This document shows, one piece after another, positions 1-64,000 of a DNA stretch of 64,000 bases. Below the pieces are notes generated by a model, which did no database searches, was not told the origin of the DNA, and saw only the letters and a program-made list of their open reading frames with translations. Source of the DNA: Priestia megaterium NBRC 15308 = ATCC 14581 (GTDB lineage Bacteria; Bacillota; Bacilli; Bacillales; Bacillaceae_H); the NCBI RefSeq assembly GCF_000832985.1, contig NZ_CP009920.1, positions 4,334,501 to 4,398,500 of the forward strand, in the 5' to 3' direction. The translations under genes and the position numbers were made by a program. Position 1 is the stretch's first letter, and every line of letters begins with the position of its first letter.

Positions 1-538
1 CAAAAATGCCGTCTAACGAAGGTACTCCGAAGAAATTCATCATAATCCCAATATAACGATGCCCCATTTCCATATCAGCTGCAGGCCCTTCAGAATAAAT
101 GCCTCCGCGCGCTTGAATATGAAGCGCTTTTTTATCCGTTAATAGCCCAACCGGACCCTCTGCCGTGTATTTAAATGACTTACCCGCTACGGCTACAGAG
201 TCTAAATAGGCTTTCATAACCGGTGGAAACGAAAAGTTCCACATAGGCGTTACAAAAACATATTTGTCCGCTGATACAAACTGTTCGCTCAATTCTGCAA
301 GGCGATTGACCTTCTCCTGTTCATGAGAAGAAAGTTCAGAGCCAGACTGAAGTTTGCCCCAGCCGCTAAATACATCCGCATCAATATGAGGAATATTTTC
401 TTTATAAAGGTCAATATGTACAACTTCGTCACTTGAATTGTGCTCTTTGTAAGCATCGATAAATGCTTTTCCAGTTGCCATACTGAATGATTGAGACTCA
501 TCGTGAGGATGAGCTGTAATATAAAGTACTTTTGCCAC
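1..538 (-). CDS. azoR: FMN-dependent NADH-azoreductase (3' end outside window)
   Basis: Flavodoxin-fold NAD(P)H-dependent quinone/azo reductase; the family reduces azo dyes and quinones in the cytoplasm with FMN. The translated product begins [19 protein letters not shown], has the PMWNFSFPP flavin-loop motif and the [11 protein letters not shown] segment typical of AzoR/AcpD. The start is GTG at 538; an AGAAAGAG purine stretch about 10 bases upstream supports it. About 179 residues are present of a usual 200-210, so roughly 30 C-terminal residues lie left of the window. It is divergent from the SDR gene at 736. The family is clear; the in vivo substrate is not. Confidence 0.9.
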
Positions 539-667
539 GTCTTATCATCTCTTTCTTGTTTGGAATAATGTACTGTCTTATCGTTATCACTCCTATAAAA
601 AACTATACGCGCTTTGTCAGGAAAGCTAAAAAAGAACGCAAGAAAGGGATGTCTATATAGAAAATAA

Positions 668-676
668 TGGTATAAT
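668..676 (+). promoter_or_regulatory. Extended -10 promoter for the SDR gene
   Basis: TGG followed by TATAAT gives an extended -10 (TGnTATAAT) about 60 bases upstream of the SDR start. No good -35 is visible, which fits extended -10 promoters. Confidence 0.4.
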
Positions 677-735
677 AAATGTTTGAATATTTACATAACA
701 AGTATGTTTAACAGAAGTGAATAAGAGGTGTCGAG

Positions 736-1455
736 ATGAAAGAAAAATGGATAATCGTTACGGGTGCAGGTTCTGGAATTGGCAAAGAAATTGTAAAAGA
801 GTGTGTGTCGAAGGGCTATTCAGTTATTGCTTGTGATATTAACGATGGAGCTTTGAAACAGCTAGCTGAAGATACAAAGGGCCATATTGAAACACACGTA
901 GTAGATGTAAAAAAAGGCAACGATGTAAAAGATCTTTTTTATCAAATAAAAGATAAAAGCTTGTATGGGTTAGTTAATAATGCAGGCGTGTATTTAGGGA
1001 AAAATTTATTGGACTATGAAGAAAATGAAATAGATTTTGTAATGGATATTAATATTAAAGGATATGTTTATTTCTCCAAGTACTTTGGCGAAGTATTAAT
1101 GAAAAAGGAAGTAGAAGGAGCGATTATTAATATATCGTCCGTGTCAGGAATGGAAGGAAGCTCCGATGCTATATATGGAATGTCTAAAGCAGCAATACTA
1201 GGATTAACTAAGAGCTGTGCAATGAATTTTTCTCCTTATATCCGGGTGAACGCCGTAGCACCTACAATGGTAAATACCGATATGATGAAAAATATTCCAG
1301 AGTGGCGCAAAAATGAATACATCGCTCATCAGCTGATTCCAAGCTTTGTTACGCCTCAAGACGTGGCAGATACGGTTCTTTTTTTACTGAGCCCTCAAGC
1401 AAAACATTATACAGGAGCCACCTTCGATTTAAATAGCGGATGTTATTTACGATAA
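736..1455 (+). CDS. Short-chain dehydrogenase/reductase (FabG-like)
   Basis: Classical SDR of 239 aa. The Rossmann NAD(P)-binding motif TGAGSGIG is near residues 10-17, NNAG near 77, the catalytic Ser lies in the IISSVSG-like segment and the catalytic pair is in YGMSK near 148-152. Length and C-terminal SGCYLR match FabG/3-ketoacyl-ACP reductase-like SDRs. The RBS is AGAGGTG just upstream of ATG 736. A terminator follows at 1512. The gene stands alone, so no pathway can be assigned; substrate is unknown. Confidence 0.85.
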   Translation: MKEKWIIVTGAGSGIGKEIVKECVSKGYSVIACDINDGALKQLAEDTKGHIETHVVDVKKGNDVKDLFYQIKDKSLYGLVNNAGVYLGKNLLDYEENEIDFVMDINIKGYVYFSKYFGEVLMKKEVEGAIINISSVSGMEGSSDAIYGMSKAAILGLTKSCAMNFSPYIRVNAVAPTMVNTDMMKNIPEWRKNEYIAHQLIPSFVTPQDVADTVLFLLSPQAKHYTGATFDLNSGCYLR

Positions 1456-1511
1456 ATTATCTTTTAAACGAGTAATCGAGGCTGGACAAAAATATTTTAG
1501 TTAAGGATAAA

Positions 1512-1556
1512 TTCGAATGATCAATCGATATTATTGACTGACCATTCGGATTTTTT
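1512..1556 (+). terminator. Rho-independent terminator after the SDR gene
   Basis: TTCGAATGATCAATC pairs imperfectly with GACTGACCATTCGGA and is followed by TTTTTT. Confidence 0.65.
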
Positions 1557-1580
1557 ACTGTTATTATGAACGTGGGTTTC

Positions 1581-1660
1581 ACCGCTTCTAGCTGTTGATT
1601 GGAGGGCAAGGTGAAGACTCCCGCGGAAAGCGAAGTCTTGCATGGAAATCAACAGCGGTG
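1581..1660. repeat. Intergenic inverted-repeat element (Bacillaceae 'CTTCGCTTTCCGCGG' type)
   Basis: An 80-bp element with outer arms ACCGC/GCGGT, inner arms CTGTTGATT (1592-1600) and AATCAACAG (1647-1655), and a core with AAGACT/AGTCTT around CCGCGGAAAGCG. The reverse strand reads CTTCGCTTTCCGCGGG-like sequence, which I recall as recurring between genes in many Bacillaceae genomes. It has no coding potential. Its function is unknown. Confidence 0.55.
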
Positions 1661-1746
1661 TCAAGAGCAATCCATATGAGTTTATTAATCCAATTTGCTC
1701 GTCTTTAGATTGGGTTAATTCCGTTATGTCCCATCCTCCTTTTTGT

Positions 1747-1788
1747 TTTCTTAAGAATTCTTAAGAAATTTACTTAACGTTTCTTTAG
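1747..1788 (+). promoter_or_regulatory. Direct-repeat/palindrome operator upstream of the methyltransferase-two-component operon
   Basis: A perfect 22-bp palindrome (1747-1768) contains two TTCTTAAG units 10 bp apart (1748, 1758). Two looser copies follow, TACTTAAC (1771) and TTCTTTAG (1781), also 10 bp apart. Paired half-sites with about one helical turn of spacing are typical of OmpR-family regulators. A candidate -10 TATTCT lies at 1799-1804, so the last half-site would cover the -35 region. Autoregulation by the adjacent response regulator is an inference. Confidence 0.5.
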
Positions 1789-1835
1789 ATTTTTTTTCTA
1801 TTCTAGAAAGAAAGAATAGAAAGAAGGAATAGAAA

Positions 1836-2399
1836 ATGAATTTAGCTTTTATGTATCAATATTTTCACCAGCCGCGAACGGTAGGCGCACTTTTGCCGAG
1901 CTCTACGCACTTAGCGAAAAAAATGGTAAAAGGGATTGATTTTGAACATGCAGGCTGTATAGTAGAGTACGGGCCAGGAACCGGAGTTTTTACCCGTGAA
2001 TTAATAAGAAGACGAAGCGCTTGTACAACTTTGCTTCTTATCGAATACAATCGGCATTTTTACGAAAAAGTAAAGGAACAAGTAAGAGATGAAAAAAATG
2101 TGTATGTGATACACGGATCCGCTGAAAATGTTCAAAAGTACTTGATACAGTATGATATTCCAAAAGTGGATTACGTACTATCAGGTCTTCCTTTTGCTTC
2201 TTTAACGTCTGAAGTGTCGGACTGTATTTTGCAAAACACGCGCAGCGTATTAGCGGAGGAAGGGAAATTTATTACGTTTCAGTATACGAGTTTTAAAAAA
2301 CAGCTGATCCGCTCTTTTTTCCCTCAGATTAAAGTGGAAAAAGAGTGGAGAAATGTTCCTCCTGCATATATTTTTACATGCGAAAAGAATCAGATATAA
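1836..2399 (+). CDS. Class I SAM-dependent methyltransferase (phospholipid N-methyltransferase-like)
   Basis: 187 aa. The N-terminus FHQPRTVGALLPSS and motif I VEYGPGTGVFT (about residues 43-53) resemble the PmtA/rRNA-adenine-methyltransferase-like group often annotated as phospholipid methyltransferase. It is the first gene of an operon: the response regulator begins 11 bp downstream of its stop, and an AAGGAG RBS for that gene overlaps the end. Being cotranscribed with an envelope-type two-component system suggests a membrane or envelope role. The real substrate is unknown. Confidence 0.7.
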   Translation: MNLAFMYQYFHQPRTVGALLPSSTHLAKKMVKGIDFEHAGCIVEYGPGTGVFTRELIRRRSACTTLLLIEYNRHFYEKVKEQVRDEKNVYVIHGSAENVQKYLIQYDIPKVDYVLSGLPFASLTSEVSDCILQNTRSVLAEEGKFITFQYTSFKKQLIRSFFPQIKVEKEWRNVPPAYIFTCEKNQI

Positions 2400-2410
2400 G
2401 GAGTTTGTAA

Positions 2411-3091
2411 ATGAAAGACAGAATTTTAATTATAGATGACGATGAGCAAATTCGTAATTTAATTGCTATTTACTTAGAAAATGAAGGATTTGAAGCGCTG
2501 AAAGTTTCTAATGCTGTATGTGGATTAGCGCTTTTAGAGGAACAAGAAGTAGATTTAATTATATTAGATATTATGATGCCGCAGATGAATGGAATCGATG
2601 CTGCTTTTAAAATACGTGAAGAAAAAAACATGCCCATTATTATGCTGTCGGCTAAGTCAGAAGATATGGACAAGATTTCTGGGTTAACAGCAGGCGCAGA
2701 TGATTACTTAACAAAACCATTTAATCCTCTCGAGCTCATCGCACGAGTAAAATCACAAATTAGACGCTATAAAAAATACAATGAACGTGCTGAGCGCGAT
2801 ATTATTCAAATTGGCGATTTGGAAATTAACCGCAGCACCCGGCTTGTCTTTGTGCGCGGCCAAGAGATTCGTTTAACACCAAAAGAGTTTGATATTTTAG
2901 AGCTGCTGGTACGCCACAAAGGAACGGTGATGAGTATGGGGAAAATATATGAAGCCGTATGGCAAGAAGATGCTTTTAAATCGGATAATACTGTAATGGT
3001 TCATATTACAAAGATTCGCGAAAAAATTGAGGATAATCCGAAAAAGCCAATTTATATTAAAACCATATGGGGCGTAGGATACAGAATATGA
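2411..3091 (+). CDS. OmpR/VanR-family response regulator
   Basis: 226 aa. Receiver domain at residues 4-115 with acidic pocket DDD (10-12 region), phosphoacceptor Asp53 in ILDIMMP and Lys102 in LTKPF. The C-terminal winged helix at about 130-226 has RLTPKEFDILELL and the closing GVGYRI. The stop codon overlaps the next start (ATGA at 3088-3091), so kinase and regulator are translationally coupled. It is closest in pattern to VanR-type regulators; I cannot name the stimulus. Confidence 0.92.
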   Translation: MKDRILIIDDDEQIRNLIAIYLENEGFEALKVSNAVCGLALLEEQEVDLIILDIMMPQMNGIDAAFKIREEKNMPIIMLSAKSEDMDKISGLTAGADDYLTKPFNPLELIARVKSQIRRYKKYNERAERDIIQIGDLEINRSTRLVFVRGQEIRLTPKEFDILELLVRHKGTVMSMGKIYEAVWQEDAFKSDNTVMVHITKIREKIEDNPKKPIYIKTIWGVGYRI

Positions 3092-4164
3092 GAAGAATAA
3101 GTGTAAAGCTTCTTTTTGCTATCATTATAAGTTTTTTGGCTACCAATTTAATTTTTATTTTAATTGCTAGGTTTGTTTTGAGCAGGTATATACAAGAAGA
3201 GAAAATGAATGTCCCTGCATATAATGTATTGGCGTTTGGACTTTTCTTTATCGCCGTTGTGGTCTTTGTTTTTGTTTTTTTAGCACTTATTCGTTCCCAT
3301 ATTCGTTATCTGAAAGAAATCTCTAAACAAGTTCAAAAAATTTCAAATGGAGATTTAGGCGCAACCATCCATGTACGAGGAAAAGACGAACTGGCTGAAT
3401 TAAGCCAAAACATTAACAAAATGTCTGCGCAGCTCCGTACAAAATTTGATCGTGAACGAGAGCTGGAGCAAGTGAAAAATCAGCTAATATCCAGTGTATC
3501 TCACGATTTGCGTACGCCGTTAACATCCATCGTGGGGTACCTAGATTTAATCAAAAAAAGAGAAAGTATGGATGATGAAACATTATATAGCTACTTATAT
3601 ATTGTTGATTCAAAAGCAAAATACTTAACTGATTTAATAGAAGAATTGTTCGACTATACAAAATTAACGAGTCCTGATCTTCAGCTTCAACGAAATGAGG
3701 TCGATATGAAACGTTTGCTTCAACAGGTAATAGGAGAGTACGAGCCAATTTTAACAAGAGAAGGCATTGATGTTCAGACTAACTTTGCTTGTGAATGGAA
3801 TGCATTTATTGATGTGGAAAAAATGGTAAGAGTATTTCAAAACTTGCTTGAAAATGTCAAGAAATACAGCAAAAAGCCTTCCTTATTAGAGGTGAATCAG
3901 GAGATTGACGAGGGTTACATAGTTATTTCCTTTAGGAACAGCATTAACATCAGTGAAAAAATTGAGGTAGAAAAGTTGTTTGATCGATTTTATCGAGGTG
4001 ATGAATCAAGAACGGACGCGAATGGTTCAGGTTTAGGACTGGCTATTGCAAAACAAATTATTCAGCTGCATCAAGGAGAGATACGAGCGGATCGTCAGCA
4101 TAATAAGCTCACTTTTTTTATAAAGCTGCCGTTAACACAAGAAAGCCTTAAGAATCACTTGTAA
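3088..4164 (+). CDS. Sensor histidine kinase (VanS-like)
   Basis: 358 aa from ATG 3088, which overlaps the regulator stop as ATGA; an in-frame ATG at 3067 lies inside the regulator and lacks an RBS. Two membrane segments (about 8-32 and 48-70) are followed by a HAMP linker, an H-box SVSHDLRTPLTS with His139, the N-box NLLENVKKYSKK and a G2-like GSGLGLAIAK. The usual DxGxG G1 box is replaced by RNSINIS, so the ATP site is non-standard. There is almost no extracytoplasmic loop, which suggests sensing in the membrane. The last codons lie in the terminator hairpin. Confidence 0.9.
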   Translation: MRRISVKLLFAIIISFLATNLIFILIARFVLSRYIQEEKMNVPAYNVLAFGLFFIAVVVFVFVFLALIRSHIRYLKEISKQVQKISNGDLGATIHVRGKDELAELSQNINKMSAQLRTKFDRERELEQVKNQLISSVSHDLRTPLTSIVGYLDLIKKRESMDDETLYSYLYIVDSKAKYLTDLIEELFDYTKLTSPDLQLQRNEVDMKRLLQQVIGEYEPILTREGIDVQTNFACEWNAFIDVEKMVRVFQNLLENVKKYSKKPSLLEVNQEIDEGYIVISFRNSINISEKIEVEKLFDRFYRGDESRTDANGSGLGLAIAKQIIQLHQGEIRADRQHNKLTFFIKLPLTQESLKNHL

Positions 4165-4183
4165 AGATTCTTAAGGCTTTTTG
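4142..4183. terminator. Bidirectional terminator shared by convergent genes
   Basis: A perfect 15-bp stem (4142-4156 with 4166-4180) and 9-base loop, with a T-run on the plus strand. Both the kinase stop (4162-4164) and the MocR stop (4155-4157) fall inside the hairpin. Confidence 0.9.
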
Positions 4184-5597
4184 CGACTATTTTGATGCCG
4201 TATTCAAATTCTGCAAGCGTCGCATAAGAAAAGGATATTCTGATATGCTGTGAAGTCTCATGGTCATACAATGCGCCTGGATTTAAAAGAACTCCTTCGT
4301 CGAGACAGTGCTTAAATAACTTCCGCATCGAAACAGGCTTATGCAGCGTAAGCCAAAAATAAAAACCACCGCTCGGAGCATTCCACACAGCGAGATTCTT
4401 CAAATACTTCTCTAGAATAGCCAGTGTTTGCTGACATTTTTCTTTTAATTTATAGCGTACGCTGGCCACATGCTTGTCATAGAGTCCGGTTTTGAGAGCT
4501 TCAGCAGCAGCCCATTGAGATAAGGAACTGGCTCCGTAGTCAACTTGCATTTTAAGGTCAGCTAATCGCTCAATTACATGTTCAGGCCCTATAATCCATC
4601 CAATTCGAAATCCTGGACTGAATGTTTTAGAGAACGTTCCTAAATAAAGAACCATTCCATTTTTATCTTGAGCTTTTAAGGAAAGTGGAGGCGGTGAATG
4701 GAACCAAAGCTCTCCGTAAGCATTATCTTCAATAATAGGCAAATGCATTCTTTCACACTGGCGAAGCAGCTCTTGGCGCCTTTTTTCACTCATCGTTACA
4801 TTGGTGGGGTTATGAAAGTTCGGTATTGTATATAAAGCTGTACCTTTTTCTTTTTCATGTTGGTCTTTTAATGAAGCTAAATGAATTCCTTCTTCGTCTA
4901 ACGAAACACCCGTTATTTTCATTTGTGCGGACTGAAATAACGGTAGAGAATAAAGATAAGAAGGTTTTTCAGCTAATATATTGGCACCTGGAGGCAGCAG
5001 GCCGATTGAAATTAACTGAAGGGCTTGAAGTGAACCGGATACAATTAAAATAGATGAAGGAGAAGTTTCAATGCCTCGTTTTTTTACATGCTTGACTAAC
5101 TCTTGTCGGAGTTCATCATTTCCTCTTGGGTGCTCGTAGCCCAAGTGTACGCTTCTATGATTAATTCCGCTAAATAGTTCCGAAAGCTGATGGGAAGGAA
5201 GCAGGTCAGGTGCTAACTCTCCAGTTCCTAAACGAATAATGCCCGGTTGAAATTCAGCTTCGTTAATATGGCGGATAGTCGGAGAATTTGGTCGGTATAT
5301 TCCTGCTTCTACATACGAATTCCAGTTCATGTGAGAACCTGATGCTAGTAAGCTCCACGTATTGTTAATAACTTTGGTGCCACCGCCTTTGTTTCCGCTG
5401 AGCAGTCCTTCAGCAATTAAGTTTTCGGTTGCTGTCACCACCGTGCTTCTATTTACAGAAAAGCTAGCAGCTAAATGGCGCTGCGAAGGAATTTTAGTTC
5501 CAATAGGCCACTCTCCATTTATGATTTTCTCTTTCATATACTCTTGAATTTGTTTGTGCATTGGCTTTTTATCAGCCGGATCTGGAGTCCAGTTCAT
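4155..5597 (-). CDS. MocR/PdxR-family transcriptional regulator (GntR wHTH + aminotransferase domain)
   Basis: 480 aa from ATG 5597, preceded by AAAGGTGG; an open frame reaching back to 5702 has no RBS and would overlap the exporter start. The N-terminal GntR winged helix (about 10-80, IPSQRHLAASFSVNRSTV) is joined to a fold-type I PLP domain with the lysine motif TFSKTFSPGFRIGW. MocR proteins bind PLP and often control a divergent neighbour; here that is the LysE-type exporter 103 bp away. Its target is inferred from this arrangement. Confidence 0.88.
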   Translation of the reverse strand: MNWTPDPADKKPMHKQIQEYMKEKIINGEWPIGTKIPSQRHLAASFSVNRSTVVTATENLIAEGLLSGNKGGGTKVINNTWSLLASGSHMNWNSYVEAGIYRPNSPTIRHINEAEFQPGIIRLGTGELAPDLLPSHQLSELFSGINHRSVHLGYEHPRGNDELRQELVKHVKKRGIETSPSSILIVSGSLQALQLISIGLLPPGANILAEKPSYLYSLPLFQSAQMKITGVSLDEEGIHLASLKDQHEKEKGTALYTIPNFHNPTNVTMSEKRRQELLRQCERMHLPIIEDNAYGELWFHSPPPLSLKAQDKNGMVLYLGTFSKTFSPGFRIGWIIGPEHVIERLADLKMQVDYGASSLSQWAAAEALKTGLYDKHVASVRYKLKEKCQQTLAILEKYLKNLAVWNAPSGGFYFWLTLHKPVSMRKLFKHCLDEGVLLNPGALYDHETSQHIRISFSYATLAEFEYGIKIVAKSLKNLYK

Positions 5598-5700
5598 GTG
5601 AGACCACCTTTTTATAATTTGGTTGGTATTATAAATCAAAACTTGGATGGAGACAACAGGGGATGTCAATTGTAGTATAAAAGAGAAAGGAGAGAACAAC
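5598..5700. promoter_or_regulatory. Divergent control region between mocR-like and lysE-like genes
   Basis: 103 bp containing two similar direct repeats, TTTGGTTGG and ACTTGGATGG, about 20 bp apart, in AT-rich surroundings. MocR proteins typically bind spaced direct repeats. The exact promoters are not clear. Confidence 0.4.
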
Positions 5701-6312
5701 ATGTTTACAGTGGTTATACATGCTTTATTGTTAGCATTCGGTTTGATTTTACCTTTAGGGGTACAAAATGTGTTTGTTTTTAATCAAGGAGCCAATCAAC
5801 GAACGTTCAAACAGGCGCTTCCCGTAGTTTTCACGGCTTCTGTTTGTGATACGATTTTAATTCTAGTAGCAGTGCTGGGAGTTTCAGCAGCAGCCGCTGC
5901 TTTTTCATTTTTTCAAACGCTTATTTTTGGAATAGGTCTTCTTTTTTTAGCGTATATGGGCTTTGTGACGTGGAAGAGCAAACCGTCAAAAACGTCAGTA
6001 AAGGAAGGAATGACGGTGAAAGCACAAATTTTATTTGCTGCTTCTGTATCTCTGCTAAATCCTCACGCGCTGATGGATATTATGGGCGTGATTGGAACAA
6101 ATTCTCTACTGTACAGCGGAAAGGAAAAGTGGGTTTTTACGCTGGTGACAATATCCGTTTCATGGATATGGTTTTTGTCCTTAGCTTTTACAGGAAAAGC
6201 AGTAGGAAAAATGGATTCAAATGGGAAAATAATGATTTGGGTGAATAAGGCTTCTGCATGTATGATTTGGGGAGTAGCTCTTTACATGGCAAAAAGTATG
6301 TTTTTTCAGTAA
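5701..6312 (+). CDS. LysE/RhtB-family amino-acid exporter
   Basis: 203 aa membrane protein with about six hydrophobic segments. The N-terminus ALLLAFGLILPLGVQNVFVFNQGA and the NPHALMD segment near residue 120 are family signatures. Start ATG 5701 follows AAAGGAG. LysE proteins export basic or other amino acids and related metabolites. Divergent pairing with a PLP-sensing MocR regulator suggests induction by an amino acid or vitamin B6-related compound; substrate unknown. Confidence 0.85.
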   Translation: MFTVVIHALLLAFGLILPLGVQNVFVFNQGANQRTFKQALPVVFTASVCDTILILVAVLGVSAAAAAFSFFQTLIFGIGLLFLAYMGFVTWKSKPSKTSVKEGMTVKAQILFAASVSLLNPHALMDIMGVIGTNSLLYSGKEKWVFTLVTISVSWIWFLSLAFTGKAVGKMDSNGKIMIWVNKASACMIWGVALYMAKSMFFQ

Positions 6313-6379
6313 AATAGATGCTAAAAGGAAAGTTATGTAATAGAAAGAAGTACTTTTTTCTAGAAAGCGAGGGGTAAAG

Positions 6380-6808
6380 ATGATTCAAGGAATTAATCAT
6401 ATGTGCTTTTCTGTGTCAAATTTAGAACAATCCATCATATTTTATCAGAAAGTGCTAGGAGCGGAACTTTTAGTGAAAGGAAAATCCACCGCTTACTTTA
6501 GTCTGAATGGACTGTGGCTGGCGTTAAACGAAGAAAAAAATATTCCTAGATCAGACATTCAGTATTCGTATACTCATTTAGCGTTTTCTATTTCTATTAA
6601 AAACTTTGACGAAGCAAGAGAACTGTTAAAACAGCATAATGTAACCATCTTACCGGGAAGAAACCGCGACGAAAGAGACAGAAAATCTATTTATTTTACG
6701 GATCTGGACGGTCATAAATTTGAATTTCACACCGGTACGCTCCAAGACCGTTTAGCGTATTATCAAGAAGACAAGCCTCATATGACATTTTATTCGCCAG
6801 AAGAGTAG
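6380..6808 (+). CDS. fosB: Metallothiol transferase FosB (fosfomycin resistance)
   Basis: 142 aa vicinal-oxygen-chelate enzyme; FosB opens the epoxide of fosfomycin with bacillithiol. The metal ligands of the family are all in place: His7 (GINH), His66 (YTHLAF) and Glu115 (KFEFH), and Cys9 known from staphylococcal and Bacillus FosB is also present. [15 protein letters not shown] is the family tail motif. Length matches other FosB proteins. RBS GCGAGGGG precedes ATG 6380. Resistance is expected from the family but not shown by sequence alone. Confidence 0.93.
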
Positions 6809-6923
6809 TATTAAAATAGTTATATAAGGTTACAGTTTTATTACATTCGCATTCCTCGCTCAGTTATCATTAAATAAACGATGCTGTTGTGATATAATGG
6901 AAAAAAAGTGAGGAGGAGGAAGA

Positions 6924-7121
6924 ATGTATACCGCAAAACAGGTGAAGTTTGGTTCGCATATTGTGATAGGCGTACTTTTCGGCATCCTAGCTGCGATGTT
7001 AATCGGCACTTTTTATCAAAATGTACCAGGTGTATTACCATACGGGATGATTAGCGGACTTGCAGTAGGACTCTTAGCAGATACATATTATACAATTAAA
7101 ACAAAAATAAAGGTTATCTAA
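6924..7121 (+). CDS. Small two-helix membrane protein
   Basis: 65 aa with two hydrophobic stretches (about 12-30 and 37-55) and a positively charged C-terminus TIKTKIKVI. Strong RBS GAGGAGGAGG precedes ATG 6924, and a TATAAT at 6892-6897 upstream is a plausible -10. No recognised family. Confidence 0.7.
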   Translation: MYTAKQVKFGSHIVIGVLFGILAAMLIGTFYQNVPGVLPYGMISGLAVGLLADTYYTIKTKIKVI

Positions 7122-7129
7122 TATAGTGT

Positions 7130-7182
7130 AGTACTATCTTCAGGAGAAATAAAAGATTCCTCTTGAAAATAGTACTATTTTT
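7130..7182 (+). terminator. Terminator after the small membrane protein gene
   Basis: AGTACTAT at 7130 pairs with ATAGTACT near 7168-7175, with an inner partial stem GGAG/CTCT, followed by ATTTTTA. Confidence 0.7.
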
Positions 7183-7590
7183 ATGAATAAAATGGTTAAT
7201 TTTCCACTTTAGAAAAACAAGTCAGTGCGCTAAAAAAATTGTAAATTTATTATTTTGAATCAGAAATAGGGGGTTGAAATATCAAATTAACTCTAAGTAT
7301 AGAATTATATGTTAAAGTAAATAACCGTTTTCTAAACAGTGAAACGGTTTTTACTTTTTTTCTAGTTAGTTTCATTGCGCGTCAGATAAAAGGTCTATTA
7401 ATTAAGTAATTGTTAGTAAAACTGCAGATAAGAGGTTTTTAAAGCTGCTACTAACAGATAAAATACTGTTGCTTTTAATGGTTCATCTATAGAAAACTTG
7501 ATAATTTTACTAAAATCGTTCTTTTGGAGTACATAATATATGCTATCATTGTTGGATGAAAAAACTACATACCAAAAAAAGGAGAAACAA
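7183..7590. other. Long gene-free interval with an orphan terminator-like hairpin
   Basis: Strongly AT-rich. It holds one clear hairpin, AACCGTTT (7323-7330) with AAACGGTT (7342-7349) followed by T-rich sequence to 7362, that no annotated gene explains. No RNA gene or conserved leader was recognised. Confidence 0.5.
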
Positions 7591-8433
7591 ATGAAAAAAT
7601 TAAGAAGAATCGGCCTAGGACTTGTAGCATCTTTGCTATCTATTAGTTTAGTAGCTTGTGGGTCAACAAAAGAAGAACAAAAACAAGGATCTGCTAAGCA
7701 AGAGCAGAAACAAATGGGGAAAGAGCAGAAGAAACTCGAACAAAAACTCTTTAAATTAGAGAGTGAGTATGAAGAATATACAAAAGAAAAAGGATATATG
7801 GAATCTGATGATTATCTTGTTTTTGAAGCAGCCTTTAACATACTTGCAAAGTCAATTGAAAGCAAGAATATTCTTCAAGGCGATGATGGCGAACTAGACA
7901 AACACTTAAAAGACTTAAAAACTGAGATAGACCATTTAAGTAATAATCAAGCAATAAAAGCTCAAAAGCGTTACGGTTCGGCAGTAGATGTGTACGAAGC
8001 TGCTATAGGTACTCATATGCATATTGTATTAACTAAAGCCGATATTACTCAGCACTTTAATGCAGTAAACACTATTGAGTTAGACAAAGATTTTAATGCA
8101 GATAGCTACGATTATGAAAAAATTGATGCAGACGCAACTGAGGCTATTAAGTCTATACAAGGAATGCCTATGAAAAGAATAAAGCTTATTAAGGAAGAGT
8201 TGGAGAAATATAAAGCTAGCTTTAGTACTGAAGAATATAATCAATTGAATTCCGCAGTCACTAGCGTAACTTCGTCATTAAATAAACAAGTTGAAATGCT
8301 AGAAGTTCTACAAAAAGAAAGTGGTAAGGATAAATCAACTTTAGAAGAAAACACAAAAGCTGCTGAAACACAATTTTTAGATGCTAAAGAAAAAGTGTCT
8401 GCATTTGAATCTAAATATGATATCCAAATGTAA
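7591..8433 (+). CDS. Lipoprotein of unknown function, helical
   Basis: 280 aa from ATG 7591, which has AAAAGGAGAAACAA directly upstream; an ATG at 7540 in frame lacks an RBS and would spoil the signal peptide. Type II signal peptide MKKLRRIGLGLVASLLS with lipobox LVAC and Cys23. The mature part is highly charged and heptad-like (KEQKKLEQKLFKLESEYEEY), so mostly coiled coil. It is anchored on the outer face of the membrane. No family recognised; YkyA-like cell-wall lipoproteins have a comparable layout, but similarity is not clear. Confidence 0.8.
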   Translation: MKKLRRIGLGLVASLLSISLVACGSTKEEQKQGSAKQEQKQMGKEQKKLEQKLFKLESEYEEYTKEKGYMESDDYLVFEAAFNILAKSIESKNILQGDDGELDKHLKDLKTEIDHLSNNQAIKAQKRYGSAVDVYEAAIGTHMHIVLTKADITQHFNAVNTIELDKDFNADSYDYEKIDADATEAIKSIQGMPMKRIKLIKEELEKYKASFSTEEYNQLNSAVTSVTSSLNKQVEMLEVLQKESGKDKSTLEENTKAAETQFLDAKEKVSAFESKYDIQM

Positions 8434-8466
8434 AATATATGCTTTAAATACGATTGTTTATTAAAA

Positions 8467-8503
8467 TAAAAAGCCGTTTCTTAACCAAAGAAACGGCTTT
8501 TTA
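8467..8503. terminator. Bidirectional terminator
   Basis: AAGCCGTTTCTT (8471-8482) pairs with AAGAAACGGCTT (8488-8499), flanked by A-run and T-run. Confidence 0.85.
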
Positions 8504-9132
8504 TTATTTCTCTCTATTGATCTTTGGTGTACGCAAGAAGAAAGAGAGTAAAAGTGCAACCAGACCTAATAATGTAGCAAATAAGAATGCATCGTTAATG
8601 CCATCTATAGTCGAAGTTTTTATTGCTTTAGCATATAGCGACACAATACCGCTATTACCTAACTGACTAAGTTGACTACTAAAGAAATCATTGTTAGTTG
8701 TTAGTGTATTAGTGTAGTTTGAAAGATGTTCAGTAGTTTGCTGTGTCGTAATTGTAACGAGTAAAGCCGTACCAATTGAACCTGCAACTTGACGAATTGT
8801 ATTACTTAAAGCTGTACCGTGAGAAATTAAATGTTGAGGTAATTGGTTCATACCTGCAGTCATAATTAATGACATACCGAACAAACGTAAGATATAAATG
8901 CCTAAGATGTGGCTTTATGGAGTTCCACCAGTAAGTTTAGTGAATTCATATGTAGCATAAGAAGTAATTACAAGACCAACTATTGCTAATACACGAATAC
9001 CGTATTTATCATACAGTTTACCGGGGATAGGTCCCATTAAGCCCATAATTAATGCACCTGACCTGGCAATAATAGTAGATCTGTTTGAAGTGGCGTAAAG
9101 CCTCAAATGCTTTGTAGATAGATTGGCAACAG
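8504..9132 (-). pseudogene. Decayed DHA2-type (EmrB/QacA) multidrug MFS transporter, C-terminal half
   Basis: Translation pieces match the C-terminal half of 14-helix drug:H+ antiporters: LLPIYLQSI, GFTPLQTDLLLLPG, GALIMGLMGPIPGKLYDKYG and a last piece with NQLPQHLISHGTALSNTIRQVAGSIGTA. Three lesions separate them: TGA at 9103-9105 (after SI), a 5-bp tandem duplication ACCTG-ACCTG at 9056-9065 that shifts frame, and TAA at 8915-8917 before SHILGIYILR. Removing the 5 bp puts both stops in one frame. The N-terminal half is missing. Confidence 0.85.
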
Positions 9133-9366
9133 TTTTGAAATTATTTAGGATGAAACATAAAAAATTATAATCAGATTTGTTGAAAATCAACTCGAAAATT
9201 ATTAATGTAATTTTCTGAAACTTTTCTTCATGCTATAACGTATAGTAAGTATAGGGGATTTTAATTTAAATTCCTTTTTGCGGAAAAACGTTTAATATAC
9301 AGTCGGAGGATATATGCTGTATTACGCGACGCTAGGTGAACTAAAGAAGAAAAAGGGGGTATTAAA

Positions 9367-9564
9367 ATGACAATGTGGCTGTGGGCAGGCGGATGTATAG
9401 TTTTTTTGTTAGCAATGGGTTACATTGCAGATCGTGTAGCAATAAGGAGAAGCATTGAATTTAGTCCCGAGGATGGAATTAAAAATGCTACAGATGCAGA
9501 ACAAATATATGTGGAGAGCTATTTAAATGAAACAAAAAATACGAATAATAATATACCGCTTTAA
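9367..9564 (+). CDS. Small single-span membrane protein
   Basis: 65 aa with one N-terminal hydrophobic helix (MWLWAGGCIVFLLAMGYIA) and a polar acidic tail ending NNNIPL. RBS AAAGGGGG precedes ATG 9367. It shares a terminator with the convergent nucleotidyltransferase. No family recognised. Confidence 0.65.
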   Translation: MTMWLWAGGCIVFLLAMGYIADRVAIRRSIEFSPEDGIKNATDAEQIYVESYLNETKNTNNNIPL

Positions 9565-9579
9565 TAGAAATTATAAATA

Positions 9580-9624
9580 AAAGGCTTATCCGCCGCTACT
9601 TGCATTAGGGATAAGCCTTTTTGT
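9580..9624. terminator. Bidirectional terminator
   Basis: AAAGGCTTATC (9580-9590) pairs with GATAAGCCTTT (9610-9620), with T-run on the plus strand and A-rich flank on the left. Confidence 0.85.
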
Positions 9625-9631
9625 TTTATAC

Positions 9632-10417
9632 TTAGTTCCAAACTTCGTCTAAAGTATCTCTAAACAATTGATCTAATTCATATGTAGGGTCATCTAATTC
9701 TACGGATAAAGTTCTGACGTATTTGTCTAAACGGTCAATTTCTAAGTTTAAAAATTCATTAATAACATTGATGCATGGTTCTAAATCTAACTCATCACCA
9801 CTAATTTTACGCTTTAACAGCTTGCTAACCTCTTCTTTTAATTCTCCTTCTGGTAACAGTTTCTCTAAGAGAATAGAGAATTCTAATGGAGGAAATTCGT
9901 TATATTGCTCAATCCACTTAGCAGCTAACACAGGTCTTAAAACATAAAAATATTTTTTGATTTTTACTTCGTCACCTTGTAAATACTCTCGAAAGTTATT
10001 TCTAGCCATATTTAAATAGTGGTATATACAAGAAGTAGGAGTAAAGATGTTAGAATGTAGTTCTTTCATTTTATCAAATGTTGAATACGCCTTGTAATAT
10101 ACAATGTTTGATTGCATCCATTCTAGTAAGGGCGGGTTTGATTTTCTAAAAAGTTTTAATGTCTTGGTTAAGTCCCAGCCGCTAACATCTAATAGGCCAT
10201 TAATAGGTAGCTCTATTACATCTCGCTTTTTACCTACACCCATTGGATCAATGCTTAAATATTTATTCCTCTTATGAATATAAATAAATCTAACATCATA
10301 ATCACTATCTTTAGATGGAAAGTCCCACGCTCTACTTCCAGATTCACAAGCGTATAATACTTTTACGTCGTAATCTTCTTCAACTTTCTTTAAAGCTGCA
10401 ACGATTGTTTCTCTCAT
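9632..10417 (-). CDS. YcgL/RlaP-type nucleotidyltransferase
   Basis: 261 aa. The polymerase-beta-like nucleotidyltransferase core shows GSRAWDF (about 28-34) and the metal-binding D-x-D in DSDYDVRF (about 38-45). The rest (SGWDLTKTLKLFRKSNPPLLEWMQS) matches the YcgL/DUF4111-like group PF10127, some members of which are linked to RNA repair. Cytoplasmic; substrate unknown. No operon partner. Confidence 0.8.
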   Translation of the reverse strand: MRETIVAALKKVEEDYDVKVLYACESGSRAWDFPSKDSDYDVRFIYIHKRNKYLSIDPMGVGKKRDVIELPINGLLDVSGWDLTKTLKLFRKSNPPLLEWMQSNIVYYKAYSTFDKMKELHSNIFTPTSCIYHYLNMARNNFREYLQGDEVKIKKYFYVLRPVLAAKWIEQYNEFPPLEFSILLEKLLPEGELKEEVSKLLKRKISGDELDLEPCINVINEFLNLEIDRLDKYVRTLSVELDDPTYELDQLFRDTLDEVWN

Positions 10418-10569
10418 AACCCAACCTCATTTTCTTTTAATGCTTTCTATATACAAAAGCTATTACTATTTCTCCTATTATATTTCATAATGGATGGAAA
10501 ATGGTAAATAAAAGAAGCTTCCCTTAGGCCTCTAAAAATCTACGAAAATATAGAGAGTAAAAAATTATA

Positions 10570-11040
10570 TCACTCAAAAAGCACTACATCCAATCCGTTT
10601 CTGCGGTAACAGGTTAGAAGCGTATACAGTTCTGCACGGTGATGGTATAAATGAGACTGAATTTCAAGCAGCCACTCAAAACATGTATATGTGCATCCCC
10701 AATAGGATGTCTGCAGTGAAAATAGCTTTTGTTCGTCAAAAGAAGAGTAAACTGCTTTTAGCTGATTGAAGCCCTCTACTAAAGCTGCTTTGAGTTCAAG
10801 CTTTGTATAAGCTGGATGTTGCAAATAAAAGTCATTCATTTTAGCTGCAGAGTAGCCTAAGGAAATATAATAGTCTGCACTGCAAATGAGACATAAATGC
10901 TGCAGCAGCTCTTGAATAGACCGCTTGTGAGGGAGGGGACGATAAGCAAGCTCTTCTTCTGTAACGTCATTAATGATTGCGGTTAGAGAATGGATGTTAA
11001 CGTTTATTTGATTAAACACCATCTCACAGTACGAATTCAT
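10570..11040 (-). CDS. DinB-family four-helix protein
   Basis: 156 aa. The DinB-like fold is indicated by the N-terminal helix, LLQHLC near residue 47 and the C-terminal HLYHHRAELYTLL, which provide the conserved metal-binding histidines. Many DinB-like proteins are thiol-dependent (bacillithiol or mycothiol) transferases; that role is only possible here. It starts 15 bp after the stop of the upstream gene (11056-11373), so the two are probably one transcript. Confidence 0.78.
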   Translation of the reverse strand: MNSYCEMVFNQINVNIHSLTAIINDVTEEELAYRPLPHKRSIQELLQHLCLICSADYYISLGYSAAKMNDFYLQHPAYTKLELKAALVEGFNQLKAVYSSFDEQKLFSLQTSYWGCTYTCFEWLLEIQSHLYHHRAELYTLLTCYRRNGLDVVLFE

Positions 11041-11055
11041 GCATTCACATCCTTT

Positions 11056-11373
11056 TTATTCAAATAAATACCGCATTTTTTGATTCAGCCAGTACTCTGA
11101 TTTTTCATTGTTATCGAGCTTGATATAGCAATCGACAATTTCATCATAAATGAATTCCTTTTCTTCTACTAAATCAATAAATTTAATGAGTAAAAATACG
11201 GATTTTGAAACTTTTCCATTCTCACAAAGCCATTCTTTCATCCAGATTAATAAGTCAAGAAGAATAATCTCTATTTTTACTCGGATATCAAGGAACCAAT
11301 CGTCATAAATCGTTGTTAAATAATGAGGAACTAATTGGTGCAGTCGCCGTATGCAGAAAAGGCATAAAAACAA
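11056..11373 (-). CDS. Hypothetical helical protein, BTAD/TPR-like
   Basis: 105 aa with AGGAGG well spaced before ATG 11373. Helical throughout. The pattern DWFLDIRVKIEIILLDLLIWMKEW...SKSVFLLIKFIDL...EFIYDEIVDCYIKL loosely resembles the bacterial transcriptional activator (BTAD/TPR) domain of SARP regulators, without a DNA-binding part, so it may be a fragment of a larger regulator. This resemblance is weak. It is probably cotranscribed with the DinB gene and divergent from sinI. Confidence 0.5.
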   Translation of the reverse strand: MFLCLFCIRRLHQLVPHYLTTIYDDWFLDIRVKIEIILLDLLIWMKEWLCENGKVSKSVFLLIKFIDLVEEKEFIYDEIVDCYIKLDNNEKSEYWLNQKMRYLFE

Positions 11374-11587
11374 TCCTCCTAGTGTCTAACTGTAGCGTTT
11401 GTGTAAAGGTAAAATTATTATGATAAGAATAGACAAAAAATGGGTGCTTTTTAGTAATTTAAAAATGTCTAATGTTCTAGTAATATCCATTATACTGTAA
11501 AACCATAGTGAGAAATAAGGGAGAATGCCCAAAAACAGAAAAAAGAAAACGTTATCAATTTCGAAAAAAGAAGAAAGGAGGAGAATT

Positions 11588-11713
11588 ATGAATTTTAAAG
11601 ACGAAAATACGTTAGACTTAGAATGGGTTATGCTCATAATGGAAGCAAAACAAACAGGTATAAGCATCGAGGAAGTTAGACAATTTTTACAAAGTATTAG
11701 CTCAAATTCTTAG
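11588..11713 (+). CDS. sinI: SinI-type antirepressor
   Basis: 41 aa from ATG 11588 with RBS AAAGGAGGAG. LDLEWVMLIMEAKQTGISIEEVRQFL is the SinI dimerisation region that binds SinR and disables it, favouring biofilm matrix expression. A longer frame from 11525 lacks an RBS. It sits upstream of sinR as in B. subtilis. A TTTCGAA resembling a Spo0A box (TGTCGAA) lies at 11559-11565, close to the start codon; its significance is doubtful. Confidence 0.9.
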   Translation: MNFKDENTLDLEWVMLIMEAKQTGISIEEVRQFLQSISSNS

Positions 11714-11895
11714 CCGATACACTAGTAAGGAAATAAAGAATTCTCTGAGCATAGATAACCTTTATAGCGAGTCTCAAGCTATGTCCACTAGATGTATAAT
11801 CATCCCTTTACAGTAAGAACGTTTATTTATAATGCACGGTAAAGTGAAATTATGGTATTATTATCGGTAAGTAAGCATTAGTAAGGGTGATTAAA

Positions 11896-12231
11896 ATGAC
11901 AATTGGCCAACGTATTCGAGATCTCAGAACGAAACAGGGAATATCGCTAACAGAACTTGCAAACCGAGCGGGTGTTGCTAAATCGTACATATCTTCAGTA
12001 GAAAGAGGAATTCAGCTCAACCCATCTATTCAATTTCTAAACAAAATTTCTACCTCATTGAACGTGAGTATTGATAGATTGATTCATGAGCCTATGGATA
12101 AATCTGAATCGTTGGATATTGATGATGAGTGGCTTGAGTTAGCAAAAGAAGCAGCGGAGTCAGGAATAAGCAAAGAGCAGTTTAAACAATTTCTTGAATT
12201 TCAAAAATGGCAGCGGGCAAAGCAAGATTAA
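11896..12231 (+). CDS. sinR: SinR-type master regulator of biofilm formation
   Basis: 111 aa from ATG 11896 (GTG at 11887 is in frame but is part of the RBS AAGGGTG). N-terminal XRE helix-turn-helix TIGQRIRDLRTKQGISLTELANRAGVAKSY (I give this in part: ELANRAGVAKSYISSVERG) and the C-terminal SinI-binding region DEWLELAKEAAESGISKEQFKQFLEFQKW. Length equals B. subtilis SinR. The 182-bp gap after sinI probably holds a separate promoter. SinR represses matrix operons until sequestered by SinI. Confidence 0.93.
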   Translation: MTIGQRIRDLRTKQGISLTELANRAGVAKSYISSVERGIQLNPSIQFLNKISTSLNVSIDRLIHEPMDKSESLDIDDEWLELAKEAAESGISKEQFKQFLEFQKWQRAKQD

Positions 12232-12292
12232 CTTCGCGGAGTATACATAAAAGAGAACTTACATAGAATAACTGCTAAAAAATCATGATTGC

Positions 12293-12332
12293 AAAAAAGA
12301 GATTCCATTTATCTATGGAATCTCTTTTTTTA
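12293..12332. terminator. Bidirectional terminator between sinR and the monooxygenase
   Basis: AAGAGATTCCAT (12297-12308) pairs with ATGGAATCTCTT (12315-12326), with A-run before and T-run after. Confidence 0.88.
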
Positions 12333-12335
12333 GGC

Positions 12336-13424
12336 TTAAGAAGAAATAAAATGGGACGAGAATTCTTTTTCTCGCTGAAACTGAATACGTTCAAGAGTTA
12401 TTAATTTAGGCTTTCTTTTCTGTTCAAACTGTCTCAATGTTTCTGAAATTTCTTTGTTTTGATAAAAAACTTGATGCAGTAAGTCAGACAGTAAGTCAGC
12501 ATCTTTTAATGACTCGTTTAATCCAAAAGCACCAGTAGGAGTCATCGTATGAGCAGCATCCCCTAATAATAACAGGTGATGCTTTGACCATACTTCGCTT
12601 ATGCTGCTTTGCACAGAAAGAAGCGTAAAGTCTGACCACGACGTAATAAACCTTTCTATTGAAAGGTTTAAGCTAGGGAAAGCGTCTATTAAACGCTGAA
12701 TAAACGGTCTAAACGATTGTTTTCGAAGAGCAGGATAGCTGCCTTTTTCAATATTCCATCCGATTTGAACAAAGCCTTTTGCTTGAGAAAAAAGCGCCAC
12801 CTGCTGCTGCTTCACAAGTGCAAATTTAATAGAAGGCTCCCAATTGGCAGGTGCAGGAATTTTCGCCCAAAGCAAATCGTATCCATGATTGTGGATATTG
12901 TTTTTTATGTGCGCGAGTTTGCGAACAGTTGAATATCGACCATCTGCTCCAATAATGATTTTACTTTCAACTATTATTTCGCCCCGGCCTTTTTGCTGAG
13001 CTTTTATTCCAGTATATTGGCCTTTTTCATTCTGCATTAGCTCTGTTACTTTTGTGCCCAGCATAAGCTTGTAGGAGGGGTGGATGCTTGCTTGGCTATT
13101 TATAGACTGAAGGAGATGCTGCTGTGGAACATGAATTCCTGCATGTCCAAGTTCAGATTCTATCGTTTTGAATACATGTCCATCCTTCCAGTATTCGACC
13201 CTAGACATTCGAAGGAGGCCTAAGCTTTCAATTTCTTCAAATATATGATGTTTCTTAAGAATCATTTCTCCATCTTCATTTAAATGTTCGCCTCGAAATT
13301 CTTTTCCAAGCTCATCAGATCTCTCTATCAGTATAGTTGATATATTTTGTTTAGCCAGTAGATAGGCCAGTAGAGCACCGCCTGGTCCGGCTCCTATTAT
13401 ACACACATCTGTTTGATAGTTCAT
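12336..13424 (-). CDS. FAD-dependent aromatic-type monooxygenase (PHBH fold)
   Basis: 362 aa from ATG 13424 (RBS AAGGTG). The three group A flavoprotein monooxygenase motifs are present: dinucleotide-binding IIGAGPGGALLAYLLA near residue 8, IIGADGRYSTVR near 155, and LLLGDAAHTMTPTGAFGLNESLKDA near 280. The family hydroxylates aromatic or polyketide-type substrates using NAD(P)H and O2. A strong promoter and overlapping palindrome lie upstream (13472-13500), so expression is probably regulated. Substrate unknown. Confidence 0.85.
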   Translation of the reverse strand: MNYQTDVCIIGAGPGGALLAYLLAKQNISTILIERSDELGKEFRGEHLNEDGEMILKKHHIFEEIESLGLLRMSRVEYWKDGHVFKTIESELGHAGIHVPQQHLLQSINSQASIHPSYKLMLGTKVTELMQNEKGQYTGIKAQQKGRGEIIVESKIIIGADGRYSTVRKLAHIKNNIHNHGYDLLWAKIPAPANWEPSIKFALVKQQQVALFSQAKGFVQIGWNIEKGSYPALRKQSFRPFIQRLIDAFPSLNLSIERFITSWSDFTLLSVQSSISEVWSKHHLLLLGDAAHTMTPTGAFGLNESLKDADLLSDLLHQVFYQNKEISETLRQFEQKRKPKLITLERIQFQREKEFSSHFISS

Positions 13425-13471
13425 TTTCTTCACCTTGTTTGTTATATGCAATTAAGTTACTTTTGGTAAGT

Positions 13472-13500
13472 ATATTAACTTTTATAAATGTTAATGTCAA
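13472..13500 (-). promoter_or_regulatory. Sigma-A promoter with overlapping palindromic operator
   Basis: On the minus strand TTGACA (13495-13500), a 17-bp spacer and TAATAT (13472-13477). An inverted repeat ATTAAC (13474-13479) / GTTAAT (13490-13495) with 10-bp spacing lies across it, suggesting a repressor site for the monooxygenase gene. Confidence 0.7.
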
Positions 13501-13755
13501 CTTTTTTATAGCTTTTCTTCTATGAAATTCGCTCTTTGGACAAAACACAAATAAGGTTCTACATAATCAAAGTCAAAGGTTAAGTTTTATGGTAAACTAA
13601 AATACACAAATTATTTTGAATAATTTGTATAAAAAGGTGAAATTTCAAAATTGTTGAGAAAAAGCACGGTTGGAAAGCTGCAGGATTTTTAGCAAGAAGA
13701 GTAGAGATTGTTCCTGAAAATTCTAGCAAACTCCAATTTCGACTGGAGGATGATT

Positions 13756-14151
13756 ATGACAAAAGTAGAACATTATATTCAAACATTGGGTAACAGTGCA
13801 GATTTGCTAACAAAAAGGCAGACAAGCATTTACTTCGAAAAACTTTCAAACACCTTTCCTTTTTTAACAATCATGCAAATTAATTGGAGAAAAGTATTAA
13901 TTAAAAAGTCCACCCGGCATATTGAAGAAATCAAAAAATGGCTTCAAGAGATGAATATAAATGAACATCAGGTTGTTTTATTCTGGAAACGAGCAACTAA
14001 AGCTGTAAGCGTCGATTTAGCTCAGGCTTTACTGTTTTTTCAACAAACAGCTGATCTGACCGAAGAAGCATTTATTTACTGTCCGTCTGTTGACTATGTA
14101 ATTGAGTATTTTAAAGACGGTAAAATGATGATTGGTTTAGCAGCACGTTAA
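13756..14151 (+). CDS. Hypothetical 131-aa protein
   Basis: From ATG 13756 with GGAGG 6 bases upstream; an in-frame ATG at 13708 has no RBS. Mixed helical sequence (KSTRHIEEIKKWLQEMNINEHQVVLFWKRATKAVSVDL, shown in part) with no signal peptide or membrane span. No family recognised. Terminator follows. Confidence 0.65.
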   Translation: MTKVEHYIQTLGNSADLLTKRQTSIYFEKLSNTFPFLTIMQINWRKVLIKKSTRHIEEIKKWLQEMNINEHQVVLFWKRATKAVSVDLAQALLFFQQTADLTEEAFIYCPSVDYVIEYFKDGKMMIGLAAR

Positions 14152-14161
14152 TTAAAAGGAA

Positions 14162-14209
14162 AAAAAGCTGAGGGAGGAGGCAAATTAGAACTTCTTCACT
14201 CAGCTTTTT
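14162..14209 (+). terminator. Terminator after the 131-aa gene
   Basis: AAAAAGCTGAG at 14162 pairs with CTCAGCTTTTT near 14199-14209, with a long loop. Confidence 0.7.
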
Positions 14210-14292
14210 ATGCATATAAAATCTAAAAAATACGAAACATAACGTTATTTACAACATAAATTACCTTCTCTTTATAATTAGTGGGAAAAGTA

Positions 14293-14343
14293 TTGACATT
14301 TTCCATAAAACAAATATAATTAACATTAATCATATTGTTAATT
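14293..14343 (+). promoter_or_regulatory. nrtR promoter and NrtR-type operator
   Basis: TTGACA (14293-14298), 16 bp, TATAAT (14315-14320). The palindrome AATTAACA (14318-14325), 10 bp, TGTTAATT (14336-14343) overlaps the -10. The same half-sites with the same spacing recur before pncA. Confidence 0.8.
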
Positions 14344-14372
14344 GTAAAAAGAGCGATCAGGAGAAATGATGA

Positions 14373-15149
14373 ATGTCGAACAATAAAGCAATGACGAATC
14401 AAACGAAAAAAGAATACCCTAAACCCTATGGCTATACGTCAGATATTGCTGTATTTACGATTGTGACGGAAGAAAAAGAACCATACAAACCACCTAAAAT
14501 GAGTTTGAAATTAATGCTTATCCAACGAGCAATGGTGAATGCAGAGGGAGAAAAGAACAGCGAAGCAGGAAAGTGGGCGCTTCCCGGCGGATTTGTCCAT
14601 CCTAATGAATCAGCTTTTGAAGCGGCTAAAAGAGAGCTCGAAGAAGAAACGGGCGTAAAGGATATTCATTTAAAACACTATGGTGTCTATGATGAGCCTG
14701 GCAGGGACGATAGAGGATGGGTCATTACAAACGCACATTATGCAATCGTTCCAGAAGATAGTCTAATAAAGCGAAAAGCGAATGATGATGCTGCTCGAGT
14801 TGAATTGTTTAAAATAGATGAAATCTTTTCATTGCCTTTAGCTTTTGATCATGAAATCATCATTCGAGATGCAATCAAGGAAATTAAGAAAGATTTATTG
14901 CAAACGACCATTGCCCAGAAATTTCTGCCTTCTCAGTTTACATACTCTGAGCTGCAGGCTGTGCTGCTTACCGTAACGGATGATGCAGCGATTAAAAGTG
15001 ATCAGGCCTTTGCACGAAAAATAAGAATGCTGCCATTTATTGAAGAAGTAGACGGAAAAACAACGACGAGAACGTCTAAAAAACCAACAAAGCTCTACCG
15101 GTTTGTTGAAATGAATGTGATGAAGCCAATCTATACAGCACGCTATTAA
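14373..15149 (+). CDS. nrtR: NrtR-type Nudix regulator of NAD metabolism
   Basis: 258 aa: N-terminal Nudix domain (about 20-160) with an intact Nudix box, GFVHPNE then REL EEETGV (residues 73-95), and a C-terminal winged helix (about 170-258; FTYSELQAVLLTVTDDAAIKS). This is the NrtR layout; NrtR represses NAD genes and is released by ADP-ribose. It precedes pncA-pncB-nadD-nadE, and identical palindromes lie at its own promoter and before pncA. Because the box is intact, residual ADP-ribose hydrolysis is possible. Confidence 0.87.
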   Translation: MSNNKAMTNQTKKEYPKPYGYTSDIAVFTIVTEEKEPYKPPKMSLKLMLIQRAMVNAEGEKNSEAGKWALPGGFVHPNESAFEAAKRELEEETGVKDIHLKHYGVYDEPGRDDRGWVITNAHYAIVPEDSLIKRKANDDAARVELFKIDEIFSLPLAFDHEIIIRDAIKEIKKDLLQTTIAQKFLPSQFTYSELQAVLLTVTDDAAIKSDQAFARKIRMLPFIEEVDGKTTTRTSKKPTKLYRFVEMNVMKPIYTARY

Positions 15150-15171
15150 AAGAAAAACTTTCAATTCAAAT

Positions 15172-15197
15172 AATTAACAATATGTTAACTGTTAATT
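15172..15197 (+). promoter_or_regulatory. NrtR-type operator upstream of pncA
   Basis: AATTAACA (15172-15179), 10 bp, TGTTAATT (15190-15197): exactly the half-sites and spacing of the site before nrtR. Confidence 0.78.
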
Positions 15198-15220
15198 TTT
15201 ACATATGAGGGGGAAACATA

Positions 15221-15769
15221 ATGAAAAAAGCACTGATTAACATCGATTATACAAATGATTTTGTAGCTGAAAACGGAGCTTTGACATGCGGAGAACCAGG
15301 GCAACAAATTGAAACATTCATAAGCGATATTACGCGTCAATTTATTGAGCAAAACGAGTATGTGGTGTTCGCCATTGATTTTCATAAAGAAAATGATTCC
15401 TTGCATCCAGAATCAGCGCTGTTTCCGCCTCATAATGTTGAAGGCTCTGCAGGAAGAGAGCTATACGGAAAGTTAAATGATTTATATAATGTGTATCAAT
15501 CACAGGCAAATGTAGAATGGATGAATAAAACGAGATACAGCGCATTTGCTGGAACGGATCTGGAGATTAAACTGAGAGAAAGACAAATTACCGATGTCTA
15601 CTTAGCAGGTGTATGTACGGATATTTGTGTACTTCATACAGCAGTAGATGCCTATAATAAAGGATTTGCTATTTATATTTATGAAAAAGCCGTAGCAAGC
15701 TTTAATCAAAAAGGCCATGAGTGGGCGCTCGAACACTTTAAATCTTGCCTCGGAGCAGAAATTATTTAA
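15221..15769 (+). CDS. pncA: Nicotinamidase (isochorismatase family)
   Basis: 182 aa. Hydrolyses nicotinamide to nicotinic acid, the first step of NAD salvage. The catalytic triad is visible: Asp9 (INIDYTNDF), Lys103 (MNKTRYSAF) and Cys136 (GVCTDICV); metal ligands Asp53 and His55 (AIDFH) and His71 follow the PncA pattern. RBS GAGGGGG precedes ATG 15221. First of four contiguous NAD genes. Confidence 0.92.
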   Translation: MKKALINIDYTNDFVAENGALTCGEPGQQIETFISDITRQFIEQNEYVVFAIDFHKENDSLHPESALFPPHNVEGSAGRELYGKLNDLYNVYQSQANVEWMNKTRYSAFAGTDLEIKLRERQITDVYLAGVCTDICVLHTAVDAYNKGFAIYIYEKAVASFNQKGHEWALEHFKSCLGAEII

Positions 15770-15792
15770 GGACATAAAAGTGGAGGAAATCA

Positions 15793-17262
15793 ATGAATAT
15801 GTTTACAGATGACAGCGTAATGCTACACACCGATTTATATCAAATTAATATGGGAGAAACGTACTGGGAAGATAATATTCATCAAAAGAAGGCTGTTTTT
15901 GAAGTTTTCTTCCGCAAACTTCCTTTTGGAAATGGTTATGCTGTTTTCGCTGGATTAGAAAGAATTATTGAATATATTAAAGCATTTAAATTTAGCGAAT
16001 CAGATTTAACCTACTTGCACGAAGAATTAGGTTTTAAAGAAGATTATTTAGCTTACTTAAAAGACCTTACGTTTACTGGAACAATTCGATGTATGCGTGA
16101 AGGTGAGCTTGTATTTCATAATGAACCAATTTTACGTGTAGAAGCACCATTAATTGAAGCTCAGCTTGTAGAAACAGCGATTTTAAATATTGTGAATTAC
16201 CAAACGCTGATTGCAACAAAAGCAGCTCGAATCAAACATGTAGTAGGAGATCAAGTGGCAATGGAATTTGGAACACGACGCGCTCAAGAAATGGACGCTG
16301 CCATTTGGGGAACAAGAGCAGCCTATATTGGCGGATTTAGTGCTACTTCTAACGTGCGAGCAGGAAAGAAATTTGGAATTCCAGTGGCAGGAACGCATGC
16401 TCATGCGATGGTGCAAGCTTATAAAGACGAATACATTGCATTTCATAAATATGCTCGTCGCCATAAAAACTGCGTGTTTCTAGTTGATACGTACGATACG
16501 TTAAAATCAGGAGTTCCTAACGCCATTAAAGTAGCAAAAGAATTAGGCGATAAAATTAATTTTACAGCGATTCGCTTAGACAGCGGCGATTTAACATATT
16601 TGTCTAAAAAAGCTCGTCAAATGTTAGATGAAGCAGGGTTTACAGAGACAAAAATTGTTGCTTCCAACGATTTAGATGAAGATACGATTATGCATTTAAA
16701 GTCGCAAGGGGCACAAATAGACATGTGGGGGATTGGTACTAAGCTCATTACTGCATATGATCAGCCCGCGCTTGGTGCAGTGTATAAACTCGTTTCTATT
16801 GAAGGAGAAAATGGCGAGATGATGGATACGATTAAAATTAGCGCAAATCCTGAAAAAGTGAGTACACCAGGATTAAAGCGTGTATATCGTATTATTAATA
16901 ATTTGAATGGGAAATCTGAAGGGGATTATATCACGATGGAAGACGAAGATCCTCAAAGCGAAGAACGTTTAAAAATGTTCCATCCTGTTCATACGTTTAT
17001 CAGTAAATTCGTCACAAATTTTGAAGCAAAAGAACTCCATCATGATATCTTTGTGAACGGAGAGCTTGTGTATGAAACAGAAGAACTTCAGGAAATTCAG
17101 CAGTACGTAAAAGATAATTTAGAGCTGCTTTGGGATGAATATAAGCGCACGCGCAATCCTGAAGAATATCCAGTAGATTTAAGCGAAAAATGTTGGGAAA
17201 ATAAAACGCGTCAAATTGCGTACGTAAAACAAAAAGTAGCAGAAGCCCTAAATAAAAAATAG
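15793..17262 (+). CDS. pncB: Nicotinate phosphoribosyltransferase
   Basis: 489 aa, the usual length. Makes nicotinate mononucleotide from nicotinate, PRPP and ATP. Family motifs include HTDLYQINMGETYW at the N-terminus, EFGTRRAQEMDAA near 158-170, the phosphorylated-histidine region AGTHAHAMVQAY and IRLDSGDL. RBS GTGGAGG precedes ATG 15793, 23 bp after pncA. Confidence 0.95.
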   Translation: MNMFTDDSVMLHTDLYQINMGETYWEDNIHQKKAVFEVFFRKLPFGNGYAVFAGLERIIEYIKAFKFSESDLTYLHEELGFKEDYLAYLKDLTFTGTIRCMREGELVFHNEPILRVEAPLIEAQLVETAILNIVNYQTLIATKAARIKHVVGDQVAMEFGTRRAQEMDAAIWGTRAAYIGGFSATSNVRAGKKFGIPVAGTHAHAMVQAYKDEYIAFHKYARRHKNCVFLVDTYDTLKSGVPNAIKVAKELGDKINFTAIRLDSGDLTYLSKKARQMLDEAGFTETKIVASNDLDEDTIMHLKSQGAQIDMWGIGTKLITAYDQPALGAVYKLVSIEGENGEMMDTIKISANPEKVSTPGLKRVYRIINNLNGKSEGDYITMEDEDPQSEERLKMFHPVHTFISKFVTNFEAKELHHDIFVNGELVYETEELQEIQQYVKDNLELLWDEYKRTRNPEEYPVDLSEKCWENKTRQIAYVKQKVAEALNKK

Positions 17263-17277
17263 TAGGGAGCTGGAGAC

Positions 17278-17958
17278 ATGTCAGATACGCTTGCTTATTT
17301 TCAACAGCTAAACCCTGATAAAAAAATAGATAAGCTTTTAGAAAAAGGAGCGAAAATTGGTATTTATGGTTCTTCTTTTGATCCGGTTACCAATGTTCAC
17401 CTTTGGACGGCATCAACGGTTGCGCATCGAAAGAAGCTAGATGCTATTATCTTTTTGCCTTCATCGCACAAACGAACAGATAAAAAGCTCCAGACATTGG
17501 ATGAGCACCGTGTAAATATGGTTAGCTTAGCGATTAAAGATAACCCCAAATTTTTGCTCGATACGTATGAGCTAGACGTATTGCCCGGCTATCATTACAC
17601 ATACTACACTATGGAGCACTTTAAAAAATTGCTTCCACACGCTGATTTATTTTTTATTATGGGAGCCGACTTACTGCAAGATATTGGTGAAGGCAAGTGG
17701 AAGAAAGCAGATGAACTTATTAGTAAAAACCAGTTTATCATCATGGCAAGAGAGGGAATAGACATGTTGAAAGCTATTAGTCATTCTCCTTTGCTTCGAA
17801 ATTATGACGACGGCCGGTTTCAGCTTCTTGATAAAGGGCTGGCGATGGAAATCAGCTCTACTTATATTCGTCAAGAATTTGCCCGGGGCGGAGAACCAAG
17901 ATATTTAATGCCTGATCTCTGTTATTTTTATAGTAAAAAATATGGACTGTATCAGTAA
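17278..17958 (+). CDS. nadD: Nicotinate-nucleotide adenylyltransferase, atypical
   Basis: 226 aa, longer than usual NadD (about 190), with about 25 extra N-terminal residues. Converts NaMN to deamido-NAD. Signatures: GSSFDP (31-36), FIMGAD (about 126-131) and ISSTYIR (192-198). The nucleotide-binding (H/T)xGH motif reads TNVH (38-41), lacking the glycine. It follows pncB by 15 bp and its stop overlaps the region of the nadE leader, so it belongs to the operon. A housekeeping yqeJ-type nadD probably exists elsewhere. Confidence 0.85.
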
Positions 17959-17992
17959 GAAATCTACATATAATGGAAGGAGAGCATGTATC

Positions 17993-18814
17993 ATGTCAGA
18001 CATGCAAGAAAAAATAAGAAAAGAGCTACATGTGAAATCTGAAATTGATCCAGCACAAGAAATTCGTGCCCGCGTTGATTTTCTGAAAAGCTACCTAAAG
18101 TCAGCAAATGCAAAAGGCTTTGTATTAGGTATAAGCGGGGGGCAGGACTCTAGCTTAGCTGGACGATTAGCACAGATTGCTGTAGACGAATTGCGAAAAG
18201 AAGAATATGAAGCAAAATTTGTAGCCGTTCGCTTGCCTCATGGCACGCAGCATGATGAAGCAGATGCGAAGGCTTCACTAGAATTTATTAAACCTAATGA
18301 AACATATACGTTTAATATTAAAAACACGGTGGAAGCATTTGAAAGTTCGTTTACAGGTGCGACAGATATAGCCCTGTCTGATTTTCATAAAGGAAATGTC
18401 AAAGCACGTACGCGTATGATTGTACAGTATGCAATCGGAGGAGAAAACGGCCTTCTAGTTATCGGAACCGATCATGCAGCAGAAGCAGTAACAGGCTTTT
18501 TTACGAAATACGGAGATGGCGGAGCAGACGTGCTGCCTCTAACAGGACTAACAAAACGTCAAGGAAAAGCATTGCTAAAAGAATTAGGTGCAGATAAACG
18601 ATTGTATGAAAAAGTACCAACAGCTGACTTGTTAGATAATAGTCCTGGTCAAGCTGATGAAACGGAACTAGGAATTTCTTATGATGAACTAGACGATTAT
18701 TTGGAAGGAAAAGAAGTATCACAAGAAGCCGCTGAAAAAATTGAACAGCGCTATCGTATTACTGAACATAAACGTCAGTTACCGGCTAGCATGTTTGATG
18801 AATGGTGGAAATGA
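17993..18814 (+). CDS. nadE: NH3-dependent NAD+ synthetase
   Basis: 273 aa from ATG 17993 (GGAAGGAGA upstream), matching the start of B. subtilis NadE ([11 protein letters not shown]); an upstream in-frame ATG overlaps nadD. The PP-loop [11 protein letters not shown] near 46-56, [20 protein letters not shown] and the ASMFDEWWK end are diagnostic. It amidates deamido-NAD with ammonia to give NAD, completing the pathway encoded here. Confidence 0.96.
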
Positions 18815-18818
18815 GAGA

Positions 18819-18856
18819 AATGCCCATATTAGATATACCTAATATGGGCATTATTT
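18819..18856 (+). terminator. Terminator of the NAD operon
   Basis: AATGCCCATATTAG (18819-18832) pairs perfectly with CTAATATGGGCATT (18839-18852), then ATTTT. Confidence 0.88.
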
Positions 18857-18930
18857 TGACTGATTTCTTTCATAAAACAAAAAAGAGGCGGAAAAAGTGC
18901 AATTTAACAAATTGTTTTCTCATACACACT

Positions 18931-18958
18931 TTGTTATTCTTACGCACTTTGGTATAAT
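18931..18958 (+). promoter_or_regulatory. Promoter of the S1-domain gene
   Basis: TTGTTA (18931-18936), 16 bp, TATAAT (18953-18958), about 38 bp before the start codon. Confidence 0.6.
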
Positions 18959-18995
18959 GAAGTGCTTTTAATATTATTGAGGAGGAACATTTTTT

Positions 18996-19433
18996 ATGGC
19001 AGTTGAAGTAGGTAGCAAGGTACAAGGTAAAGTAACAGGTATTACTAATTTTGGAGCATTTGTAGAATTACCTGGAGGTCAAACTGGGCTTGTACATATT
19101 AGTGAGGTAGCTGACAGCTATGTAAAAGACATTAATGACCATCTTAAAGTTGGTCAAGAAATTGAAGTGAAAGTCGTTAATGAGAAAGACGGAAAAATTG
19201 GATTATCGATTAAAAAAGCAATAGATAAACCTGAAAGACCCTCATCTTCTTATTCACAACGCCCGCCACGTCAGGCAAGAAATAATGATAATCGTTCTAA
19301 AAGCAACTTCCAACCAAAGGAAAACTTCGAACAAAAAATGGCGCGTTTCTTAAAAGATAGTGAAGATAATTTATCTACACTAAAACGCAGCACTGAATCA
19401 AAACGAGGTGGCAGAGGCGGAAGACGCGGATAA
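18996..19433 (+). CDS. yugI: S1 RNA-binding general stress protein (YugI/GSP13/CvfD type)
   Basis: 145 aa. One S1 domain at residues 5-75 (GSKVQGKVTGITNFGAFVEL, TGLVHISEVADSYVKD, GKIGLSIKKA), then a disordered basic tail ending RGGRGGRRG that likely helps RNA or ribosome binding. B. subtilis YugI is a ribosome-associated stress protein. RBS GAGGAGG precedes ATG 18996. Confidence 0.9.
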   Translation: MAVEVGSKVQGKVTGITNFGAFVELPGGQTGLVHISEVADSYVKDINDHLKVGQEIEVKVVNEKDGKIGLSIKKAIDKPERPSSSYSQRPPRQARNNDNRSKSNFQPKENFEQKMARFLKDSEDNLSTLKRSTESKRGGRGGRRG

Positions 19434-19467
19434 ATCCCTTCCAGTTTAACTACTTTATTATATAGCT

Positions 19468-19506
19468 GAAGCAAGCCAATAAAAATTGGCTTGCTTCTTT
19501 TTTTAA
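19468..19506 (+). terminator. Terminator after yugI
   Basis: GAAGCAAGCCAAT (19468-19480) pairs with ATTGGCTTGCTTC (19485-19497), then a T-run. Confidence 0.92.
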
Positions 19507-19551
19507 TAGCTTAAGTGCATGCGCTAGAAGAGTAAAGAGAAGGTTAGGTAC

Positions 19552-19635
19552 TTACTTAGTTGTAAAGTAGATGCCAATAGTGACAAGAGATGAGAGAAGA
19601 TCAAGGATGAGTAGGATGAAATTTAAATCTATCAT
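19552..19635 (-). CDS. 27-aa hydrophobic peptide, possible type I toxin-like
   Basis: ATG 19635 (or ATG 19641) follows GGGAGG on the minus strand and encodes MIDLNFILLILDLLSSLVTI then GIYFTTK: one membrane-spanning helix with a short basic tail. Size and layout resemble the small toxins of Bacillus type I systems (TxpA, BsrE, BsrG), though their YE(A/S)L motif is absent. No antisense RNA promoter was identified. It may instead be a small membrane regulator. The rest of 19507-20172 is AT-rich and otherwise unexplained. Confidence 0.5.
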   Translation of the reverse strand: MIDLNFILLILDLLSSLVTIGIYFTTK

Positions 19636-19779
19636 AATCATGCCTCCCTTTGTGCGAGCGTTGACGTTAGTATCTGCAAGATCTCCCTTTATTATTCTTA
19701 ATTTTTTAAAATTTCATTTAATTAAGTGCGTATTTTATATTAAATTAAACTATGTTCTAAATAATAATTTATAAAATAA

Positions 19780-20172
19780 AAAGCGCTTATAAGAACAATT
19801 TTCTTAAAATAATAAAAAAACCTTATAAGTAACCGAAGAGGAAGTAGAGATGAGTCCCTGATAAAAATAGCTAAATTAACAGAAATTCGGCAGTATTCTT
19901 GTATATTCATCTAATCTCTTCATAATTTTAGGAATAAAAAAGTTACGAAAAGACGAGAAACAGACAAAATCCTTCATTTTTTGAGTATTAGTGCTTAATT
20001 TTCACCAATATATAAAATAATTCCATAGACTCAAGGATTTTATAGTAATATATAGAACTTCCATACTATTCTAGTTTTTAGCTCACAAGCTAAGCAAAAG
20101 ATTCGTATGTTCCGGGGATGAAGGCATACATAGTAGCACGAAGTATAGAGAGAAATGGAGAGGGAAAAAACA
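19780..20172. other. AT-rich region upstream of vpr
   Basis: About 390 bp with no supported gene. It contains the repeated octamer CTTATAAG (about 19794 and 19834). The vpr promoter is presumably here but no convincing -35/-10 pair stands out. Confidence 0.35.
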
Positions 20173-22584
20173 ATGAAAAAAGTGTCAATTCGGTCTGTAT
20201 TAAGTACAGTAGCATTTTCGGTTGCTTTATCTTCTTTTGCAATGGGAGCATCCGCCAACGGAAATTCAAAACCGGCGCTTGAACCGTCTTTAGTTAAAAT
20301 TCAAGGAGACTATAACTTAAAATCAGCCAAAAAAGTAAAAGTTATTGTGGAGTTAAATGAAGAGTCTGTAGCGGAAGCAAAGAAAAAAGGAGTAGCGCAA
20401 AGTAAAGGAAAGATTAAAAAAGCGCGTGACGAAGTGAAAAAAGAGCTTTCAAAAGCTTCTAAAACTTCAAAAGTAAAGCGTGAATATGACCAAGTGTTTT
20501 CGGGGTTTTCAGCGGAACTTCCGGCTAATGACCTTGAAAAAGTAGCAAGTTTACCGGGAGTAAAAGCTATTTACCCAAGCGTTGAATATCATACAACAGA
20601 AGTGAAATCGAAAGAAGTGAGCGCCGAAGAATACGGTTCTGAAATGGATAAAAGCATTTACTATGTAGGAGCAGATCAAGCGTGGAAATCAGGATATACA
20701 GGCAAAAATATGACCGTAGCCGTTATCGATACAGGCGTTGATTACGACCACCCGGATTTAAAGTCAGCGTTTGAGAAATATAAAGGATGGGATTTTGTAG
20801 ATGATGACAAAGATCCTCAAGAAACGCCTGCTGGAGATCCAAAAGGCGAAGCAACAACGCACGGAACGCACGTAGCAGGAACAATTGCAGCGGACGGGAA
20901 AATTAAAGGAGTAGCTCCTGATGCTCATTTACTTGCTTATCGTGTACTAGGTCCAGGAGGAACGGGTACCACAGAAGACGTGATCGCCGGTATTGAACGT
21001 GCGGTAGAAGACGGAGCTGATGTAATGAACCTGTCGCTTGGAGATACGATTAATAATCCGGACTTGGCAACGAGTATTGCATTAGATTGGGCAATGGAAG
21101 AAGGAGTAGTTGCCGTTACGTCAAATGGAAACAGTGGACCAGCTAATTGGACAGTAGGCTCTCCGGGAACGTCTCGTGAAGCTATTTCAGTGGGTGCAAC
21201 TCAGCTTCCTTACAATTTGTATAAAACGACATTAACTGTAGATAACGCAAGCTATGCTTCAGCTGAAGTAATGGGCTTTCCAAATGACAAGGCATTACTA
21301 GATGCAAGCGGTAAAAAGTATGAATTTGTACCTGTCGGACTCGGTAAACCAGAAGACTTTGAAGGAAAGGATGTAAAAGGAAAAGTAGCGGTTATTTCTC
21401 GCGGCGACATTGCGTTTGTAGATAAAGTTGATAATGCGAAAAAAGCCGGTGCTGTGGCAACGGTGATTTACAACAACGTAGAAGGAACAATCCCTGATAT
21501 TCCAGGCACATCTTTGCCAAGTATTCGCCTATCAAAAGCCGATGGACAAGCTTTGGCAGCTTCTTTAGCAAAAGGATCCGTTACGGGCTCTTTTACTGCA
21601 ACATTTGATCAGACAGTTGATGAAACAATGGCTGACTTTTCATCTCGCGGACCGGTTGTTGATACATGGATGATTAAGCCGGACATTTCGGCACCGGGAG
21701 TCGATATTATCAGCACAGTGCCAACCAATGATCCAAGCAACCCTCATGGATATGGATCAAAGCAAGGAACAAGTATGGCAGCACCCCACGTAGCAGGAGC
21801 AGCAGCGTTAATTTTACAGGCGCATCCAAATTATAAAGTAGAAGACGTAAAAGCATCTTTAATGAACACAACCGAACTGCTTCGTGACCGCAACGGGCTG
21901 GTTTACCCTCATAATACGCAAGGTGCAGGAAGCATGCGCGTAGTAGATGCAATTAAAGCAAAAACGCTTATTACACCAGGAAGTCACTCGTACGGCGTCT
22001 TTTATAAAGATAAAGGGAAACAAGTAGAAAAACAAAGCTTTAAGATTAAAAATCTATCAAATCACAGTCAAAAATACTCGGTCAAAGTAAAATTTAAGAA
22101 AAGCCATCAGGCAATTGACGTTAAATCAACAAATGATTTAGTTGTTAATGCAGGAAAAACGCAAAAAGTAAATCTCAATGTAAAAGTAGATGCAGGGAAA
22201 TTATCTCCTGGCTATTACGAAGGGACAATTACCGTAAGTAACAATAAAGAAACGTACGATGTTCCAACCATCTTATTTGTAAAAGAGCCGGATTATCCTC
22301 GCGTCACTTCTGCGTATGTAGATGTACTAGGAAATGGCTCATTTGAATACGGCAGTTATTTACCAGGAGGAGCAGAGAAGCTTAGCTATTACATTTACGA
22401 TGCAACGTTAGAAAAAGGGGAATTGTTAAGTTCGTATACGAATGTAGAAAAAGGATTCTCTAGCGCAACGTGGGACGGAAAGATTAATGGTGAAGCTCTT
22501 CCAGCGGGAACGTATTATTTATACGCAGAAGCAGTAAAAGCAGGTCAGACGACAGGTTCTTTAGGAGAATTCGAAATTAAATAA
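20173..22584 (+). CDS. vpr: Extracellular subtilisin-like serine protease Vpr
   Basis: 803 aa from ATG 20173, giving a good Sec signal peptide (cleavage after GASA, residue 28). I9 propeptide about 50-145, peptidase S8 from about 165 with Asp186 (VIDTG), His230 (HGTHVAG), oxyanion Asn320 (SNGNSG) and Ser534 (QGTSMAAPH). A PA domain is inserted at about 390-475, and a C-terminal FlgD-like Ig segment (SATWDGKINGEALPAGTYYL) ends the protein. Length and layout match B. subtilis Vpr (806 aa). Secreted nutrient-scavenging protease. Confidence 0.95.
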   Translation: MKKVSIRSVLSTVAFSVALSSFAMGASANGNSKPALEPSLVKIQGDYNLKSAKKVKVIVELNEESVAEAKKKGVAQSKGKIKKARDEVKKELSKASKTSKVKREYDQVFSGFSAELPANDLEKVASLPGVKAIYPSVEYHTTEVKSKEVSAEEYGSEMDKSIYYVGADQAWKSGYTGKNMTVAVIDTGVDYDHPDLKSAFEKYKGWDFVDDDKDPQETPAGDPKGEATTHGTHVAGTIAADGKIKGVAPDAHLLAYRVLGPGGTGTTEDVIAGIERAVEDGADVMNLSLGDTINNPDLATSIALDWAMEEGVVAVTSNGNSGPANWTVGSPGTSREAISVGATQLPYNLYKTTLTVDNASYASAEVMGFPNDKALLDASGKKYEFVPVGLGKPEDFEGKDVKGKVAVISRGDIAFVDKVDNAKKAGAVATVIYNNVEGTIPDIPGTSLPSIRLSKADGQALAASLAKGSVTGSFTATFDQTVDETMADFSSRGPVVDTWMIKPDISAPGVDIISTVPTNDPSNPHGYGSKQGTSMAAPHVAGAAALILQAHPNYKVEDVKASLMNTTELLRDRNGLVYPHNTQGAGSMRVVDAIKAKTLITPGSHSYGVFYKDKGKQVEKQSFKIKNLSNHSQKYSVKVKFKKSHQAIDVKSTNDLVVNAGKTQKVNLNVKVDAGKLSPGYYEGTITVSNNKETYDVPTILFVKEPDYPRVTSAYVDVLGNGSFEYGSYLPGGAEKLSYYIYDATLEKGELLSSYTNVEKGFSSATWDGKINGEALPAGTYYLYAEAVKAGQTTGSLGEFEIK

Positions 22585-22586
22585 AT

Positions 22587-22624
22587 AAAAAAAGAGTGCC
22601 AGTCTAACTGACACTCTTTTTTTA
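22587..22624. terminator. Bidirectional terminator between vpr and bdh
   Basis: AAAAAGAGTG...CAGT pairs with ACTG..CACTCTTTTT (22591-22620). Confidence 0.85.
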
Positions 22625-23398
22625 TTGAGCCGTATATCCACCATCGATCACAGCAGCTTGGCCGGTTACGCCTTTTGCTAAATCACTTGCTAAAAACATT
22701 GCATAATCTGCAATTTCATCAACTGCAAGCAAGCGCTTTTGAGGAACAAGAGGATAAATGACTTCTTCTAGTACTTTTTCAAGCGCTACATTTCGCGTAC
22801 GTGCCAAATCTTTTAATTGATTTTGAACAAGCGGTGTATCAACATAACCAGGGCAAATCGCATTTACCGTAATGCCGTGCTCTGCACCTTCAAGAGCAGC
22901 CACTTTCGTTAAGCCAATCACGCCGTGCTTAGCGCTGTTGTATGCCGCTTTTCCTGAGAAACCAATCAATCCGTTAATGGAAGACATGTTCAAAATGCGG
23001 CCGAATTTTTGCTTTTTCATAATAGGAAACGCATGCTTAGTCGCAACAAAAGGTGCAACAAGCATAATTTTCGTTAAAAGTTCAAATTTTTCAGTAGGAA
23101 ATTCTTCGAGCGGGGAAACAAATTGCATGCCAGCATTGTTAATTAATACATCAAGGCGGCCATATGTTTCAACCGTTTGAGCAATCATTTGTTCAATGTC
23201 ACTTTCATTTGTCACGTCTGCTTTAATGCCTAATGCTTCGTAGCCTTTCGTCTTCAATTTGTCTGCTGCTTTCTTAACTCCATCTTCATTCAAGTCAGTT
23301 AAGACAACAGTTGCGCCGTCTTCAGCAAAGCGCTCACCAATTTGATAACCAATACCTTGAGCTGCACCTGTAATTAACACAATTTTGTTTTCAACCAT
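22622..23398 (-). CDS. bdhA: 3-hydroxybutyrate dehydrogenase
   Basis: 258 aa SDR. TGAAQGIG (10-17), NNAG (about 87-90), catalytic Ser in NMSSINGLIG, and YNSAKHG with Tyr and Lys about 152-156. The sequence LVAPFVATKHAFPIMKKQ and the C-terminal GQAAVIDGGYTAQ are characteristic of D-3-hydroxybutyrate dehydrogenases, which oxidise hydroxybutyrate from polyhydroxybutyrate to acetoacetate. RBS AAGGGGG before ATG 23398. Confidence 0.9.
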   Translation of the reverse strand: MVENKIVLITGAAQGIGYQIGERFAEDGATVVLTDLNEDGVKKAADKLKTKGYEALGIKADVTNESDIEQMIAQTVETYGRLDVLINNAGMQFVSPLEEFPTEKFELLTKIMLVAPFVATKHAFPIMKKQKFGRILNMSSINGLIGFSGKAAYNSAKHGVIGLTKVAALEGAEHGITVNAICPGYVDTPLVQNQLKDLARTRNVALEKVLEEVIYPLVPQKRLLAVDEIADYAMFLASDLAKGVTGQAAVIDGGYTAQ

Positions 23399-23480
23399 CG
23401 TTTTTCCCCCTTATATGTAGATGATATAAAATCGCTTACTTTTCCATTTTATCAAAAATTATCTTGATTTAGCCAGTTTT

Positions 23481-23762
23481 TTAACTGTACTTTACGCGAA
23501 AAGAATGGGTGTGGGAAGGGGTGTTTACTACCTTTACTTCCACGTTGCTAACAGAAGCGAACGGCGAGGGACCTTTTTTAATTTCTTCAATAAATTTTTG
23601 GATGTTGCTTTCTTCACCTTCAGCATCAATTTCCACTTTTTGATCGTCTCGATTTCGCACCCATCCGTTAATAGAGCATTCCATTGCTTTTAGCTGCGTA
23701 TAGTGACGAAACCCAACCCCTTGAACGCGTCCGTCTACAATCATATGCACATGTTTTTTCAC
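23481..23762 (-). CDS. acyP: Acylphosphatase
   Basis: 93 aa from GTG 23762, with GAGGTGA ideally placed; GTG at 23771 is an alternative three codons upstream. Motif GRVQGVGFRHYT contains the catalytic Arg and GWVRNRDD the catalytic Asn. Hydrolyses acyl phosphates; small cytoplasmic enzyme of normal family length. Confidence 0.93.
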   Translation of the reverse strand: MKKHVHMIVDGRVQGVGFRHYTQLKAMECSINGWVRNRDDQKVEIDAEGEESNIQKFIEEIKKGPSPFASVSNVEVKVVNTPSHTHSFRVKYS

Positions 23763-23903
23763 TGTTCTCACCTCACAGGTAATTTTCCCTTTTTTATAAA
23801 AAAGAAAACAACTACAATCTTACTTTTCACTGTATAATAGAAAAAGACATTGTAAGACTTTAACAATTATAATGTAGATTAAATTAAGAAAGAAGGGTTA
23901 TGA

Positions 23904-25121
23904 ATGCAAGCAGCAGCACGAACGCAGCAAGCGCAGCCGGCAACGATTTATCGTATTTTATTTGCTATTAGTTTAGGACATTTCCTAAATGATTGTATGC
24001 AATCCGTTATACCGGCACTTTTTCCTGTCCTTGAAAAATCGATGAATTTAAACTACACGCAAATCGGCTGGATTGCCTTTGCTTTAAACATGACGTCATC
24101 GATTATGCAGCCGGTATTCGGCGTATTTGCCGATAAGCGTCCCTCGCCATTTTTATTGCCAATTGCAATGTGTTTAAGCATGATCGGTATGGTTGGGCTC
24201 GCTTTAGCGCCAAATTTTTATTTTGTGATTATATCTGTTTTATTTGTAGGATTCGGATCCGCTATTTTTCACCCGGAAGGTTCTCGCGTGGCGTATATGG
24301 CAGCAGGAGGAAAACGGGGGCTGGCGCAGTCTATTTATCAAGTTGGCGGAAATACAGGACAGTCGATGGCTCCGCTATTTACGGCATTTATCTTTATCGG
24401 ACTTGGTCAGTTTGGAACGATTTGGTTTACGTTAATTGCAGGTATCGGCGTAGTGGTTTTGTATAGCGTCTCTAAATGGTATAAATCGGAGTTAGCTACT
24501 CGTCAACGCTTAAAGAAAAAGCAGTCAGATGCTTCATTTACGATGAACAAGCAAATTATTTTCGCGGTTGGACTTTTAATTTTTCTTGTTTTTGCACGTT
24601 CATGGTACGGAGCAGGCATCCTTAATTTCTTTCAGTTTTATATCATTGAAAAATTTAATTTGCCTATCAAAAGCGCTCAGCTTTACGTTTTTTTATTTAT
24701 GATTGCAGGGGTATTTGGAACATTCTTTGGAGGTCCGCTTGCCGATCGTTTCGGAAAACGAAATATTTTATTGTTTTCTATGTTAGGGTCAGTACCGTTT
24801 ACTTTATTACTGCCTCATGTTTCTCTAGGAGTGGCAGCACCTCTTTTAGTACTAATCGGCTTTATTCTTCAGTCAAGTTTCAGCGTCACGGTCGTCTATG
24901 CTCAGGAGCTGATGCCGGGAAAAATCGGCTTGGTTTCCGGCTTAATTGTAGGTCTTGCTTTTGGAATGGGAGCTTTAGGAGCTGTTGTATTCGGTAAATT
25001 AGCCGATGTCTTCAGCCTTCAGTTTATTATGCTGTTTTGCAGCTATCTTCCAATTCTAGGGCTGTTAACATGGCTGTTACCGAGCGATAAGCGTGTGAAA
25101 GAAATGCACGAAGCAAAATAA
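23904..25121 (+). CDS. MFS exporter, fosmidomycin resistance (Fsr/YfnC) family
   Basis: 405 aa, 12 hydrophobic segments. GHFLNDCMQSVIPALFPVLE and the strongly conserved IFHPEGSRVAYMAAGGKRG identify the Fsr group. RBS AAGAAGGG precedes ATG 23904. Substrate in Bacillus is not established. Terminator follows directly. Confidence 0.88.
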   Translation: MQAAARTQQAQPATIYRILFAISLGHFLNDCMQSVIPALFPVLEKSMNLNYTQIGWIAFALNMTSSIMQPVFGVFADKRPSPFLLPIAMCLSMIGMVGLALAPNFYFVIISVLFVGFGSAIFHPEGSRVAYMAAGGKRGLAQSIYQVGGNTGQSMAPLFTAFIFIGLGQFGTIWFTLIAGIGVVVLYSVSKWYKSELATRQRLKKKQSDASFTMNKQIIFAVGLLIFLVFARSWYGAGILNFFQFYIIEKFNLPIKSAQLYVFLFMIAGVFGTFFGGPLADRFGKRNILLFSMLGSVPFTLLLPHVSLGVAAPLLVLIGFILQSSFSVTVVYAQELMPGKIGLVSGLIVGLAFGMGALGAVVFGKLADVFSLQFIMLFCSYLPILGLLTWLLPSDKRVKEMHEAK

Positions 25122-25126
25122 GAAAA

Positions 25127-25162
25127 AGAAAAAGCAAACGCTAATTCGCGTTTGCTTTTTCT
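25127..25162 (+). terminator. Terminator after the fsr-like gene
   Basis: AAAAAGCAAACGC (25129-25141) pairs with GCGTTTGCTTTTT (25148-25160). Confidence 0.88.
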
Positions 25163-25251
25163 ATGAGCGTGAAGCAAATTTCAAGACGAATTCATATTTT
25201 TCTTCTACAATAGAGACAATAGAAATTGAAAACCGAAAGGAAGAATCACCT

Positions 25252-26262
25252 ATGATTAAGCTAAGCGTATTGGATCAGTCTCCTGTTTCAAGCGGATCAA
25301 CACCAAAGGAAGCGTTGAAACGCACGATAGAGCTGGCTGAATTAACGGAAGAGTTGGGCTACCATCGCTTTTGGGTAGCGGAACATCATAATACGAATGG
25401 TCTTGCGGGTTCATCTCCGACACTATTAATGACGCACTTAGCTTCTCAAACGAGTCGGATCCGAATTGGATCTGGAGGAGTCCTTCTTCCTCAATACAGT
25501 CCGTATAAAGTAGCAGAAGATGCTCAGCTGCTTGAAAATCTGTTTCCGAATCGAATTGACTTAGGTCTTGGACGGTCACCGGGAGGAGATGCGCTTACCC
25601 GGCTAGCGCTGACAGATGGAGTTCGTAAAAGCCTCAATGAATTTCCGCGGCAAATTCAAGCGTTAAAAGGACATCTTGAGCATAATTTGCCGTCGGATCA
25701 TCCGTATTACGGCGTGACGGCTTATCCGCTGAGCGAAACAAAGCCAGAACTGTGGCATCTTGGTATTAATAAAAGAGGAGCGAGATCAGCTGCTGAACTG
25801 GGCATCTCTTTTACGTTTGGACACTTTATTTATTCAGTTGGAGGACAAGAAGCCATTCGTCATTATAAACAAGAATTTATCCCTTCTTCGTATCAATCAA
25901 AGCCTAAAACCAACGTATGCGTATTTGTAGTATGTGCAGAAACAACAGAAGAAGCTGAGGAACACGCTAAAACGTTAGATGATTGGCTGTTGAAAGTAGC
26001 TAAAGGCGGAGATACAACGGTTTCATCGATAGAAGAAGTGCATAATCGTTCTTATTCAGAAGAAGAGCTCAAAAAAATAAGCACCAATCGTCCTCGTATG
26101 ATCGTAGGAAATCCAGCTGAAGTAAAACAAGGATTAATCGGGCTGCAGCAAAAATACGATAACGACGAATTTTTAATTATTACAAATATCCATGATTATG
26201 AAGCAAAAAAGAAGTCTTATGAACTGCTTGCAGAGCTATTTCCTCAACCCTCATTTTTTTAA
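25252..26262 (+). CDS. Luciferase-like FMN-dependent monooxygenase (MsnO8/YvbT-type)
   Basis: 336 aa TIM-barrel of the bacterial luciferase superfamily: LSVLDQSPVSSG, YHRFWVAEHHNTNGLAGSSP and RIDLGLGRSPGGD are hallmarks of the single-subunit group 1 flavin oxidoreductases. RBS AAAGGAAG before ATG 25252. Uses FMNH2 and O2; substrate unknown. It is the last host gene on the left of the prophage, whose integrase ends 84 bp away. Confidence 0.88.
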   Translation: MIKLSVLDQSPVSSGSTPKEALKRTIELAELTEELGYHRFWVAEHHNTNGLAGSSPTLLMTHLASQTSRIRIGSGGVLLPQYSPYKVAEDAQLLENLFPNRIDLGLGRSPGGDALTRLALTDGVRKSLNEFPRQIQALKGHLEHNLPSDHPYYGVTAYPLSETKPELWHLGINKRGARSAAELGISFTFGHFIYSVGGQEAIRHYKQEFIPSSYQSKPKTNVCVFVVCAETTEEAEEHAKTLDDWLLKVAKGGDTTVSSIEEVHNRSYSEEELKKISTNRPRMIVGNPAEVKQGLIGLQQKYDNDEFLIITNIHDYEAKKKSYELLAELFPQPSFF

Positions 26263-26346
26263 GAAAAAGATGGGGTTTGTGAGTAAGCTATTGATATGAG
26301 AGGGGTTTAAGAGGGGGGATTAGGCGTTTGCCCCATTTTTGCCCCA
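26263..26346. other. Probable left prophage junction (attL)
   Basis: 84 bp between the last host gene and the integrase stop, with the direct repeat TGCCCCA-TTTT-TGCCCCA near 26328-26346 and G-rich tracts. An att site next to the integrase 3' end is usual. I could not find a matching copy to the right, so the core is undefined. Confidence 0.45.
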
Positions 26347-27462
26347 CTAATTACTTAGATAACGATCTAGCTTAGTAATGTTTTCAGATTCATATTTCTT
26401 TGTAATATGAAGATATACATCAGCTGTCATTTTAATGTTTGTATGTCCTAGCCGATCACTTACAAATTTAATATCAGCTCCGCTCTCTAATAACATAATT
26501 GCATGAGTATGGCGTAAACCGTGAGGGCTTATGTGATGCAGTTTAGCTTTGTTGGTAATAGCCTTCATAATATCGTTAATTCGAAATTCACTAAGCGCTT
26601 TACCATTGGCTTGGGTAATCATGTACTCTTGTTCAATATAACTAGCTCCATATTTAAGTTTATTTCTTTTTTGCCAAGTTTGATATTTTTTTAACTCAGT
26701 TACCAATGTATCATCAATACTTATTGTCCGCATACTGCGTTTCGTTTTAGGAGGCTTTACGCCGTGACTGCTCCGTGTTTTAGTGATGCTAATAGTTTTA
26801 TCTTTAAAATTAATATCGTCCCAATGCAATGCAATTAATTCACCTTTTCTCATGCCTGTCCGCAAAAGGGTAATAGCTACGATATATTGATAAAAAGGGC
26901 ACTGTTTTGCTGTATCCATAAAAATGGTAACTTCATCTCTTGTAAGATAATTAATTTTTCTCTCGGAAAGATCCTTTTCTTTTTTTATAGAGATATTTCT
27001 ATATTTGTTGTAGGTTAGCATTTCTAGCTCTACCGCTTTATTTATAGCAATACAAAAAATCGAGTGAATAGCTTTTACTGTACCTAGTGAATAATTCTCA
27101 GTTAATCTATTGATGAATTTCTGATATTCTAGTCTAGGTAATTGATTAAGCTTGAAATCACCTAAGTAAGGGATAATTTGATTATTAACGTAGGTTTTTC
27201 TGTTTTTTAATGTTCGCAGCTGAACTTGACTACCATATACCTCGAGCCATTCGTTAAACCAATCTTTAATTAATTTTTCCCGGTTCTCTAAAAGGGAATG
27301 TTTGCCCAAATATATTTGTTTTTCTAATTCACTGGCTGCAAGTTTAGCTTCTGATTTAGTTCTAAAACCACCTTTTGATATTTCTTTCGTTTTTCCACAA
27401 GCAGGATCTACATATCTAATTCTGTATTCCCACTTCTTTCCTCGCTGGCGATAGCTTGCCAA
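26347..27462 (-). CDS. int: Tyrosine integrase
   Basis: 371 aa from TTG 27462, preceded by AGAGGTGA; the longer frame to 27516 lacks an RBS. N-terminal arm-binding domain (SYRQRGKKWEYRIRYVD), SAM-like core-binding domain (about 60-160) and catalytic domain with Arg in TGMRKGELIALHW, HGLRHTH and the nucleophile Tyr in VYLHI near the end. Tn916/phage-type. Integrates and excises the prophage that follows. Confidence 0.93.
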   Translation of the reverse strand: MASYRQRGKKWEYRIRYVDPACGKTKEISKGGFRTKSEAKLAASELEKQIYLGKHSLLENREKLIKDWFNEWLEVYGSQVQLRTLKNRKTYVNNQIIPYLGDFKLNQLPRLEYQKFINRLTENYSLGTVKAIHSIFCIAINKAVELEMLTYNKYRNISIKKEKDLSERKINYLTRDEVTIFMDTAKQCPFYQYIVAITLLRTGMRKGELIALHWDDINFKDKTISITKTRSSHGVKPPKTKRSMRTISIDDTLVTELKKYQTWQKRNKLKYGASYIEQEYMITQANGKALSEFRINDIMKAITNKAKLHHISPHGLRHTHAIMLLESGADIKFVSDRLGHTNIKMTADVYLHITKKYESENITKLDRYLSN

Positions 27463-27542
27463 TCTAATCACCTCTTTAAAAAATATTAAGTCAATCGATA
27501 AGAATTTCTGTTTCACCTCCTTTAAGTAACTTGTGTTTAAAA

Positions 27543-27824
27543 TTAGTTGTTTTTATGTATATGGATAACCCCGTTGGCGCTATAGAATATTTCGACTGAA
27601 GCAGGTTGAGCCTTTAATATTTTCTTTATTGCATATGATACCTCAGATTGTTTTACGTCTCTTTTAAGATTCGATATACTGACTTTTTCAGACTTTTCGC
27701 TGCTACTGTAAATAATCTTAGTTACTCCATTACTAAAAATTTTGATTGTATTCGTATCTTTACTTTGGTTTTTAAAACAAGAAACGAACGTTTTTCTTTC
27801 TGCAGTTACATCTTTAAATCTCAA
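27543..27824 (-). CDS. Small prophage protein of unknown function
   Basis: 93 aa from TTG 27824, with AGAGGTGA seven bases upstream, the same RBS-plus-TTG arrangement as the integrase. Beta-rich N-terminus and a helical C-terminal half (SEVSYAIKKILKAQPASVEIFYS). Between integrase and ImmA; no family recognised. Confidence 0.6.
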   Translation of the reverse strand: MRFKDVTAERKTFVSCFKNQSKDTNTIKIFSNGVTKIIYSSSEKSEKVSISNLKRDVKQSEVSYAIKKILKAQPASVEIFYSANGVIHIHKNN

Positions 27825-27966
27825 GTAAATCACCTCTGTTAGGAATGTATGTTCTGTTTTAAGGTAAAGTTAATCCTTCATTTACTCGTGAAAGAGTAAG
27901 TTTAGAGGATAATGGTTTAGAAGTTTAGCTTTTTAATCAAGCGCGGAATAAAGATTATACATCCCA

Positions 27967-28440
27967 TTAATTAGACTCAGAGTTAAGAGGTAATTTTTCT
28001 ATAATTAGCGGATCAAATCCTATTAAGTAACCATCGTAAAAAGTGCAAACACCATATTTTTCTTTATACCAATCTAATGCTTCTTGTAAAAATTTTTCTG
28101 TTACATTTAAAAAGGAAGCAGTTTCATATCGATTTGTACAATTATTATGAAAAGCTTCAATAAGACGAGACAAAAATAATATTTCGTTGTAGCCCCAGCG
28201 GCGAGCTAACTTTTCCTGTTTTCGGTTTACGATGCTATCCTGGTTAAGGATATTTCCAACAGTTGTAAAGTGGTGACCTAACTCTTCAGCTAAGATACAA
28301 TATTTTTCTGTCTCATCCAGATTTTTATCAATTAGGATACGACCGTCATAGTATAGTCCTTTGAAGCCATGCATTAAAGGAATCTCATTCATAAGAATAT
28401 TGCTGTATTTAGACTGTAACTTTTCATATGAACTTAACAT
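27967..28440 (-). CDS. immA: ImmA/IrrE-family metallopeptidase
   Basis: 157 aa. The zinc motif region reads LAEELGHHFTT, the ExxGHH variant seen in phage ImmA proteins. It follows the CI-like repressor by 14 bp on the same strand, as in ICEBs1 and phi105, where ImmA cleaves the repressor to induce excision. Antirepressor protease role is inferred from this order. Confidence 0.83.
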   Translation of the reverse strand: MLSSYEKLQSKYSNILMNEIPLMHGFKGLYYDGRILIDKNLDETEKYCILAEELGHHFTTVGNILNQDSIVNRKQEKLARRWGYNEILFLSRLIEAFHNNCTNRYETASFLNVTEKFLQEALDWYKEKYGVCTFYDGYLIGFDPLIIEKLPLNSESN

Positions 28441-28454
28441 TGAGTGTACTCCTT

Positions 28455-28805
28455 TTATTTATCAAACTGTTTGCTGAAGACATAATCGATATAGTTTAAA
28501 ACTTCCTTCATTTTTTCTTCAGTTATATCTTTGCCTTCTAAATGAGCAGCAATTGTTTGAATAGGAGTGGGTTCCTTTTTATTGTTTAGCTTTTCAATTC
28601 CAAGTAAATAATCAAGCGAAACATCAAAATAATCAGCTAAAAATCTTGCTGTATCAATCCTTGGTTCTTCTTTATTATTTTCCCATTTGGAAATCATGCT
28701 TTTATTAATTGATGTTCCATATTGATCATTTAACGCCTTTGCTAACTGATCTTGAGTGATTTTACCTCTAAGCTTTTTTAAAGTTTCCCCAAAAGAATAT
28801 TTCAT
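28455..28805 (-). CDS. CI-like XRE repressor
   Basis: 116 aa. Helix-turn-helix at 5-62 (ITQDQLAKALNDQYGTSINK, SMISKWENNKEEPRID, LDYLLGIE). ATG 28805 follows AAAGGAGGTAAAG. It is divergent from the Cro-like gene across four TTTCGA operators. Likely maintains lysogeny and is the substrate of the ImmA-like protease. Confidence 0.9.
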   Translation of the reverse strand: MKYSFGETLKKLRGKITQDQLAKALNDQYGTSINKSMISKWENNKEEPRIDTARFLADYFDVSLDYLLGIEKLNNKKEPTPIQTIAAHLEGKDITEEKMKEVLNYIDYVFSKQFDK

Positions 28806-28843
28806 TTCTTTACCTCCTTTTCTAACAATTTAGATGCAGTTTA

Positions 28844-28952
28844 ATTATAAGTTATTTGTTTCGAAACCGCAATATTTATTTCGATATAAGTTAATTAAGT
28901 TATTGACATCGAAACTTTTAAGATGTATATTTGCATTGTTAAGTTTCGAAAA
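28844..28952. promoter_or_regulatory. Lysogeny switch: divergent promoters and four operators
   Basis: Rightward TTGACA (28903-28908), 17 bp, TATATT (28926-28931). Leftward TTGCGG (28867-28872), 17 bp, TATAAT (28844-28849). Operators share TCGA: GTTTCGAAAC (28858-28867, perfect palindrome, in the leftward spacer), TTTCGATA (centre 28882.5), ATCGAAAC (centre 28910.5) and GTTTCGAAAA (centre 28947.5). Confidence 0.82.
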
Positions 28953-28977
28953 TGACAACTTATGAGGGGGTGATGAA

Positions 28978-29247
28978 GTGTATGAGATTAAACGGAGACA
29001 TCTTCCTTATTCAAAATTAAAAGCTTATATGGTGGAAAATCGCATTACGCAAAAGGAATTGTCTAACTTACTTAAAATTTCAGCAGTTGCATTAAATCAG
29101 AAGATTAATGGGACTGGAGGAGATTTTAACTTGAATGAAGTACGTAACATATGTCGACATCTTAAAATTTCATCAGATGAGTATTTTATTGAACCTCAGG
29201 TTTCGAAAGTGAAAACAAAATTAATGGAGAGGATAAATAGTGATTAA
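28978..29247 (+). CDS. Cro-like XRE regulator
   Basis: 89 aa from GTG 28978 with GGGGGTGATGAA upstream. HTH at about 20-70 (ITQKELSNLLKISAVALNQKI). First rightward gene of the early operon; likely counteracts the repressor by binding the same operators. Confidence 0.82.
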   Translation: MYEIKRRHLPYSKLKAYMVENRITQKELSNLLKISAVALNQKINGTGGDFNLNEVRNICRHLKISSDEYFIEPQVSKVKTKLMERINSD

Positions 29248-29509
29248 TGTTGAGATTGATGAAAATGAAGTTAGAGAATTGTACTTGAAAACTCTTAGAG
29301 AAAAAATAGATGAAGTTGACGCTGAACTTATATTTTGGGATACCAAAGAATTAAAAAGAAGGACCTGTATGAGTTGGAATACTATACAAAAAGAATTTTT
29401 CTTTGATCCCCGCTTTCCAAAAAGGAAAGTAGGGGGGAAGTGGTATATTTACGCTCCGAAAGCAAAAGAGTTTCTAGAAAATTGGTTGTTTGAACAATGT
29501 AACTTGTAA
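29240..29509 (+). CDS. DUF771-family phage protein
   Basis: 89 aa from GTG 29240, overlapping the previous gene by 8 bp; RBS GGAGAGG. FWDTKELKRRTCMSWNTIQKEFFFDPRFP and GGKWYIYAPKAKEFLENW match the DUF771/excisionase-like HTH group common in early phage operons. Probably DNA-binding. Confidence 0.8.
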   Translation: MINVEIDENEVRELYLKTLREKIDEVDAELIFWDTKELKRRTCMSWNTIQKEFFFDPRFPKRKVGGKWYIYAPKAKEFLENWLFEQCNL

Positions 29510-29522
29510 AAGGAGTGAAAGA

Positions 29523-29696
29523 ATGAAATTTATTGAGGCTATTCATAGTCAATTATTGTGGAACAAAGAGCAAATAAATCGTTTGAGAGTAGAGCTACTC
29601 ACATCAGATACACCAATAGCAATTGAAAAACTGATATACGGGTATGAACAGCAAAATTTAGCTCTATCTTTTGTATTGGAAAGGGTGGGTGAATAG
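29523..29696 (+). CDS. Small early phage protein
   Basis: 57 aa from ATG 29523 after AAAAGGAGTGAAAGA; the longer frame from 29490 lacks this. Helical, charged (WNKEQINRLRVELLTSD). No family recognised; part of the early operon. Confidence 0.65.
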   Translation: MKFIEAIHSQLLWNKEQINRLRVELLTSDTPIAIEKLIYGYEQQNLALSFVLERVGE

Positions 29697-29699
29697 GGA

Positions 29700-29819
29700 A
29701 TGGAAATTACTCTTTCGTTATCTACTTTTTTGTTCTTAATGTTTCTAGGTGGTCCATCAGTAATGCTACTAGTCTTTTTAATAATCTATAACTCTTTCAC
29801 AAGAAGAAAGGAAGTTTAA
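29700..29819 (+). CDS. 39-aa single-span membrane peptide
   Basis: MEITLSLSTFLFLMFLGG then PSVMLLVFLIIYNSFTRRKEV: one or two short hydrophobic helices and a basic end. It starts 4 bp after the previous stop with AGGGTGGGTGAATA upstream, and the next gene's RBS (GGAAG) lies in its tail, so it fits the operon. Confidence 0.5.
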   Translation: MEITLSLSTFLFLMFLGGPSVMLLVFLIIYNSFTRRKEV

Positions 29820-29821
29820 AT

Positions 29822-29974
29822 ATGAGCAGTATTTTGATATCTACTTTTAGGTATTTTTGTGAAACATGTGGCTATGAAACATTGAGTTGTAGCGTTGAGG
29901 TTAAACTCAAATGTTTATGTAACTTACTTGTTGAACATGAGGAAATAGAAGAAGTCATCAATGAAACTTATTAA
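29822..29974 (+). CDS. 50-aa zinc-ribbon-like phage protein
   Basis: ATG 29822 follows AAAGGAAG. CETCGYETLSC and CLC give CxxC and CxC pairs that could bind zinc. Ends EEIEEVINETY. Overlaps the beginning of the Rha frame. No named family. Confidence 0.55.
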   Translation: MSSILISTFRYFCETCGYETLSCSVEVKLKCLCNLLVEHEEIEEVINETY

Positions 29975-29999
29975 TAGATTAAGAGAGGGAAAAATAAAG

Positions 30000-30680
30000 G
30001 TGAAAAAATTAGTTAGTATTCAAAATGGGCAAGCTGTTACAGATTCTTTAACTGTTGCTGAAGTTTTTGGGAAGCGGCATGACTCAGTAATGAGAGATAT
30101 TCGTAACCAAAAAGTGAAGTTAGTTGAAGCTGGAATGGACAAATTTATATTCCACAACTTTGTGGAACGTGAATATCAATCTCAACAAGGTAACTTTTAC
30201 AAAAAATATGAATTAACAGAGGATGCATTTGCGTTAGTTGCTATGTCTTATGTCACACCAGAAGCAATGAAATTTAAAGTGGAATTTTTACAAGAATTTA
30301 AACGAATTAAAGCAGAATTACAAGGGAAACCCAAAATTTTAACGGAACGTGAACAATTAATGGCCTCTATGAAGCTAAGCATAGAAGCAGCTGAAGAAAT
30401 TCCTGTAATAAAAAAGGAAGTAACAGATTTAAAGCGTGTCTTTTCTGAAGAACTAACCCTTAATCATGGCCAACAACAATCTTTGCATCATGAGATTAAG
30501 AAACGTGTTGAATCACTTATAGGAGATTATCAAGAATGCGGTTTTACCAAACAAAGAATGTATTCAGAGATTCATAAGAACTTGAGACGAGCATTTTCAA
30601 CACCTAAATATATCTTTGTGAAACGGAAAGATTATCAAGAAGCTATCGCATGGGTCAAAGCCTGGAGACCATTATTATGA
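30000..30680 (+). CDS. Rha-family phage regulatory protein
   Basis: 226 aa from GTG 30000 (AGAGAGGG upstream); ATG 29961 in frame is the alternative start. Residues 1-100 carry the Rha domain (DSLTVAEVFGKRHDSVMRDIRN, YELTEDAFALVAMSYVTPEAM split across it), followed by an ORF6C/KilA-C-like C-terminal region. Rha proteins affect lytic growth in some hosts; exact role unknown. Confidence 0.85.
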   Translation: MKKLVSIQNGQAVTDSLTVAEVFGKRHDSVMRDIRNQKVKLVEAGMDKFIFHNFVEREYQSQQGNFYKKYELTEDAFALVAMSYVTPEAMKFKVEFLQEFKRIKAELQGKPKILTEREQLMASMKLSIEAAEEIPVIKKEVTDLKRVFSEELTLNHGQQQSLHHEIKKRVESLIGDYQECGFTKQRMYSEIHKNLRRAFSTPKYIFVKRKDYQEAIAWVKAWRPLL

Positions 30681-30720
30681 ATCATAACCTAATTGATGTC
30701 TTATTGAGTGAAAAATAAAA

Positions 30721-30740
30721 GCCTCTGCTGCAACAGAGGC
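30721..30740. other. Perfect hairpin in the early operon
   Basis: GCCTCTG, loop CTGCAA, CAGAGGC, with no T-run after it, so a processing or attenuation structure rather than a clear terminator. Confidence 0.45.
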
Positions 30741-30792
30741 CCAAAAGAAAAAATTCCTACGGATAGTATAACACGAAGAAGGAGAGCTTAAC

Positions 30793-31794
30793 ATGGCTAA
30801 ATATAGACAAGTTCATACAACTTTTTGGCAAGATCCTAAAGTTTTGGAAGAAATGACGCCAGAAGATAAGTATTTTTATTTATATCTTCTTACCAACCCA
30901 AACACTACTCAAATTGGTGTATACCAGATAACCAAAAAGCAAATGGCTTTTGATTTAGGTTATTCTACGGAATCGATTAATAGCCTCTTACATCGGTTTA
31001 TTACACTGCATAAACTTATTAAATATAACGAGCAGACAAGAGAATTAGCTATCCTTAATTGGGGTAAGTACAATTTACATAAAGCTGGAAAGCCCGTAAT
31101 TGACTGTGTAAATAAGGAACTAAAAGAAGTAAAAGACAAAACATTGTTACTAGATATCATGAAGCATATTCCTAACGATTCAGTACTTCAGGCTTTTTCA
31201 CGACACGTAGACGATACGCATAACGATACGTCAACGAGGAGTGGACAAGAAAAAGAAGAAGAAAAAGAAAAAGAAAAAGAAGAAGAACTACTACTACCTG
31301 AGAAAGATATGGAATCGGAAGTAGGTAATCCGTCAGAAAGTGAAGTAAGTAGTCGTAGTAGTTATCAATCTATTTTTGATTTTTATCAACAAAATTTTGG
31401 AATGCTTAATCCGTTTATTAGTCAGCAAATTCAACATTGGATTGACGATATGGGAGAAGAACTAGTTCTAGAAGCAATGGAGTTAACACTTAAACAGCAA
31501 AAAGCATGGAAATATGCTGAAGGCATCCTAAAAGCATGGGCAAACCGCAATGTTCGTACAGTAGCGGATGTTCGAGTGTTAGAAGCAGAGTTTAAAAACA
31601 AGCGTGGTTTTAAACAGAGCGGACGTGTTCGTAAAGAAATGGTTCCAGATTGGTTATCTCAAGATACAGGCGAAGTTGATAGTCAAACTAGCACTCCTGT
31701 TGCAGTTGCTAAAGATGAATTTGAAAAAGAAAAACGTAAGCTAGAGGCTGAATTAAAAGCACTCCATGAAGAATTGAAAGCTGGAAAGGAGTGA
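30793..31794 (+). CDS. DnaD-domain replication protein (replisome organiser)
   Basis: 333 aa. N-terminal winged-helix region (about 1-110, FWQDPKVLEEMTPEDKYFYL and NWGKYN), an acidic low-complexity linker of E/K (about 152-170), a DnaD domain (about 195-270, FDFYQQNFGMLNPFISQQI) and a charged tail. Phage proteins of this layout bind the origin and recruit helicase loader. No loader gene is adjacent, so host DnaB/DnaI is likely used. Iteron-like repeats lie within the gene. Confidence 0.87.
   Translation: MAKYRQVHTTFWQDPKVLEEMTPEDKYFYLYLLTNPNTTQIGVYQITKKQMAFDLGYSTESINSLLHRFITLHKLIKYNEQTRELAILNWGKYNLHKAGKPVIDCVNKELKEVKDKTLLLDIMKHIPNDSVLQAFSRHVDDTHNDTSTRSGQEKEEEKEKEKEEELLLPEKDMESEVGNPSESEVSSRSSYQSIFDFYQQNFGMLNPFISQQIQHWIDDMGEELVLEAMELTLKQQKAWKYAEGILKAWANRNVRTVADVRVLEAEFKNKRGFKQSGRVRKEMVPDWLSQDTGEVDSQTSTPVAVAKDEFEKEKRKLEAELKALHEELKAGKE
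31200..31230 (+). repeat. Iteron-like repeats inside the DnaD gene (possible origin)
   Basis: ACGACACG (31200), ACGATACG (31211) and ACGATACG (31223), spaced 11 and 12 bp, followed by a purine-rich stretch. Many phages place ori within the initiator gene. Confidence 0.4.
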
Positions 31795-31798
31795 CTAC

Positions 31799-31957
31799 AT
31801 AATAGCGTTTCTAAAAAAAGCGGTTGAACAGCGTTGTAACTATTTAGTAACCGAGCTCACACGCTCTGGATATTTCAAAAATCCTGCTAGAAAGCAGCTA
31901 TACGAATTAACGTTAAGTGAACTTGAAGAAATCTATAAGGCTCAAAAACAAAAATAA
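31799..31957 (+). CDS. FbpA-like small protein with no standard start codon
   Basis: Open frame of 52 codons reading IIAFLKKAVEQRCNYLVTEL...RKQLYELTLSELEEIYK, which resembles Fur-regulated basic protein A-type peptides. There is no ATG, GTG or TTG in frame. GGAGTG lies 5 bases before ATA at 31799, so ATA initiation or a dead start codon is implied. It begins 4 bp after the DnaD gene. Confidence 0.55.
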   Translation: MIAFLKKAVEQRCNYLVTELTRSGYFKNPARKQLYELTLSELEEIYKAQKQK

Positions 31958-32007
31958 TATGAAACGAGGAATGGAAGGGATAAATTTAATTATCCCTTCC
32001 CATCAAT

Positions 32008-32196
32008 TTAATCGAGTTCTCTAGAAAAAATGATTTCAAAATATGCGGCAGTACCATACGAAGCAGTGCCAGGAGCAAATATCTGAACTAATTCCCATCC
32101 ATCCTTTGCAGCTTCATGAATAATCTTATGGTAATCTTCTTTAGGATCGCGCGTGAAGGACTTTAGTTCAACTTTTTCAAATCGGTATTCTTTCAT
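32008..32196 (-). CDS. DUF4177-family protein
   Basis: 62 aa. EYRFEKVEL and [15 protein letters not shown] are the DUF4177 pattern. GGGAGG precedes ATG 32196. It is a single reverse-strand gene inside the early region, a common moron position. Function unknown. Confidence 0.78.
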
Positions 32197-32295
32197 ACTC
32201 TAACCTCCCTTTTCAAATAATTACGCTTCAAATTGGAAAAGGTTTCAAAAGATGAGGAGCTTTGGCTCCTTGTAAACAAATCAGAGGTATAAAAA

Positions 32296-32620
32296 ATGAA
32301 ATGCCCAAACTGCGCTCTATTAACTAATAGATAGTTGTTCGCATAACCGTGTAGTGAAACGAACAAGGTTTTGCAATGAATGTAACCATAAATGAAAAAC
32401 GTCTGAAGTTACAAAACACAAATACATTAAATTGTGAAATAAGCATATTTATATTAGATGGTCCGAAGGTGAATTAGTTACATTGGTTATGTTATATGAG
32501 AAAAGCTATAAGAAAGCAGAGATTGGTAGGTTGCTAGGTAGAGGGCATATGAGCATATCGCGTCATAATGGCAAGAGGGGGATTTTTAGTTTGTTAGAAA
32601 CCATTAAGATTCAGGCATAA
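32296..32620 (+). pseudogene. Inactivated zinc-ribbon/HTH phage regulator
   Basis: Starts MKCPNCALLTN then shifts frame; the continuing frame reads RVVKRTRFCNECNHK-stop-KTSEVTKHKYIKL-stop-NKHIYIRWSEGELVTL...KKAEIGRLLGRGHMSISRH and ends at 32620. So it has a CPxC...CNEC zinc ribbon and an HTH-like end, broken by one frameshift near 32328 and two TGA/TGA-type stops. Likely W in the first stop (TGA for TGG). Confidence 0.75.
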
Positions 32621-32640
32621 TTAAAGGGAGGCAATGACAT

Positions 32641-32919
32641 ATGGAAATTATGATCGGTAAAGGTTACAAATTAACATCTGATACACTAAATGTTATTTTA
32701 AATAAGCGATATGATCAAAAAGATAAAGAAGGAAATATCACTGGTGAAGCATTTAAAACAATCGGCTATTACAGCACCATCTATTCAGCTTGTAACGCTT
32801 TGATAGAGAGGGAAATTAAGGACAGTGATGCAATTAGTCTTGATGGATTGAAAAAGCATGTAGAAGACGTTAAAGAGCAGATATTTGAGGCTTTGAAGTC
32901 GATTAAGCCAATTAAATAA
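32641..32919 (+). CDS. Conserved phage protein, unknown
   Basis: 92 aa, RBS AAAGGGAGG before ATG 32641. KGYKLTSDTLNVILNKRYDQ, then a helical C-terminus. Seen in type in Bacillus phage early regions; I cannot assign a role. A weak hairpin AGCTCTT/AAGAGCT follows at about 32928. Confidence 0.6.
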   Translation: MEIMIGKGYKLTSDTLNVILNKRYDQKDKEGNITGEAFKTIGYYSTIYSACNALIEREIKDSDAISLDGLKKHVEDVKEQIFEALKSIKPIK

Positions 32920-32963
32920 AAAGATAGCTCTTATTGAATAAAAAGAGCTACCCATAAAATAAA

Positions 32964-33323
32964 TTATTGTTTTTTGAGACTATTAAAATAATTTTCTATT
33001 TCTTGTAAAGATGGGGCTGTTTTGTAATAAAAGGTATTGTCTTCATACGTTAATTCAAATTCAGGCCAAGGAATAGCCTCATATACTTCACACATTGAAC
33101 TTCTAGAACCGGCTAATTTAAATTTAGCTCTATCGGGTTGGGTGGCAGCTATATAAGCTAGTCCACTTTTACGACTTAAAGTTTGGAAAATAGAATATTT
33201 CTCTTGAGTTCCTAAGATAACTAAGTTAGTAGGATAGTAGACAACATCATTACAAGGTGTGGGTAAAGCAATTAAGTCTTTAACTAAAGCAGATGGAGTT
33301 AAACCTTTTGTTACTATTACCAT
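32964..33323 (-). CDS. Hypothetical prophage protein
   Basis: 119 aa from ATG 33323, spaced from GAGGTGATGAGA. Begins MVIVTKGLTPSALVKDLIAL and contains CEVYEAIPWPEFELTYED. No signal peptide or span. Reverse strand, divergent from the DUF3189 gene. No family recognised. Confidence 0.6.
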   Translation of the reverse strand: MVIVTKGLTPSALVKDLIALPTPCNDVVYYPTNLVILGTQEKYSIFQTLSRKSGLAYIAATQPDRAKFKLAGSRSSMCEVYEAIPWPEFELTYEDNTFYYKTAPSLQEIENYFNSLKKQ

Positions 33324-33509
33324 TCTCATCACCTCTTCTATATTAGATAGACTAATTATTACTCAAAATGGTGAGTTTTACAAACTAAATAATTAATTTG
33401 TAAGGATTTTAATGAGAAAAGAACAGAATTTCTCTCAGCAGCGCTAAGAATGGGGCAGAGAAATATTGACCATAATGAAGAGAGATTTAGTTATTTAGGA
33501 GATGACAAG

Positions 33510-34019
33510 ATGATCTATATTTATAACTGTTACGGAGGCACACATTCATCAGCATTGGCAGCTGCTTACCATCTAAAAAAACTACCTCTTGATAGAGAAC
33601 CAACTGATAAAGAAATTTTAAACATTGATGTTTTTAATAAATTGACTCCTAAAGATATGGGGAAGTTAATTTTTCATGGATATGATGAAGACAAAAATGA
33701 AGTATACACATTAGGAAGAGGGTCTTCAAAAGTGGTGGTTCCTGCTATGTATGACTTAGCCGATCTGCTAAATAAAAAAGGAGGATTACAAACAAAAATA
33801 CTTTTCTCCAATACGTCTCCCACCGTGCCTTTAGCTATGACACTAGGAGGTTTTTTTTCAAGAAGGTTAAAAATTAATGTAATTGGCGTCCCTTTATTAA
33901 TAATAGGTACTAAACAGGCACATAAAAAAATCATTAGATTAGTGGAGCAAACAAAGAAATCTGCAAAAGTGACTGCATCAAAAATAGAAGTTTTAGATAA
34001 TAGTTTTAGCAAGCAATAA
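33510..34019 (+). CDS. DUF3189-family protein
   Basis: 169 aa from ATG 33510 with TTAGGAGATGACAAG; the frame opening at 33450 has no RBS. MIYIYNCYGGTHSSALAAAY at the N-terminus is the DUF3189 signature, a group also found on Bacillus chromosomes. Function unknown. Likely accessory. Confidence 0.75.
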   Translation: MIYIYNCYGGTHSSALAAAYHLKKLPLDREPTDKEILNIDVFNKLTPKDMGKLIFHGYDEDKNEVYTLGRGSSKVVVPAMYDLADLLNKKGGLQTKILFSNTSPTVPLAMTLGGFFSRRLKINVIGVPLLIIGTKQAHKKIIRLVEQTKKSAKVTASKIEVLDNSFSKQ

Positions 34020-34349
34020 ACATGTTTTGATAATAAAAAAGCGCCCAACTAAGAGCGTCAAGTTTTCAGGTGGTGAAAAAACGGGTCTGTAAAGAGTATT
34101 AGCAATATGTATAGTTTAGAACATAAAAAGAGATGCTCGGTTAAAGCATCTGAAAGTGAATCACATGGATTATCAATATATTGTAAGTAAGCAACTTTTA
34201 GAACATAAAAAAGATGCCCATTTAAGGGCATCCTTAATGGGAAAACCACATAGTAGAAGGTTATTTTATTATATTCTATATAAACGAAAAAAAGACCAAG
34301 ATTTCTCTTGATCACCGTATTTACATTTTAGCATAGGAGGGATCCAAAG
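34020..34349. other. Gene-free block with repeated hairpins
   Basis: Contains the 15-bp direct repeat TTTAGAACATAAAAA (34115-34129 and 34197-34211), each followed by a hairpin: AGATGCT/AGCATCT (34131-34151) and GATGCCC/GGGCATC (34213-34232). A third hairpin CAAGA-TTTC-TCTTG lies near 34298. No coding sequence is supported. Confidence 0.55.
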
Positions 34350-34808
34350 GTGGGAAACCAATTATCATTTATGCTTCCTGAGATAGACAGAAAAGAGACG
34401 CAACAAGCAGTAGAAGATGCTTTAGAAAAATATAGATTGTTTAAATACTTATCTTTTGAAGAAAGGGAAGTTTCCATTACTGCTAGTTCTGAAGTTCGTT
34501 ATCATGGCCCAACAAATGAAACGAGTGACCAAACAGGTTCCATTGCAGCATATAATGTGGACCAGGAAAAGATGAGAAAAGACTTCTGCTTTCGTGTGGA
34601 AAGGGCAGTAAGTCGTTTGCCGAAGATGGAAAGATTCTTAATCGAAGAAAGATACATGTCCTTAGAAACGGAATATTTAACAGACTACAATGTGTACAGT
34701 TTTAAATTCCAACCACCTATTTCCGAAAAGACATATTCTAAAATCAGATGGAAAGCTTTTTATAAACTAGCTCTCAATCTAAGCCTAGTTGTTCTCAAAA
34801 ATTCATAA
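34350..34808 (+). CDS. ArpU-family late gene regulator
   Basis: 152 aa from GTG 34350 (RBS GGAGGG). LPEIDRKETQQAVEDALEKYRLF, RLPKMERFLIEERYM and SEKTYSKIRWKAFYKLA fit the ArpU (autolysin regulatory protein) family of sigma-70-region-4-like phage activators, which switch on late packaging and structural genes. Position before the late region agrees. Confidence 0.87.
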   Translation: MGNQLSFMLPEIDRKETQQAVEDALEKYRLFKYLSFEEREVSITASSEVRYHGPTNETSDQTGSIAAYNVDQEKMRKDFCFRVERAVSRLPKMERFLIEERYMSLETEYLTDYNVYSFKFQPPISEKTYSKIRWKAFYKLALNLSLVVLKNS

Positions 34809-34924
34809 CGGGAAAAATAATCCAAAAACATTCCTAAAATAAATCGAAAAAAACTCGAAAATAAGTCGTGGTACTTGCTTTAGTACATGGTAAATTTATA
34901 TTATCAAGAAAATATCAAAGAGAG

Positions 34925-34953
34925 AGCGTTCCTAAGTTGTAGGAGCGCTTTTG
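34925..34953 (+). terminator. Terminator downstream of the ArpU gene
   Basis: AGCGTTCCT (34925-34933) pairs with AGGAGCGCT (34941-34949), then TTTTG. Confidence 0.75.
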
Positions 34954-34996
34954 TTATGTCTGAATGTATTTGCTTTTGTTATGTCTGAATGTATTT
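34947..34996. repeat. Perfect 25-bp tandem duplication
   Basis: Two exact copies, 34947-34971 and 34972-34996, each starting GCTTTTGTTATG; the first includes the end of the ArpU terminator. Confidence 0.9.
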
Positions 34997-35067
34997 ACAT
35001 TAAAACTTATTTAAAACGTCATATGGGTGAATCAGAAAGTCTACAATTAATTAAGAAGGTGATTGTA

Positions 35068-35217
35068 ATGGAAATTAAAAATCATCTTAACACAGAACAA
35101 TTAAGTCACCTAGAAAAGATGGGAAAACGTAAAGAAAAGGTTAACTGGAAGGACATCATGGGAACAAATAGACAAACTTTGAAGCGTGGCCGTGGCGGGG
35201 CGATGAAAAGGAAATAA
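35068..35217 (+). CDS. Small basic phage protein
   Basis: 49 aa from ATG 35068 after AAGGTGATTGTA. Acidic-to-basic sequence ending QTLKRGRGGAMKRK, so probably nucleic-acid associated. The frame continues upstream to 34951 without an RBS. No family. Confidence 0.55.
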   Translation: MEIKNHLNTEQLSHLEKMGKRKEKVNWKDIMGTNRQTLKRGRGGAMKRK

Positions 35218-35272
35218 AAAATAAATAATCTTTAGTATAACAAATGATTAATTGGGCATATTGTGAATACCG

Positions 35273-35297
35273 ACTAGTAGTTTAAGTTCCTACTAGT
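35273..35297. promoter_or_regulatory. Inverted repeat, possible operator
   Basis: ACTAGTAG (35273-35280) and CTACTAGT (35290-35297), perfect, 9-base spacer, in the gene-free interval 35218-35568. Confidence 0.45.
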
Positions 35298-35345
35298 AGG
35301 ACGGGGAGAAGCACATGGTAAGTAGATCCTCCTTTATATCTCTGA

Positions 35346-35380
35346 AAAGCACCCTCCTCTGTGGGTGTTTTTTATTTTTT
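35346..35380 (+). terminator. Terminator, family B copy 1
   Basis: AGCACCC...GGGTGTTTTTT. Confidence 0.65.
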
Positions 35381-35477
35381 GTACAGTATAGTTTTGAAAA
35401 AAGAACACATACTATGAGTAGTCGGCGACTCCCTTTGCTGACGAATCGTTTCTCCTTTAAATGAGAATTCTTCCAAG

Positions 35478-35505
35478 AAGCACCCTCACGGGTGTTTTTA
35501 TTTTG
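35478..35505 (+). terminator. Terminator, family B copy 2
   Basis: AGCACCCTCACGGGTGTTTT; the stretch between copies 1 and 2 resembles that between 37055 and 37211. Confidence 0.65.
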
Positions 35506-35513
35506 AAAAAATC

Positions 35514-35543
35514 TGTTAATTATCCCTTCTTGCCCAATATAAT
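35514..35543 (+). promoter_or_regulatory. Promoter of accessory gene A1
   Basis: TGTTAA (35514-35519), 18 bp, TATAAT (35538-35543); the same elements and spacing occur before gene B1. Confidence 0.6.
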
Positions 35544-35568
35544 TAAATAAGACAGGGGGTGGAACTTA

Positions 35569-35934
35569 ATGGAAGATAATTGGAAGAAGTTATATGCTCG
35601 TAAAAATGAAAATTTTACCTTTGTAGAAGAAGAGGTAAAGCAACTCTTAGAAGAAGTTGTTAAAGTAATTAACAACCACCTAAATAACGTTCATGTTAGA
35701 AACGCGGAAATTAAAGACACATATATTGATTTCCCAGACTGTAAGGTTACATTTGAAATTGATAAAAAGCAGATTATCTTTGTAAAAGAAGATAATGTAG
35801 GTGGCTTACAAACACAAGCTGAACTTGTTATTAGTGACCGAAACTTAATTACCTTTGTACAAACAGAAAAAGGATATTTTGATTTTGGTGAACCGTTAAT
35901 AGATGAGGTACTTAGGTATCTGTTAGTGGATTAA
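35569..35934 (+). CDS. Accessory protein A1 (paralogue of the gene at 38886)
   Basis: 121 aa, RBS CAGGGGGTG. N-terminal helical region, then YIDFPDCKVTFEIDKKQIIF and a C-terminal GEPLIDEVLRYLLVD. The gene at 38886 shares the layout, with ISFPDCLVSFKI and ALDRALGYLLLELK at the same places. Flanked by its own promoter and terminator. Function unknown. Confidence 0.65.
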   Translation: MEDNWKKLYARKNENFTFVEEEVKQLLEEVVKVINNHLNNVHVRNAEIKDTYIDFPDCKVTFEIDKKQIIFVKEDNVGGLQTQAELVISDRNLITFVQTEKGYFDFGEPLIDEVLRYLLVD

Positions 35935-35954
35935 ATTCTATACCGAAGTAGTTA

Positions 35955-35993
35955 AAAAGGATGCTGATTCGTCAGTGTCCTTTATTTTTTTCT
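35955..35993 (+). terminator. Terminator, family A copy 1
   Basis: AAAGGATGCTGA-TTCG-TCAGTGTCCTTT and T-run; two near copies at 37562 and 38528. Confidence 0.8.
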
Positions 35994-36008
35994 AAAAACA
36001 GAAAAATG

Positions 36009-36044
36009 TGTTAAATATTTCTTTCCGTCCGATATAATTAGGAC
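36009..36044 (+). promoter_or_regulatory. Promoter and inverted repeat before gene B1
   Basis: TGTTAA (36009-36014), 18 bp, TATAAT (36033-36038), with GTCC (36027-36030) / GGAC (36041-36044) enclosing the -10. Confidence 0.55.
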
Positions 36045-36059
36045 AGGGGGGTGATTCTA

Positions 36060-36248
36060 GTGAAAATCTTGGTGAAATTTAAAGACGGTATGGTAATAGA
36101 AGTACCGATTCAAGAGGGATCAGGCTTTCTTGGACAAGGTAATCTGCTTGAATTAATCCGAAAAGGTAAAGAACTAAATAGTACTATTCAGTTTGGTGAT
36201 TTAGAACGAAGATATAGCGATTTGTACTCTTACGAAATTATTTTGTAA
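36060..36248 (+). CDS. Accessory protein B1 (related to the gene at 38620)
   Basis: 62 aa from GTG 36060, spaced from AGGGGGG. Starts VKILVKFKDGMVIEVPIQ; the protein at 38620 begins with the comparable LKFKVIFEFINGRTKELKFE. Beta-rich, no cysteines. Function unknown. Confidence 0.6.
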   Translation: MKILVKFKDGMVIEVPIQEGSGFLGQGNLLELIRKGKELNSTIQFGDLERRYSDLYSYEIIL

Positions 36249-36284
36249 AAAAAGAGCATCCTTTCGAGGGTGCTTTTTTATTTA
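36249..36284 (+). terminator. Terminator, family B copy 3
   Basis: AGAGCATCCTTTCGAGGGTGCTTTTTT directly after the B1 stop (written in parts: AGCATCC / GGGTGCT). Confidence 0.78.
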
Positions 36285-36290
36285 ATAGGT

Positions 36291-36304
36291 TCAACTTAAG
36301 TTGA
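36291..36304. promoter_or_regulatory. Perfect 14-bp palindrome
   Basis: TCAACTTAAGTTGA, in the 250-bp leader of the Cys-rich gene. Possible operator. Confidence 0.45.
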
Positions 36305-36502
36305 CCATCTAAAGTTAATTTAGGTTGAGCTTATTTAACGTTAGTAAAATTATATGTAACATATACTTCTACAAGTAGGAAAGGAATTACTTTTTTCTTA
36401 TGTGACCTTTAGGAAGGTAATTTTTAATACTAATAAATAGATTAAGCACTTTAATTAACTTTGTAGAATAACATGCGAAAAACAATTAAAGGAGTAGAAA
36501 AA

Positions 36503-37033
36503 ATGTATTATCCGTATGATTATAGAAATTGTTGTTCATGCTTATGTTGTCCTCAAGGGTGCAGTTGCTATTGTGGAAATGATCCTACAGATAATGGTTG
36601 TACCTGTCACTTGGATCCGTATATTAAATTAAAGTACAATACTGTACTTTTAGAGATGAAAGGAACGAATGTTCCTTTAATACAACTAGCTATTTTCTTT
36701 GAACATGCTTTTCCTGAGCAAATTATGATTCCTGTTCATCTAACTAATAAACAAGTTAGTTTTGATTTTAGAAACCAACGTGTTAAAGACATTATTCAAA
36801 GGTTGGGGTTAGTTCCACTTAGGGACAAACTGATGCCTCGTGCACAATCGGTTGGAAAAGGAAAAAGAGATTACTGCTGTAGAACTTACTTTATTGATAG
36901 TAGCACTGGGGAGAAACATTTCATAAAAGATCATAACTATTCTTCATATCCTCAGTTGGCTAAAGAAAGATGTCAATTATATGCTCTAGAAGATGGAGCG
37001 AATAGCTCAGAATATGATGAGGGACATTGCTAA
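36503..37033 (+). CDS. Cysteine-rich, spore-coat-like protein with STN-like middle domain
   Basis: 176 aa from ATG 36503 (AAAGGAG upstream). The N-terminus is CCSCLCCPQGCSCYC and continues with more Cys (residues 9-36), as in cross-linked spore coat proteins. The middle (about 45-105; LEMKGTNVPLIQLAIFFEH, VSFDFRNQRVKDIIQRLGL) has the beta-alpha pattern of STN/secretin short domains; this is only a pattern-level match. The C-terminal part holds CC and DEGHC. No signal peptide. Role in the virion or spore is unknown. Confidence 0.6.
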   Translation: MYYPYDYRNCCSCLCCPQGCSCYCGNDPTDNGCTCHLDPYIKLKYNTVLLEMKGTNVPLIQLAIFFEHAFPEQIMIPVHLTNKQVSFDFRNQRVKDIIQRLGLVPLRDKLMPRAQSVGKGKRDYCCRTYFIDSSTGEKHFIKDHNYSSYPQLAKERCQLYALEDGANSSEYDEGHC

Positions 37034-37054
37034 CTTTAACATGTTAAGTGTGTA

Positions 37055-37085
37055 AAAAGCGCCCTCCTTCGTGGGTGTTTTTATG
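37055..37085 (+). terminator. Terminator, family B copy 4
   Basis: AGCGCCCTCCTTCGTGGGTG then TTTTTAT. Confidence 0.65.
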
Positions 37086-37180
37086 TTCAGTAAGGTATAA
37101 AAATACTAAGAAAAGCAAAGACTGTGAATGGTCGCTTCTGCTGGCTACCAATTACTTTCATCTTCAAGGTTTACGTGGAT

Positions 37181-37211
37181 AGCGCCTCTTCCGTGAGGTG
37201 CTATTTTATTT
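37181..37211 (+). terminator. Terminator, family B copy 5
   Basis: AGCGCCTCTTCCGTGAGGTG then CTATTTTATTTT. Confidence 0.6.
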
Positions 37212-37323
37212 TGGAAAATCATTAATTGGCAAGATACTTAAACATACAATACACACTAATAAGAAGGTCATCATACTTTAATGAAAGCTTTCCTTTAAAA
37301 GTTGAAACAAAGTAGGTGATTAA

Positions 37324-37551
37324 ATGTTCTATTCTAATTTCTATACTCCTTTTAACTATGCTTTCTACCCTTATTTCATGCCCTCTTTTGGACGTCCTAC
37401 TGGATATGTACTGAATTCTAGTGGTGAAGTTGACAGTTGGTGGGGGAATTATCCATTGGGGCACCCTGCTAAGGCTCCAAAACTTGGGGTTGGGGGACAG
37501 ACGCCTATTTCAGGACCTGCCATACCTTTCAGTTTCAGGGGTTACTATTAA
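37324..37551 (+). CDS. Aromatic- and Gly/Pro-rich small protein
   Basis: 75 aa, RBS AAGTAGGTG. FYSNFYTPFNYAFYPYFMPSF is Tyr/Phe rich and the C-terminal half is Gly/Pro rich, a composition seen in coat or structural proteins. It lies between the Cys-rich and the GMGG-repeat genes. No family recognised. Confidence 0.55.
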   Translation: MFYSNFYTPFNYAFYPYFMPSFGRPTGYVLNSSGEVDSWWGNYPLGHPAKAPKLGVGGQTPISGPAIPFSFRGYY

Positions 37552-37561
37552 AATAATTAAC

Positions 37562-37594
37562 AGAAGGATACTAATTTATTAGTGTCCTTTTTTT
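37562..37594 (+). terminator. Terminator, family A copy 2
   Basis: AGAAGGATACTAATTTATTA then GTGTCCTTTTTTT. Confidence 0.78.
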
Positions 37595-37671
37595 GTCTAT
37601 TCTGTCTATATAATATATTCTTGTTGAAATATATTCCAAATAAAAAACTTAAAAGTATTCTTAGTATATAC

Positions 37672-37710
37672 AAAAAAGACATGGGCTGGTGCATAGCTAA
37701 TGTCTTTTTT
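37672..37710 (+). terminator. Second terminator in the 37552-37861 interval
   Basis: AAAAAAGACAT (37672-37682) pairs with ATGTCTTTTTT (37700-37710). Confidence 0.75.
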
Positions 37711-37861
37711 GGTACTAGACGGCTTAAAGTGTTTATTTAAATCAGCTGTATAAGTATTAAACTTTTAGAATTTTATTATTTTTTCAGACATAGGTATATG
37801 TCTATGCTTTATTACTGATTCTACATAGTCTAGACTGTAACCTATTTGAAGGAGAGATAAT

Positions 37862-38335
37862 ATGAATAACATAAGACAAAGCTTTGATAGGCATGGAGGC
37901 ATGGGAGGATCTCTGGGAGGATCTCCTGGTATGGGTGGATTCCCTGGCATGGGAGGATCTCCTGGTATGGGTGGATTCCCTGGTATGGGAGGATCTCCTG
38001 GTATGGGTGGATTCCCTGGCATGGGAGGATCTCCTGGTATGGGTGGATTCCCTGGCATGGGAGGATCTCCTGGTATGGGTGGATTCCCTGGCATGGGAGG
38101 ATTTCCTGGTATGGGTGGATTCCCTGGCATGGGAGGATCTCCTGGTATGGGTGGATTCCCTGGCATGGGAGGATTTCCTGGTATGGGTGGATTCCCTGGT
38201 ATGGGTGGATTCCCTGGTATGGGTGGATTCCCTGGCATGGGTGGATCTCCTGGTATGGGTGGATTCCCTGGCATGGGAGGATCTCCTGGCATGGGTGGAT
38301 TCCCTGGCATGGGTGGATTCCCTGGCATGGGCTAG
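37862..38335 (+). CDS. GMGG(F/S)P hexapeptide-repeat protein
   Basis: 157 aa, RBS GAAGGAG before ATG 37862. A 22-residue N-terminus (MNNIRQSFDRHGGMGGSLGG) leads into 22 hexapeptides GMGGFP or GMGGSP and a final GMG. Such low-complexity Gly/Met/Pro proteins suggest a fibrous or coat component. The reverse strand and another frame are also open across the repeats, but only this frame has an RBS. Function unknown. Confidence 0.7.
   Translation: MNNIRQSFDRHGGMGGSLGGSPGMGGFPGMGGSPGMGGFPGMGGSPGMGGFPGMGGSPGMGGFPGMGGSPGMGGFPGMGGFPGMGGFPGMGGSPGMGGFPGMGGFPGMGGFPGMGGFPGMGGFPGMGGSPGMGGFPGMGGSPGMGGFPGMGGFPGMG
37907..38333 (+). repeat. 18-bp coding tandem repeat array
   Basis: About 23 units of the pattern GGTATGGGTGGATTCCCT with alternation of GGT/GGC and TTC/TCT; repeat number is likely variable. 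It is a coding array without spacers, not CRISPR. Confidence 0.92.
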
Positions 38336-38527
38336 GAGCTATAGTTGTTCCACAATAACTAAAAATAAAAGCGAACTCTCTTATTTCTATTAAGGGGGTG
38401 CGTTTTTATTATGAGAATAGTAATTTTGCTTTTATGAGTACTAACTATTTAAAACAGCCTATAAAAGCATACTTTTAAGAGCGGTTTATCTCTGTCTAAA
38501 ACTTATGACTTTCTGAACGATATAAAT

Positions 38528-38564
38528 TAAAGGATACTGATTCGTCAGTGTCTTTTTATTTTTG
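38528..38564 (+). terminator. Terminator, family A copy 3
   Basis: AAAGGATACTGATTCGTCAG then TGTCTTTTTATTTTT; nearly identical to copy 1. Confidence 0.78.
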
Positions 38565-38584
38565 AGAACAGGTGATTGTCACTC

Positions 38585-38605
38585 TTTGTCGAATTAATAG
38601 ATAAA
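38585..38605 (+). promoter_or_regulatory. Leader inverted repeat before gene B2
   Basis: TTTGTC (38585-38590) with GATAAA (38600-38605), adjoining the RBS AAAGGTG. Confidence 0.45.
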
Positions 38606-38619
38606 AAGGTGATACACAT

Positions 38620-38880
38620 ATGCTTAAACATATGCTTAAATTTAAAGTTATTTTTGAATTTATAAATGGCAGGACAAAAGAATTAAAATTTGAAGCCACA
38701 TCAAAGAAAGAAGTTATTAGTCATATAACAAAACATGAAAAATTCATTTCAAATGAAAAAGAGCTAGTGCACATCAATTTAAATAATGTGGTACAGTTTG
38801 TGGTTACAGAAGAAAAAAATAATAATAATAAGGTAAGAATAAATAACTTTTTGTCGAATAGAATAGACAAAAGGTGGTAA
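38620..38880 (+). CDS. Accessory protein B2 (related to B1)
   Basis: 86 aa, RBS AAAAAGGTG before ATG 38620 (ATG 38632 also possible). LKFKVIFEFINGRTKELKFEA parallels the N-terminus of B1. A polar NNNNK stretch near residue 68. Ends inside the RBS of A2. Confidence 0.6.
   Translation: MLKHMLKFKVIFEFINGRTKELKFEATSKKEVISHITKHEKFISNEKELVHINLNNVVQFVVTEEKNNNNKVRINNFLSNRIDKRW
38850..38871 (+). promoter_or_regulatory. Leader inverted repeat before gene A2
   Basis: TTTGTC (38850-38855), 10 bases, GACAAA (38866-38871), next to AAAGGTGG. Same element as at 38585. Confidence 0.45.
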
Positions 38881-38885
38881 TAGAT

Positions 38886-39272
38886 ATGACCGATAAAAAT
38901 TGGATTAATGCTTATGTTTCTAAAATTTCAGGAAAACATTTCGAACCGTTACTGATTCAAGATATTATTGACTCTTTCATTGAGATGTTAAATGTAAAGC
39001 TAAATGATAATCAACAGCCTAAAGCCAATTTTAATAAAGAAGAAAATGAAATTTCATTTCCAGACTGTTTAGTTTCTTTTAAAATTCAAGGATCTGTATT
39101 GAGTTTGAGGAAAGTTTTAAAATCTAACCATCAAGTTGCAGGTGGAATTAAAATTTTTGATACAGGTTTGGCTTATCATTTAAAATCTGGTGCAGAGTTG
39201 ATTGAAGAAGTTGAAACTATCTCCGAAGCATTAGATAGGGCGCTAGGTTATTTACTTTTAGAGTTGAAATAA
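38886..39272 (+). CDS. Accessory protein A2 (paralogue of A1)
   Basis: 128 aa from ATG 38886 after AAAGGTGG; the frame from GTG 38874 would start inside the RBS. ISFPDCLVSFKI and the C-terminal ALDRALGYLLLELK align with A1. With B2 it forms a second B/A pair closing the accessory block. Function unknown. Confidence 0.62.
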   Translation: MTDKNWINAYVSKISGKHFEPLLIQDIIDSFIEMLNVKLNDNQQPKANFNKEENEISFPDCLVSFKIQGSVLSLRKVLKSNHQVAGGIKIFDTGLAYHLKSGAELIEEVETISEALDRALGYLLLELK

Positions 39273-39390
39273 AAGTTAATATTTTCATAAGTTTAAGTCA
39301 CTCTAATGAGTGGCTTTTTATTATGTCTATAATACGTAAGTTGAAATATGCGCTAAATAATAAATAAAAAAAGAAAAGGTGGCAATATAG

Positions 39391-39618
39391 ATGAGGGATG
39401 ATAAGTATACACTAATCTATGCATCTAATATTCCAGAACCTAAACAAGACTTATTATGTATCATATTGGAAGATATTAATAGCGTACCTAAAGATAAGGA
39501 TGGAGCAGTGATTGGTAAGGCAAAAGGTAAACATCCAGAAGGTATGATTGTTATAGGAGATAAACCTTATGAAGATTACTTTCGAGTCCATACACAAGAT
39601 GAGAATAAGGTTAAGTAA
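39391..39618 (+). CDS. Hypothetical phage protein before HNH
   Basis: 75 aa, RBS AAAAGGTGG. YTLIYASNIPEPKQDLLCII, acidic. Its stop overlaps the HNH start (TAATG), so the two are coupled. No family. Confidence 0.6.
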   Translation: MRDDKYTLIYASNIPEPKQDLLCIILEDINSVPKDKDGAVIGKAKGKHPEGMIVIGDKPYEDYFRVHTQDENKVK

Positions 39619-39938
39619 TGAAAGAGTATAAGACAAAGGAACAGAAGTTAAAGTTCTACAAGTCAAAAGAATGGAAACAGCTAAGACTTAAAGTATTAGA
39701 ACGTGATAATTATGAATGCCAAGAATGCAAACGTAATGGATTAGTTTACACAGATAATCATAATCCTGATAAACATAAACGTTTAGATGTTGACCATTTA
39801 AAAGAGATTGAAAATTTTCCTGAGCTTGCTTTGGATATTGATAATTGTGAAGTGAAATGTGTAAAATGCCACAATAAAAAGCATAATCGTTTTAAATTTA
39901 AAAAGAAAAATAATAAATGGAACGATGAGAAATGGTGA
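39618..39938 (+). CDS. HNH endonuclease (packaging-associated)
   Basis: 106 aa. Zinc Cys pair CQECKRNG (about 35-42), HNH core DVDHLKEIE...DIDNCEVKCVKCHNKKH. In cos phages an HNH protein lies just before terS and is needed for terminase cutting; the order here is the same. Not intron-located, so not a homing enzyme by position. Confidence 0.88.
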   Translation: MKEYKTKEQKLKFYKSKEWKQLRLKVLERDNYECQECKRNGLVYTDNHNPDKHKRLDVDHLKEIENFPELALDIDNCEVKCVKCHNKKHNRFKFKKKNNKWNDEKW

Positions 39939-39944
39939 AGCATC

Positions 39945-40070
39945 CCCCGTCAAAATATTTTGATGTCAAAAAATTAGTTGGGGAACGAGGAGGGGGCTCG
40001 ATTTTCCAAATTTGCCGCGCTTTTTCGTGAGACTATTAAATTGGGATTAATTGCAAGTGGGAAGGAGGGG
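39945..40070. other. Candidate cos region
   Basis: Non-coding interval between HNH and terS with CATCCCCCGTC, GAGGAGGGGGCTCG and GCCGCGC segments that are GC-rich against AT-rich surroundings. Position matches cos in HNH-terminase phages; cut site not determinable here. Confidence 0.45.
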
Positions 40071-40075
40071 ACCAG

Positions 40076-40411
40076 GTGGCTAAAATCAAGCGGGAAACAT
40101 TGCGGAAACGGATTGAAAAAGATCTAAGAAATCAGCTAAGTGAGAAAAAGATTGTAGGAAATCACTATGAAGATTTGGTACAAGACTATTTATCTTTATG
40201 GGATTTAAAATGCAATCTTATTGAGGACATCGAAACGAACGGAATTAAAGTTACTGGTATGCATGGCCCTAAGTCCAATCCTTCCATAAACGATTTACAT
40301 AAAACGAATGATCGAATGTTAAAAATCCTAGATGCTCTTAGTTTAGAAGCGTCTCCAGAAGAAAAGAATTCTCCTTCAAAACCTAAGCGCTCTGCTAAGG
40401 ATTTAGTATGA
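40076..40411 (+). CDS. terS: Terminase small subunit (P27 family)
   Basis: 111 aa from GTG 40076 (GGAGGGG upstream). HGPKSNPSINDLHKTNDRML is the P27 signature. Recognises the packaging site and feeds DNA to TerL. Overlaps terL by 4 bp (ATGA). Confidence 0.87.
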   Translation: MAKIKRETLRKRIEKDLRNQLSEKKIVGNHYEDLVQDYLSLWDLKCNLIEDIETNGIKVTGMHGPKSNPSINDLHKTNDRMLKILDALSLEASPEEKNSPSKPKRSAKDLV

Positions 40412-42066
40412 TAAGCAACAAATACGTTGATGAATATATTCACCTTTACGAAACAGGGAAAATTAAGCTAAATAAAGAGCGCATTATGCTTATTAAGTAC
40501 CTACAGAAACATGTACTTGTGAGGGATGATATATATTTCAATGAGGAAATGATTGAGAACTATATAAAGTTCACAGAGAAATGGTACTTCAAGCTGCAAC
40601 CATTTCAGAAGTTCATAGCGCCATTTGTCTTTCTTTATTACAAAGAAGATGACAGCGTTTTTTATGACCAATTTTTTATAACCATGTCCCGTGGTGGCGG
40701 AAAAAACGGTTTTATCTCTAGTTTAAGTCACTTCTTTATTAGCCCGCTGCATGGTATTCCTAAATACAATATCTCTATTGTTGCTAATAACGAAAAGCAA
40801 GCAAAACTCTCTTTTAAAGAGGTTTATGATTGTATAGAAAATAACGAAGTGCTCGAAGATCTTTTCTATCGTACCAAAGTCGAAATAATGGGCTACGATA
40901 CAAAAAGCATTATGCAATACCATACATCAAATGCCAGTTCTAAAGATGGTTTACGTGATGGATGTGTTATTTATGATGAAATTCATCGATATGAAAATTT
41001 TGATGTTGTAAATGTATTCTCTAGCGGGCTTGGTAAAGTGCCCAACGCTAGGGAATTTTTTATTGGTACAGATGGCTATGTTCGTGAAGGATTCTTAGAC
41101 AAGATGAAGGAACGGGCCATGAATATTTTAGAGGGCAAAGATTTAGATGATCCTCTTTTTCCGTTCATCTGTAAAATTGATGAAGCCGAAGAAGTTAATA
41201 ACCCGGATATGTGGGAAAAGGCTAACCCAATGTTTAGTGAGCCAAGAAGCTCATACGCAAAAGGCTTATTTAAAAAGGTTTTAAGACAATTTAAACAGCT
41301 AGTTAATAATCCATCTAACAGAGAAGAGTTTATGACTAAGCGCATGAACTTTCCAGAAACGGATCTTTCTAAAAGTGTTGCGTCTTGGGAGGAAATTTGG
41401 AGAACGGGTTATGAAGAGGACGGAAAAACACTTAGAGAAATTCCAGACTTAAAACATCGTGTAGCTGTAGGTGGTCTTGACTTTGCAAGTATCAAAGACT
41501 TTGCAGCTGTTGGGCTTTTGTTCAAAGTTGGTGAAGATTATATTTGGAAAAGCCATTCTTTTGTTCGTAAAGGATTCCTGGACAAAGTGACGTTAAAAGC
41601 TCCTATAAAAGAGTGGGAAGAAAAAGGACTGCTTACAATTTTAGATGAACCAGTTATTAATGTTAAACACATAGTTGATTGGTTTGTAGAAATGCGTGAG
41701 CTATACGGGGTTAATACAATTGTTGGTGATACTTTCCGCTTAGATCTAGTCAAAACAGCTTTAGAAGCAGAAGGGTTTATATTGCTTTTTATAAGAAATC
41801 CCAAAGCTATTCATTCTCTTTTAGCTCCACGGGTAGAAACGTTATTTGCTAATAACCATATTATTTTTGGTGATAATCCAATGATGCGCTGGTACACAAA
41901 TAACGTCCTGGTGAAAATTAAGCCGGATGGCAATAAAGAGTATTTAAAGAAAGATGAATTTAAACGGAAAACAGACGGATTTCAAGCATTTATTCATGCC
42001 TTATGGCAAGCGGATAATCTTCTCACTGATGAATTAGATTTCATGCTATCCGACATTAAGTTTTAA
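40408..42066 (+). CDS. terL: Terminase large subunit
   Basis: 552 aa. ATPase motif MSRGGGKNGF (Walker A-like, about 92-101), Walker B VIYDEIH (about 190), and a C-terminal nuclease domain beginning GGLDFASIKDFAAVG. HK97-type packaging motor and cos-cutting nuclease. Confidence 0.94.
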   Translation: MISNKYVDEYIHLYETGKIKLNKERIMLIKYLQKHVLVRDDIYFNEEMIENYIKFTEKWYFKLQPFQKFIAPFVFLYYKEDDSVFYDQFFITMSRGGGKNGFISSLSHFFISPLHGIPKYNISIVANNEKQAKLSFKEVYDCIENNEVLEDLFYRTKVEIMGYDTKSIMQYHTSNASSKDGLRDGCVIYDEIHRYENFDVVNVFSSGLGKVPNAREFFIGTDGYVREGFLDKMKERAMNILEGKDLDDPLFPFICKIDEAEEVNNPDMWEKANPMFSEPRSSYAKGLFKKVLRQFKQLVNNPSNREEFMTKRMNFPETDLSKSVASWEEIWRTGYEEDGKTLREIPDLKHRVAVGGLDFASIKDFAAVGLLFKVGEDYIWKSHSFVRKGFLDKVTLKAPIKEWEEKGLLTILDEPVINVKHIVDWFVEMRELYGVNTIVGDTFRLDLVKTALEAEGFILLFIRNPKAIHSLLAPRVETLFANNHIIFGDNPMMRWYTNNVLVKIKPDGNKEYLKKDEFKRKTDGFQAFIHALWQADNLLTDELDFMLSDIKF

Positions 42067-42080
42067 AGGGGGTGAGAACA

Positions 42081-43235
42081 ATTGGATTATTAGATGCCAT
42101 TTTTAAAAGAGATAGTGAACTTGGATATATGTTTGATGTAGAAATGTTTGTTGAAACAGCAAACAGAGTCCATATGAAGAAATTAGTTTTAGATACTTGT
42201 ATTGCTTTCTTAGGAAGGACAATTAGCCAGTCAGAATTTAGGGTTAAGAATGGCAAAACATTTGTGAAGGATGAACTTTATTATCGCTTAAATGTTAGGC
42301 CAAATAAAAATATGACAGCTAGTACATTTTGGGAAACGTTTGTTCACAAATTGATTTATGACAATGAGTGCTTAATTATTCAATCAGATGATGATGATCT
42401 GCTTATTGCTGATGATTTTCAACATAATGAATATGCGGTATTTGAAGACACGTTTTCAAATGTAACAGTCAAGGACTATACATTTAAGCGGGTTTTTAAG
42501 CAGAGTGATGTTATCCATTTGCGATACCGAAACGAGCGGTTAACACCATTAATTGACGGTCTTTTCACAGATTACGGGGATCTATTTGGACGAATTCTAA
42601 GTTCCCAAAAGCGGAAAAATCAAATTCGCGGTACTGTCGATATGGATATGATAGGAGCTAAAAGCCCACAGCATCAAGCGAAGCTCCAGGAATTCATTGA
42701 TAACATGTATAAAGCTATCGGTGAAAAAGATGTGGCCATTATTCCGCAGCAACCAGGCTTTAAATATTCGGAAACGTCTGGCGGTGGAACCACTGGCCAA
42801 AGCGTAGATGAAATTAATAAAGTGACAAATGGTTTCTTTAATCAAGTAGCAATGGCCTTGGGTATTCCTACTAGCCTTGTATATGGAGATATGGCCGACA
42901 TAGAAAAACAAACGAAAAACTATATGCTTTTTACTATTAATCCTTTGCTTAAAAAACTAGCGGATGAAGCAAATGTGAAGTTTTTTGAGCAAGAAGAATA
43001 TCTTTCTGGCCAAAAAATTGATATTAAAAGCATTTCTTATCAAAGCTTATTTGATCTTGCTACAGCGATTGACAAACTTATTTCTTCTAGTGGCTTTACT
43101 GGTAATGAAATTAGATTGGAGGCGGGTTATGAACCTTCCGATGATCCGAACCTGGACAAACATTATATTACTAAAAACTATACTGAAATGAACAAAGTTG
43201 AAGGAGGTGACGAACAAAATGACGGTGAAAATTGA
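42081..43235 (+). CDS. Portal protein (HK97 family), apparent ATT start
   Basis: 384 aa if read from ATT 42081: IGLLDAIFKRDSE matches usual portal N-termini (MGLxDxIF). AAAGGGGGTG lies 6-9 bases upstream, ideal for ATT, whereas GTG 42072 sits inside that RBS. Core motifs GTVDMD, and QVAMALGIPTSLVYGDMAD near residue 260. The dodecameric gateway for DNA. Confidence 0.85.
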   Translation: MGLLDAIFKRDSELGYMFDVEMFVETANRVHMKKLVLDTCIAFLGRTISQSEFRVKNGKTFVKDELYYRLNVRPNKNMTASTFWETFVHKLIYDNECLIIQSDDDDLLIADDFQHNEYAVFEDTFSNVTVKDYTFKRVFKQSDVIHLRYRNERLTPLIDGLFTDYGDLFGRILSSQKRKNQIRGTVDMDMIGAKSPQHQAKLQEFIDNMYKAIGEKDVAIIPQQPGFKYSETSGGGTTGQSVDEINKVTNGFFNQVAMALGIPTSLVYGDMADIEKQTKNYMLFTINPLLKKLADEANVKFFEQEEYLSGQKIDIKSISYQSLFDLATAIDKLISSSGFTGNEIRLEAGYEPSDDPNLDKHYITKNYTEMNKVEGGDEQNDGEN

Positions 43236-44001
43236 TGTTAAAGGGCCAATCATTTCAAATGATGAAGCTTGGATTTATGAATGGTTTGATATGGATTTTA
43301 CTAGTCCAAAAACGGTTATTGACCAGTTAGCTAATGCAAATGGTGAAAATGTAATTGTATCTATTAATAGTCCAGGCGGTTATGTAGATGATGGATCAGA
43401 GATTTATACAGCTCTGAAAGCTTATCCTGGCCATGTAGAAACTCAAATTGTAGGTTTAGCTGCAAGCGCAGCATCTTTTATTGCTACTGCTGGTGATAAG
43501 GTAGTGATTGCACCAACAGCAAAGTTTATGATTCATAATGCTTCTATGGGTAACTTAGGGGATCATCGTTCGATGGAAAAAGCTTCTCAAATGTTGAAGA
43601 CAACAGATAGAACGATTGTAAATGCTTATGTATTGAAAACAGGTAAAGATGAACAAGAGCTTTTAGATATGATGGCAGAAGAAACATGGATGGGGCCACA
43701 AGAAGCATTGGAGCATAATTTTGTGGATGAAATCATGTTTATGGACAATCCAATTAAATTAACCGCTTCTAGTGCTATATCTGCAATGATTCCACAAAAA
43801 ATTATTGATAGCTTTAGAAATGGAATGATTAACAAGGGTAAGCCTGAAGGAGTAACAAAAGAAGATCTAAAGGCATCACTTGCAGAATTTAAAAATGAAA
43901 TTCTGAACGAATTACAACTTAATAAAACAAACGAACCAAAAGAGCCTACTCTTAAACCAGCTAATAAGCGGGATTTGAGTAAGCTCTTTTTAAGTTTATA
44001 A
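43219..44001 (+). CDS. ClpP-like prohead protease
   Basis: 260 aa from ATG 43219 (AAAGGAGGTGA). ClpP fold: SINSPGGYVDDG, catalytic Ser in GLAASAASFIA and His in FMIHNASMG, Asp further on. The C-terminal charged part (TKEDLKASLAEFKNEIL) probably acts as scaffold. Matures the capsid. Overlaps portal by 17 bp. Confidence 0.9.
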   Translation: MTVKIDVKGPIISNDEAWIYEWFDMDFTSPKTVIDQLANANGENVIVSINSPGGYVDDGSEIYTALKAYPGHVETQIVGLAASAASFIATAGDKVVIAPTAKFMIHNASMGNLGDHRSMEKASQMLKTTDRTIVNAYVLKTGKDEQELLDMMAEETWMGPQEALEHNFVDEIMFMDNPIKLTASSAISAMIPQKIIDSFRNGMINKGKPEGVTKEDLKASLAEFKNEILNELQLNKTNEPKEPTLKPANKRDLSKLFLSL

Positions 44002-44019
44002 AATTGGAGGAAGTCATAA

Positions 44020-45171
44020 ATGACTATTAAATTTAACAAATCAGAAGCTATGAATGAGGCTAAGTCAAAATTAGCAGCGGTTTTAACAAATGCAGAATCT
44101 ACAGAACAAGAACAAACAGCAGCCTTTCAAACTTATTTTGATACCTTGCAGCACGAAGTTGCAAACAACGTTCGTAAGCAAGTAAATGATGAAATGCTTG
44201 ACCGCTCTATTCTTCAGCAACGTGGCCAAAATGTATTAACTTCTGCTGAAATGAAGTTTTTTAATGCGGTTGTACAAGATGGCGGTTTTAAGGATGATTC
44301 TATTCTTCCAGACACAACACAAGAACGTGTATTTGAAGATCTAGTAACAGAGCATCCATTATTAGATGCTTTAGGGTTACAAGATTTAGGTGCAGTAACA
44401 CGTTTTATTTATTCAGATCCAGAAGGTGCAGCTGTATGGGGGCCATTATTTGGTGAAATTAAAGGCCAAATTAATGCTGCCTTCCATGAAAAACAAATTG
44501 GCCAATTAAAACTAACTGCCTTTGCTGCTATTCCAGATGATATGCTGCAATTAGGCCCGGTATGGGTGGAGCGATATGTACGAACAGTTATTGTAGAAGC
44601 TTATGCTGTAGGGTTAGAAAATGGATTTGTAAATGGTAATGGTAACAATCAGCCAGTAGGTCTATTAAAAGATGTTAACGCTGAAACGGGTGCAGTAACA
44701 GATAAAGCATCATCTGGTAAATTAACTTTTAAACCCGGTCGAACTACTGTAATTGAATTAAAAGACGTTGTTAAAGGTCTTTCTAAAAATGCAAAAGGCA
44801 AAAACAGAAAAGTTGCAGGGAAAATTGTTATGGTTGTTAACCCATTTGATAATTTTGATATTCAAGCCTCTGCTACTACTCAAAATGCAAATGGTGTATA
44901 TGTAACAAATTTACCTTTTAACCCGCAAATTGTAGAATCTGAATTTGTTCCTGAAGGCAAAGTTATTTTCTTTGTTAAAGGTGAATATATCGCTGCTGTT
45001 GCTGGTAACTACCAATTGAAAAAATTTGATCAGACGTTAGCTATTGAGGATGCAATTCTTTACACAATCAAGCGCTTTGCAAATGGTTTACCAAAAGATA
45101 ATAAAGCGTCTGCTGTTTATGACTTGGAAATTGATGAATCTTTAGAAGCGGAAGCACCCGCAGGAGCATAA
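44020..45171 (+). CDS. Major capsid protein (HK97 fold)
   Basis: 383 aa. N-terminal helical delta domain (residues 1-100) is likely cleaved by the protease. Core motifs TLEHPLL-like TEHPLLDALGL, VWGPLFGEIKGQI and GFVNGNGNNQPVGLL are typical of the HK97 major capsid family. RBS GGAGG before ATG 44020. Confidence 0.92.
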   Translation: MTIKFNKSEAMNEAKSKLAAVLTNAESTEQEQTAAFQTYFDTLQHEVANNVRKQVNDEMLDRSILQQRGQNVLTSAEMKFFNAVVQDGGFKDDSILPDTTQERVFEDLVTEHPLLDALGLQDLGAVTRFIYSDPEGAAVWGPLFGEIKGQINAAFHEKQIGQLKLTAFAAIPDDMLQLGPVWVERYVRTVIVEAYAVGLENGFVNGNGNNQPVGLLKDVNAETGAVTDKASSGKLTFKPGRTTVIELKDVVKGLSKNAKGKNRKVAGKIVMVVNPFDNFDIQASATTQNANGVYVTNLPFNPQIVESEFVPEGKVIFFVKGEYIAAVAGNYQLKKFDQTLAIEDAILYTIKRFANGLPKDNKASAVYDLEIDESLEAEAPAGA

Positions 45172-45185
45172 AGGAGCTGAAGTGA

Positions 45186-45485
45186 TTGGAAATCACAGAT
45201 AAATTACTTCAGGAATTTAAAGATAGAATGCATTTTACACATAAAGGGGAGGACAGCAATTTAAAAGAATTGTTGTCCTTTTCTATTGACGATATTACAC
45301 GGAAATGTGGAGCATTTAACATTGAAGAAAACAAGGGAGCAAAAGAATTAGTCTTTGAGCGTACCCGCTACGCTTACAATGATGCTCTTGAATACTTTGA
45401 CAAGAATTTTCAAAGTCAAATTAACAGTGTAGGTTTTTCTATAACTATGGGAACTACAGAAGGTGATCCAGATGCAGCCATTTAA
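45186..45485 (+). CDS. Head-tail connector (gp6-like)
   Basis: 99 aa from TTG 45186 (AAAGGAGCTGAAG upstream). Helical protein with LLQEFKDRMHFTHKGEDSNL and RYAYNDALEYFDKNF, fitting gp6-type connectors that sit under the portal. Confidence 0.8.
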   Translation: MEITDKLLQEFKDRMHFTHKGEDSNLKELLSFSIDDITRKCGAFNIEENKGAKELVFERTRYAYNDALEYFDKNFQSQINSVGFSITMGTTEGDPDAAI

Positions 45486-45840
45486 ATATACGCCTCCAAG
45501 AATTCATACAGGGGAATTAAAAACATGGGTTACTTTTTATGAAGCTAAAGAGAACGAAGGGCCATTACCAGGAGAGAATCCAAGGAACGTCCTTTATGAA
45601 TGTTGGGCCAAAGTTGATGAAGTATGGACTAAAGATATAGAAATTGCCAAGTCAAATGGTACTTTATCAGACTTAACCATTTCTATTAGAGATCCTAGAG
45701 GTGATTATTCACCAACAAACAAACATTATGTGCAAGTTCATACCCCTGAATATGAGGGTTTAAGATACAACATTAAACAGGCTTTTCCTGACTTACAGAA
45801 CCGAGATTTCATTAAGGTTATAGCCGAGGTGTCAAAATGA
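45472..45840 (+). CDS. Head-tail adaptor/stopper (SPP1 gp16-like)
   Basis: 122 aa from ATG 45472 (AAGGTGATCC upstream). Starts MQPFKYTPPRIHTGELKTWV, with FYEAKENEGPLPGE and RDPRGDYSPTNKHYVQV; the SPP1 gp16/head-closure pattern. Confidence 0.8.
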   Translation: MQPFKYTPPRIHTGELKTWVTFYEAKENEGPLPGENPRNVLYECWAKVDEVWTKDIEIAKSNGTLSDLTISIRDPRGDYSPTNKHYVQVHTPEYEGLRYNIKQAFPDLQNRDFIKVIAEVSK

Positions 45841-46229
45841 GTGTTCAAATTAAAGGTTTAAATAACCTGTTAGCGGATTTAGAAAAACGCCTTGGCCCTG
45901 CTAAAGTAAAAAGTATTAGTGACCAGGCTTTAAAAGAGGGCGCAAAAGTTTTTGTAAAGGAATTAAAGGCGCAATTTGAATCCTTTAAAGATACTGGTGC
46001 ATCCATTGATGAAATTACGATTTCAGAGCCAGAGTATGTTGCTGGTGTAAGAACAATTAAAATACATTGGCGTGGCCCTAAAGACAGGTATCGGATCATT
46101 CACCTTAATGAATGGGGAACGGTTAAAAACCCTAACCCTAAAGGTAAAGGAGCTATTGCCAGAGCCATGCGTAATGCGGAAAATGCCTATAAAGCAGCGG
46201 TGAGAGAAGCTGTAAGGAGAGGTATTTAA
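45837..46229 (+). CDS. Tail completion protein, HK97 gp10 family
   Basis: 130 aa, ATGA overlap with the previous gene. VQIKGLNNLLADLEKRLGP at the N-terminus and HLNEWGTVKNPNPKGKGAI (gp10 core) are diagnostic. Confidence 0.87.
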   Translation: MSVQIKGLNNLLADLEKRLGPAKVKSISDQALKEGAKVFVKELKAQFESFKDTGASIDEITISEPEYVAGVRTIKIHWRGPKDRYRIIHLNEWGTVKNPNPKGKGAIARAMRNAENAYKAAVREAVRRGI

Positions 46230-46603
46230 TGCTCTATAAAGTATACGATGTACTAAATACTAGTGATCTTATTAAAGAAAAAGTAGGAAAACAAATTAAG
46301 TTTTATAAGTACCCATCTACTGATAATATGCAAGGTGTTTACATCGTAATTGATCCAATAGATGTACCTAAACCTGGCGATTATGCAGATAACAAATGGT
46401 TAACAGACGAATATTTTTATCAAATTGAAGTCTGGTCTATGAATCTGTTTGATACACAAGCTGTTGCAAAAGAGGTTCGTAATGTTATGTGGAACGAATT
46501 GGGTTTTGCTCAACTAATACCAGGTCTTGATGAATTTGACGAAGATACGGGGATTTACCGCGATGCTAGGCGCTATCGCGGTAAAGAGTATGTAGAAATA
46601 TAA
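46229..46603 (+). CDS. Tail terminator-like protein
   Basis: 124 aa, one-base overlap with gp10-like gene. YQIEVWSMNLFDTQAVAKEV is the pattern of DUF3168/tail terminator proteins. Position between gp10 and major tail protein agrees. Confidence 0.75.
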   Translation: MLYKVYDVLNTSDLIKEKVGKQIKFYKYPSTDNMQGVYIVIDPIDVPKPGDYADNKWLTDEYFYQIEVWSMNLFDTQAVAKEVRNVMWNELGFAQLIPGLDEFDEDTGIYRDARRYRGKEYVEI

Positions 46604-46617
46604 AGGAGGAATTTATA

Positions 46618-47226
46618 ATGGCAGAAGAACAAAAGAATTATCATGCTTCTACAGGTGTAGATGAATTTTACTATGGAGAAGTTGGAGACGGTATAGTTGC
46701 ATCATATATTGAGCGGGTAGAATATTTACAAACTATTGATGTAGATATGCCTCAAGATATTACCCGTGCTTATGGAGACAATAAAACAGCGGAAATGGCT
46801 GTATCAAATGGTGACATTAAAGTTACTTCTGCTTTTCATAAAATCCCTATGGAAGACAAACAAAGACTTTTAGGTCTTGAAGTTAAGGATGGTATTACCT
46901 ATATGGGTAGTAAAGATAATCCTCCATACGTTGCAACCATTTTTGCTAAAACGTATGAAGACGGCTCTAAAGAATATGTTGGCTTGCCAAAAGGTTTATT
47001 TACAAGACCAAAACTTTCAGGGAAAACTAAAGAGGATGGAACAGAATTTTCTTCTGAAGAAATTGAAGCACAGTTTATGGATCGTAAAATTGATGGACTA
47101 GATGAAGAGAAATCTGTTGCCTTTGCTGTTGATAAAAAAGGCGAAACGACAAATCGTGATGCATTATTTATGAAGATTTTTGGTAAGCCTTATCCTGGCA
47201 CTACTACAGAACCAGCGGGGGCGTAA
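46618..47226 (+). CDS. Major tail protein (phi13 type)
   Basis: 202 aa, RBS AAAGGAGG. FYYGEVGDGIVASYIERVEYLQ and EMAVSNGDIKVTSAFHKIP fit the phi13-family tail tube proteins. Highly expressed tube subunit. Confidence 0.85.
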   Translation: MAEEQKNYHASTGVDEFYYGEVGDGIVASYIERVEYLQTIDVDMPQDITRAYGDNKTAEMAVSNGDIKVTSAFHKIPMEDKQRLLGLEVKDGITYMGSKDNPPYVATIFAKTYEDGSKEYVGLPKGLFTRPKLSGKTKEDGTEFSSEEIEAQFMDRKIDGLDEEKSVAFAVDKKGETTNRDALFMKIFGKPYPGTTTEPAGA

Positions 47227-47229
47227 TCT

Positions 47230-47421
47230 ATGGCCAGCAATAGAAAATTTGAAGTCATTGAGGATTTTAAGGATTTACAGGATAAAAATAAAATTTATCG
47301 CAAGGGTGATTGGTACCCTAAACCGGCAAACAAAAATATTAATGATGAACGGTTGGAAGAACTTTTAACCAATAAAAACAAACAAGGTAGACCAGTTATT
47401 AAGGAATTAGAGCAAGCATGA
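47230..47421 (+). CDS. Small tail-region protein
   Basis: 63 aa. KFEVIEDFKDLQDKNKIYRKGDWYPK; such short proteins often follow major tail genes. Stop codon lies in the loop of the following terminator. Confidence 0.65.
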   Translation: MASNRKFEVIEDFKDLQDKNKIYRKGDWYPKPANKNINDERLEELLTNKNKQGRPVIKELEQA

Positions 47422-47436
47422 CGCTTGCTCTTTTTA
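47409..47436 (+). terminator. Terminator within the tail operon
   Basis: GAGCAAGC (47410-47417), loop ATGAC, GCTTGCTC (47423-47430), then TTTTT. May lower expression of downstream genes. Confidence 0.8.
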
Positions 47437-47476
47437 TTCATTTAAATAAACCAAAATAGAGAGGGAGTTTTTTAAC

Positions 47477-47833
47477 ATGGCAAATTTAAAACGTAATATG
47501 ATCGAATTAATTAAAGAGGTTTCGGAGGACGGAGAAATTCTTAAATCAGAAAAACATTTAACACCCGCATTTATCCCGCTTACTGTTGTATATCAAGCAA
47601 TGGATCTAACTGCCGATATGCAAAAAGCAAATGCTCAAAATGAGAGGGAATTAATTGATCGTTTTGTTGATTTTATTGTTCATGATGTATATAAAGATAA
47701 GTTTACAAAAGATGATTTAATTAATGGTCTACATGCTCCAGATGCTATGGAGATTTTACAAAATCAAATCCGTTTTGTGGCTGCTGGTCATCAAAGTGAT
47801 GAAACAAAAAAGTTTTTAGAGAAGAAGAATTGA
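47477..47833 (+). CDS. Tail assembly chaperone, G-type
   Basis: 118 aa. Helical, ends SDETKKFLEKKN. The lambda G equivalent, which coats the tape measure during assembly. Contains the slippery heptamer A_AAA_AAG at 47806-47812 in the correct phase shortly before its stop. Confidence 0.83.
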   Translation: MANLKRNMIELIKEVSEDGEILKSEKHLTPAFIPLTVVYQAMDLTADMQKANAQNERELIDRFVDFIVHDVYKDKFTKDDLINGLHAPDAMEILQNQIRFVAAGHQSDETKKFLEKKN

Positions 47834-48018
47834 GTGATGAAGATTTCACACCAGAAAAGCAAAAAGAATACCTAGATAATTTTATTATGTCCTTAATGAA
47901 AGAAGGTAAGGATATTAACCAGGTGTTAGATATGCCCTTTCATTTTGTCTTGGAAATCTTACGAGAGCGAAATAAACCTAAACAAGAAAAATCCTTAATT
48001 GCAGCGTTTGGTGGTTAA
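47477..48018 (+). CDS. Tail assembly chaperone GT fusion by -1 frameshift
   Basis: A slip at 47806-47812 (codons ACA AAA AAG) leads into KVFREEELSDEDFTPEKQKE and on to 48018, giving about 180 aa. The -1 frame is open throughout. The T part (MPFHFVLEILRERNK) is typical of GT extensions that bring the tube protein to the tape measure. A TTG at 47830 could begin a separate T protein but lacks a good RBS. Confidence 0.8.
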
Positions 48019-48054
48019 GGATTTTTTTGTGTTTTCAAGAAGGGAGGGTGAATT

Positions 48055-51000
48055 TTGCCAGAACGTATTGAAGGTATGTCCATTGGGCTGGAATTAGAAA
48101 CATTGCAGCTTGAACGTGGTCTAACAGGTTTGAAAGATCGGTTTAAGACTGTAAATAGTGAAATGAAAGCCAATTTATCTGCTTTTGATAGAGGGGAGCA
48201 GTCCATTGAAAAGTATGAAGTCACTCTACAAGGATTAAGTAAGAAATTAGAGCTTCAAAAGCGAATTGTAAGTGAGTCGAGGGCCGAATACGAAAAAATG
48301 GTTAAAGAGCACGGGGAAGGATCTAAGCAAGCGGAAGCAGCTGCAAGAAGTTTTAATAATCAAGTAGCCGCTTTAAATAATTTAGAACGTTCCGTTAATC
48401 GTACAAGCCACAGCTTGACAGAGTTAAAGCAAGAGCAAGGTGCTTTGCAGTCTGGTTGGAGCAAGATGGGAAGTTTGATTGATAAAACAGGTTCATCTTT
48501 AACTGGGTTAAGCTCTAAGATGCAAGGAGTCGGCTCTACTTTATCTAGCTCTCTAACATTATCTATTGTTGGAGCAGGGGCAGGGATCATGGGGCTAGCT
48601 ACTAAATTCAATGACTCTTCAGTGAAAATAAGTAACTCTTTAGGTACTTCTACTAAGGAGACAAAGAAATTTACTGAAGCCTCACGAAACATTTATAAAG
48701 ATGGGTTTGGGGAAAGTCTGGAAGAGGTAGACAATGCCCTACTTGAAACCAAGCAAAATATTAAAAATATTAATGATGAAGATTTAGAGGACATTACTAA
48801 AAAAGCTCTGACTTTAGCTAATACATTTGATGCTGATGTGAACGAAGTAACCAGAGCGGGAAATAGTTTAATTCAAAACTATGGTATGGATGCAAAAGAT
48901 GCCTTTGATCTAATGGCCAAGGGTGCCCAAAATGGCATGAATTTCTCAAAAGAGATGTTTGATAACATGTCAGAATACACCATTAGTTTTAAAGAGGCTG
49001 GTTTCTCTGCAAATGAAATGTTCTCTATTCTTTCTAATGGGGCCAAGAAAGGTTATAACTTAGACCGTTTAAATGATACAATGCTAGAATTTAAGCTTCA
49101 AAGTGAGGATTCTAGCAAAGCGTATATGGGTGCTATGGATCAAATGTCTGCAAGCACACGAAAAGTATACGAAGAGTATCAAAATGGTAATGCAACTGTA
49201 GCGGATTTATATAAAGCGGTAATACCTGACTTGCAAAAGATGAAAGATACAATTCCAGCAAAAGATTTTAATGTGATTGGGAAAGCACTTTTTGGAACGA
49301 AGTGGGAAGATCAAGGGGCCGATGTAGTTTTATCCATGAAAACCGTTAATAAAGAGCTGCAAAACAGCAAGGGTACTATGGATAAAATGACTAAGAACGT
49401 AGAACAGTCCTTTGGTGCTCGTCTAAAGTCTGTTTGGCGTGAAGCTGGTATGGCTCTGCTGCCTTTCGGGGAGATCCTTATTTCATTTGCTGAAGGTATT
49501 TTACCTAAAGTATCTACTGGTATTCAAATGGTATCTGGTTTCATTAAAAGCTTATCACCAGCAGCGCAAACAGCGGGCCTTATCTTTGCTGGAATGTTAG
49601 CGGCACTTGGGCCTGTAATTACTATGGTAGGTATGTTTGTTGGTGCTATAGGTAATCTTTTACCTGTTTTTACACCAGTAATGAATGCTATTGCACGGGC
49701 GGGAGGTTTATTAAATGTCCTAAGAGCGGGGCTTGCTGCTTTAACTGGCCCGGTGGGAATAGTTATAGGAGCAATAACCTTATTAGGTGCTGGATTTATA
49801 GCTTTATACAAGAACTCTGAAACCTTTAGAAATGGCGTTTCCGGCATAATGAGCGGTATACAAAAGTTTGGCCAGAGTGCGCTAAACATCTTAAAACCAG
49901 CTATTGAGTCCGTGAAGCAATTCTTTCAGAGTCAGCTATCCGTAATAAAGCAATTTTGGCAGGATAACTCTACTACTATACTTCAGGCCCTTTCAAATAT
50001 AGGCAGCGTAGTACGTGTAGTTTTTCAGGGTATTTCTTCTGTAATTGGCTTTGTTATGCCTTTTGTACTTTCCATAATTAAATCGGTGTGGGGAAATATA
50101 CAGGGTGTCATAAGCGGAGCGCTAAATATTATTATGGGCTTGGTGAAAGTTTTTTCTGGCTTATTTACTTTGAATTTTTCTCAAATGTGGCAGGGATTGA
50201 AACAGATATTTTCGGGATCTGTCCAATTCATTTGGAATTTTGTGCAGCTGCAAATGTTCGGTAAATTACTTTCTCTAGGAAAAGTCTTTATTACCTCTTT
50301 CCGTGGCGTTTTTGTCGGATTGTGGAATGGCTTGAAATCTTTATTTTCTTCTAGTGTAGGGGTTTTAAGGAGTTCGGTAGTTTCAGGATGGAATTTGCTG
50401 CTATCAATCACTAAAACTATTTTTAATGCTTATCGGTCATTCTTAACTGGAATATGGAATTTCTTGAAATCTATGATTTCTAAAACGGCATCTGGAATAG
50501 TTAATGCTGTCCGTGGTTCGTGGAATTTATTGAAATCTGTGACGACAACTATTTTTAATGCATACCGCTCTTTCCTTTCAGGAATATGGAATTTCTTGAA
50601 ATCCATGATTTCTAAAACAGCATCCGCAATAGTTAATGCTGTCCGTTCATCGTGGAATTCCCTGAAATCTGTAACAACAAGTATTTTTAATTCTGTCCGT
50701 AGCTTTTTAAACTCAATCTGGACAGGGATACGCAGCACAGTAACAAATTTAGCCTCCAGAACAAAAGATGGAGTAGTAAATGCTTGGTCAACTTTGAGAA
50801 ATAAAACAACTGAAATGTTTACAAGTATTAAAACTAAAACAACTAAAATTTTTGATGATATAGTTTCAGGGGCTAAAAAATTACCTGGTCGAATTGGTGA
50901 CGGTATCCGCGCAATGGCCGGGAAAGTAAAATCTGGCGTTGATGCTATTGGTAAAAAGCTTGCTGGCGGTCTTGAATCAGTTATGAATACCATTACTCAA

Positions 51001-51775
51001 AAAGGTATAAACGTTGTTTTAGATAAGATCGGTGTTAGCAAGAAAAGCCAAATTCCTAGATTAGATATTCCTGGTTATGCAACAGGTACCGATTCACACC
51101 CAGGCGGGTACTTTTTCGCGGGTGATGGAGGGAAAAACGAATTAATTCGCTTCCCGGATGGTCGTATAACAATGAGTCCTGACACTACTACTTTGTATTG
51201 GGGAGATAAAGGTACCCAAGTATTAAGCGGAAAACAAACTGATGAATTTTTAAGTATGTATCCAATGTATAAAAAAGGTACGGGCATTAAGGACGTAGCT
51301 AAAACCGCTGGTAAGTGGCTTAAAGATACAGGGGGCCAAGCATTAGCCAAAGCGGGAGAAGTAAAAGGAAAAGTGTCTGATTCCATCGGAGATATATGGT
51401 CTTATATGGATAATCCTAAAAAGCTAATGAATAAGGTCTTTAGTTCCCTTAATTTGAAAATGCCTGATGTTGGCGGGATAATGGGCGAGCTTGCTAAAGC
51501 GGGTGTCACAAAAGTTAAAGATGGTGCAGCTAACTTTATTAAAAAGATGTTCGGTGATTTTAGTGCAAGTGTAGCAGCTCCTGCTGGTAAGGGTGTTGCT
51601 AGATGGCGTCCTGTCATTCTTAAAGCTGCCGCTGTAATGAAAGAGTCAGTAACTGATGCAGATGTAAACGCCATTTTACGACAAATCCAACGGGAGTCCG
51701 GGGGTAACGAAAAAATCACTCAGTCAAGTGCCGTGTGGGACGTTAATACTGCTGCCGGTAATCCTGCACGCGGAT
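48055..51775 (+). CDS. Tape measure protein, exon 1
   Basis: From TTG 48055 (GGGAGGGTG upstream). 1240 codons: N-terminal coiled coil (1-130), the TP901 core (about 150-480), hydrophobic segments (about 490-740), Trp/Phe repeats (FLTGIWNFLKSMISKTASGI twice, about 800-880), and the first half of a C-terminal SLT transglycosylase domain with catalytic Glu in QRESGGNE. Read without splicing it stops at 51784-51786. The last base of exon 1 completes a Leu codon with exon 2. Confidence 0.9.
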
Positions 51776-52070
51776 TTGTAAAATAGTCCGGTTTAAATTG
51801 GGTGAATTGCTGGAAAATCCTAAAGCTATCTTGCTACAACGTAACCGGAAACGGTAAGCGTGAATGCTTAAAAAGTAGATAGATTGGACAATCAGCATCC
51901 AAGCTCCTGTCTCGAAAGAGTGGAGAAGGTTCAACGACTACGCTTAACCTACGGCAAAAAAGCTATGGTGATGATGCGACAGCGCCCAACACTTTAAAAA
52001 AGTGATGATATAGTCTAAACCGTTTGCTACGAGCAAAGTTAAAGTATATCGAAAGATACGGTATTAATTG
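51776..52070 (+). ncRNA. Group I intron in the tape measure gene
   Basis: 295 nt, without an ORF. Exon end CGGAT pairs with GTCCG (51786-51790), giving P1 with the required U.G at the splice site; AATA (51782-51785) pairs with the first exon 2 bases TATT as P10. Core: ATCAGCATCCAAGC, GGTTCAACGACTA (R, P7 GACTA) and TATAGTC (S, P7 partner). Hairpins ACCG-GAAA-CGGT and GTAT..-GAAA-GATAC. Ends with G at 52070. Splicing restores ARG-LLQ-YIP of the SLT motif. Confidence 0.93.
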
Positions 52071-52753
52071 TATTACAGTATATTCCTCAAACATTCAACG
52101 CCTATAAGGTCAAAGGCCATAATAATATTTATTCAGGCTATGACCAGTTATTAGCTTTCTTTAATAACACAACCTGGAGGCGTGATAACCCAGGGGGCAC
52201 GCGAGGATGGGGGCCAAGGGGCAGACGTAAATATAAAAACGGCACAGGGTTATTTGGTCACTTAGGCGGAGACGGTATCTTGGGTGATGGGGGCAAGAGA
52301 GAGCCATTCTTAATGCCAAATGGCTTATTAGGTTTAAGTCCAGATAGCGCAACACTTTACCCTAATTTGCCAAAAGGAACAATTGTATGGCCAAGCATTC
52401 AAGAATTCATTAAGGAATACAGTGAGGCAGCTGCATCCGTAATTGCTACTAATGAAAATCAAAGAACGGATGCTATGAAGTTATTAGCTTTAGCTGGAAA
52501 AGAACTTCAAAGAAATACGCGTTCAAATCCTGTATCTTCTCCTAGTGGCAATGCTTCAAGTGCAGATCAAGGGCAGCAGCAAGTACAGTCTATTCATGTT
52601 GAAAATAACATTACTGTTGCTTATTCAGGTTTGCCAAATAGGGATGATGTCATTAAGTTTGCTAAATGGCTGCAAGAGATAATGGACGAACAAACAGAAC
52701 AACAGTTAAGAGCTAAAGGAGTAAGGTGGGTAGTACATGGCCAGTCTTATTAA
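52071..52753 (+). CDS. Tape measure protein, exon 2
   Basis: Joined to exon 1 the reading frame is exactly 1468 codons (1467 aa). Exon 2 begins within the codon of GLLQYIPQTFNAYKVKGHNN, the conserved xGLxQ motif of soluble lytic transglycosylases, and goes on through GYDQLLAFFNNTTW to the C-terminal helix. No ATG/RBS at its start; TTG 52280 is not a genuine start. Exon 2 ends overlapping the distal tail gene by 17 bp. Confidence 0.92.
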
Positions 52754-54194
52754 AAGTTTTGCAGGGGTTAACACCCCTGACTTTTTAATTATAGATAAAG
52801 TTCATTTGCCGCCTTTGCCGCCTTCTGAACTAACATCTATTGATATACCTATGAAAAGCGGTTCACAGTTTGTAAATAAAAAGCATGGAAACCGAACGAT
52901 AACTATTGATTTAACCATTAAGGCACCTGACCGGGATAAAGTAATGTCTATGGGGGATCAACTAGCCGATTTTTTACATCATGATGAACCACAACCTATT
53001 ATTTTTCGGGATCTGCCAGGGCGCAAATATTATGCCATTTTAGACGGTGACACGGATCTTGAAAAGATTGAACATCTAGGAAAAGGCAGCATTAAGTTAA
53101 TTTGTCATGATCCGCACGGATATGGGGAGCAAAGATCTTATAACATCACCTCTGATACTACTATGTTAGTGAATTATGGTAATAGACAAACAGCTCTACA
53201 AATCAGCATGACATTCACTAAAAATGTAACTGACTTTTTTATAGCAACAGACAAGCAAAGCCTTTATTTTGGGGAGCCTTTTGATCCAACAGAAAAAACA
53301 GTAACCGATACAAAGCCAGTTATTTTAAATGATCCTGGCAGCAGCACAACAGATTGGTTACAAGCAACAAACTTTAATGTAGATGGTGGGCGTGTATTAG
53401 GTACCATTGGATCTAACGGTTATTCATTTAGCCAGGCAGGAAAGGATTATGGTACATTAAGCGGCTTATGGCATGGCGGCAGCATGGTACGAAGCTTAAC
53501 AAAGCAAATTCAAGATTTTGAATTAGAATGTCAGGTAGGCTTTGCATCCAGTAACAAAAATCAAAAGGGCAGAATTGAAATTTATCTGCTCGATATTAAT
53601 AATAATCAGCTAGGGAAAATAGCGATAAGAGACATTTGGAATAACTTAGATAACCCGCAGTTTGAATTTTGGGTAGGAAAAGTAAATGGTGGCGGTGTTT
53701 CTGTTACAAATACCTACGGGGCTTATAAAGGCGTATTTTCTGATTTTAACGGGATTATACAAATGGGTAGAGTCGGAAAGAAATGGCATTGCTACATTGC
53801 AAAAGTTGATCCTAACGGCAGAGCGCACACCAGACACTATAAAGCCTTTACTGATTGGCAAAACAAATATATGCAAAAAGTGGCCAAGATTCAGCTGCAT
53901 ATTGCTGCCTATGATAAAGAGCCAGCAGTAGATCAAATGTGGATCAGTAATGTTTACTTTAGAGAAATTCTATCTAAACAACCTAATCAAGTTGACTATG
54001 TTTTTAGAACAGGTGATAAGCTGCTAATTGATTGTGAAACAGGGGAAATTTATAAGAATGGAAAACTCTTTCTTGAACGGTTATATCCAGGATCAGAATT
54101 TTTACTTTTAGATAAGGCAGCAAATGGCCTTGTGGTTTCTGATTACTCAGCTATTAAGGATGGAAAAGTAACCTTTACAGAAAGGTGGCTATAG
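52737..54194 (+). CDS. Distal tail protein (Dit)
   Basis: 485 aa. The N-terminal 140 residues (PPLPPSELTSIDIPMKSGSQ, TIDLTIKAPDRDKVMSM and IFRDLPGRKYYAILDG) are the siphovirus Dit domain. A lectin-like (CBM/laminin-type) insertion at about 200-400 is probable, so this may be an evolved Dit binding host cell wall. Start ATG 52737. Confidence 0.85.
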   Translation: MASLIKSFAGVNTPDFLIIDKVHLPPLPPSELTSIDIPMKSGSQFVNKKHGNRTITIDLTIKAPDRDKVMSMGDQLADFLHHDEPQPIIFRDLPGRKYYAILDGDTDLEKIEHLGKGSIKLICHDPHGYGEQRSYNITSDTTMLVNYGNRQTALQISMTFTKNVTDFFIATDKQSLYFGEPFDPTEKTVTDTKPVILNDPGSSTTDWLQATNFNVDGGRVLGTIGSNGYSFSQAGKDYGTLSGLWHGGSMVRSLTKQIQDFELECQVGFASSNKNQKGRIEIYLLDINNNQLGKIAIRDIWNNLDNPQFEFWVGKVNGGGVSVTNTYGAYKGVFSDFNGIIQMGRVGKKWHCYIAKVDPNGRAHTRHYKAFTDWQNKYMQKVAKIQLHIAAYDKEPAVDQMWISNVYFREILSKQPNQVDYVFRTGDKLLIDCETGEIYKNGKLFLERLYPGSEFLLLDKAANGLVVSDYSAIKDGKVTFTERWL

Positions 54195-54200
54195 ATTCTA

Positions 54201-55697
54201 ATGTGGTATATTTTGAACAAAACTTATGATGCCGTAGGCGTTTTAAATAATAAGATTCCTAAAGGCTGTCCCATCCTTAGAGATAGCTGGAAAGGTCAGC
54301 TAGAGGATGGATATACGACATTAGAGTTTGATGTCTACGCTAGTCACCCACAAGCCAGCTTTTTGAGTAGGGGAGCTTTTATTATTTATACCGATAATCC
54401 AGATGGCTATGAGCTATTTAGGATTACAAAGACTACGGAGAGTCATGGGTTAGAGGAAATAAAAACAGTCTATTGTGAAACAGCAGCAACCCAGGATCTA
54501 ATTGGCCAGATTATTGAGCCAAAGTCTTTTGTCGGGGCCAGCTTATCCGATATAGTTAAATTTCTTTTGAGTAATACAGGATGGGAGCTAGGCGTTTGCT
54601 ATTATGATGAAATCATTTCAGTAGATTTTGACGATTACCCAACAGCTTTAGAAGCCATCCGAAATACGATTAAACAATTCGGTGCAGAAATTGAATTTAA
54701 GGTAGAATTCGATGGACAAGAGGTTGCGCGGAAAGTTGTAAATCTCTATGGAAAACGCGGCACAAAAACAGGTGTTAGCTTTGAATATGCAAGGAATTTA
54801 GAGGGCTTACGTAAAATTGAGGATGGAAATAAAATTGTTACGGCTATGATCGGTATTGCTAGTAATGAGGACAAAAACGGAAATCCTATTTTACTTATGA
54901 ATGCTCAAAAGAAACCTCCAAAGGGTTTTGAAGTAGTGGGAAACATGATTGTGGATGTTAACGCCCTTCAGGAATATGGGAACAATGGCGCAAATGTAGT
55001 CGATAAATTTATTGATGAAACTGCAACAAATCCAGTAGAGCTTTTTGATAACACAATAGAAGCCTTAAAAAAAGTAAATCATCCCGTTTTTTCATATGAG
55101 GCAACAGTCGTGATGATGGAGCAGATAGAAGGATATGAGCATACAAAGGTTTCTATTGGTGACACCATTTTTATAAAAGATATATCATCCGAGCCGCCTA
55201 CTTATTTAGAAGCTAGAATTTTAAATAAAGAATTAAGCACCGTCCAAAAGGATAAAGGATCTATTGTGCTTGGTGAATATGTCCCGCTTACAATTCAACC
55301 AATTCAAGCGGTAGAAAAGGCGCAGCGTACCCTTCAGTTAAAGGAAAAAGTATGGAATGCCACTATTGACCGGGCGAAAGAGGCCCAGGAAGGCGTAGAA
55401 GAAGTAAAAAAGCAAGTTCCTTATAAGGTAGAGCTTGTTTCTAGTAACGGCACAACATTTAAAAACGGCCTGATTGATACAGAGATAACAGCTATTGTCT
55501 ACAAAGGAAAAGAGAATATTACCGCTACACTTCCAAAAACCGCTTTTATCTGGACGAAAAAAGATAAAGACGGTTTTTTTGATGTGGCTTGGAATTATGA
55601 GCATGTAGGGATAGGTAACAAAATCACAGTTAGTTCGTTTGATGTTGTTCAACGAGCTGTCTTTACTTGTGATTTAGATTTACCAGAGGAAGAATAA
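54201..55697 (+). CDS. Tail-associated protein (prophage tail/endopeptidase type)
   Basis: 498 aa. LEFDVYASHPQASFLSRGAF, YELFRITKTTESHGL and YGKRGTKTGVSFEYARNLEG belong to the Prophage_tail (PF06605) family that forms the tail tip hub. Ends with an Ig-like segment. It starts 7 bp after dit. Confidence 0.87.
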   Translation: MWYILNKTYDAVGVLNNKIPKGCPILRDSWKGQLEDGYTTLEFDVYASHPQASFLSRGAFIIYTDNPDGYELFRITKTTESHGLEEIKTVYCETAATQDLIGQIIEPKSFVGASLSDIVKFLLSNTGWELGVCYYDEIISVDFDDYPTALEAIRNTIKQFGAEIEFKVEFDGQEVARKVVNLYGKRGTKTGVSFEYARNLEGLRKIEDGNKIVTAMIGIASNEDKNGNPILLMNAQKKPPKGFEVVGNMIVDVNALQEYGNNGANVVDKFIDETATNPVELFDNTIEALKKVNHPVFSYEATVVMMEQIEGYEHTKVSIGDTIFIKDISSEPPTYLEARILNKELSTVQKDKGSIVLGEYVPLTIQPIQAVEKAQRTLQLKEKVWNATIDRAKEAQEGVEEVKKQVPYKVELVSSNGTTFKNGLIDTEITAIVYKGKENITATLPKTAFIWTKKDKDGFFDVAWNYEHVGIGNKITVSSFDVVQRAVFTCDLDLPEEE

Positions 55698-55722
55698 AAA
55701 CATAGAAAAGAGTGAAGTGTTT

Positions 55723-56799
55723 ATGGCGACAGTAGCTACAGGCAGTATGACGTTAATCGATGTAACAGATGCAAAACAACTAATAGCATTTATCGGTTCA
55801 TCACAACAAAGACAAGTTATTTATAATCCTAATGGCGGTTCATATACACCGAACTATGCCAGCTCAAATAACGTGTTAACACCTCAATTGTATATTGCAG
55901 GGACTAACACAAATATTGCAGATAAAGCTAAATCAATTAAATGGTTCTATCAAACAAATAGCAGCGGCAATTTCACTGAAATTACAGCGAGTAATACAAA
56001 CTATACTCTAGGAACTACAGCACCTAAAACATTAACGATTAAGGGGAATGTACTTGCTTCTGCTAACTCAATGACTTACATGTGTGAGGTTGTTTACACA
56101 GATCCAGACACGGGCTTTGATGTAACTACAAAAGCAGAATATGAAATTATTAAAGTAACAAATGGTACAAATGGCTCCAATGGGGCAGCTGGTCAAGATG
56201 CTGTAAGAGCTGTTGTATGGACACCAGACGGAAATGTTACACGTAATTCAAATGGGACTGTCAAAGCAACTGTTGATGTATACAAAGGAGCTTCAAAGGT
56301 AACACCAACAGCTTTTAAATGGTATATCCAAGATCCTGCTGCTATAACGTCAAGCGGTGGGGATGCAGATGGGGGCGCTGGTTGGCGCTTACTTACTTCT
56401 ACTTCAAATGCAGGAGTAACAGGCTATACAACAGATACAATTACGATTCCAGCAAGTGCAATCCCTAGTGTAGAGGCTTTCAAGTGTGTTGCAACATATA
56501 ACAATGTAAAATATAACGATGTTTGTACAGTGGTAGATGTTAGTGATCCATATGTAGTTACAATCGTAGGGACAAATACTTTTAAAAACGGGCAAGGAAG
56601 TACAACTTTAACGGCTAAAGTATTCCAGGCCGGGGCTGAAGTAGATGCTGCAGGAACAGCTTTTACTTACAAATGGTCTATATATGATGCAAACAATGTT
56701 AAAAATACAAACTGGAGTAAAACAGGAAAATCAATTACCGTTACCGCAGCAGATATTAATGTTCGCGGGAATGTAACATGTGATATAGATAAAGCTTGA
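55723..56799 (+). CDS. Ig-like baseplate/tail protein
   Basis: 358 aa from ATG 55723 (AAAAGAGTGAAG upstream). The N-terminus ATGSMTLIDVTDAKQ parallels the next protein, so probably a shared attachment module. Several Ig/BIG-like beta modules (YKGASKVTPTAFKWYIQD, VFQAGAEVDAAGTAFTYKW) follow. Structural, surface exposed. Confidence 0.7.
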   Translation: MATVATGSMTLIDVTDAKQLIAFIGSSQQRQVIYNPNGGSYTPNYASSNNVLTPQLYIAGTNTNIADKAKSIKWFYQTNSSGNFTEITASNTNYTLGTTAPKTLTIKGNVLASANSMTYMCEVVYTDPDTGFDVTTKAEYEIIKVTNGTNGSNGAAGQDAVRAVVWTPDGNVTRNSNGTVKATVDVYKGASKVTPTAFKWYIQDPAAITSSGGDADGGAGWRLLTSTSNAGVTGYTTDTITIPASAIPSVEAFKCVATYNNVKYNDVCTVVDVSDPYVVTIVGTNTFKNGQGSTTLTAKVFQAGAEVDAAGTAFTYKWSIYDANNVKNTNWSKTGKSITVTAADINVRGNVTCDIDKA

Positions 56800-56801
56800 T
56801 A

Positions 56802-56828
56802 AAAGGAGCGGGAAACCGCTCTTTTTAT
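56802..56828 (+). terminator. Terminator between tail genes
   Basis: GAGCGG-GAAA-CCGCTC followed by TTTTTA. Confidence 0.82.
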
Positions 56829-56854
56829 TCGTTCTTGAAAGGAGTAAATAGCAA

Positions 56855-59551
56855 ATGGCACCTTTAGCAACAGGAACAATTTCACTAGTGGATATGAACG
56901 ATGCTATTGTTTCAGGAACAGCACCAGAAAACCCTACTGTTGGGACGTTGTGGCTAGACACAAGTGTAACCCCTAATATGATGAAAAAATGGGGCGGTTC
57001 TTCATGGGTGGATATTGGAGAGCTTGATCCTAACTATTCAGATACGATTGAAAACATAAACAAAAGCATTGATGATATTACAAGCGACAATGTAATTGAT
57101 TATACCGAACGGAAAATTTTAAAAGACCGTATTACTGAAATCATCGGTTATGTCATTGCGGATAATGCCACAACCCTGCCAGCTGCTTCTACCCTGGATA
57201 GTAGCGGTAAAGGAGAGTTTTATACTGTTCGGAAACAGGCGTTAAATGCGGGCATTTCAACAGCTGATGCAACTTATATTGAGGTAGCTACTCAATATAC
57301 GAATTTAAAAACCTATTTAGAAGGTCTTACACCTGTTGATGTTTGGGATCTATCCACGGCCAATAAAGCAAAAACAATCGCTGTTACAAAATCAACGTTT
57401 CGAGATAGGTTTTTGCAATACGAAAATGCAGTCAATGCACTAGTAGTTGCAACAGCTGCCAAGCAAAAAGACAATTCGGATGCAGCGGATAAGAAGGGCC
57501 AAGATGCCCTCGATGACTTGGGCCTTTACGGTGAGAAGTGGACGGATGCAGCAAATAAGGTTGGTCTATGGAAATATAAAGGTGATGAAACTAAATTCAA
57601 TGGTGCAGTAGTAGCTACAGGAACCGTTTTTGCACAATCTCTTTTACTAGCTGATTGGACAAATCTAGTTGAAAATCCTGACTTTGAAAATGATACCATA
57701 GGCGAGTTTCCCAACGGTTATTATCCGAGTTATGAAGCCAATAGATCCAAAATGAGAGTAGAAGATATTTCAGGCTTTCAAAATGGGAACGGATCAAACA
57801 AAGCTCTGGCCATAGATGCTTTATCAAGCTCTAATAATAGCATCTATGTAAATAACCTTATACCTGTTAATCCTGGCGAAGAAATGTTTATTCAAGCGGA
57901 GGGCCGCTATTTAAATACAGCTGGTTCGGGTGATGGGCGGGTAGGTTTTTTATGCTATGACGCTAAGAGACAATCATTAAACATCTGGAATACCCCGCTA
58001 AGATGGAATGAATCAACGAAAAGAACCGCTTTTGTTAAAAAAAGTGGTTCTTTTGTTGTTCCTGAAGGTACCGCCTATTTACAGTTTTACATGAGCTTTT
58101 CGTCTAATGGAGAAACGACAAACAAATTTTATGTAGACAATCTTATTTGGCGAAGAAAAGCGGGTGGCGATTTAATTGTTGACGGTGGCATTGAGGGCCG
58201 ACACGTTAAAGCTAAATCAGTTTCCTTTGACAGTTTACAAGGTGGTATCGCTCAATTTGGTGGATCAAGTAACGGAAATGGACGGATTGAAGTTTACAAT
58301 GAAAACGATGAATTAATTGCTTCACTGGATGCGGCCCAGGGCGGTTTTAGTGATTTATATGTAGGTAATTTTGATAGCCCTACAGTAGTCGAGTATGGAG
58401 CGGATGATATAAACCTTTTTGTCTCAGACAGGCTTTTAGAATATTCAGGGGCTATTGAACCTAACGATGATAACGAGGGCACAGGATGGACAAAGCCGCT
58501 TGCAACAGTAACAGAGGCTATAAGACGTATTCCAAAGTATTACGATGGAAAAGCGACAATTAACGTAGCTTATAACTCTTTGATGTATGAAAACTTTGAA
58601 ATCAGCGGATTTTTAGGTTCTGGATCTATCAATTTATCACTAGGTAGCGCTAAATTTTATGGAAATCCAGTGATTAAAAACAACTTGTTAAACATTTTTT
58701 CTACTGGTGGAACAATCAATGGTAAAAAGCTTGATTATGCAGTCGTAAGCTTATTACGTAATTCTTATGTGCGTTTAGAAAAAATGAAAGTCTATGGTAA
58801 TGGATCTAGCATGAACTTTGATACATCGGCAGGGTTCACAGAAATGGACCAATGTGAAACATATGGTGCTGATTTGGGTATTAGTTCACGTTATGGTGGG
58901 CGTGTTTTCCTCACTAACTGTAAAGGAAGCGCCACAACTTACGGTTTGCATTGCTATGGCGGGGATATTTTTGGCCAGGGAACAGCTCCAAGTGGTGGAA
59001 ATAACAATAAAGGTGAAGTTGCAGGGGGCCAGGTTCGCGGTGCCTTCACTTATGGAACAACTACAGGAGGCACAATGGATGCTCAACCTACTACTGTAAC
59101 TATTAATGCAAGTAGCGGTGATAGCTGGCGTGATAACTTTGGGGGCCAGTGGTACGGTCAAAATGAAGTTGTACAAGGTAAATGGGGCAGCTATGGCATT
59201 TATCGTGGCTTATGGTTCTTTTCATTGCCTTCTCTTTCTGGAAAGACAATTACTCAAATTAGAATGTTTGTACACCGTAAAAAAGCGGGTGGAAATGCCG
59301 CTCCTGTTACTACGTACTTTAAACCGCATACCTACACAAGCAAGCCGAGCGGTGCGCCTTCTTATCAGTCACCACAAACAACAGCAAGCTTTAAGCCAAA
59401 TGAAGGAAAATGGATTACTATTCCTAGCTCATTTTACGCTGGCTTTGTTAGTGGATCTTATAAAGGCATTGGAATTTATATTAACTCAACTAATCAAAAC
59501 TACTATGCAAAATTCGATGCAACAGCAAAATTAGAAATCACTTATAAATAA
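56855..59551 (+). CDS. Tail fibre/receptor-binding protein
   Basis: 898 aa, RBS AAAGGAG. N-terminal attachment (MAPLATGTISLVDMNDA, then NPTVGTLWLDTSV), helical region (60-230), a carbohydrate-binding-like domain (about 270-420), a right-handed beta-helix region (about 520-740; NDDNEGTGWTKPLATVTEAI is the usual entry strand) and a C-terminal beta domain (740-898). Likely contacts the host surface. Variable between phages. Confidence 0.8.
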   Translation: MAPLATGTISLVDMNDAIVSGTAPENPTVGTLWLDTSVTPNMMKKWGGSSWVDIGELDPNYSDTIENINKSIDDITSDNVIDYTERKILKDRITEIIGYVIADNATTLPAASTLDSSGKGEFYTVRKQALNAGISTADATYIEVATQYTNLKTYLEGLTPVDVWDLSTANKAKTIAVTKSTFRDRFLQYENAVNALVVATAAKQKDNSDAADKKGQDALDDLGLYGEKWTDAANKVGLWKYKGDETKFNGAVVATGTVFAQSLLLADWTNLVENPDFENDTIGEFPNGYYPSYEANRSKMRVEDISGFQNGNGSNKALAIDALSSSNNSIYVNNLIPVNPGEEMFIQAEGRYLNTAGSGDGRVGFLCYDAKRQSLNIWNTPLRWNESTKRTAFVKKSGSFVVPEGTAYLQFYMSFSSNGETTNKFYVDNLIWRRKAGGDLIVDGGIEGRHVKAKSVSFDSLQGGIAQFGGSSNGNGRIEVYNENDELIASLDAAQGGFSDLYVGNFDSPTVVEYGADDINLFVSDRLLEYSGAIEPNDDNEGTGWTKPLATVTEAIRRIPKYYDGKATINVAYNSLMYENFEISGFLGSGSINLSLGSAKFYGNPVIKNNLLNIFSTGGTINGKKLDYAVVSLLRNSYVRLEKMKVYGNGSSMNFDTSAGFTEMDQCETYGADLGISSRYGGRVFLTNCKGSATTYGLHCYGGDIFGQGTAPSGGNNNKGEVAGGQVRGAFTYGTTTGGTMDAQPTTVTINASSGDSWRDNFGGQWYGQNEVVQGKWGSYGIYRGLWFFSLPSLSGKTITQIRMFVHRKKAGGNAAPVTTYFKPHTYTSKPSGAPSYQSPQTTASFKPNEGKWITIPSSFYAGFVSGSYKGIGIYINSTNQNYYAKFDATAKLEITYK

Positions 59552-59572
59552 AGACTGAAGGAGCAAACAAAC

Positions 59573-60154
59573 ATGAAATTTGTATCTTTAAATATTGAAA
59601 ACAAAGTAGGAAACATCATTGAAAACATTGTGAATCATACATCTAAACTTGATCAGTTTGTTTATACAACAGCAGAGGGTGAATATGGTGTTTTATCTGG
59701 CTTCCAGGTAGGTTATTGCGTAGGAGAAGATAACTTAGATCCTGATACTGTAACACCGCAAGTTGTAGCCAATTATTTAAAACCGTTCAAAATTGAGGAA
59801 TTAGAGCAGCAATGTAACCTGGTCATTGCTTCAGGATTTGAATATACAAATGGTGATAAGTTTTTATATGGGCCAGATCAGCAAAATGATTTTTCTCAAA
59901 AACAAATTTTACTTTTATTAAATCCAGCTTTAACTACCGTCCAAGTTCAAACAAAGAACAACGGTATTAAAAAATATACAAAAGAAGAATTTATTAGCCT
60001 GGTCACTTATGCAAATTCCTTCAAGGATCAGCTTATTAAGAGGCTTGATAATCTAACTAAGGAAATTGATGAAACAGAATATACCGATGTCCAGGAGCTA
60101 AGAAATTTAACGTTTGTTGAAGATGTATCCATTCTTACATTAGATGCTGAATAA
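59573..60154 (+). CDS. Tail-region protein, unknown
   Basis: 193 aa, RBS AAGGAG. Mixed; QCNLVIASGFEYTNGDKFLY and YTKEEFISLVTYANSFKDQL suggest a DUF4376-like tail-assembly/fibre-associated domain. Position after the fibre gene agrees with a chaperone or baseplate role. Stop codon lies in the terminator loop. Confidence 0.6.
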   Translation: MKFVSLNIENKVGNIIENIVNHTSKLDQFVYTTAEGEYGVLSGFQVGYCVGEDNLDPDTVTPQVVANYLKPFKIEELEQQCNLVIASGFEYTNGDKFLYGPDQQNDFSQKQILLLLNPALTTVQVQTKNNGIKKYTKEEFISLVTYANSFKDQLIKRLDNLTKEIDETEYTDVQELRNLTFVEDVSILTLDAE

Positions 60155-60167
60155 GCATCTTTTTTTA
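60142..60167 (+). terminator. Terminator after tail-region gene
   Basis: AGATGCT (60142-60148) GAATA AGCATCT (60154-60160) then TTTTTTT. Confidence 0.88.
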
Positions 60168-60189
60168 ATTCTTAAAGGAGGGAGTAAAG

Positions 60190-60708
60190 GTGGAACAAAT
60201 TTTCAAATGGTTACTAACCGTTTCTGGTGGAGTAATCGCTTTTTTATTTGGAGCGTGGACACCCATGTTAAATATTTTGGTTGCGTTAATGGTTATTGAT
60301 TATCTGTCAGGTATGGCAGCAGCATCCATGAACGGGGAATTAAAAAGCCGTGTTGGATTAATGGGTATAGCCCGTAAAGTATTTATTTTTGCAATGGTAG
60401 CGGTCAGTCATTTGGTGGATCTATTGCTAATTGAAAACAAAATTGAAGTTGGTTATCTAGCTATGAGTGTTGTAATTACCGCTTATTGTCTAAACGAAGT
60501 GCTTTCCATTGTTGAAAACGCTGGAAAGATGGGTGTTTATGTTCCAGAAACATTAACCAAAGCAATTGCCGTTTTAAGAAGCAAGCCGCAAAAAGAAGAG
60601 GAAAAACCTGTTGCACCTTCAACCTTAGAAGTGCCAGCAGTCGTTGCACCAAATCCACCTATTGTTACAGCAGAAGTCAAAAAAGAAGAAAAAGAAGAAA
60701 TTAAGTAA
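60190..60708 (+). CDS. Holin (phage_holin_4 family)
   Basis: 172 aa from GTG 60190 (GGAGGGAG). Three hydrophobic helices (about 10-30, 62-85, 92-108), VALMVIDYLSGMAAASMNGEL and the family KSRVGLMGIARKV. A long acidic/Pro tail (about 130-172) is unusual. Forms the membrane lesion for lysis; followed by the amidase. Confidence 0.88.
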   Translation: MEQIFKWLLTVSGGVIAFLFGAWTPMLNILVALMVIDYLSGMAAASMNGELKSRVGLMGIARKVFIFAMVAVSHLVDLLLIENKIEVGYLAMSVVITAYCLNEVLSIVENAGKMGVYVPETLTKAIAVLRSKPQKEEEKPVAPSTLEVPAVVAPNPPIVTAEVKKEEKEEIK

Positions 60709-60736
60709 GTCGCTGTTTATGCAGCGGCTTTTTTAT
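60707..60736 (+). terminator. Terminator between holin and amidase
   Basis: AAGTCGCTG (60707-60715) pairs with CAGCGGCTT (60722-60730), then TTTTT. Confidence 0.8.
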
Positions 60737-60762
60737 ATCAAAATTTTGAAAGGAAGATGAAA

Positions 60763-61761
60763 ATGTATAAGTTTGAAAAATTACCGCAGTTAGTTGATAA
60801 ACGAGGAAAATTAGCTCATAAAGGTTCATACAGCAAGCGTACAAAAACTATTACTACCCGTGTATGGCATCATTCATTAACAAAATTATCAGCTGGTGGA
60901 TCTAAAATTGAATCATTCGCGGATTTTCATGTAAGAACAAACGGCTGGCCAGAAATTGCTTATCATTTAATCATTGATCCTAAACACGTTGTGAATGGCA
61001 AAGCCACTATTTATTACTGTGTAGATATTTCTAAGAAATCTTATCATGTAGGTAACAGTAATAACATTGGCTTGGGTATTTGTGTTATTGGTGATTATCG
61101 AACTGATAAACTCACTGATCCTACTATTCGTTCAATTGTTGATCTTCATAAAGCTTTAGTTGCTGATGGAATTGGAAAGTATGATAAAGCCCATAATGAA
61201 ATGCCTGGCTACTCTTGGAAAGCATGTTGCGTATTTGATTATAATAAGGCTTTTAAAGATGTCTTAGATGATATGCTGCCAGGATCTAAACAACCTGATC
61301 CAGTACCAGGGTTATATACAATTCAAGAAGGCGATACATTTTGGAGTATTGCTTTAAAGGATGGAAAAGAAGGTATTACTGTTGAGGATTTAATTGCTGC
61401 AAATCCTGGTGTAGATCCTAGTAAGTTGAAAGTAGGCCAAACGATTAAATTTGGATCAGCTCAAAATTCATATACACCAAAGCCAGAAACACCTAAAAAA
61501 GATCAATCAGAATATAAATATCCTTTACCTTCTGGAATACTTAAAACGGGATCAACAGATAAAACAGGAATTAAACAACTTCAGAATGCTTTAAATGCTG
61601 TTTATTTTAAATGTGGTACAGCGGATGGAATTTATGGAGCTAAAACAAAGGATGCTGTCGCACGCTTCCAAAAAGTTTATTTACCGTATGAAGTAGACGG
61701 CACGTATGGCCCAAATACGAAAAGTAAATTACAAGCTGTCTTGAAGTCTAAAGGTTATTGA
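60763..61761 (+). CDS. N-acetylmuramoyl-L-alanine amidase (endolysin)
   Basis: 332 aa from ATG 60763 (AAAGGA 8 bases upstream; ATG 60757 is too close). Amidase_2 domain (about 25-165; zinc ligands in VWHHSL, AHNEMPGYSWKAC), LysM (about 185-230; YTIQEGDTFWSIA), and PG_binding_1 (about 260-330; GTADGIYGAKTKDAVARFQ). Cell wall hydrolase of the lysis module. Confidence 0.93.
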   Translation: MYKFEKLPQLVDKRGKLAHKGSYSKRTKTITTRVWHHSLTKLSAGGSKIESFADFHVRTNGWPEIAYHLIIDPKHVVNGKATIYYCVDISKKSYHVGNSNNIGLGICVIGDYRTDKLTDPTIRSIVDLHKALVADGIGKYDKAHNEMPGYSWKACCVFDYNKAFKDVLDDMLPGSKQPDPVPGLYTIQEGDTFWSIALKDGKEGITVEDLIAANPGVDPSKLKVGQTIKFGSAQNSYTPKPETPKKDQSEYKYPLPSGILKTGSTDKTGIKQLQNALNAVYFKCGTADGIYGAKTKDAVARFQKVYLPYEVDGTYGPNTKSKLQAVLKSKGY

Positions 61762-61767
61762 TTGAAG

Positions 61768-61795
61768 TCCCTGCTCTTTGGAGTAGGGATTTTTA
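61768..61795 (+). terminator. Terminator after endolysin
   Basis: TCCCTGCTC-TTTG-GAGTAGGGA then TTTTTA. Confidence 0.85.
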
Positions 61796-61913
61796 TTCTA
61801 ATAAAGGTAACTGCTTTTTTATATTGAGATTAATCAACTATTCGTAGACAGTGAAAAACCTCCTAATCTAATGGATTAAGAGATCTTTTATATATATGGA
61901 TATGCTTCTTTAA

Positions 61914-62732
61914 TTACGAAGGCTGTGGTATTTGGTCTTTTGAAATAACAGTTATTAATTCGATTGGTTCTAGTTTATCTCCTTCTTTTAGATGGAAGAG
62001 ATAAACCTGTCCACTTTTACGATTTTCTTTCTCTTTGAAATTGAAACTAGCTTCAAAATCAAATCCTTTTCTTATGCCCCCAGGGAAATTGATTGTGAAG
62101 GCATTCATAACCTCTGTATTATTTAATGTAAGTGCATTTTCCGAAAAACCAGAGTTGTACATAGGTGCATTTAATGCTTTGAATTCTCCTTCTGTTTGAT
62201 CAAGATTGGTAGCAGCCACAATAGTTCCACTTGGTTCGAAGAAGCGTTTTGCTCTTATTACATAATAAAAAGAGTTAAAATTCTCATGTGTTACATAAGC
62301 TTGTAAATTATTGAAAGTGGGAATATCCTTCTTTTTCTTCTCCACTCCAGGAGAAACAATATCTTGTATTTGTCGAAGAGTAGTTTCGATACCGTTAGTA
62401 CTCATATCTAAATAACTGAGAGCAGAAATGATTTTTGGTACATTTATATCTTCTGCTCTTACAGGAATGAATTGTATACCTGCAGAACGTTCTTTTAATG
62501 CATTTGTCCATTCTAGAGTGACCATCGGACTTTTTAAGCTGTTTTCAGTAATAAAGTAGAAGAAAAATTGGCATCTTTCTAGTCCTTCATTCATTCTTTC
62601 GATAATGTTCTCACCAGGTTTAATTGACCAATCATCATAAAAAACATTATCCTCTCCATAAATTTCTTCTAGCTGATAAGCAATAGGACTAACGATTTCT
62701 TTATCTTTGTGTTGATGACTTATAAAAATCAT
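61914..62732 (-). CDS. TIR-domain protein with unrecognised C-terminal half
   Basis: 272 aa. TIR domain at 1-130: FISHQHKDKEIV (box 1), DDWSIKPGENI, and ENSLKSPMVTLEW with Glu74 as the putative NADase residue. Residues about 150-272 are beta-rich (FNSFYYVIRAKRFFEPSGT, KGFDFEASFNFKEKENRKSG) with no family recognised. GGGGGAA precedes ATG 62732. Bacterial TIR proteins often act in phage defence by NAD depletion; opposite orientation after the lysis genes suggests a lysogenic-conversion gene. Confidence 0.8.
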   Translation of the reverse strand: MIFISHQHKDKEIVSPIAYQLEEIYGEDNVFYDDWSIKPGENIIERMNEGLERCQFFFYFITENSLKSPMVTLEWTNALKERSAGIQFIPVRAEDINVPKIISALSYLDMSTNGIETTLRQIQDIVSPGVEKKKKDIPTFNNLQAYVTHENFNSFYYVIRAKRFFEPSGTIVAATNLDQTEGEFKALNAPMYNSGFSENALTLNNTEVMNAFTINFPGGIRKGFDFEASFNFKEKENRKSGQVYLFHLKEGDKLEPIELITVISKDQIPQPS

Positions 62733-62943
62733 TAGACGTTCCCCCTTTTATTATTTTTTTCAGAATATAATCTGAATATCGATAAGTATAGCACTTTATT
62801 TGTAAAATAATAGATTAAAAGCATTTCTATTCCTTAAAAGATAAATTTATCATTTAAATAATGAATTTTTTGCTTATTTGATTGCGGGCTTCTTTTGTTA
62901 TTTAAATATTGCTATGATAATTGAAGAATGTGAGGTATCAACG

Positions 62944-63126
62944 ATGGAAAATCAAGAAGATAAATACGCAAATATAGATGTAACAAAAGTTTATGAATAC
63001 ACTGATCTACCAGACAAAATTTCAGGTCGCTGCGATAATTGTGGTGGAGTGAAATTTAAAAGTAGTGTAGGTGGCGGCAAGTTTCTACGCGAATGTACGA
63101 ATTGTGGGATGAAGAAGAATATATAA
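62944..63126 (+). CDS. Small zinc-ribbon protein
   Basis: 60 aa from ATG 62944 (TGAGG upstream); the earlier in-frame starts lack an RBS. CDNCGG and CTNCGM form a four-Cys zinc ribbon. No partner identified. Divergent from the TIR gene and convergent with the lipoprotein, sharing its terminator. Confidence 0.65.
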   Translation: MENQEDKYANIDVTKVYEYTDLPDKISGRCDNCGGVKFKSSVGGGKFLRECTNCGMKKNI

Positions 63127-63128
63127 AT

Positions 63129-63168
63129 AAAGCCCATTGTCTACTATTAGGCAACGGGCTTTTTTATT
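63129..63168. terminator. Bidirectional terminator
   Basis: AAGCCCATTG... pairs with ...CAACGGGCTT, flanked by A/T runs on both sides. Confidence 0.78.
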
Positions 63169-63972
63169 TTATTCAGTCACTTCACCGTCTCCACCTTCAC
63201 CAGCTACGCCTTCTTTTTGGTCATATGAAGGATACATATATGCTAACACCTCATAATCAAATTGATCTGGCACTTTGTCAGCAGGGATCTTATCGCTAAA
63301 TGTTTCAAAACCTACTGATGCACCCGCATTTAATGGTGAATCTACTTGGCCATATGTAGTTCCAATGAATTTTCCATCTTTTGAGTAAAGAGCTGCTGCA
63401 ACGGTAATATAATCTGTTTGTTTCTTAGATGTATTCTTTACTTTTCCGTTTACATACATTGTACCATCATATTTACCTGAATCACCTTCAATTGGTAACT
63501 CTTTCACTGTATCATTTGTATAAATAGGAGTTACATTTAATTCTGCTTTTCCAAATTGCTCAACTGGTATATCAAGATCAGTATCAGCAGAAAGATACGT
63601 TTTTTGACCAGGTTTTAAAATTTGTGGAGATGTCCAAATAGAAGAAGATTCTTCTGTTGCAAGGACTGTTCCCTTTTTATCTAAAAATGTTACGGTCATT
63701 TCTGTAATATCTACTGGAACCTTACTTTTGTTTTGAACAACAGCAAAATAGCTTGCCGTAGTAGTTTCCGCATATGGATCAGTAAAAACATAACTTACTT
63801 GATCTACAATCTTTGCCTTTAATTCCTCTTGTGGTTGGCTGCTATTTGCACCTTCTCCTGTTGTTCCCTTTGTCTCTTCTTGGGCTTGATTTGTTGTGCT
63901 TATTTTTTCATTTCCACAGCCAGCTAATAACATCCCAAATGCTAATAAAGTTAAACCAAAAGATTTTTTCAT
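63169..63972 (-). CDS. Lipoprotein with FxLYD-like domains
   Basis: 267 aa. Signal peptide MKKSFGLTLLAFGMLLAGC with lipid-attached Cys19. A low-complexity linker (20-55) is followed by two beta domains, one with FAVVQNKSKVPVDITEMTVT and one with NGKVKNTSKKQTDYITVAA, of the FxLYD type. GGAG precedes ATG 63972. Surface-attached. Either phage cargo or the first host gene after the prophage. Confidence 0.8.
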   Translation of the reverse strand: MKKSFGLTLLAFGMLLAGCGNEKISTTNQAQEETKGTTGEGANSSQPQEELKAKIVDQVSYVFTDPYAETTTASYFAVVQNKSKVPVDITEMTVTFLDKKGTVLATEESSSIWTSPQILKPGQKTYLSADTDLDIPVEQFGKAELNVTPIYTNDTVKELPIEGDSGKYDGTMYVNGKVKNTSKKQTDYITVAAALYSKDGKFIGTTYGQVDSPLNAGASVGFETFSDKIPADKVPDQFDYEVLAYMYPSYDQKEGVAGEGGDGEVTE

Positions 63973-64000
63973 AATAACGGCTCCTTTAGTTAGATTTTCC

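Follow-up and report, generated by a model that had tools for sequence, protein, structure and literature searches.

A predicted self-splicing group I intron in a prophage tape measure gene

The interrupted tape measure gene

The window, i.e. the whole stretch of 64,000 nt analysed here, corresponds to positions 4334501-4398500 of a 5.34 Mb contig in an assembly of 5.75 Mb and 7 contigs. The host is apparently Priestia megaterium: 8000 bases searched of the 11 kb contig C1 are matched at 100% by three plasmid records of this species, one of them from NBRC 15308 = ATCC 14581. The surroundings of the intron described below read as a siphovirus-like prophage with genes for an integrase (26347-27516), an HTH repressor-like protein, an HNH protein, terminase, portal, capsid and tail tube, together with tape measure, Dit, prophage tail and amidase genes. 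The HNH endonuclease gene (39618-39938) is located directly upstream of the terminase genes, about 12 kb from the intron. The following elements have been identified in the tape measure gene:

48055..51775, + strand: exon 1, from the listed, putative start TTG 48055 to the first base of a split Leu codon
51691..51705, + strand: RESGG codons, part of the SLT domain and uninterrupted within exon 1, with Glu at 51694-51696 (RES.G invariant in 9 alignment rows)
51776..52070, + strand: predicted group I intron of 295 nt, without an endonuclease gene (RF00028 match; exact 295-nt gap relative to intronless relatives)
51784..51786, + strand: in-frame stop TAG, terminating the unspliced frame just within the intron (from the reading frame)
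52071..52753, + strand: exon 2, remainder of the SLT domain, then the C-terminus of the protein (phrog_36058 from position 595; match in L125)

Exon 1 matches PHROG tape measure families (best match 8.5e-145) as well as PF10145, and an in-frame ATG lies 7 codons downstream of the listed start TTG. A sequence-only reading of this DNA had claimed that the unspliced tape measure stops at 51786 and that splicing gives a frame of 1468 codons. Both statements are borne out: the TAG is in frame, and the spliced frame comprises 1240 + 1 + 226 codons and the stop, counted from the putative start. Exon 2 is open for 226 codons from 52073 to 52753, and its residues 1-226 are matched in L125, an IMG/VR contig that also appears as L158, the best segment being 94% identical. 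The predicted spliced codons, GGA T/TA TTA CAG, restore the conserved G-L-L-Q. It had also been proposed that the gene is split exactly at the codon of the catalytic motif. The conserved GLLQ motif is indeed hit, but the split codon is that of its first Leu, and the Glu of RESGGN (51694-51696), which we take to be the catalytic residue as in SLT enzymes, is left intact in exon 1.

The boundaries follow from a comparison with relatives that lack the insert. The flanks are 92.2% identical to L125 over 2999 nt before the site and 94.9% over 3675 nt after it, L125 carrying no insert. The tape measure gene of phage Stahl can likewise be aligned before and after the site; its blocks are 10 nt apart, equal to 8 + 2 exon bases of the window, and the gap relative to both L125 and Stahl is exactly 295 nt. 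The two exons meet at identical profile positions (595/595 in phrog_36058, 197/197 in phrog_8537). The motif around GLLQ is contiguous in 80/80, 5/5, 3/3 and 30/30 loci of four sets, in which some contigs recur; the set of 80 represents the relatives kept of 118. The junction T51775/T52071 given by the earlier reading thus agrees with intronless relatives, profiles and the contiguous motif. As the first base of the intron and the first base of exon 2 are both T, moving both cuts one base downstream would yield the same mRNA; the cut T51775/G52070 is preferred because it alone has the U.G pair and the terminal G.

Among 397 genomes of the same order, 35 contain a match to the gene. These give 49 matching rows, two of which are the halves of the window gene; no internal stop was found in the other 47, several of which cover only part of the query. 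Of 1022 matching phage records, 310 of which cover less than 80% of the query, the best 60 are each in one piece. No group I match was obtained in the intronless controls L158, L037 and L214. Exact probes of 22 and 24 bases from the intron ends have no match in IMG/VR, and the junction region has no high-identity match in the plasmid collection. Two candidates were rejected on reading: L213, retrieved by gapped patterns for an intron behind the SLT motif, is without an intron, and L124, retrieved by an earlier pattern, is unrelated.

Structure of the intron RNA

The intron is matched on the forward strand by the Rfam group I model RF00028 with 82.9 bits (E 1.4e-19, gathering threshold 50). This is the sole gathering-level Rfam match across the window, and the sole one in 51500-52400 up to E 1. 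An Infernal-type match had been foreseen for 51776-52070; the match obtained spans 51748-52039, a difference apparently due to the 5′ stem of the model being aligned into the exon. The following RNA elements have been assigned:

51771..51790, + strand: P1, CGGAU 51771-51775 with GUCCG 51786-51790, U51775.G51786 at the 5′ splice site (from the sequence; formed in unaided minimum-energy folds)
51782..51785, + strand: P10 half AAUA, pairing with UAUU 52071-52074 of exon 2 (from the sequence)
51798..51989, + strand: P3, 51798-51804 with 51983-51989, enclosing P4, P5, P6, P6a and P6b (mapping and pair counts)
51808-51813 with 51892-51897, + strand: P4 (mapping and pair counts)
51818-51820 with 51886-51888, + strand: P5 (mapping and pair counts)
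51899-51900 with 51928-51929, + strand: P6 (mapping and pair counts)
51904-51907 with 51922-51925, + strand: P6a (mapping and pair counts)
51911-51913 with 51918-51920, + strand: P6b (mapping and pair counts)
51936..52015, + strand: P7, GACUA 51936-51940 with UAGUC 52011-52015, presumably the guanosine-binding helix (mapping and pair counts)
51990..52004, + strand: P8 hairpin (mapping; poorly conserved in relatives, 69% of cells paired)
52023..52037, + strand: P9 hairpin, UUUGCU with AGCAAA (mapping; 45% of aligned cells pair)

The terminal base of the intron is G52070. It, the P1 pairing CGGAT/GTCCG with its U.G pair, the P10 pairing AATA/TATT and the P7 pairing GACTA/TAGTC had all been named beforehand and can be read directly in the sequence. 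A further hairpin with a GAAA loop lies at 52044-52059 and by eye resembles that of the nrdE-type introns L018 and L033. Extra P7.1/P7.2 stems between P7 and P3 are a hallmark of subgroup IA; here 42 extra nt are located between P7 and P3 (51941-51982), any stems within them being putative.

For P3-P9, 41 pairs have been mapped in the window intron, all of them standard pairs. Pair counts were taken from an alignment of 32 introns, namely the window intron and 31 hand-picked from 63 that had been cut, the intron of Lactococcus phage AM1 being left out; the alignment is poor at the 3′ end. In total 88.9% of 1167 cells are paired. Changes on both sides occur in 21 of the 41 pairs (shuffled mean 12) and in 111 cells (shuffled mean 40, at most 31 in slid controls), while further pair types number 49 against 44.4 in shuffles, a value matched by 26 of 500 shuffles. 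The covariation supports most of the P3-P9 helices, P8 and P9 being weak. An unaided fold of the whole RNA recovers P1, P3, P4, P5, P6a and P8, and its stability exceeds that of shuffles by a modest margin only (z -1.52, 6/100 as low); for P1 alone, z is -1.61 and 15 of 200 shuffles are as low. Judged from the sequence, 51776-52070 very likely represents a group I intron within the prophage tape measure gene, predicted to self-splice.

Related introns, mobility and history of the site

Intron-split tape measure genes are already known, and the window intron adds another case. In Vibrio phage ICP1 this gene contains three introns, the splicing of which was demonstrated by RNA-seq and RT-PCR; interruption of the tape measure gene is described there as frequent (PMC10448857). 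The ICP1 introns resemble the window intron in their host gene and, for some of them, in the lack of an endonuclease; they differ in phage, host and number, and the likeness is one of description, the section on them leaving the intron class unnamed (PMC10448857). Introns are further known in phage capsid and tail genes (PMC3706429), terminase and polymerase genes (PMC4299906, PMC8541194) and staphylococcal endolysins (PMC9430571, PMC6507118), and Bacillus flagellin, recA and nrdE introns are cited in PMC3984707. The portions of PMC7414437, PMC6195288 and PMC3888941 hold nothing further on such introns, and no mention of the window intron was found in the open-licence literature searched.

Two other split tape measure genes were observed in public records. 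The P. aryabhattai plasmid pG5MAi6_3 (L035) carries a group I intron at 5935-6185 (55.9 bits) between annotated tape measure and SLT genes, which are probably one gene, and the C. difficile CD161 plasmid (L207) carries two tandem group I matches at 361-908 (50.7 and 84.9 bits) between annotated tape measure pieces. Both interrupt the gene at positions other than that of the window intron, in L035 within an M23-like stretch by eye.

The genome itself contains four RF00028 matches, the window intron and three others. Two of the latter stand in tandem at the end of a flagellin frame (L190 6605-7383, G000:C6:3218604-3219382; 89.8 and 72.7 bits) and one lies between two nrdE-like frames (L191 4765-5134, G000:C6:1292764-1293133; 74.8 bits), the genes being assigned by eye. 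Of 101 genomes in the relatives set, 38, its own among them, contain DNA relatives of the window intron; of 29 loci fetched from other genomes, which represent the stronger matches, 26 are flagellin-like and 3 nrdE-like by motif. The Bacillales introns of flagellin and nrdE type share the same core, their best pieces being 71-84% identical to the window intron over about 130-150 nt, and introns of two recA-like Staphylococcus phage genes are 84-85% identical over 73 nt. In contrast to all of these, the window intron resides in a tape measure gene. One nrdE-type intron from a genome of the same genus (L018 1530-2000, minus strand, 78 bits) resembles the window intron in its 3′ hairpin region and has an HNH-like protein, by eye, just upstream. 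L208, a stretch of a P. megaterium plasmid that contains intron-like DNA, gave no gathering-level Rfam match.

The tree comprised 59 of 63 introns, after removal of two from L004 and that of L211 as duplicates and of L210, in which the P7 motif was not found. The window intron branches at an open fork next to the flagellin introns and falls outside a clade of 42 rows (38 flagellin, 2 phage, 2 nrdE) that has support 97/96, in a bootstrap that had not settled. AU tests gave p 0.056 for grouping the window intron with L035 and p 0.31 for the 38 flagellin introns as one clade, which is not rejected. A recent jump from host flagellin introns is not supported, as the window intron branches outside the clade of flagellin introns.

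That the intron is without an endonuclease, as first read, is confirmed by the longest ORF lying wholly within 51776-52070, which encodes 37 aa. No endonuclease gene was found next to it among the nine scanned ORFs of 45463-56799, short ORFs being left out. This differs from collaborative homing, in which a free-standing endonuclease is located beside the intron (PMC10448857). A search of the own genome for GIY-YIG, HNH and HNH_3 endonucleases yielded 4, 3 and 0 matches, respectively; the only one in the window is the gene at 39618-39938, and none could be tied to the intron.

Compared to L125, the insertion site lies in a stretch of raised divergence:

51615..52089, + strand: divergence island relative to L125 around the insertion site, intron not counted (54 mismatches in 180 positions)

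This is the most divergent 180-nt segment of 6615 compared positions, in which the overall mismatch is 6.2%; other divergent segments are 50294-50473, in a stretch with internal repeats (42 mismatches), and 52116-52295 (29). The internal repeats of the tape measure gene, seen as self-similar matches to L125, are located at 50389-50691, with divergence raised nearby. Directly outside the island the identity to L125 is 97% (306/315 before, 76/78 after). Flanking markers are often co-converted during homing (PMC3984707). The island, being centred on the site, fits what gene conversion would leave, and either a gain in the window lineage or a loss in L125 could have produced it. Of the earlier suggestion that the intron spreads by recombination or by an endonuclease acting in trans, the first part may thus fit the island, while none of the GIY-YIG or HNH matches could be linked to the second.

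A loss in L125 is a serious alternative, falling only a little short of an even chance and compatible with splicing. It holds that the window lineage gained nothing recently and that L125 lost its intron via recombination with an intronless tract. Over the 160 nt preceding the site, L126 is closer to the window (76%) than to L125 (60%), while L160 and L161 are closer to L125 (79%) than to the window (74% and 76%). In addition, L041, L042 and L102 share 79-80% identity with the L125 tract, and over the 22 nt after the site L125 is identical to L160 and L161. The same 22 nt also speak against the loss, as Stahl and Staley match the window at 91% and L125 at only 73%; moreover, no other intron-bearing allele was found at the site in the gene family among the loci examined.

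A comparable site is occupied in Lactococcus phage AM1, where a group I intron (L211:1340-2219, ends by reading) splits a LysM-transglycosylase gene and encodes a NUMOD4-HNH_3 endonuclease; the record annotates the gene pieces as separate genes. The intron scores 60.2 bits with RF00028 in a permissive search and is without a match at gathering settings on the longer locus. The intronless relatives WRP3, 949 and phiL47 read SGAYGALQLLGH at the AM1 site, and the 4 nt separating the aligned blocks in WRP3 are consistent with splicing after T1339 and G2219 of L211. The two introns interrupt their genes in the same phase and at the same place of E...G-x-x-Q (GGG T/GT TTC CAA in AM1, GGA T/TA TTA CAG in the window). 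The AM1 intron differs in its HNH gene and its host gene, which shows little sequence similarity to the tape measure gene, and it is not the sister of the window intron in the tree. Its P1, UAUGGGU/GCCCAUA, forms in the fold, with shuffles nearly as good (z -0.77, 42/200), and a candidate P10 of six pairs, GGAAAU/GUUUCC, was recognised by reading. The equivalence of the two sites rests on motif and splice geometry; for the two enzyme domains, a profile-profile comparison gave no more than a weak alignment of the Glu region (probability 7.7%). As grouping both introns is disfavoured (AU p 0.025, AM1 being a long branch), two separate arrivals appear to lie behind the shared site. The codon after the Gly of G-x-x-Q in phage lysozyme-like enzymes might then be a repeated landing site of separate group I lineages. 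The endonuclease-free window intron would have reached it with the help of an endonuclease in trans, or through reverse splicing and subsequent gene conversion, and the divergence island would be the trace of this move; this account is speculative and, on balance, rather unlikely.

Predicted splicing and its meaning

Once transcribed, exon 1 would dock with its 3′ end (CGGAU) on the internal guide sequence GUCCG, and a guanosine held at P7 would attack after U51775. The freed exon 1, guided by P10, would then attack after G52070, and the exons would be joined as GGA UUA UUA CAG. In this way the stop codon would be removed, and the product would be a tape measure protein of about 1460 residues in which the SLT (transglycosylase) domain is complete. 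By analogy with the established group I mechanism, the RNA very probably splices at these sites and unaided.

Compared to L125, dN/dS is 0.135 for the part of exon 1 compared (999 codons) and 0.13 for exon 2, with synonymous sites saturated in the last 53 codons of exon 1. Over the 69 exon 2 codons ahead of TTG 52280, the first possible separate start, the value is 0.09, so that this stretch, translatable only as a continuation of exon 1, looks constrained. A part of the constraint on the exons may date from the time before the intron arrived.

Prophages, as is generally known, often decay, and a degenerate intron that no longer splices would leave a truncated tape measure protein and a defective prophage. 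Such decay is very improbable here: every one of the core pairs is standard, P1, P10 and the terminal G agree with one another, and both exons are open and appear constrained. Translation of the halves as two proteins without splicing, suggested by the split pairs in the public annotation of L035 and L207 and by an ORF that begins at TTG 52280, can practically be dismissed, since this start drops the 69 constrained codons, including LQYIP of the motif, and would cut one enzyme domain in two.

With splicing as the preferred reading, the reading of the gene is corrected, and the two ORFs become one tape measure gene. The locus offers a clean, endonuclease-free intron with a close intronless relative, apparently in a widely used laboratory species, in which both splicing and movement are directly testable. 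The site shared with AM1 makes it possible to ask whether introns are positioned according to conserved protein motifs.
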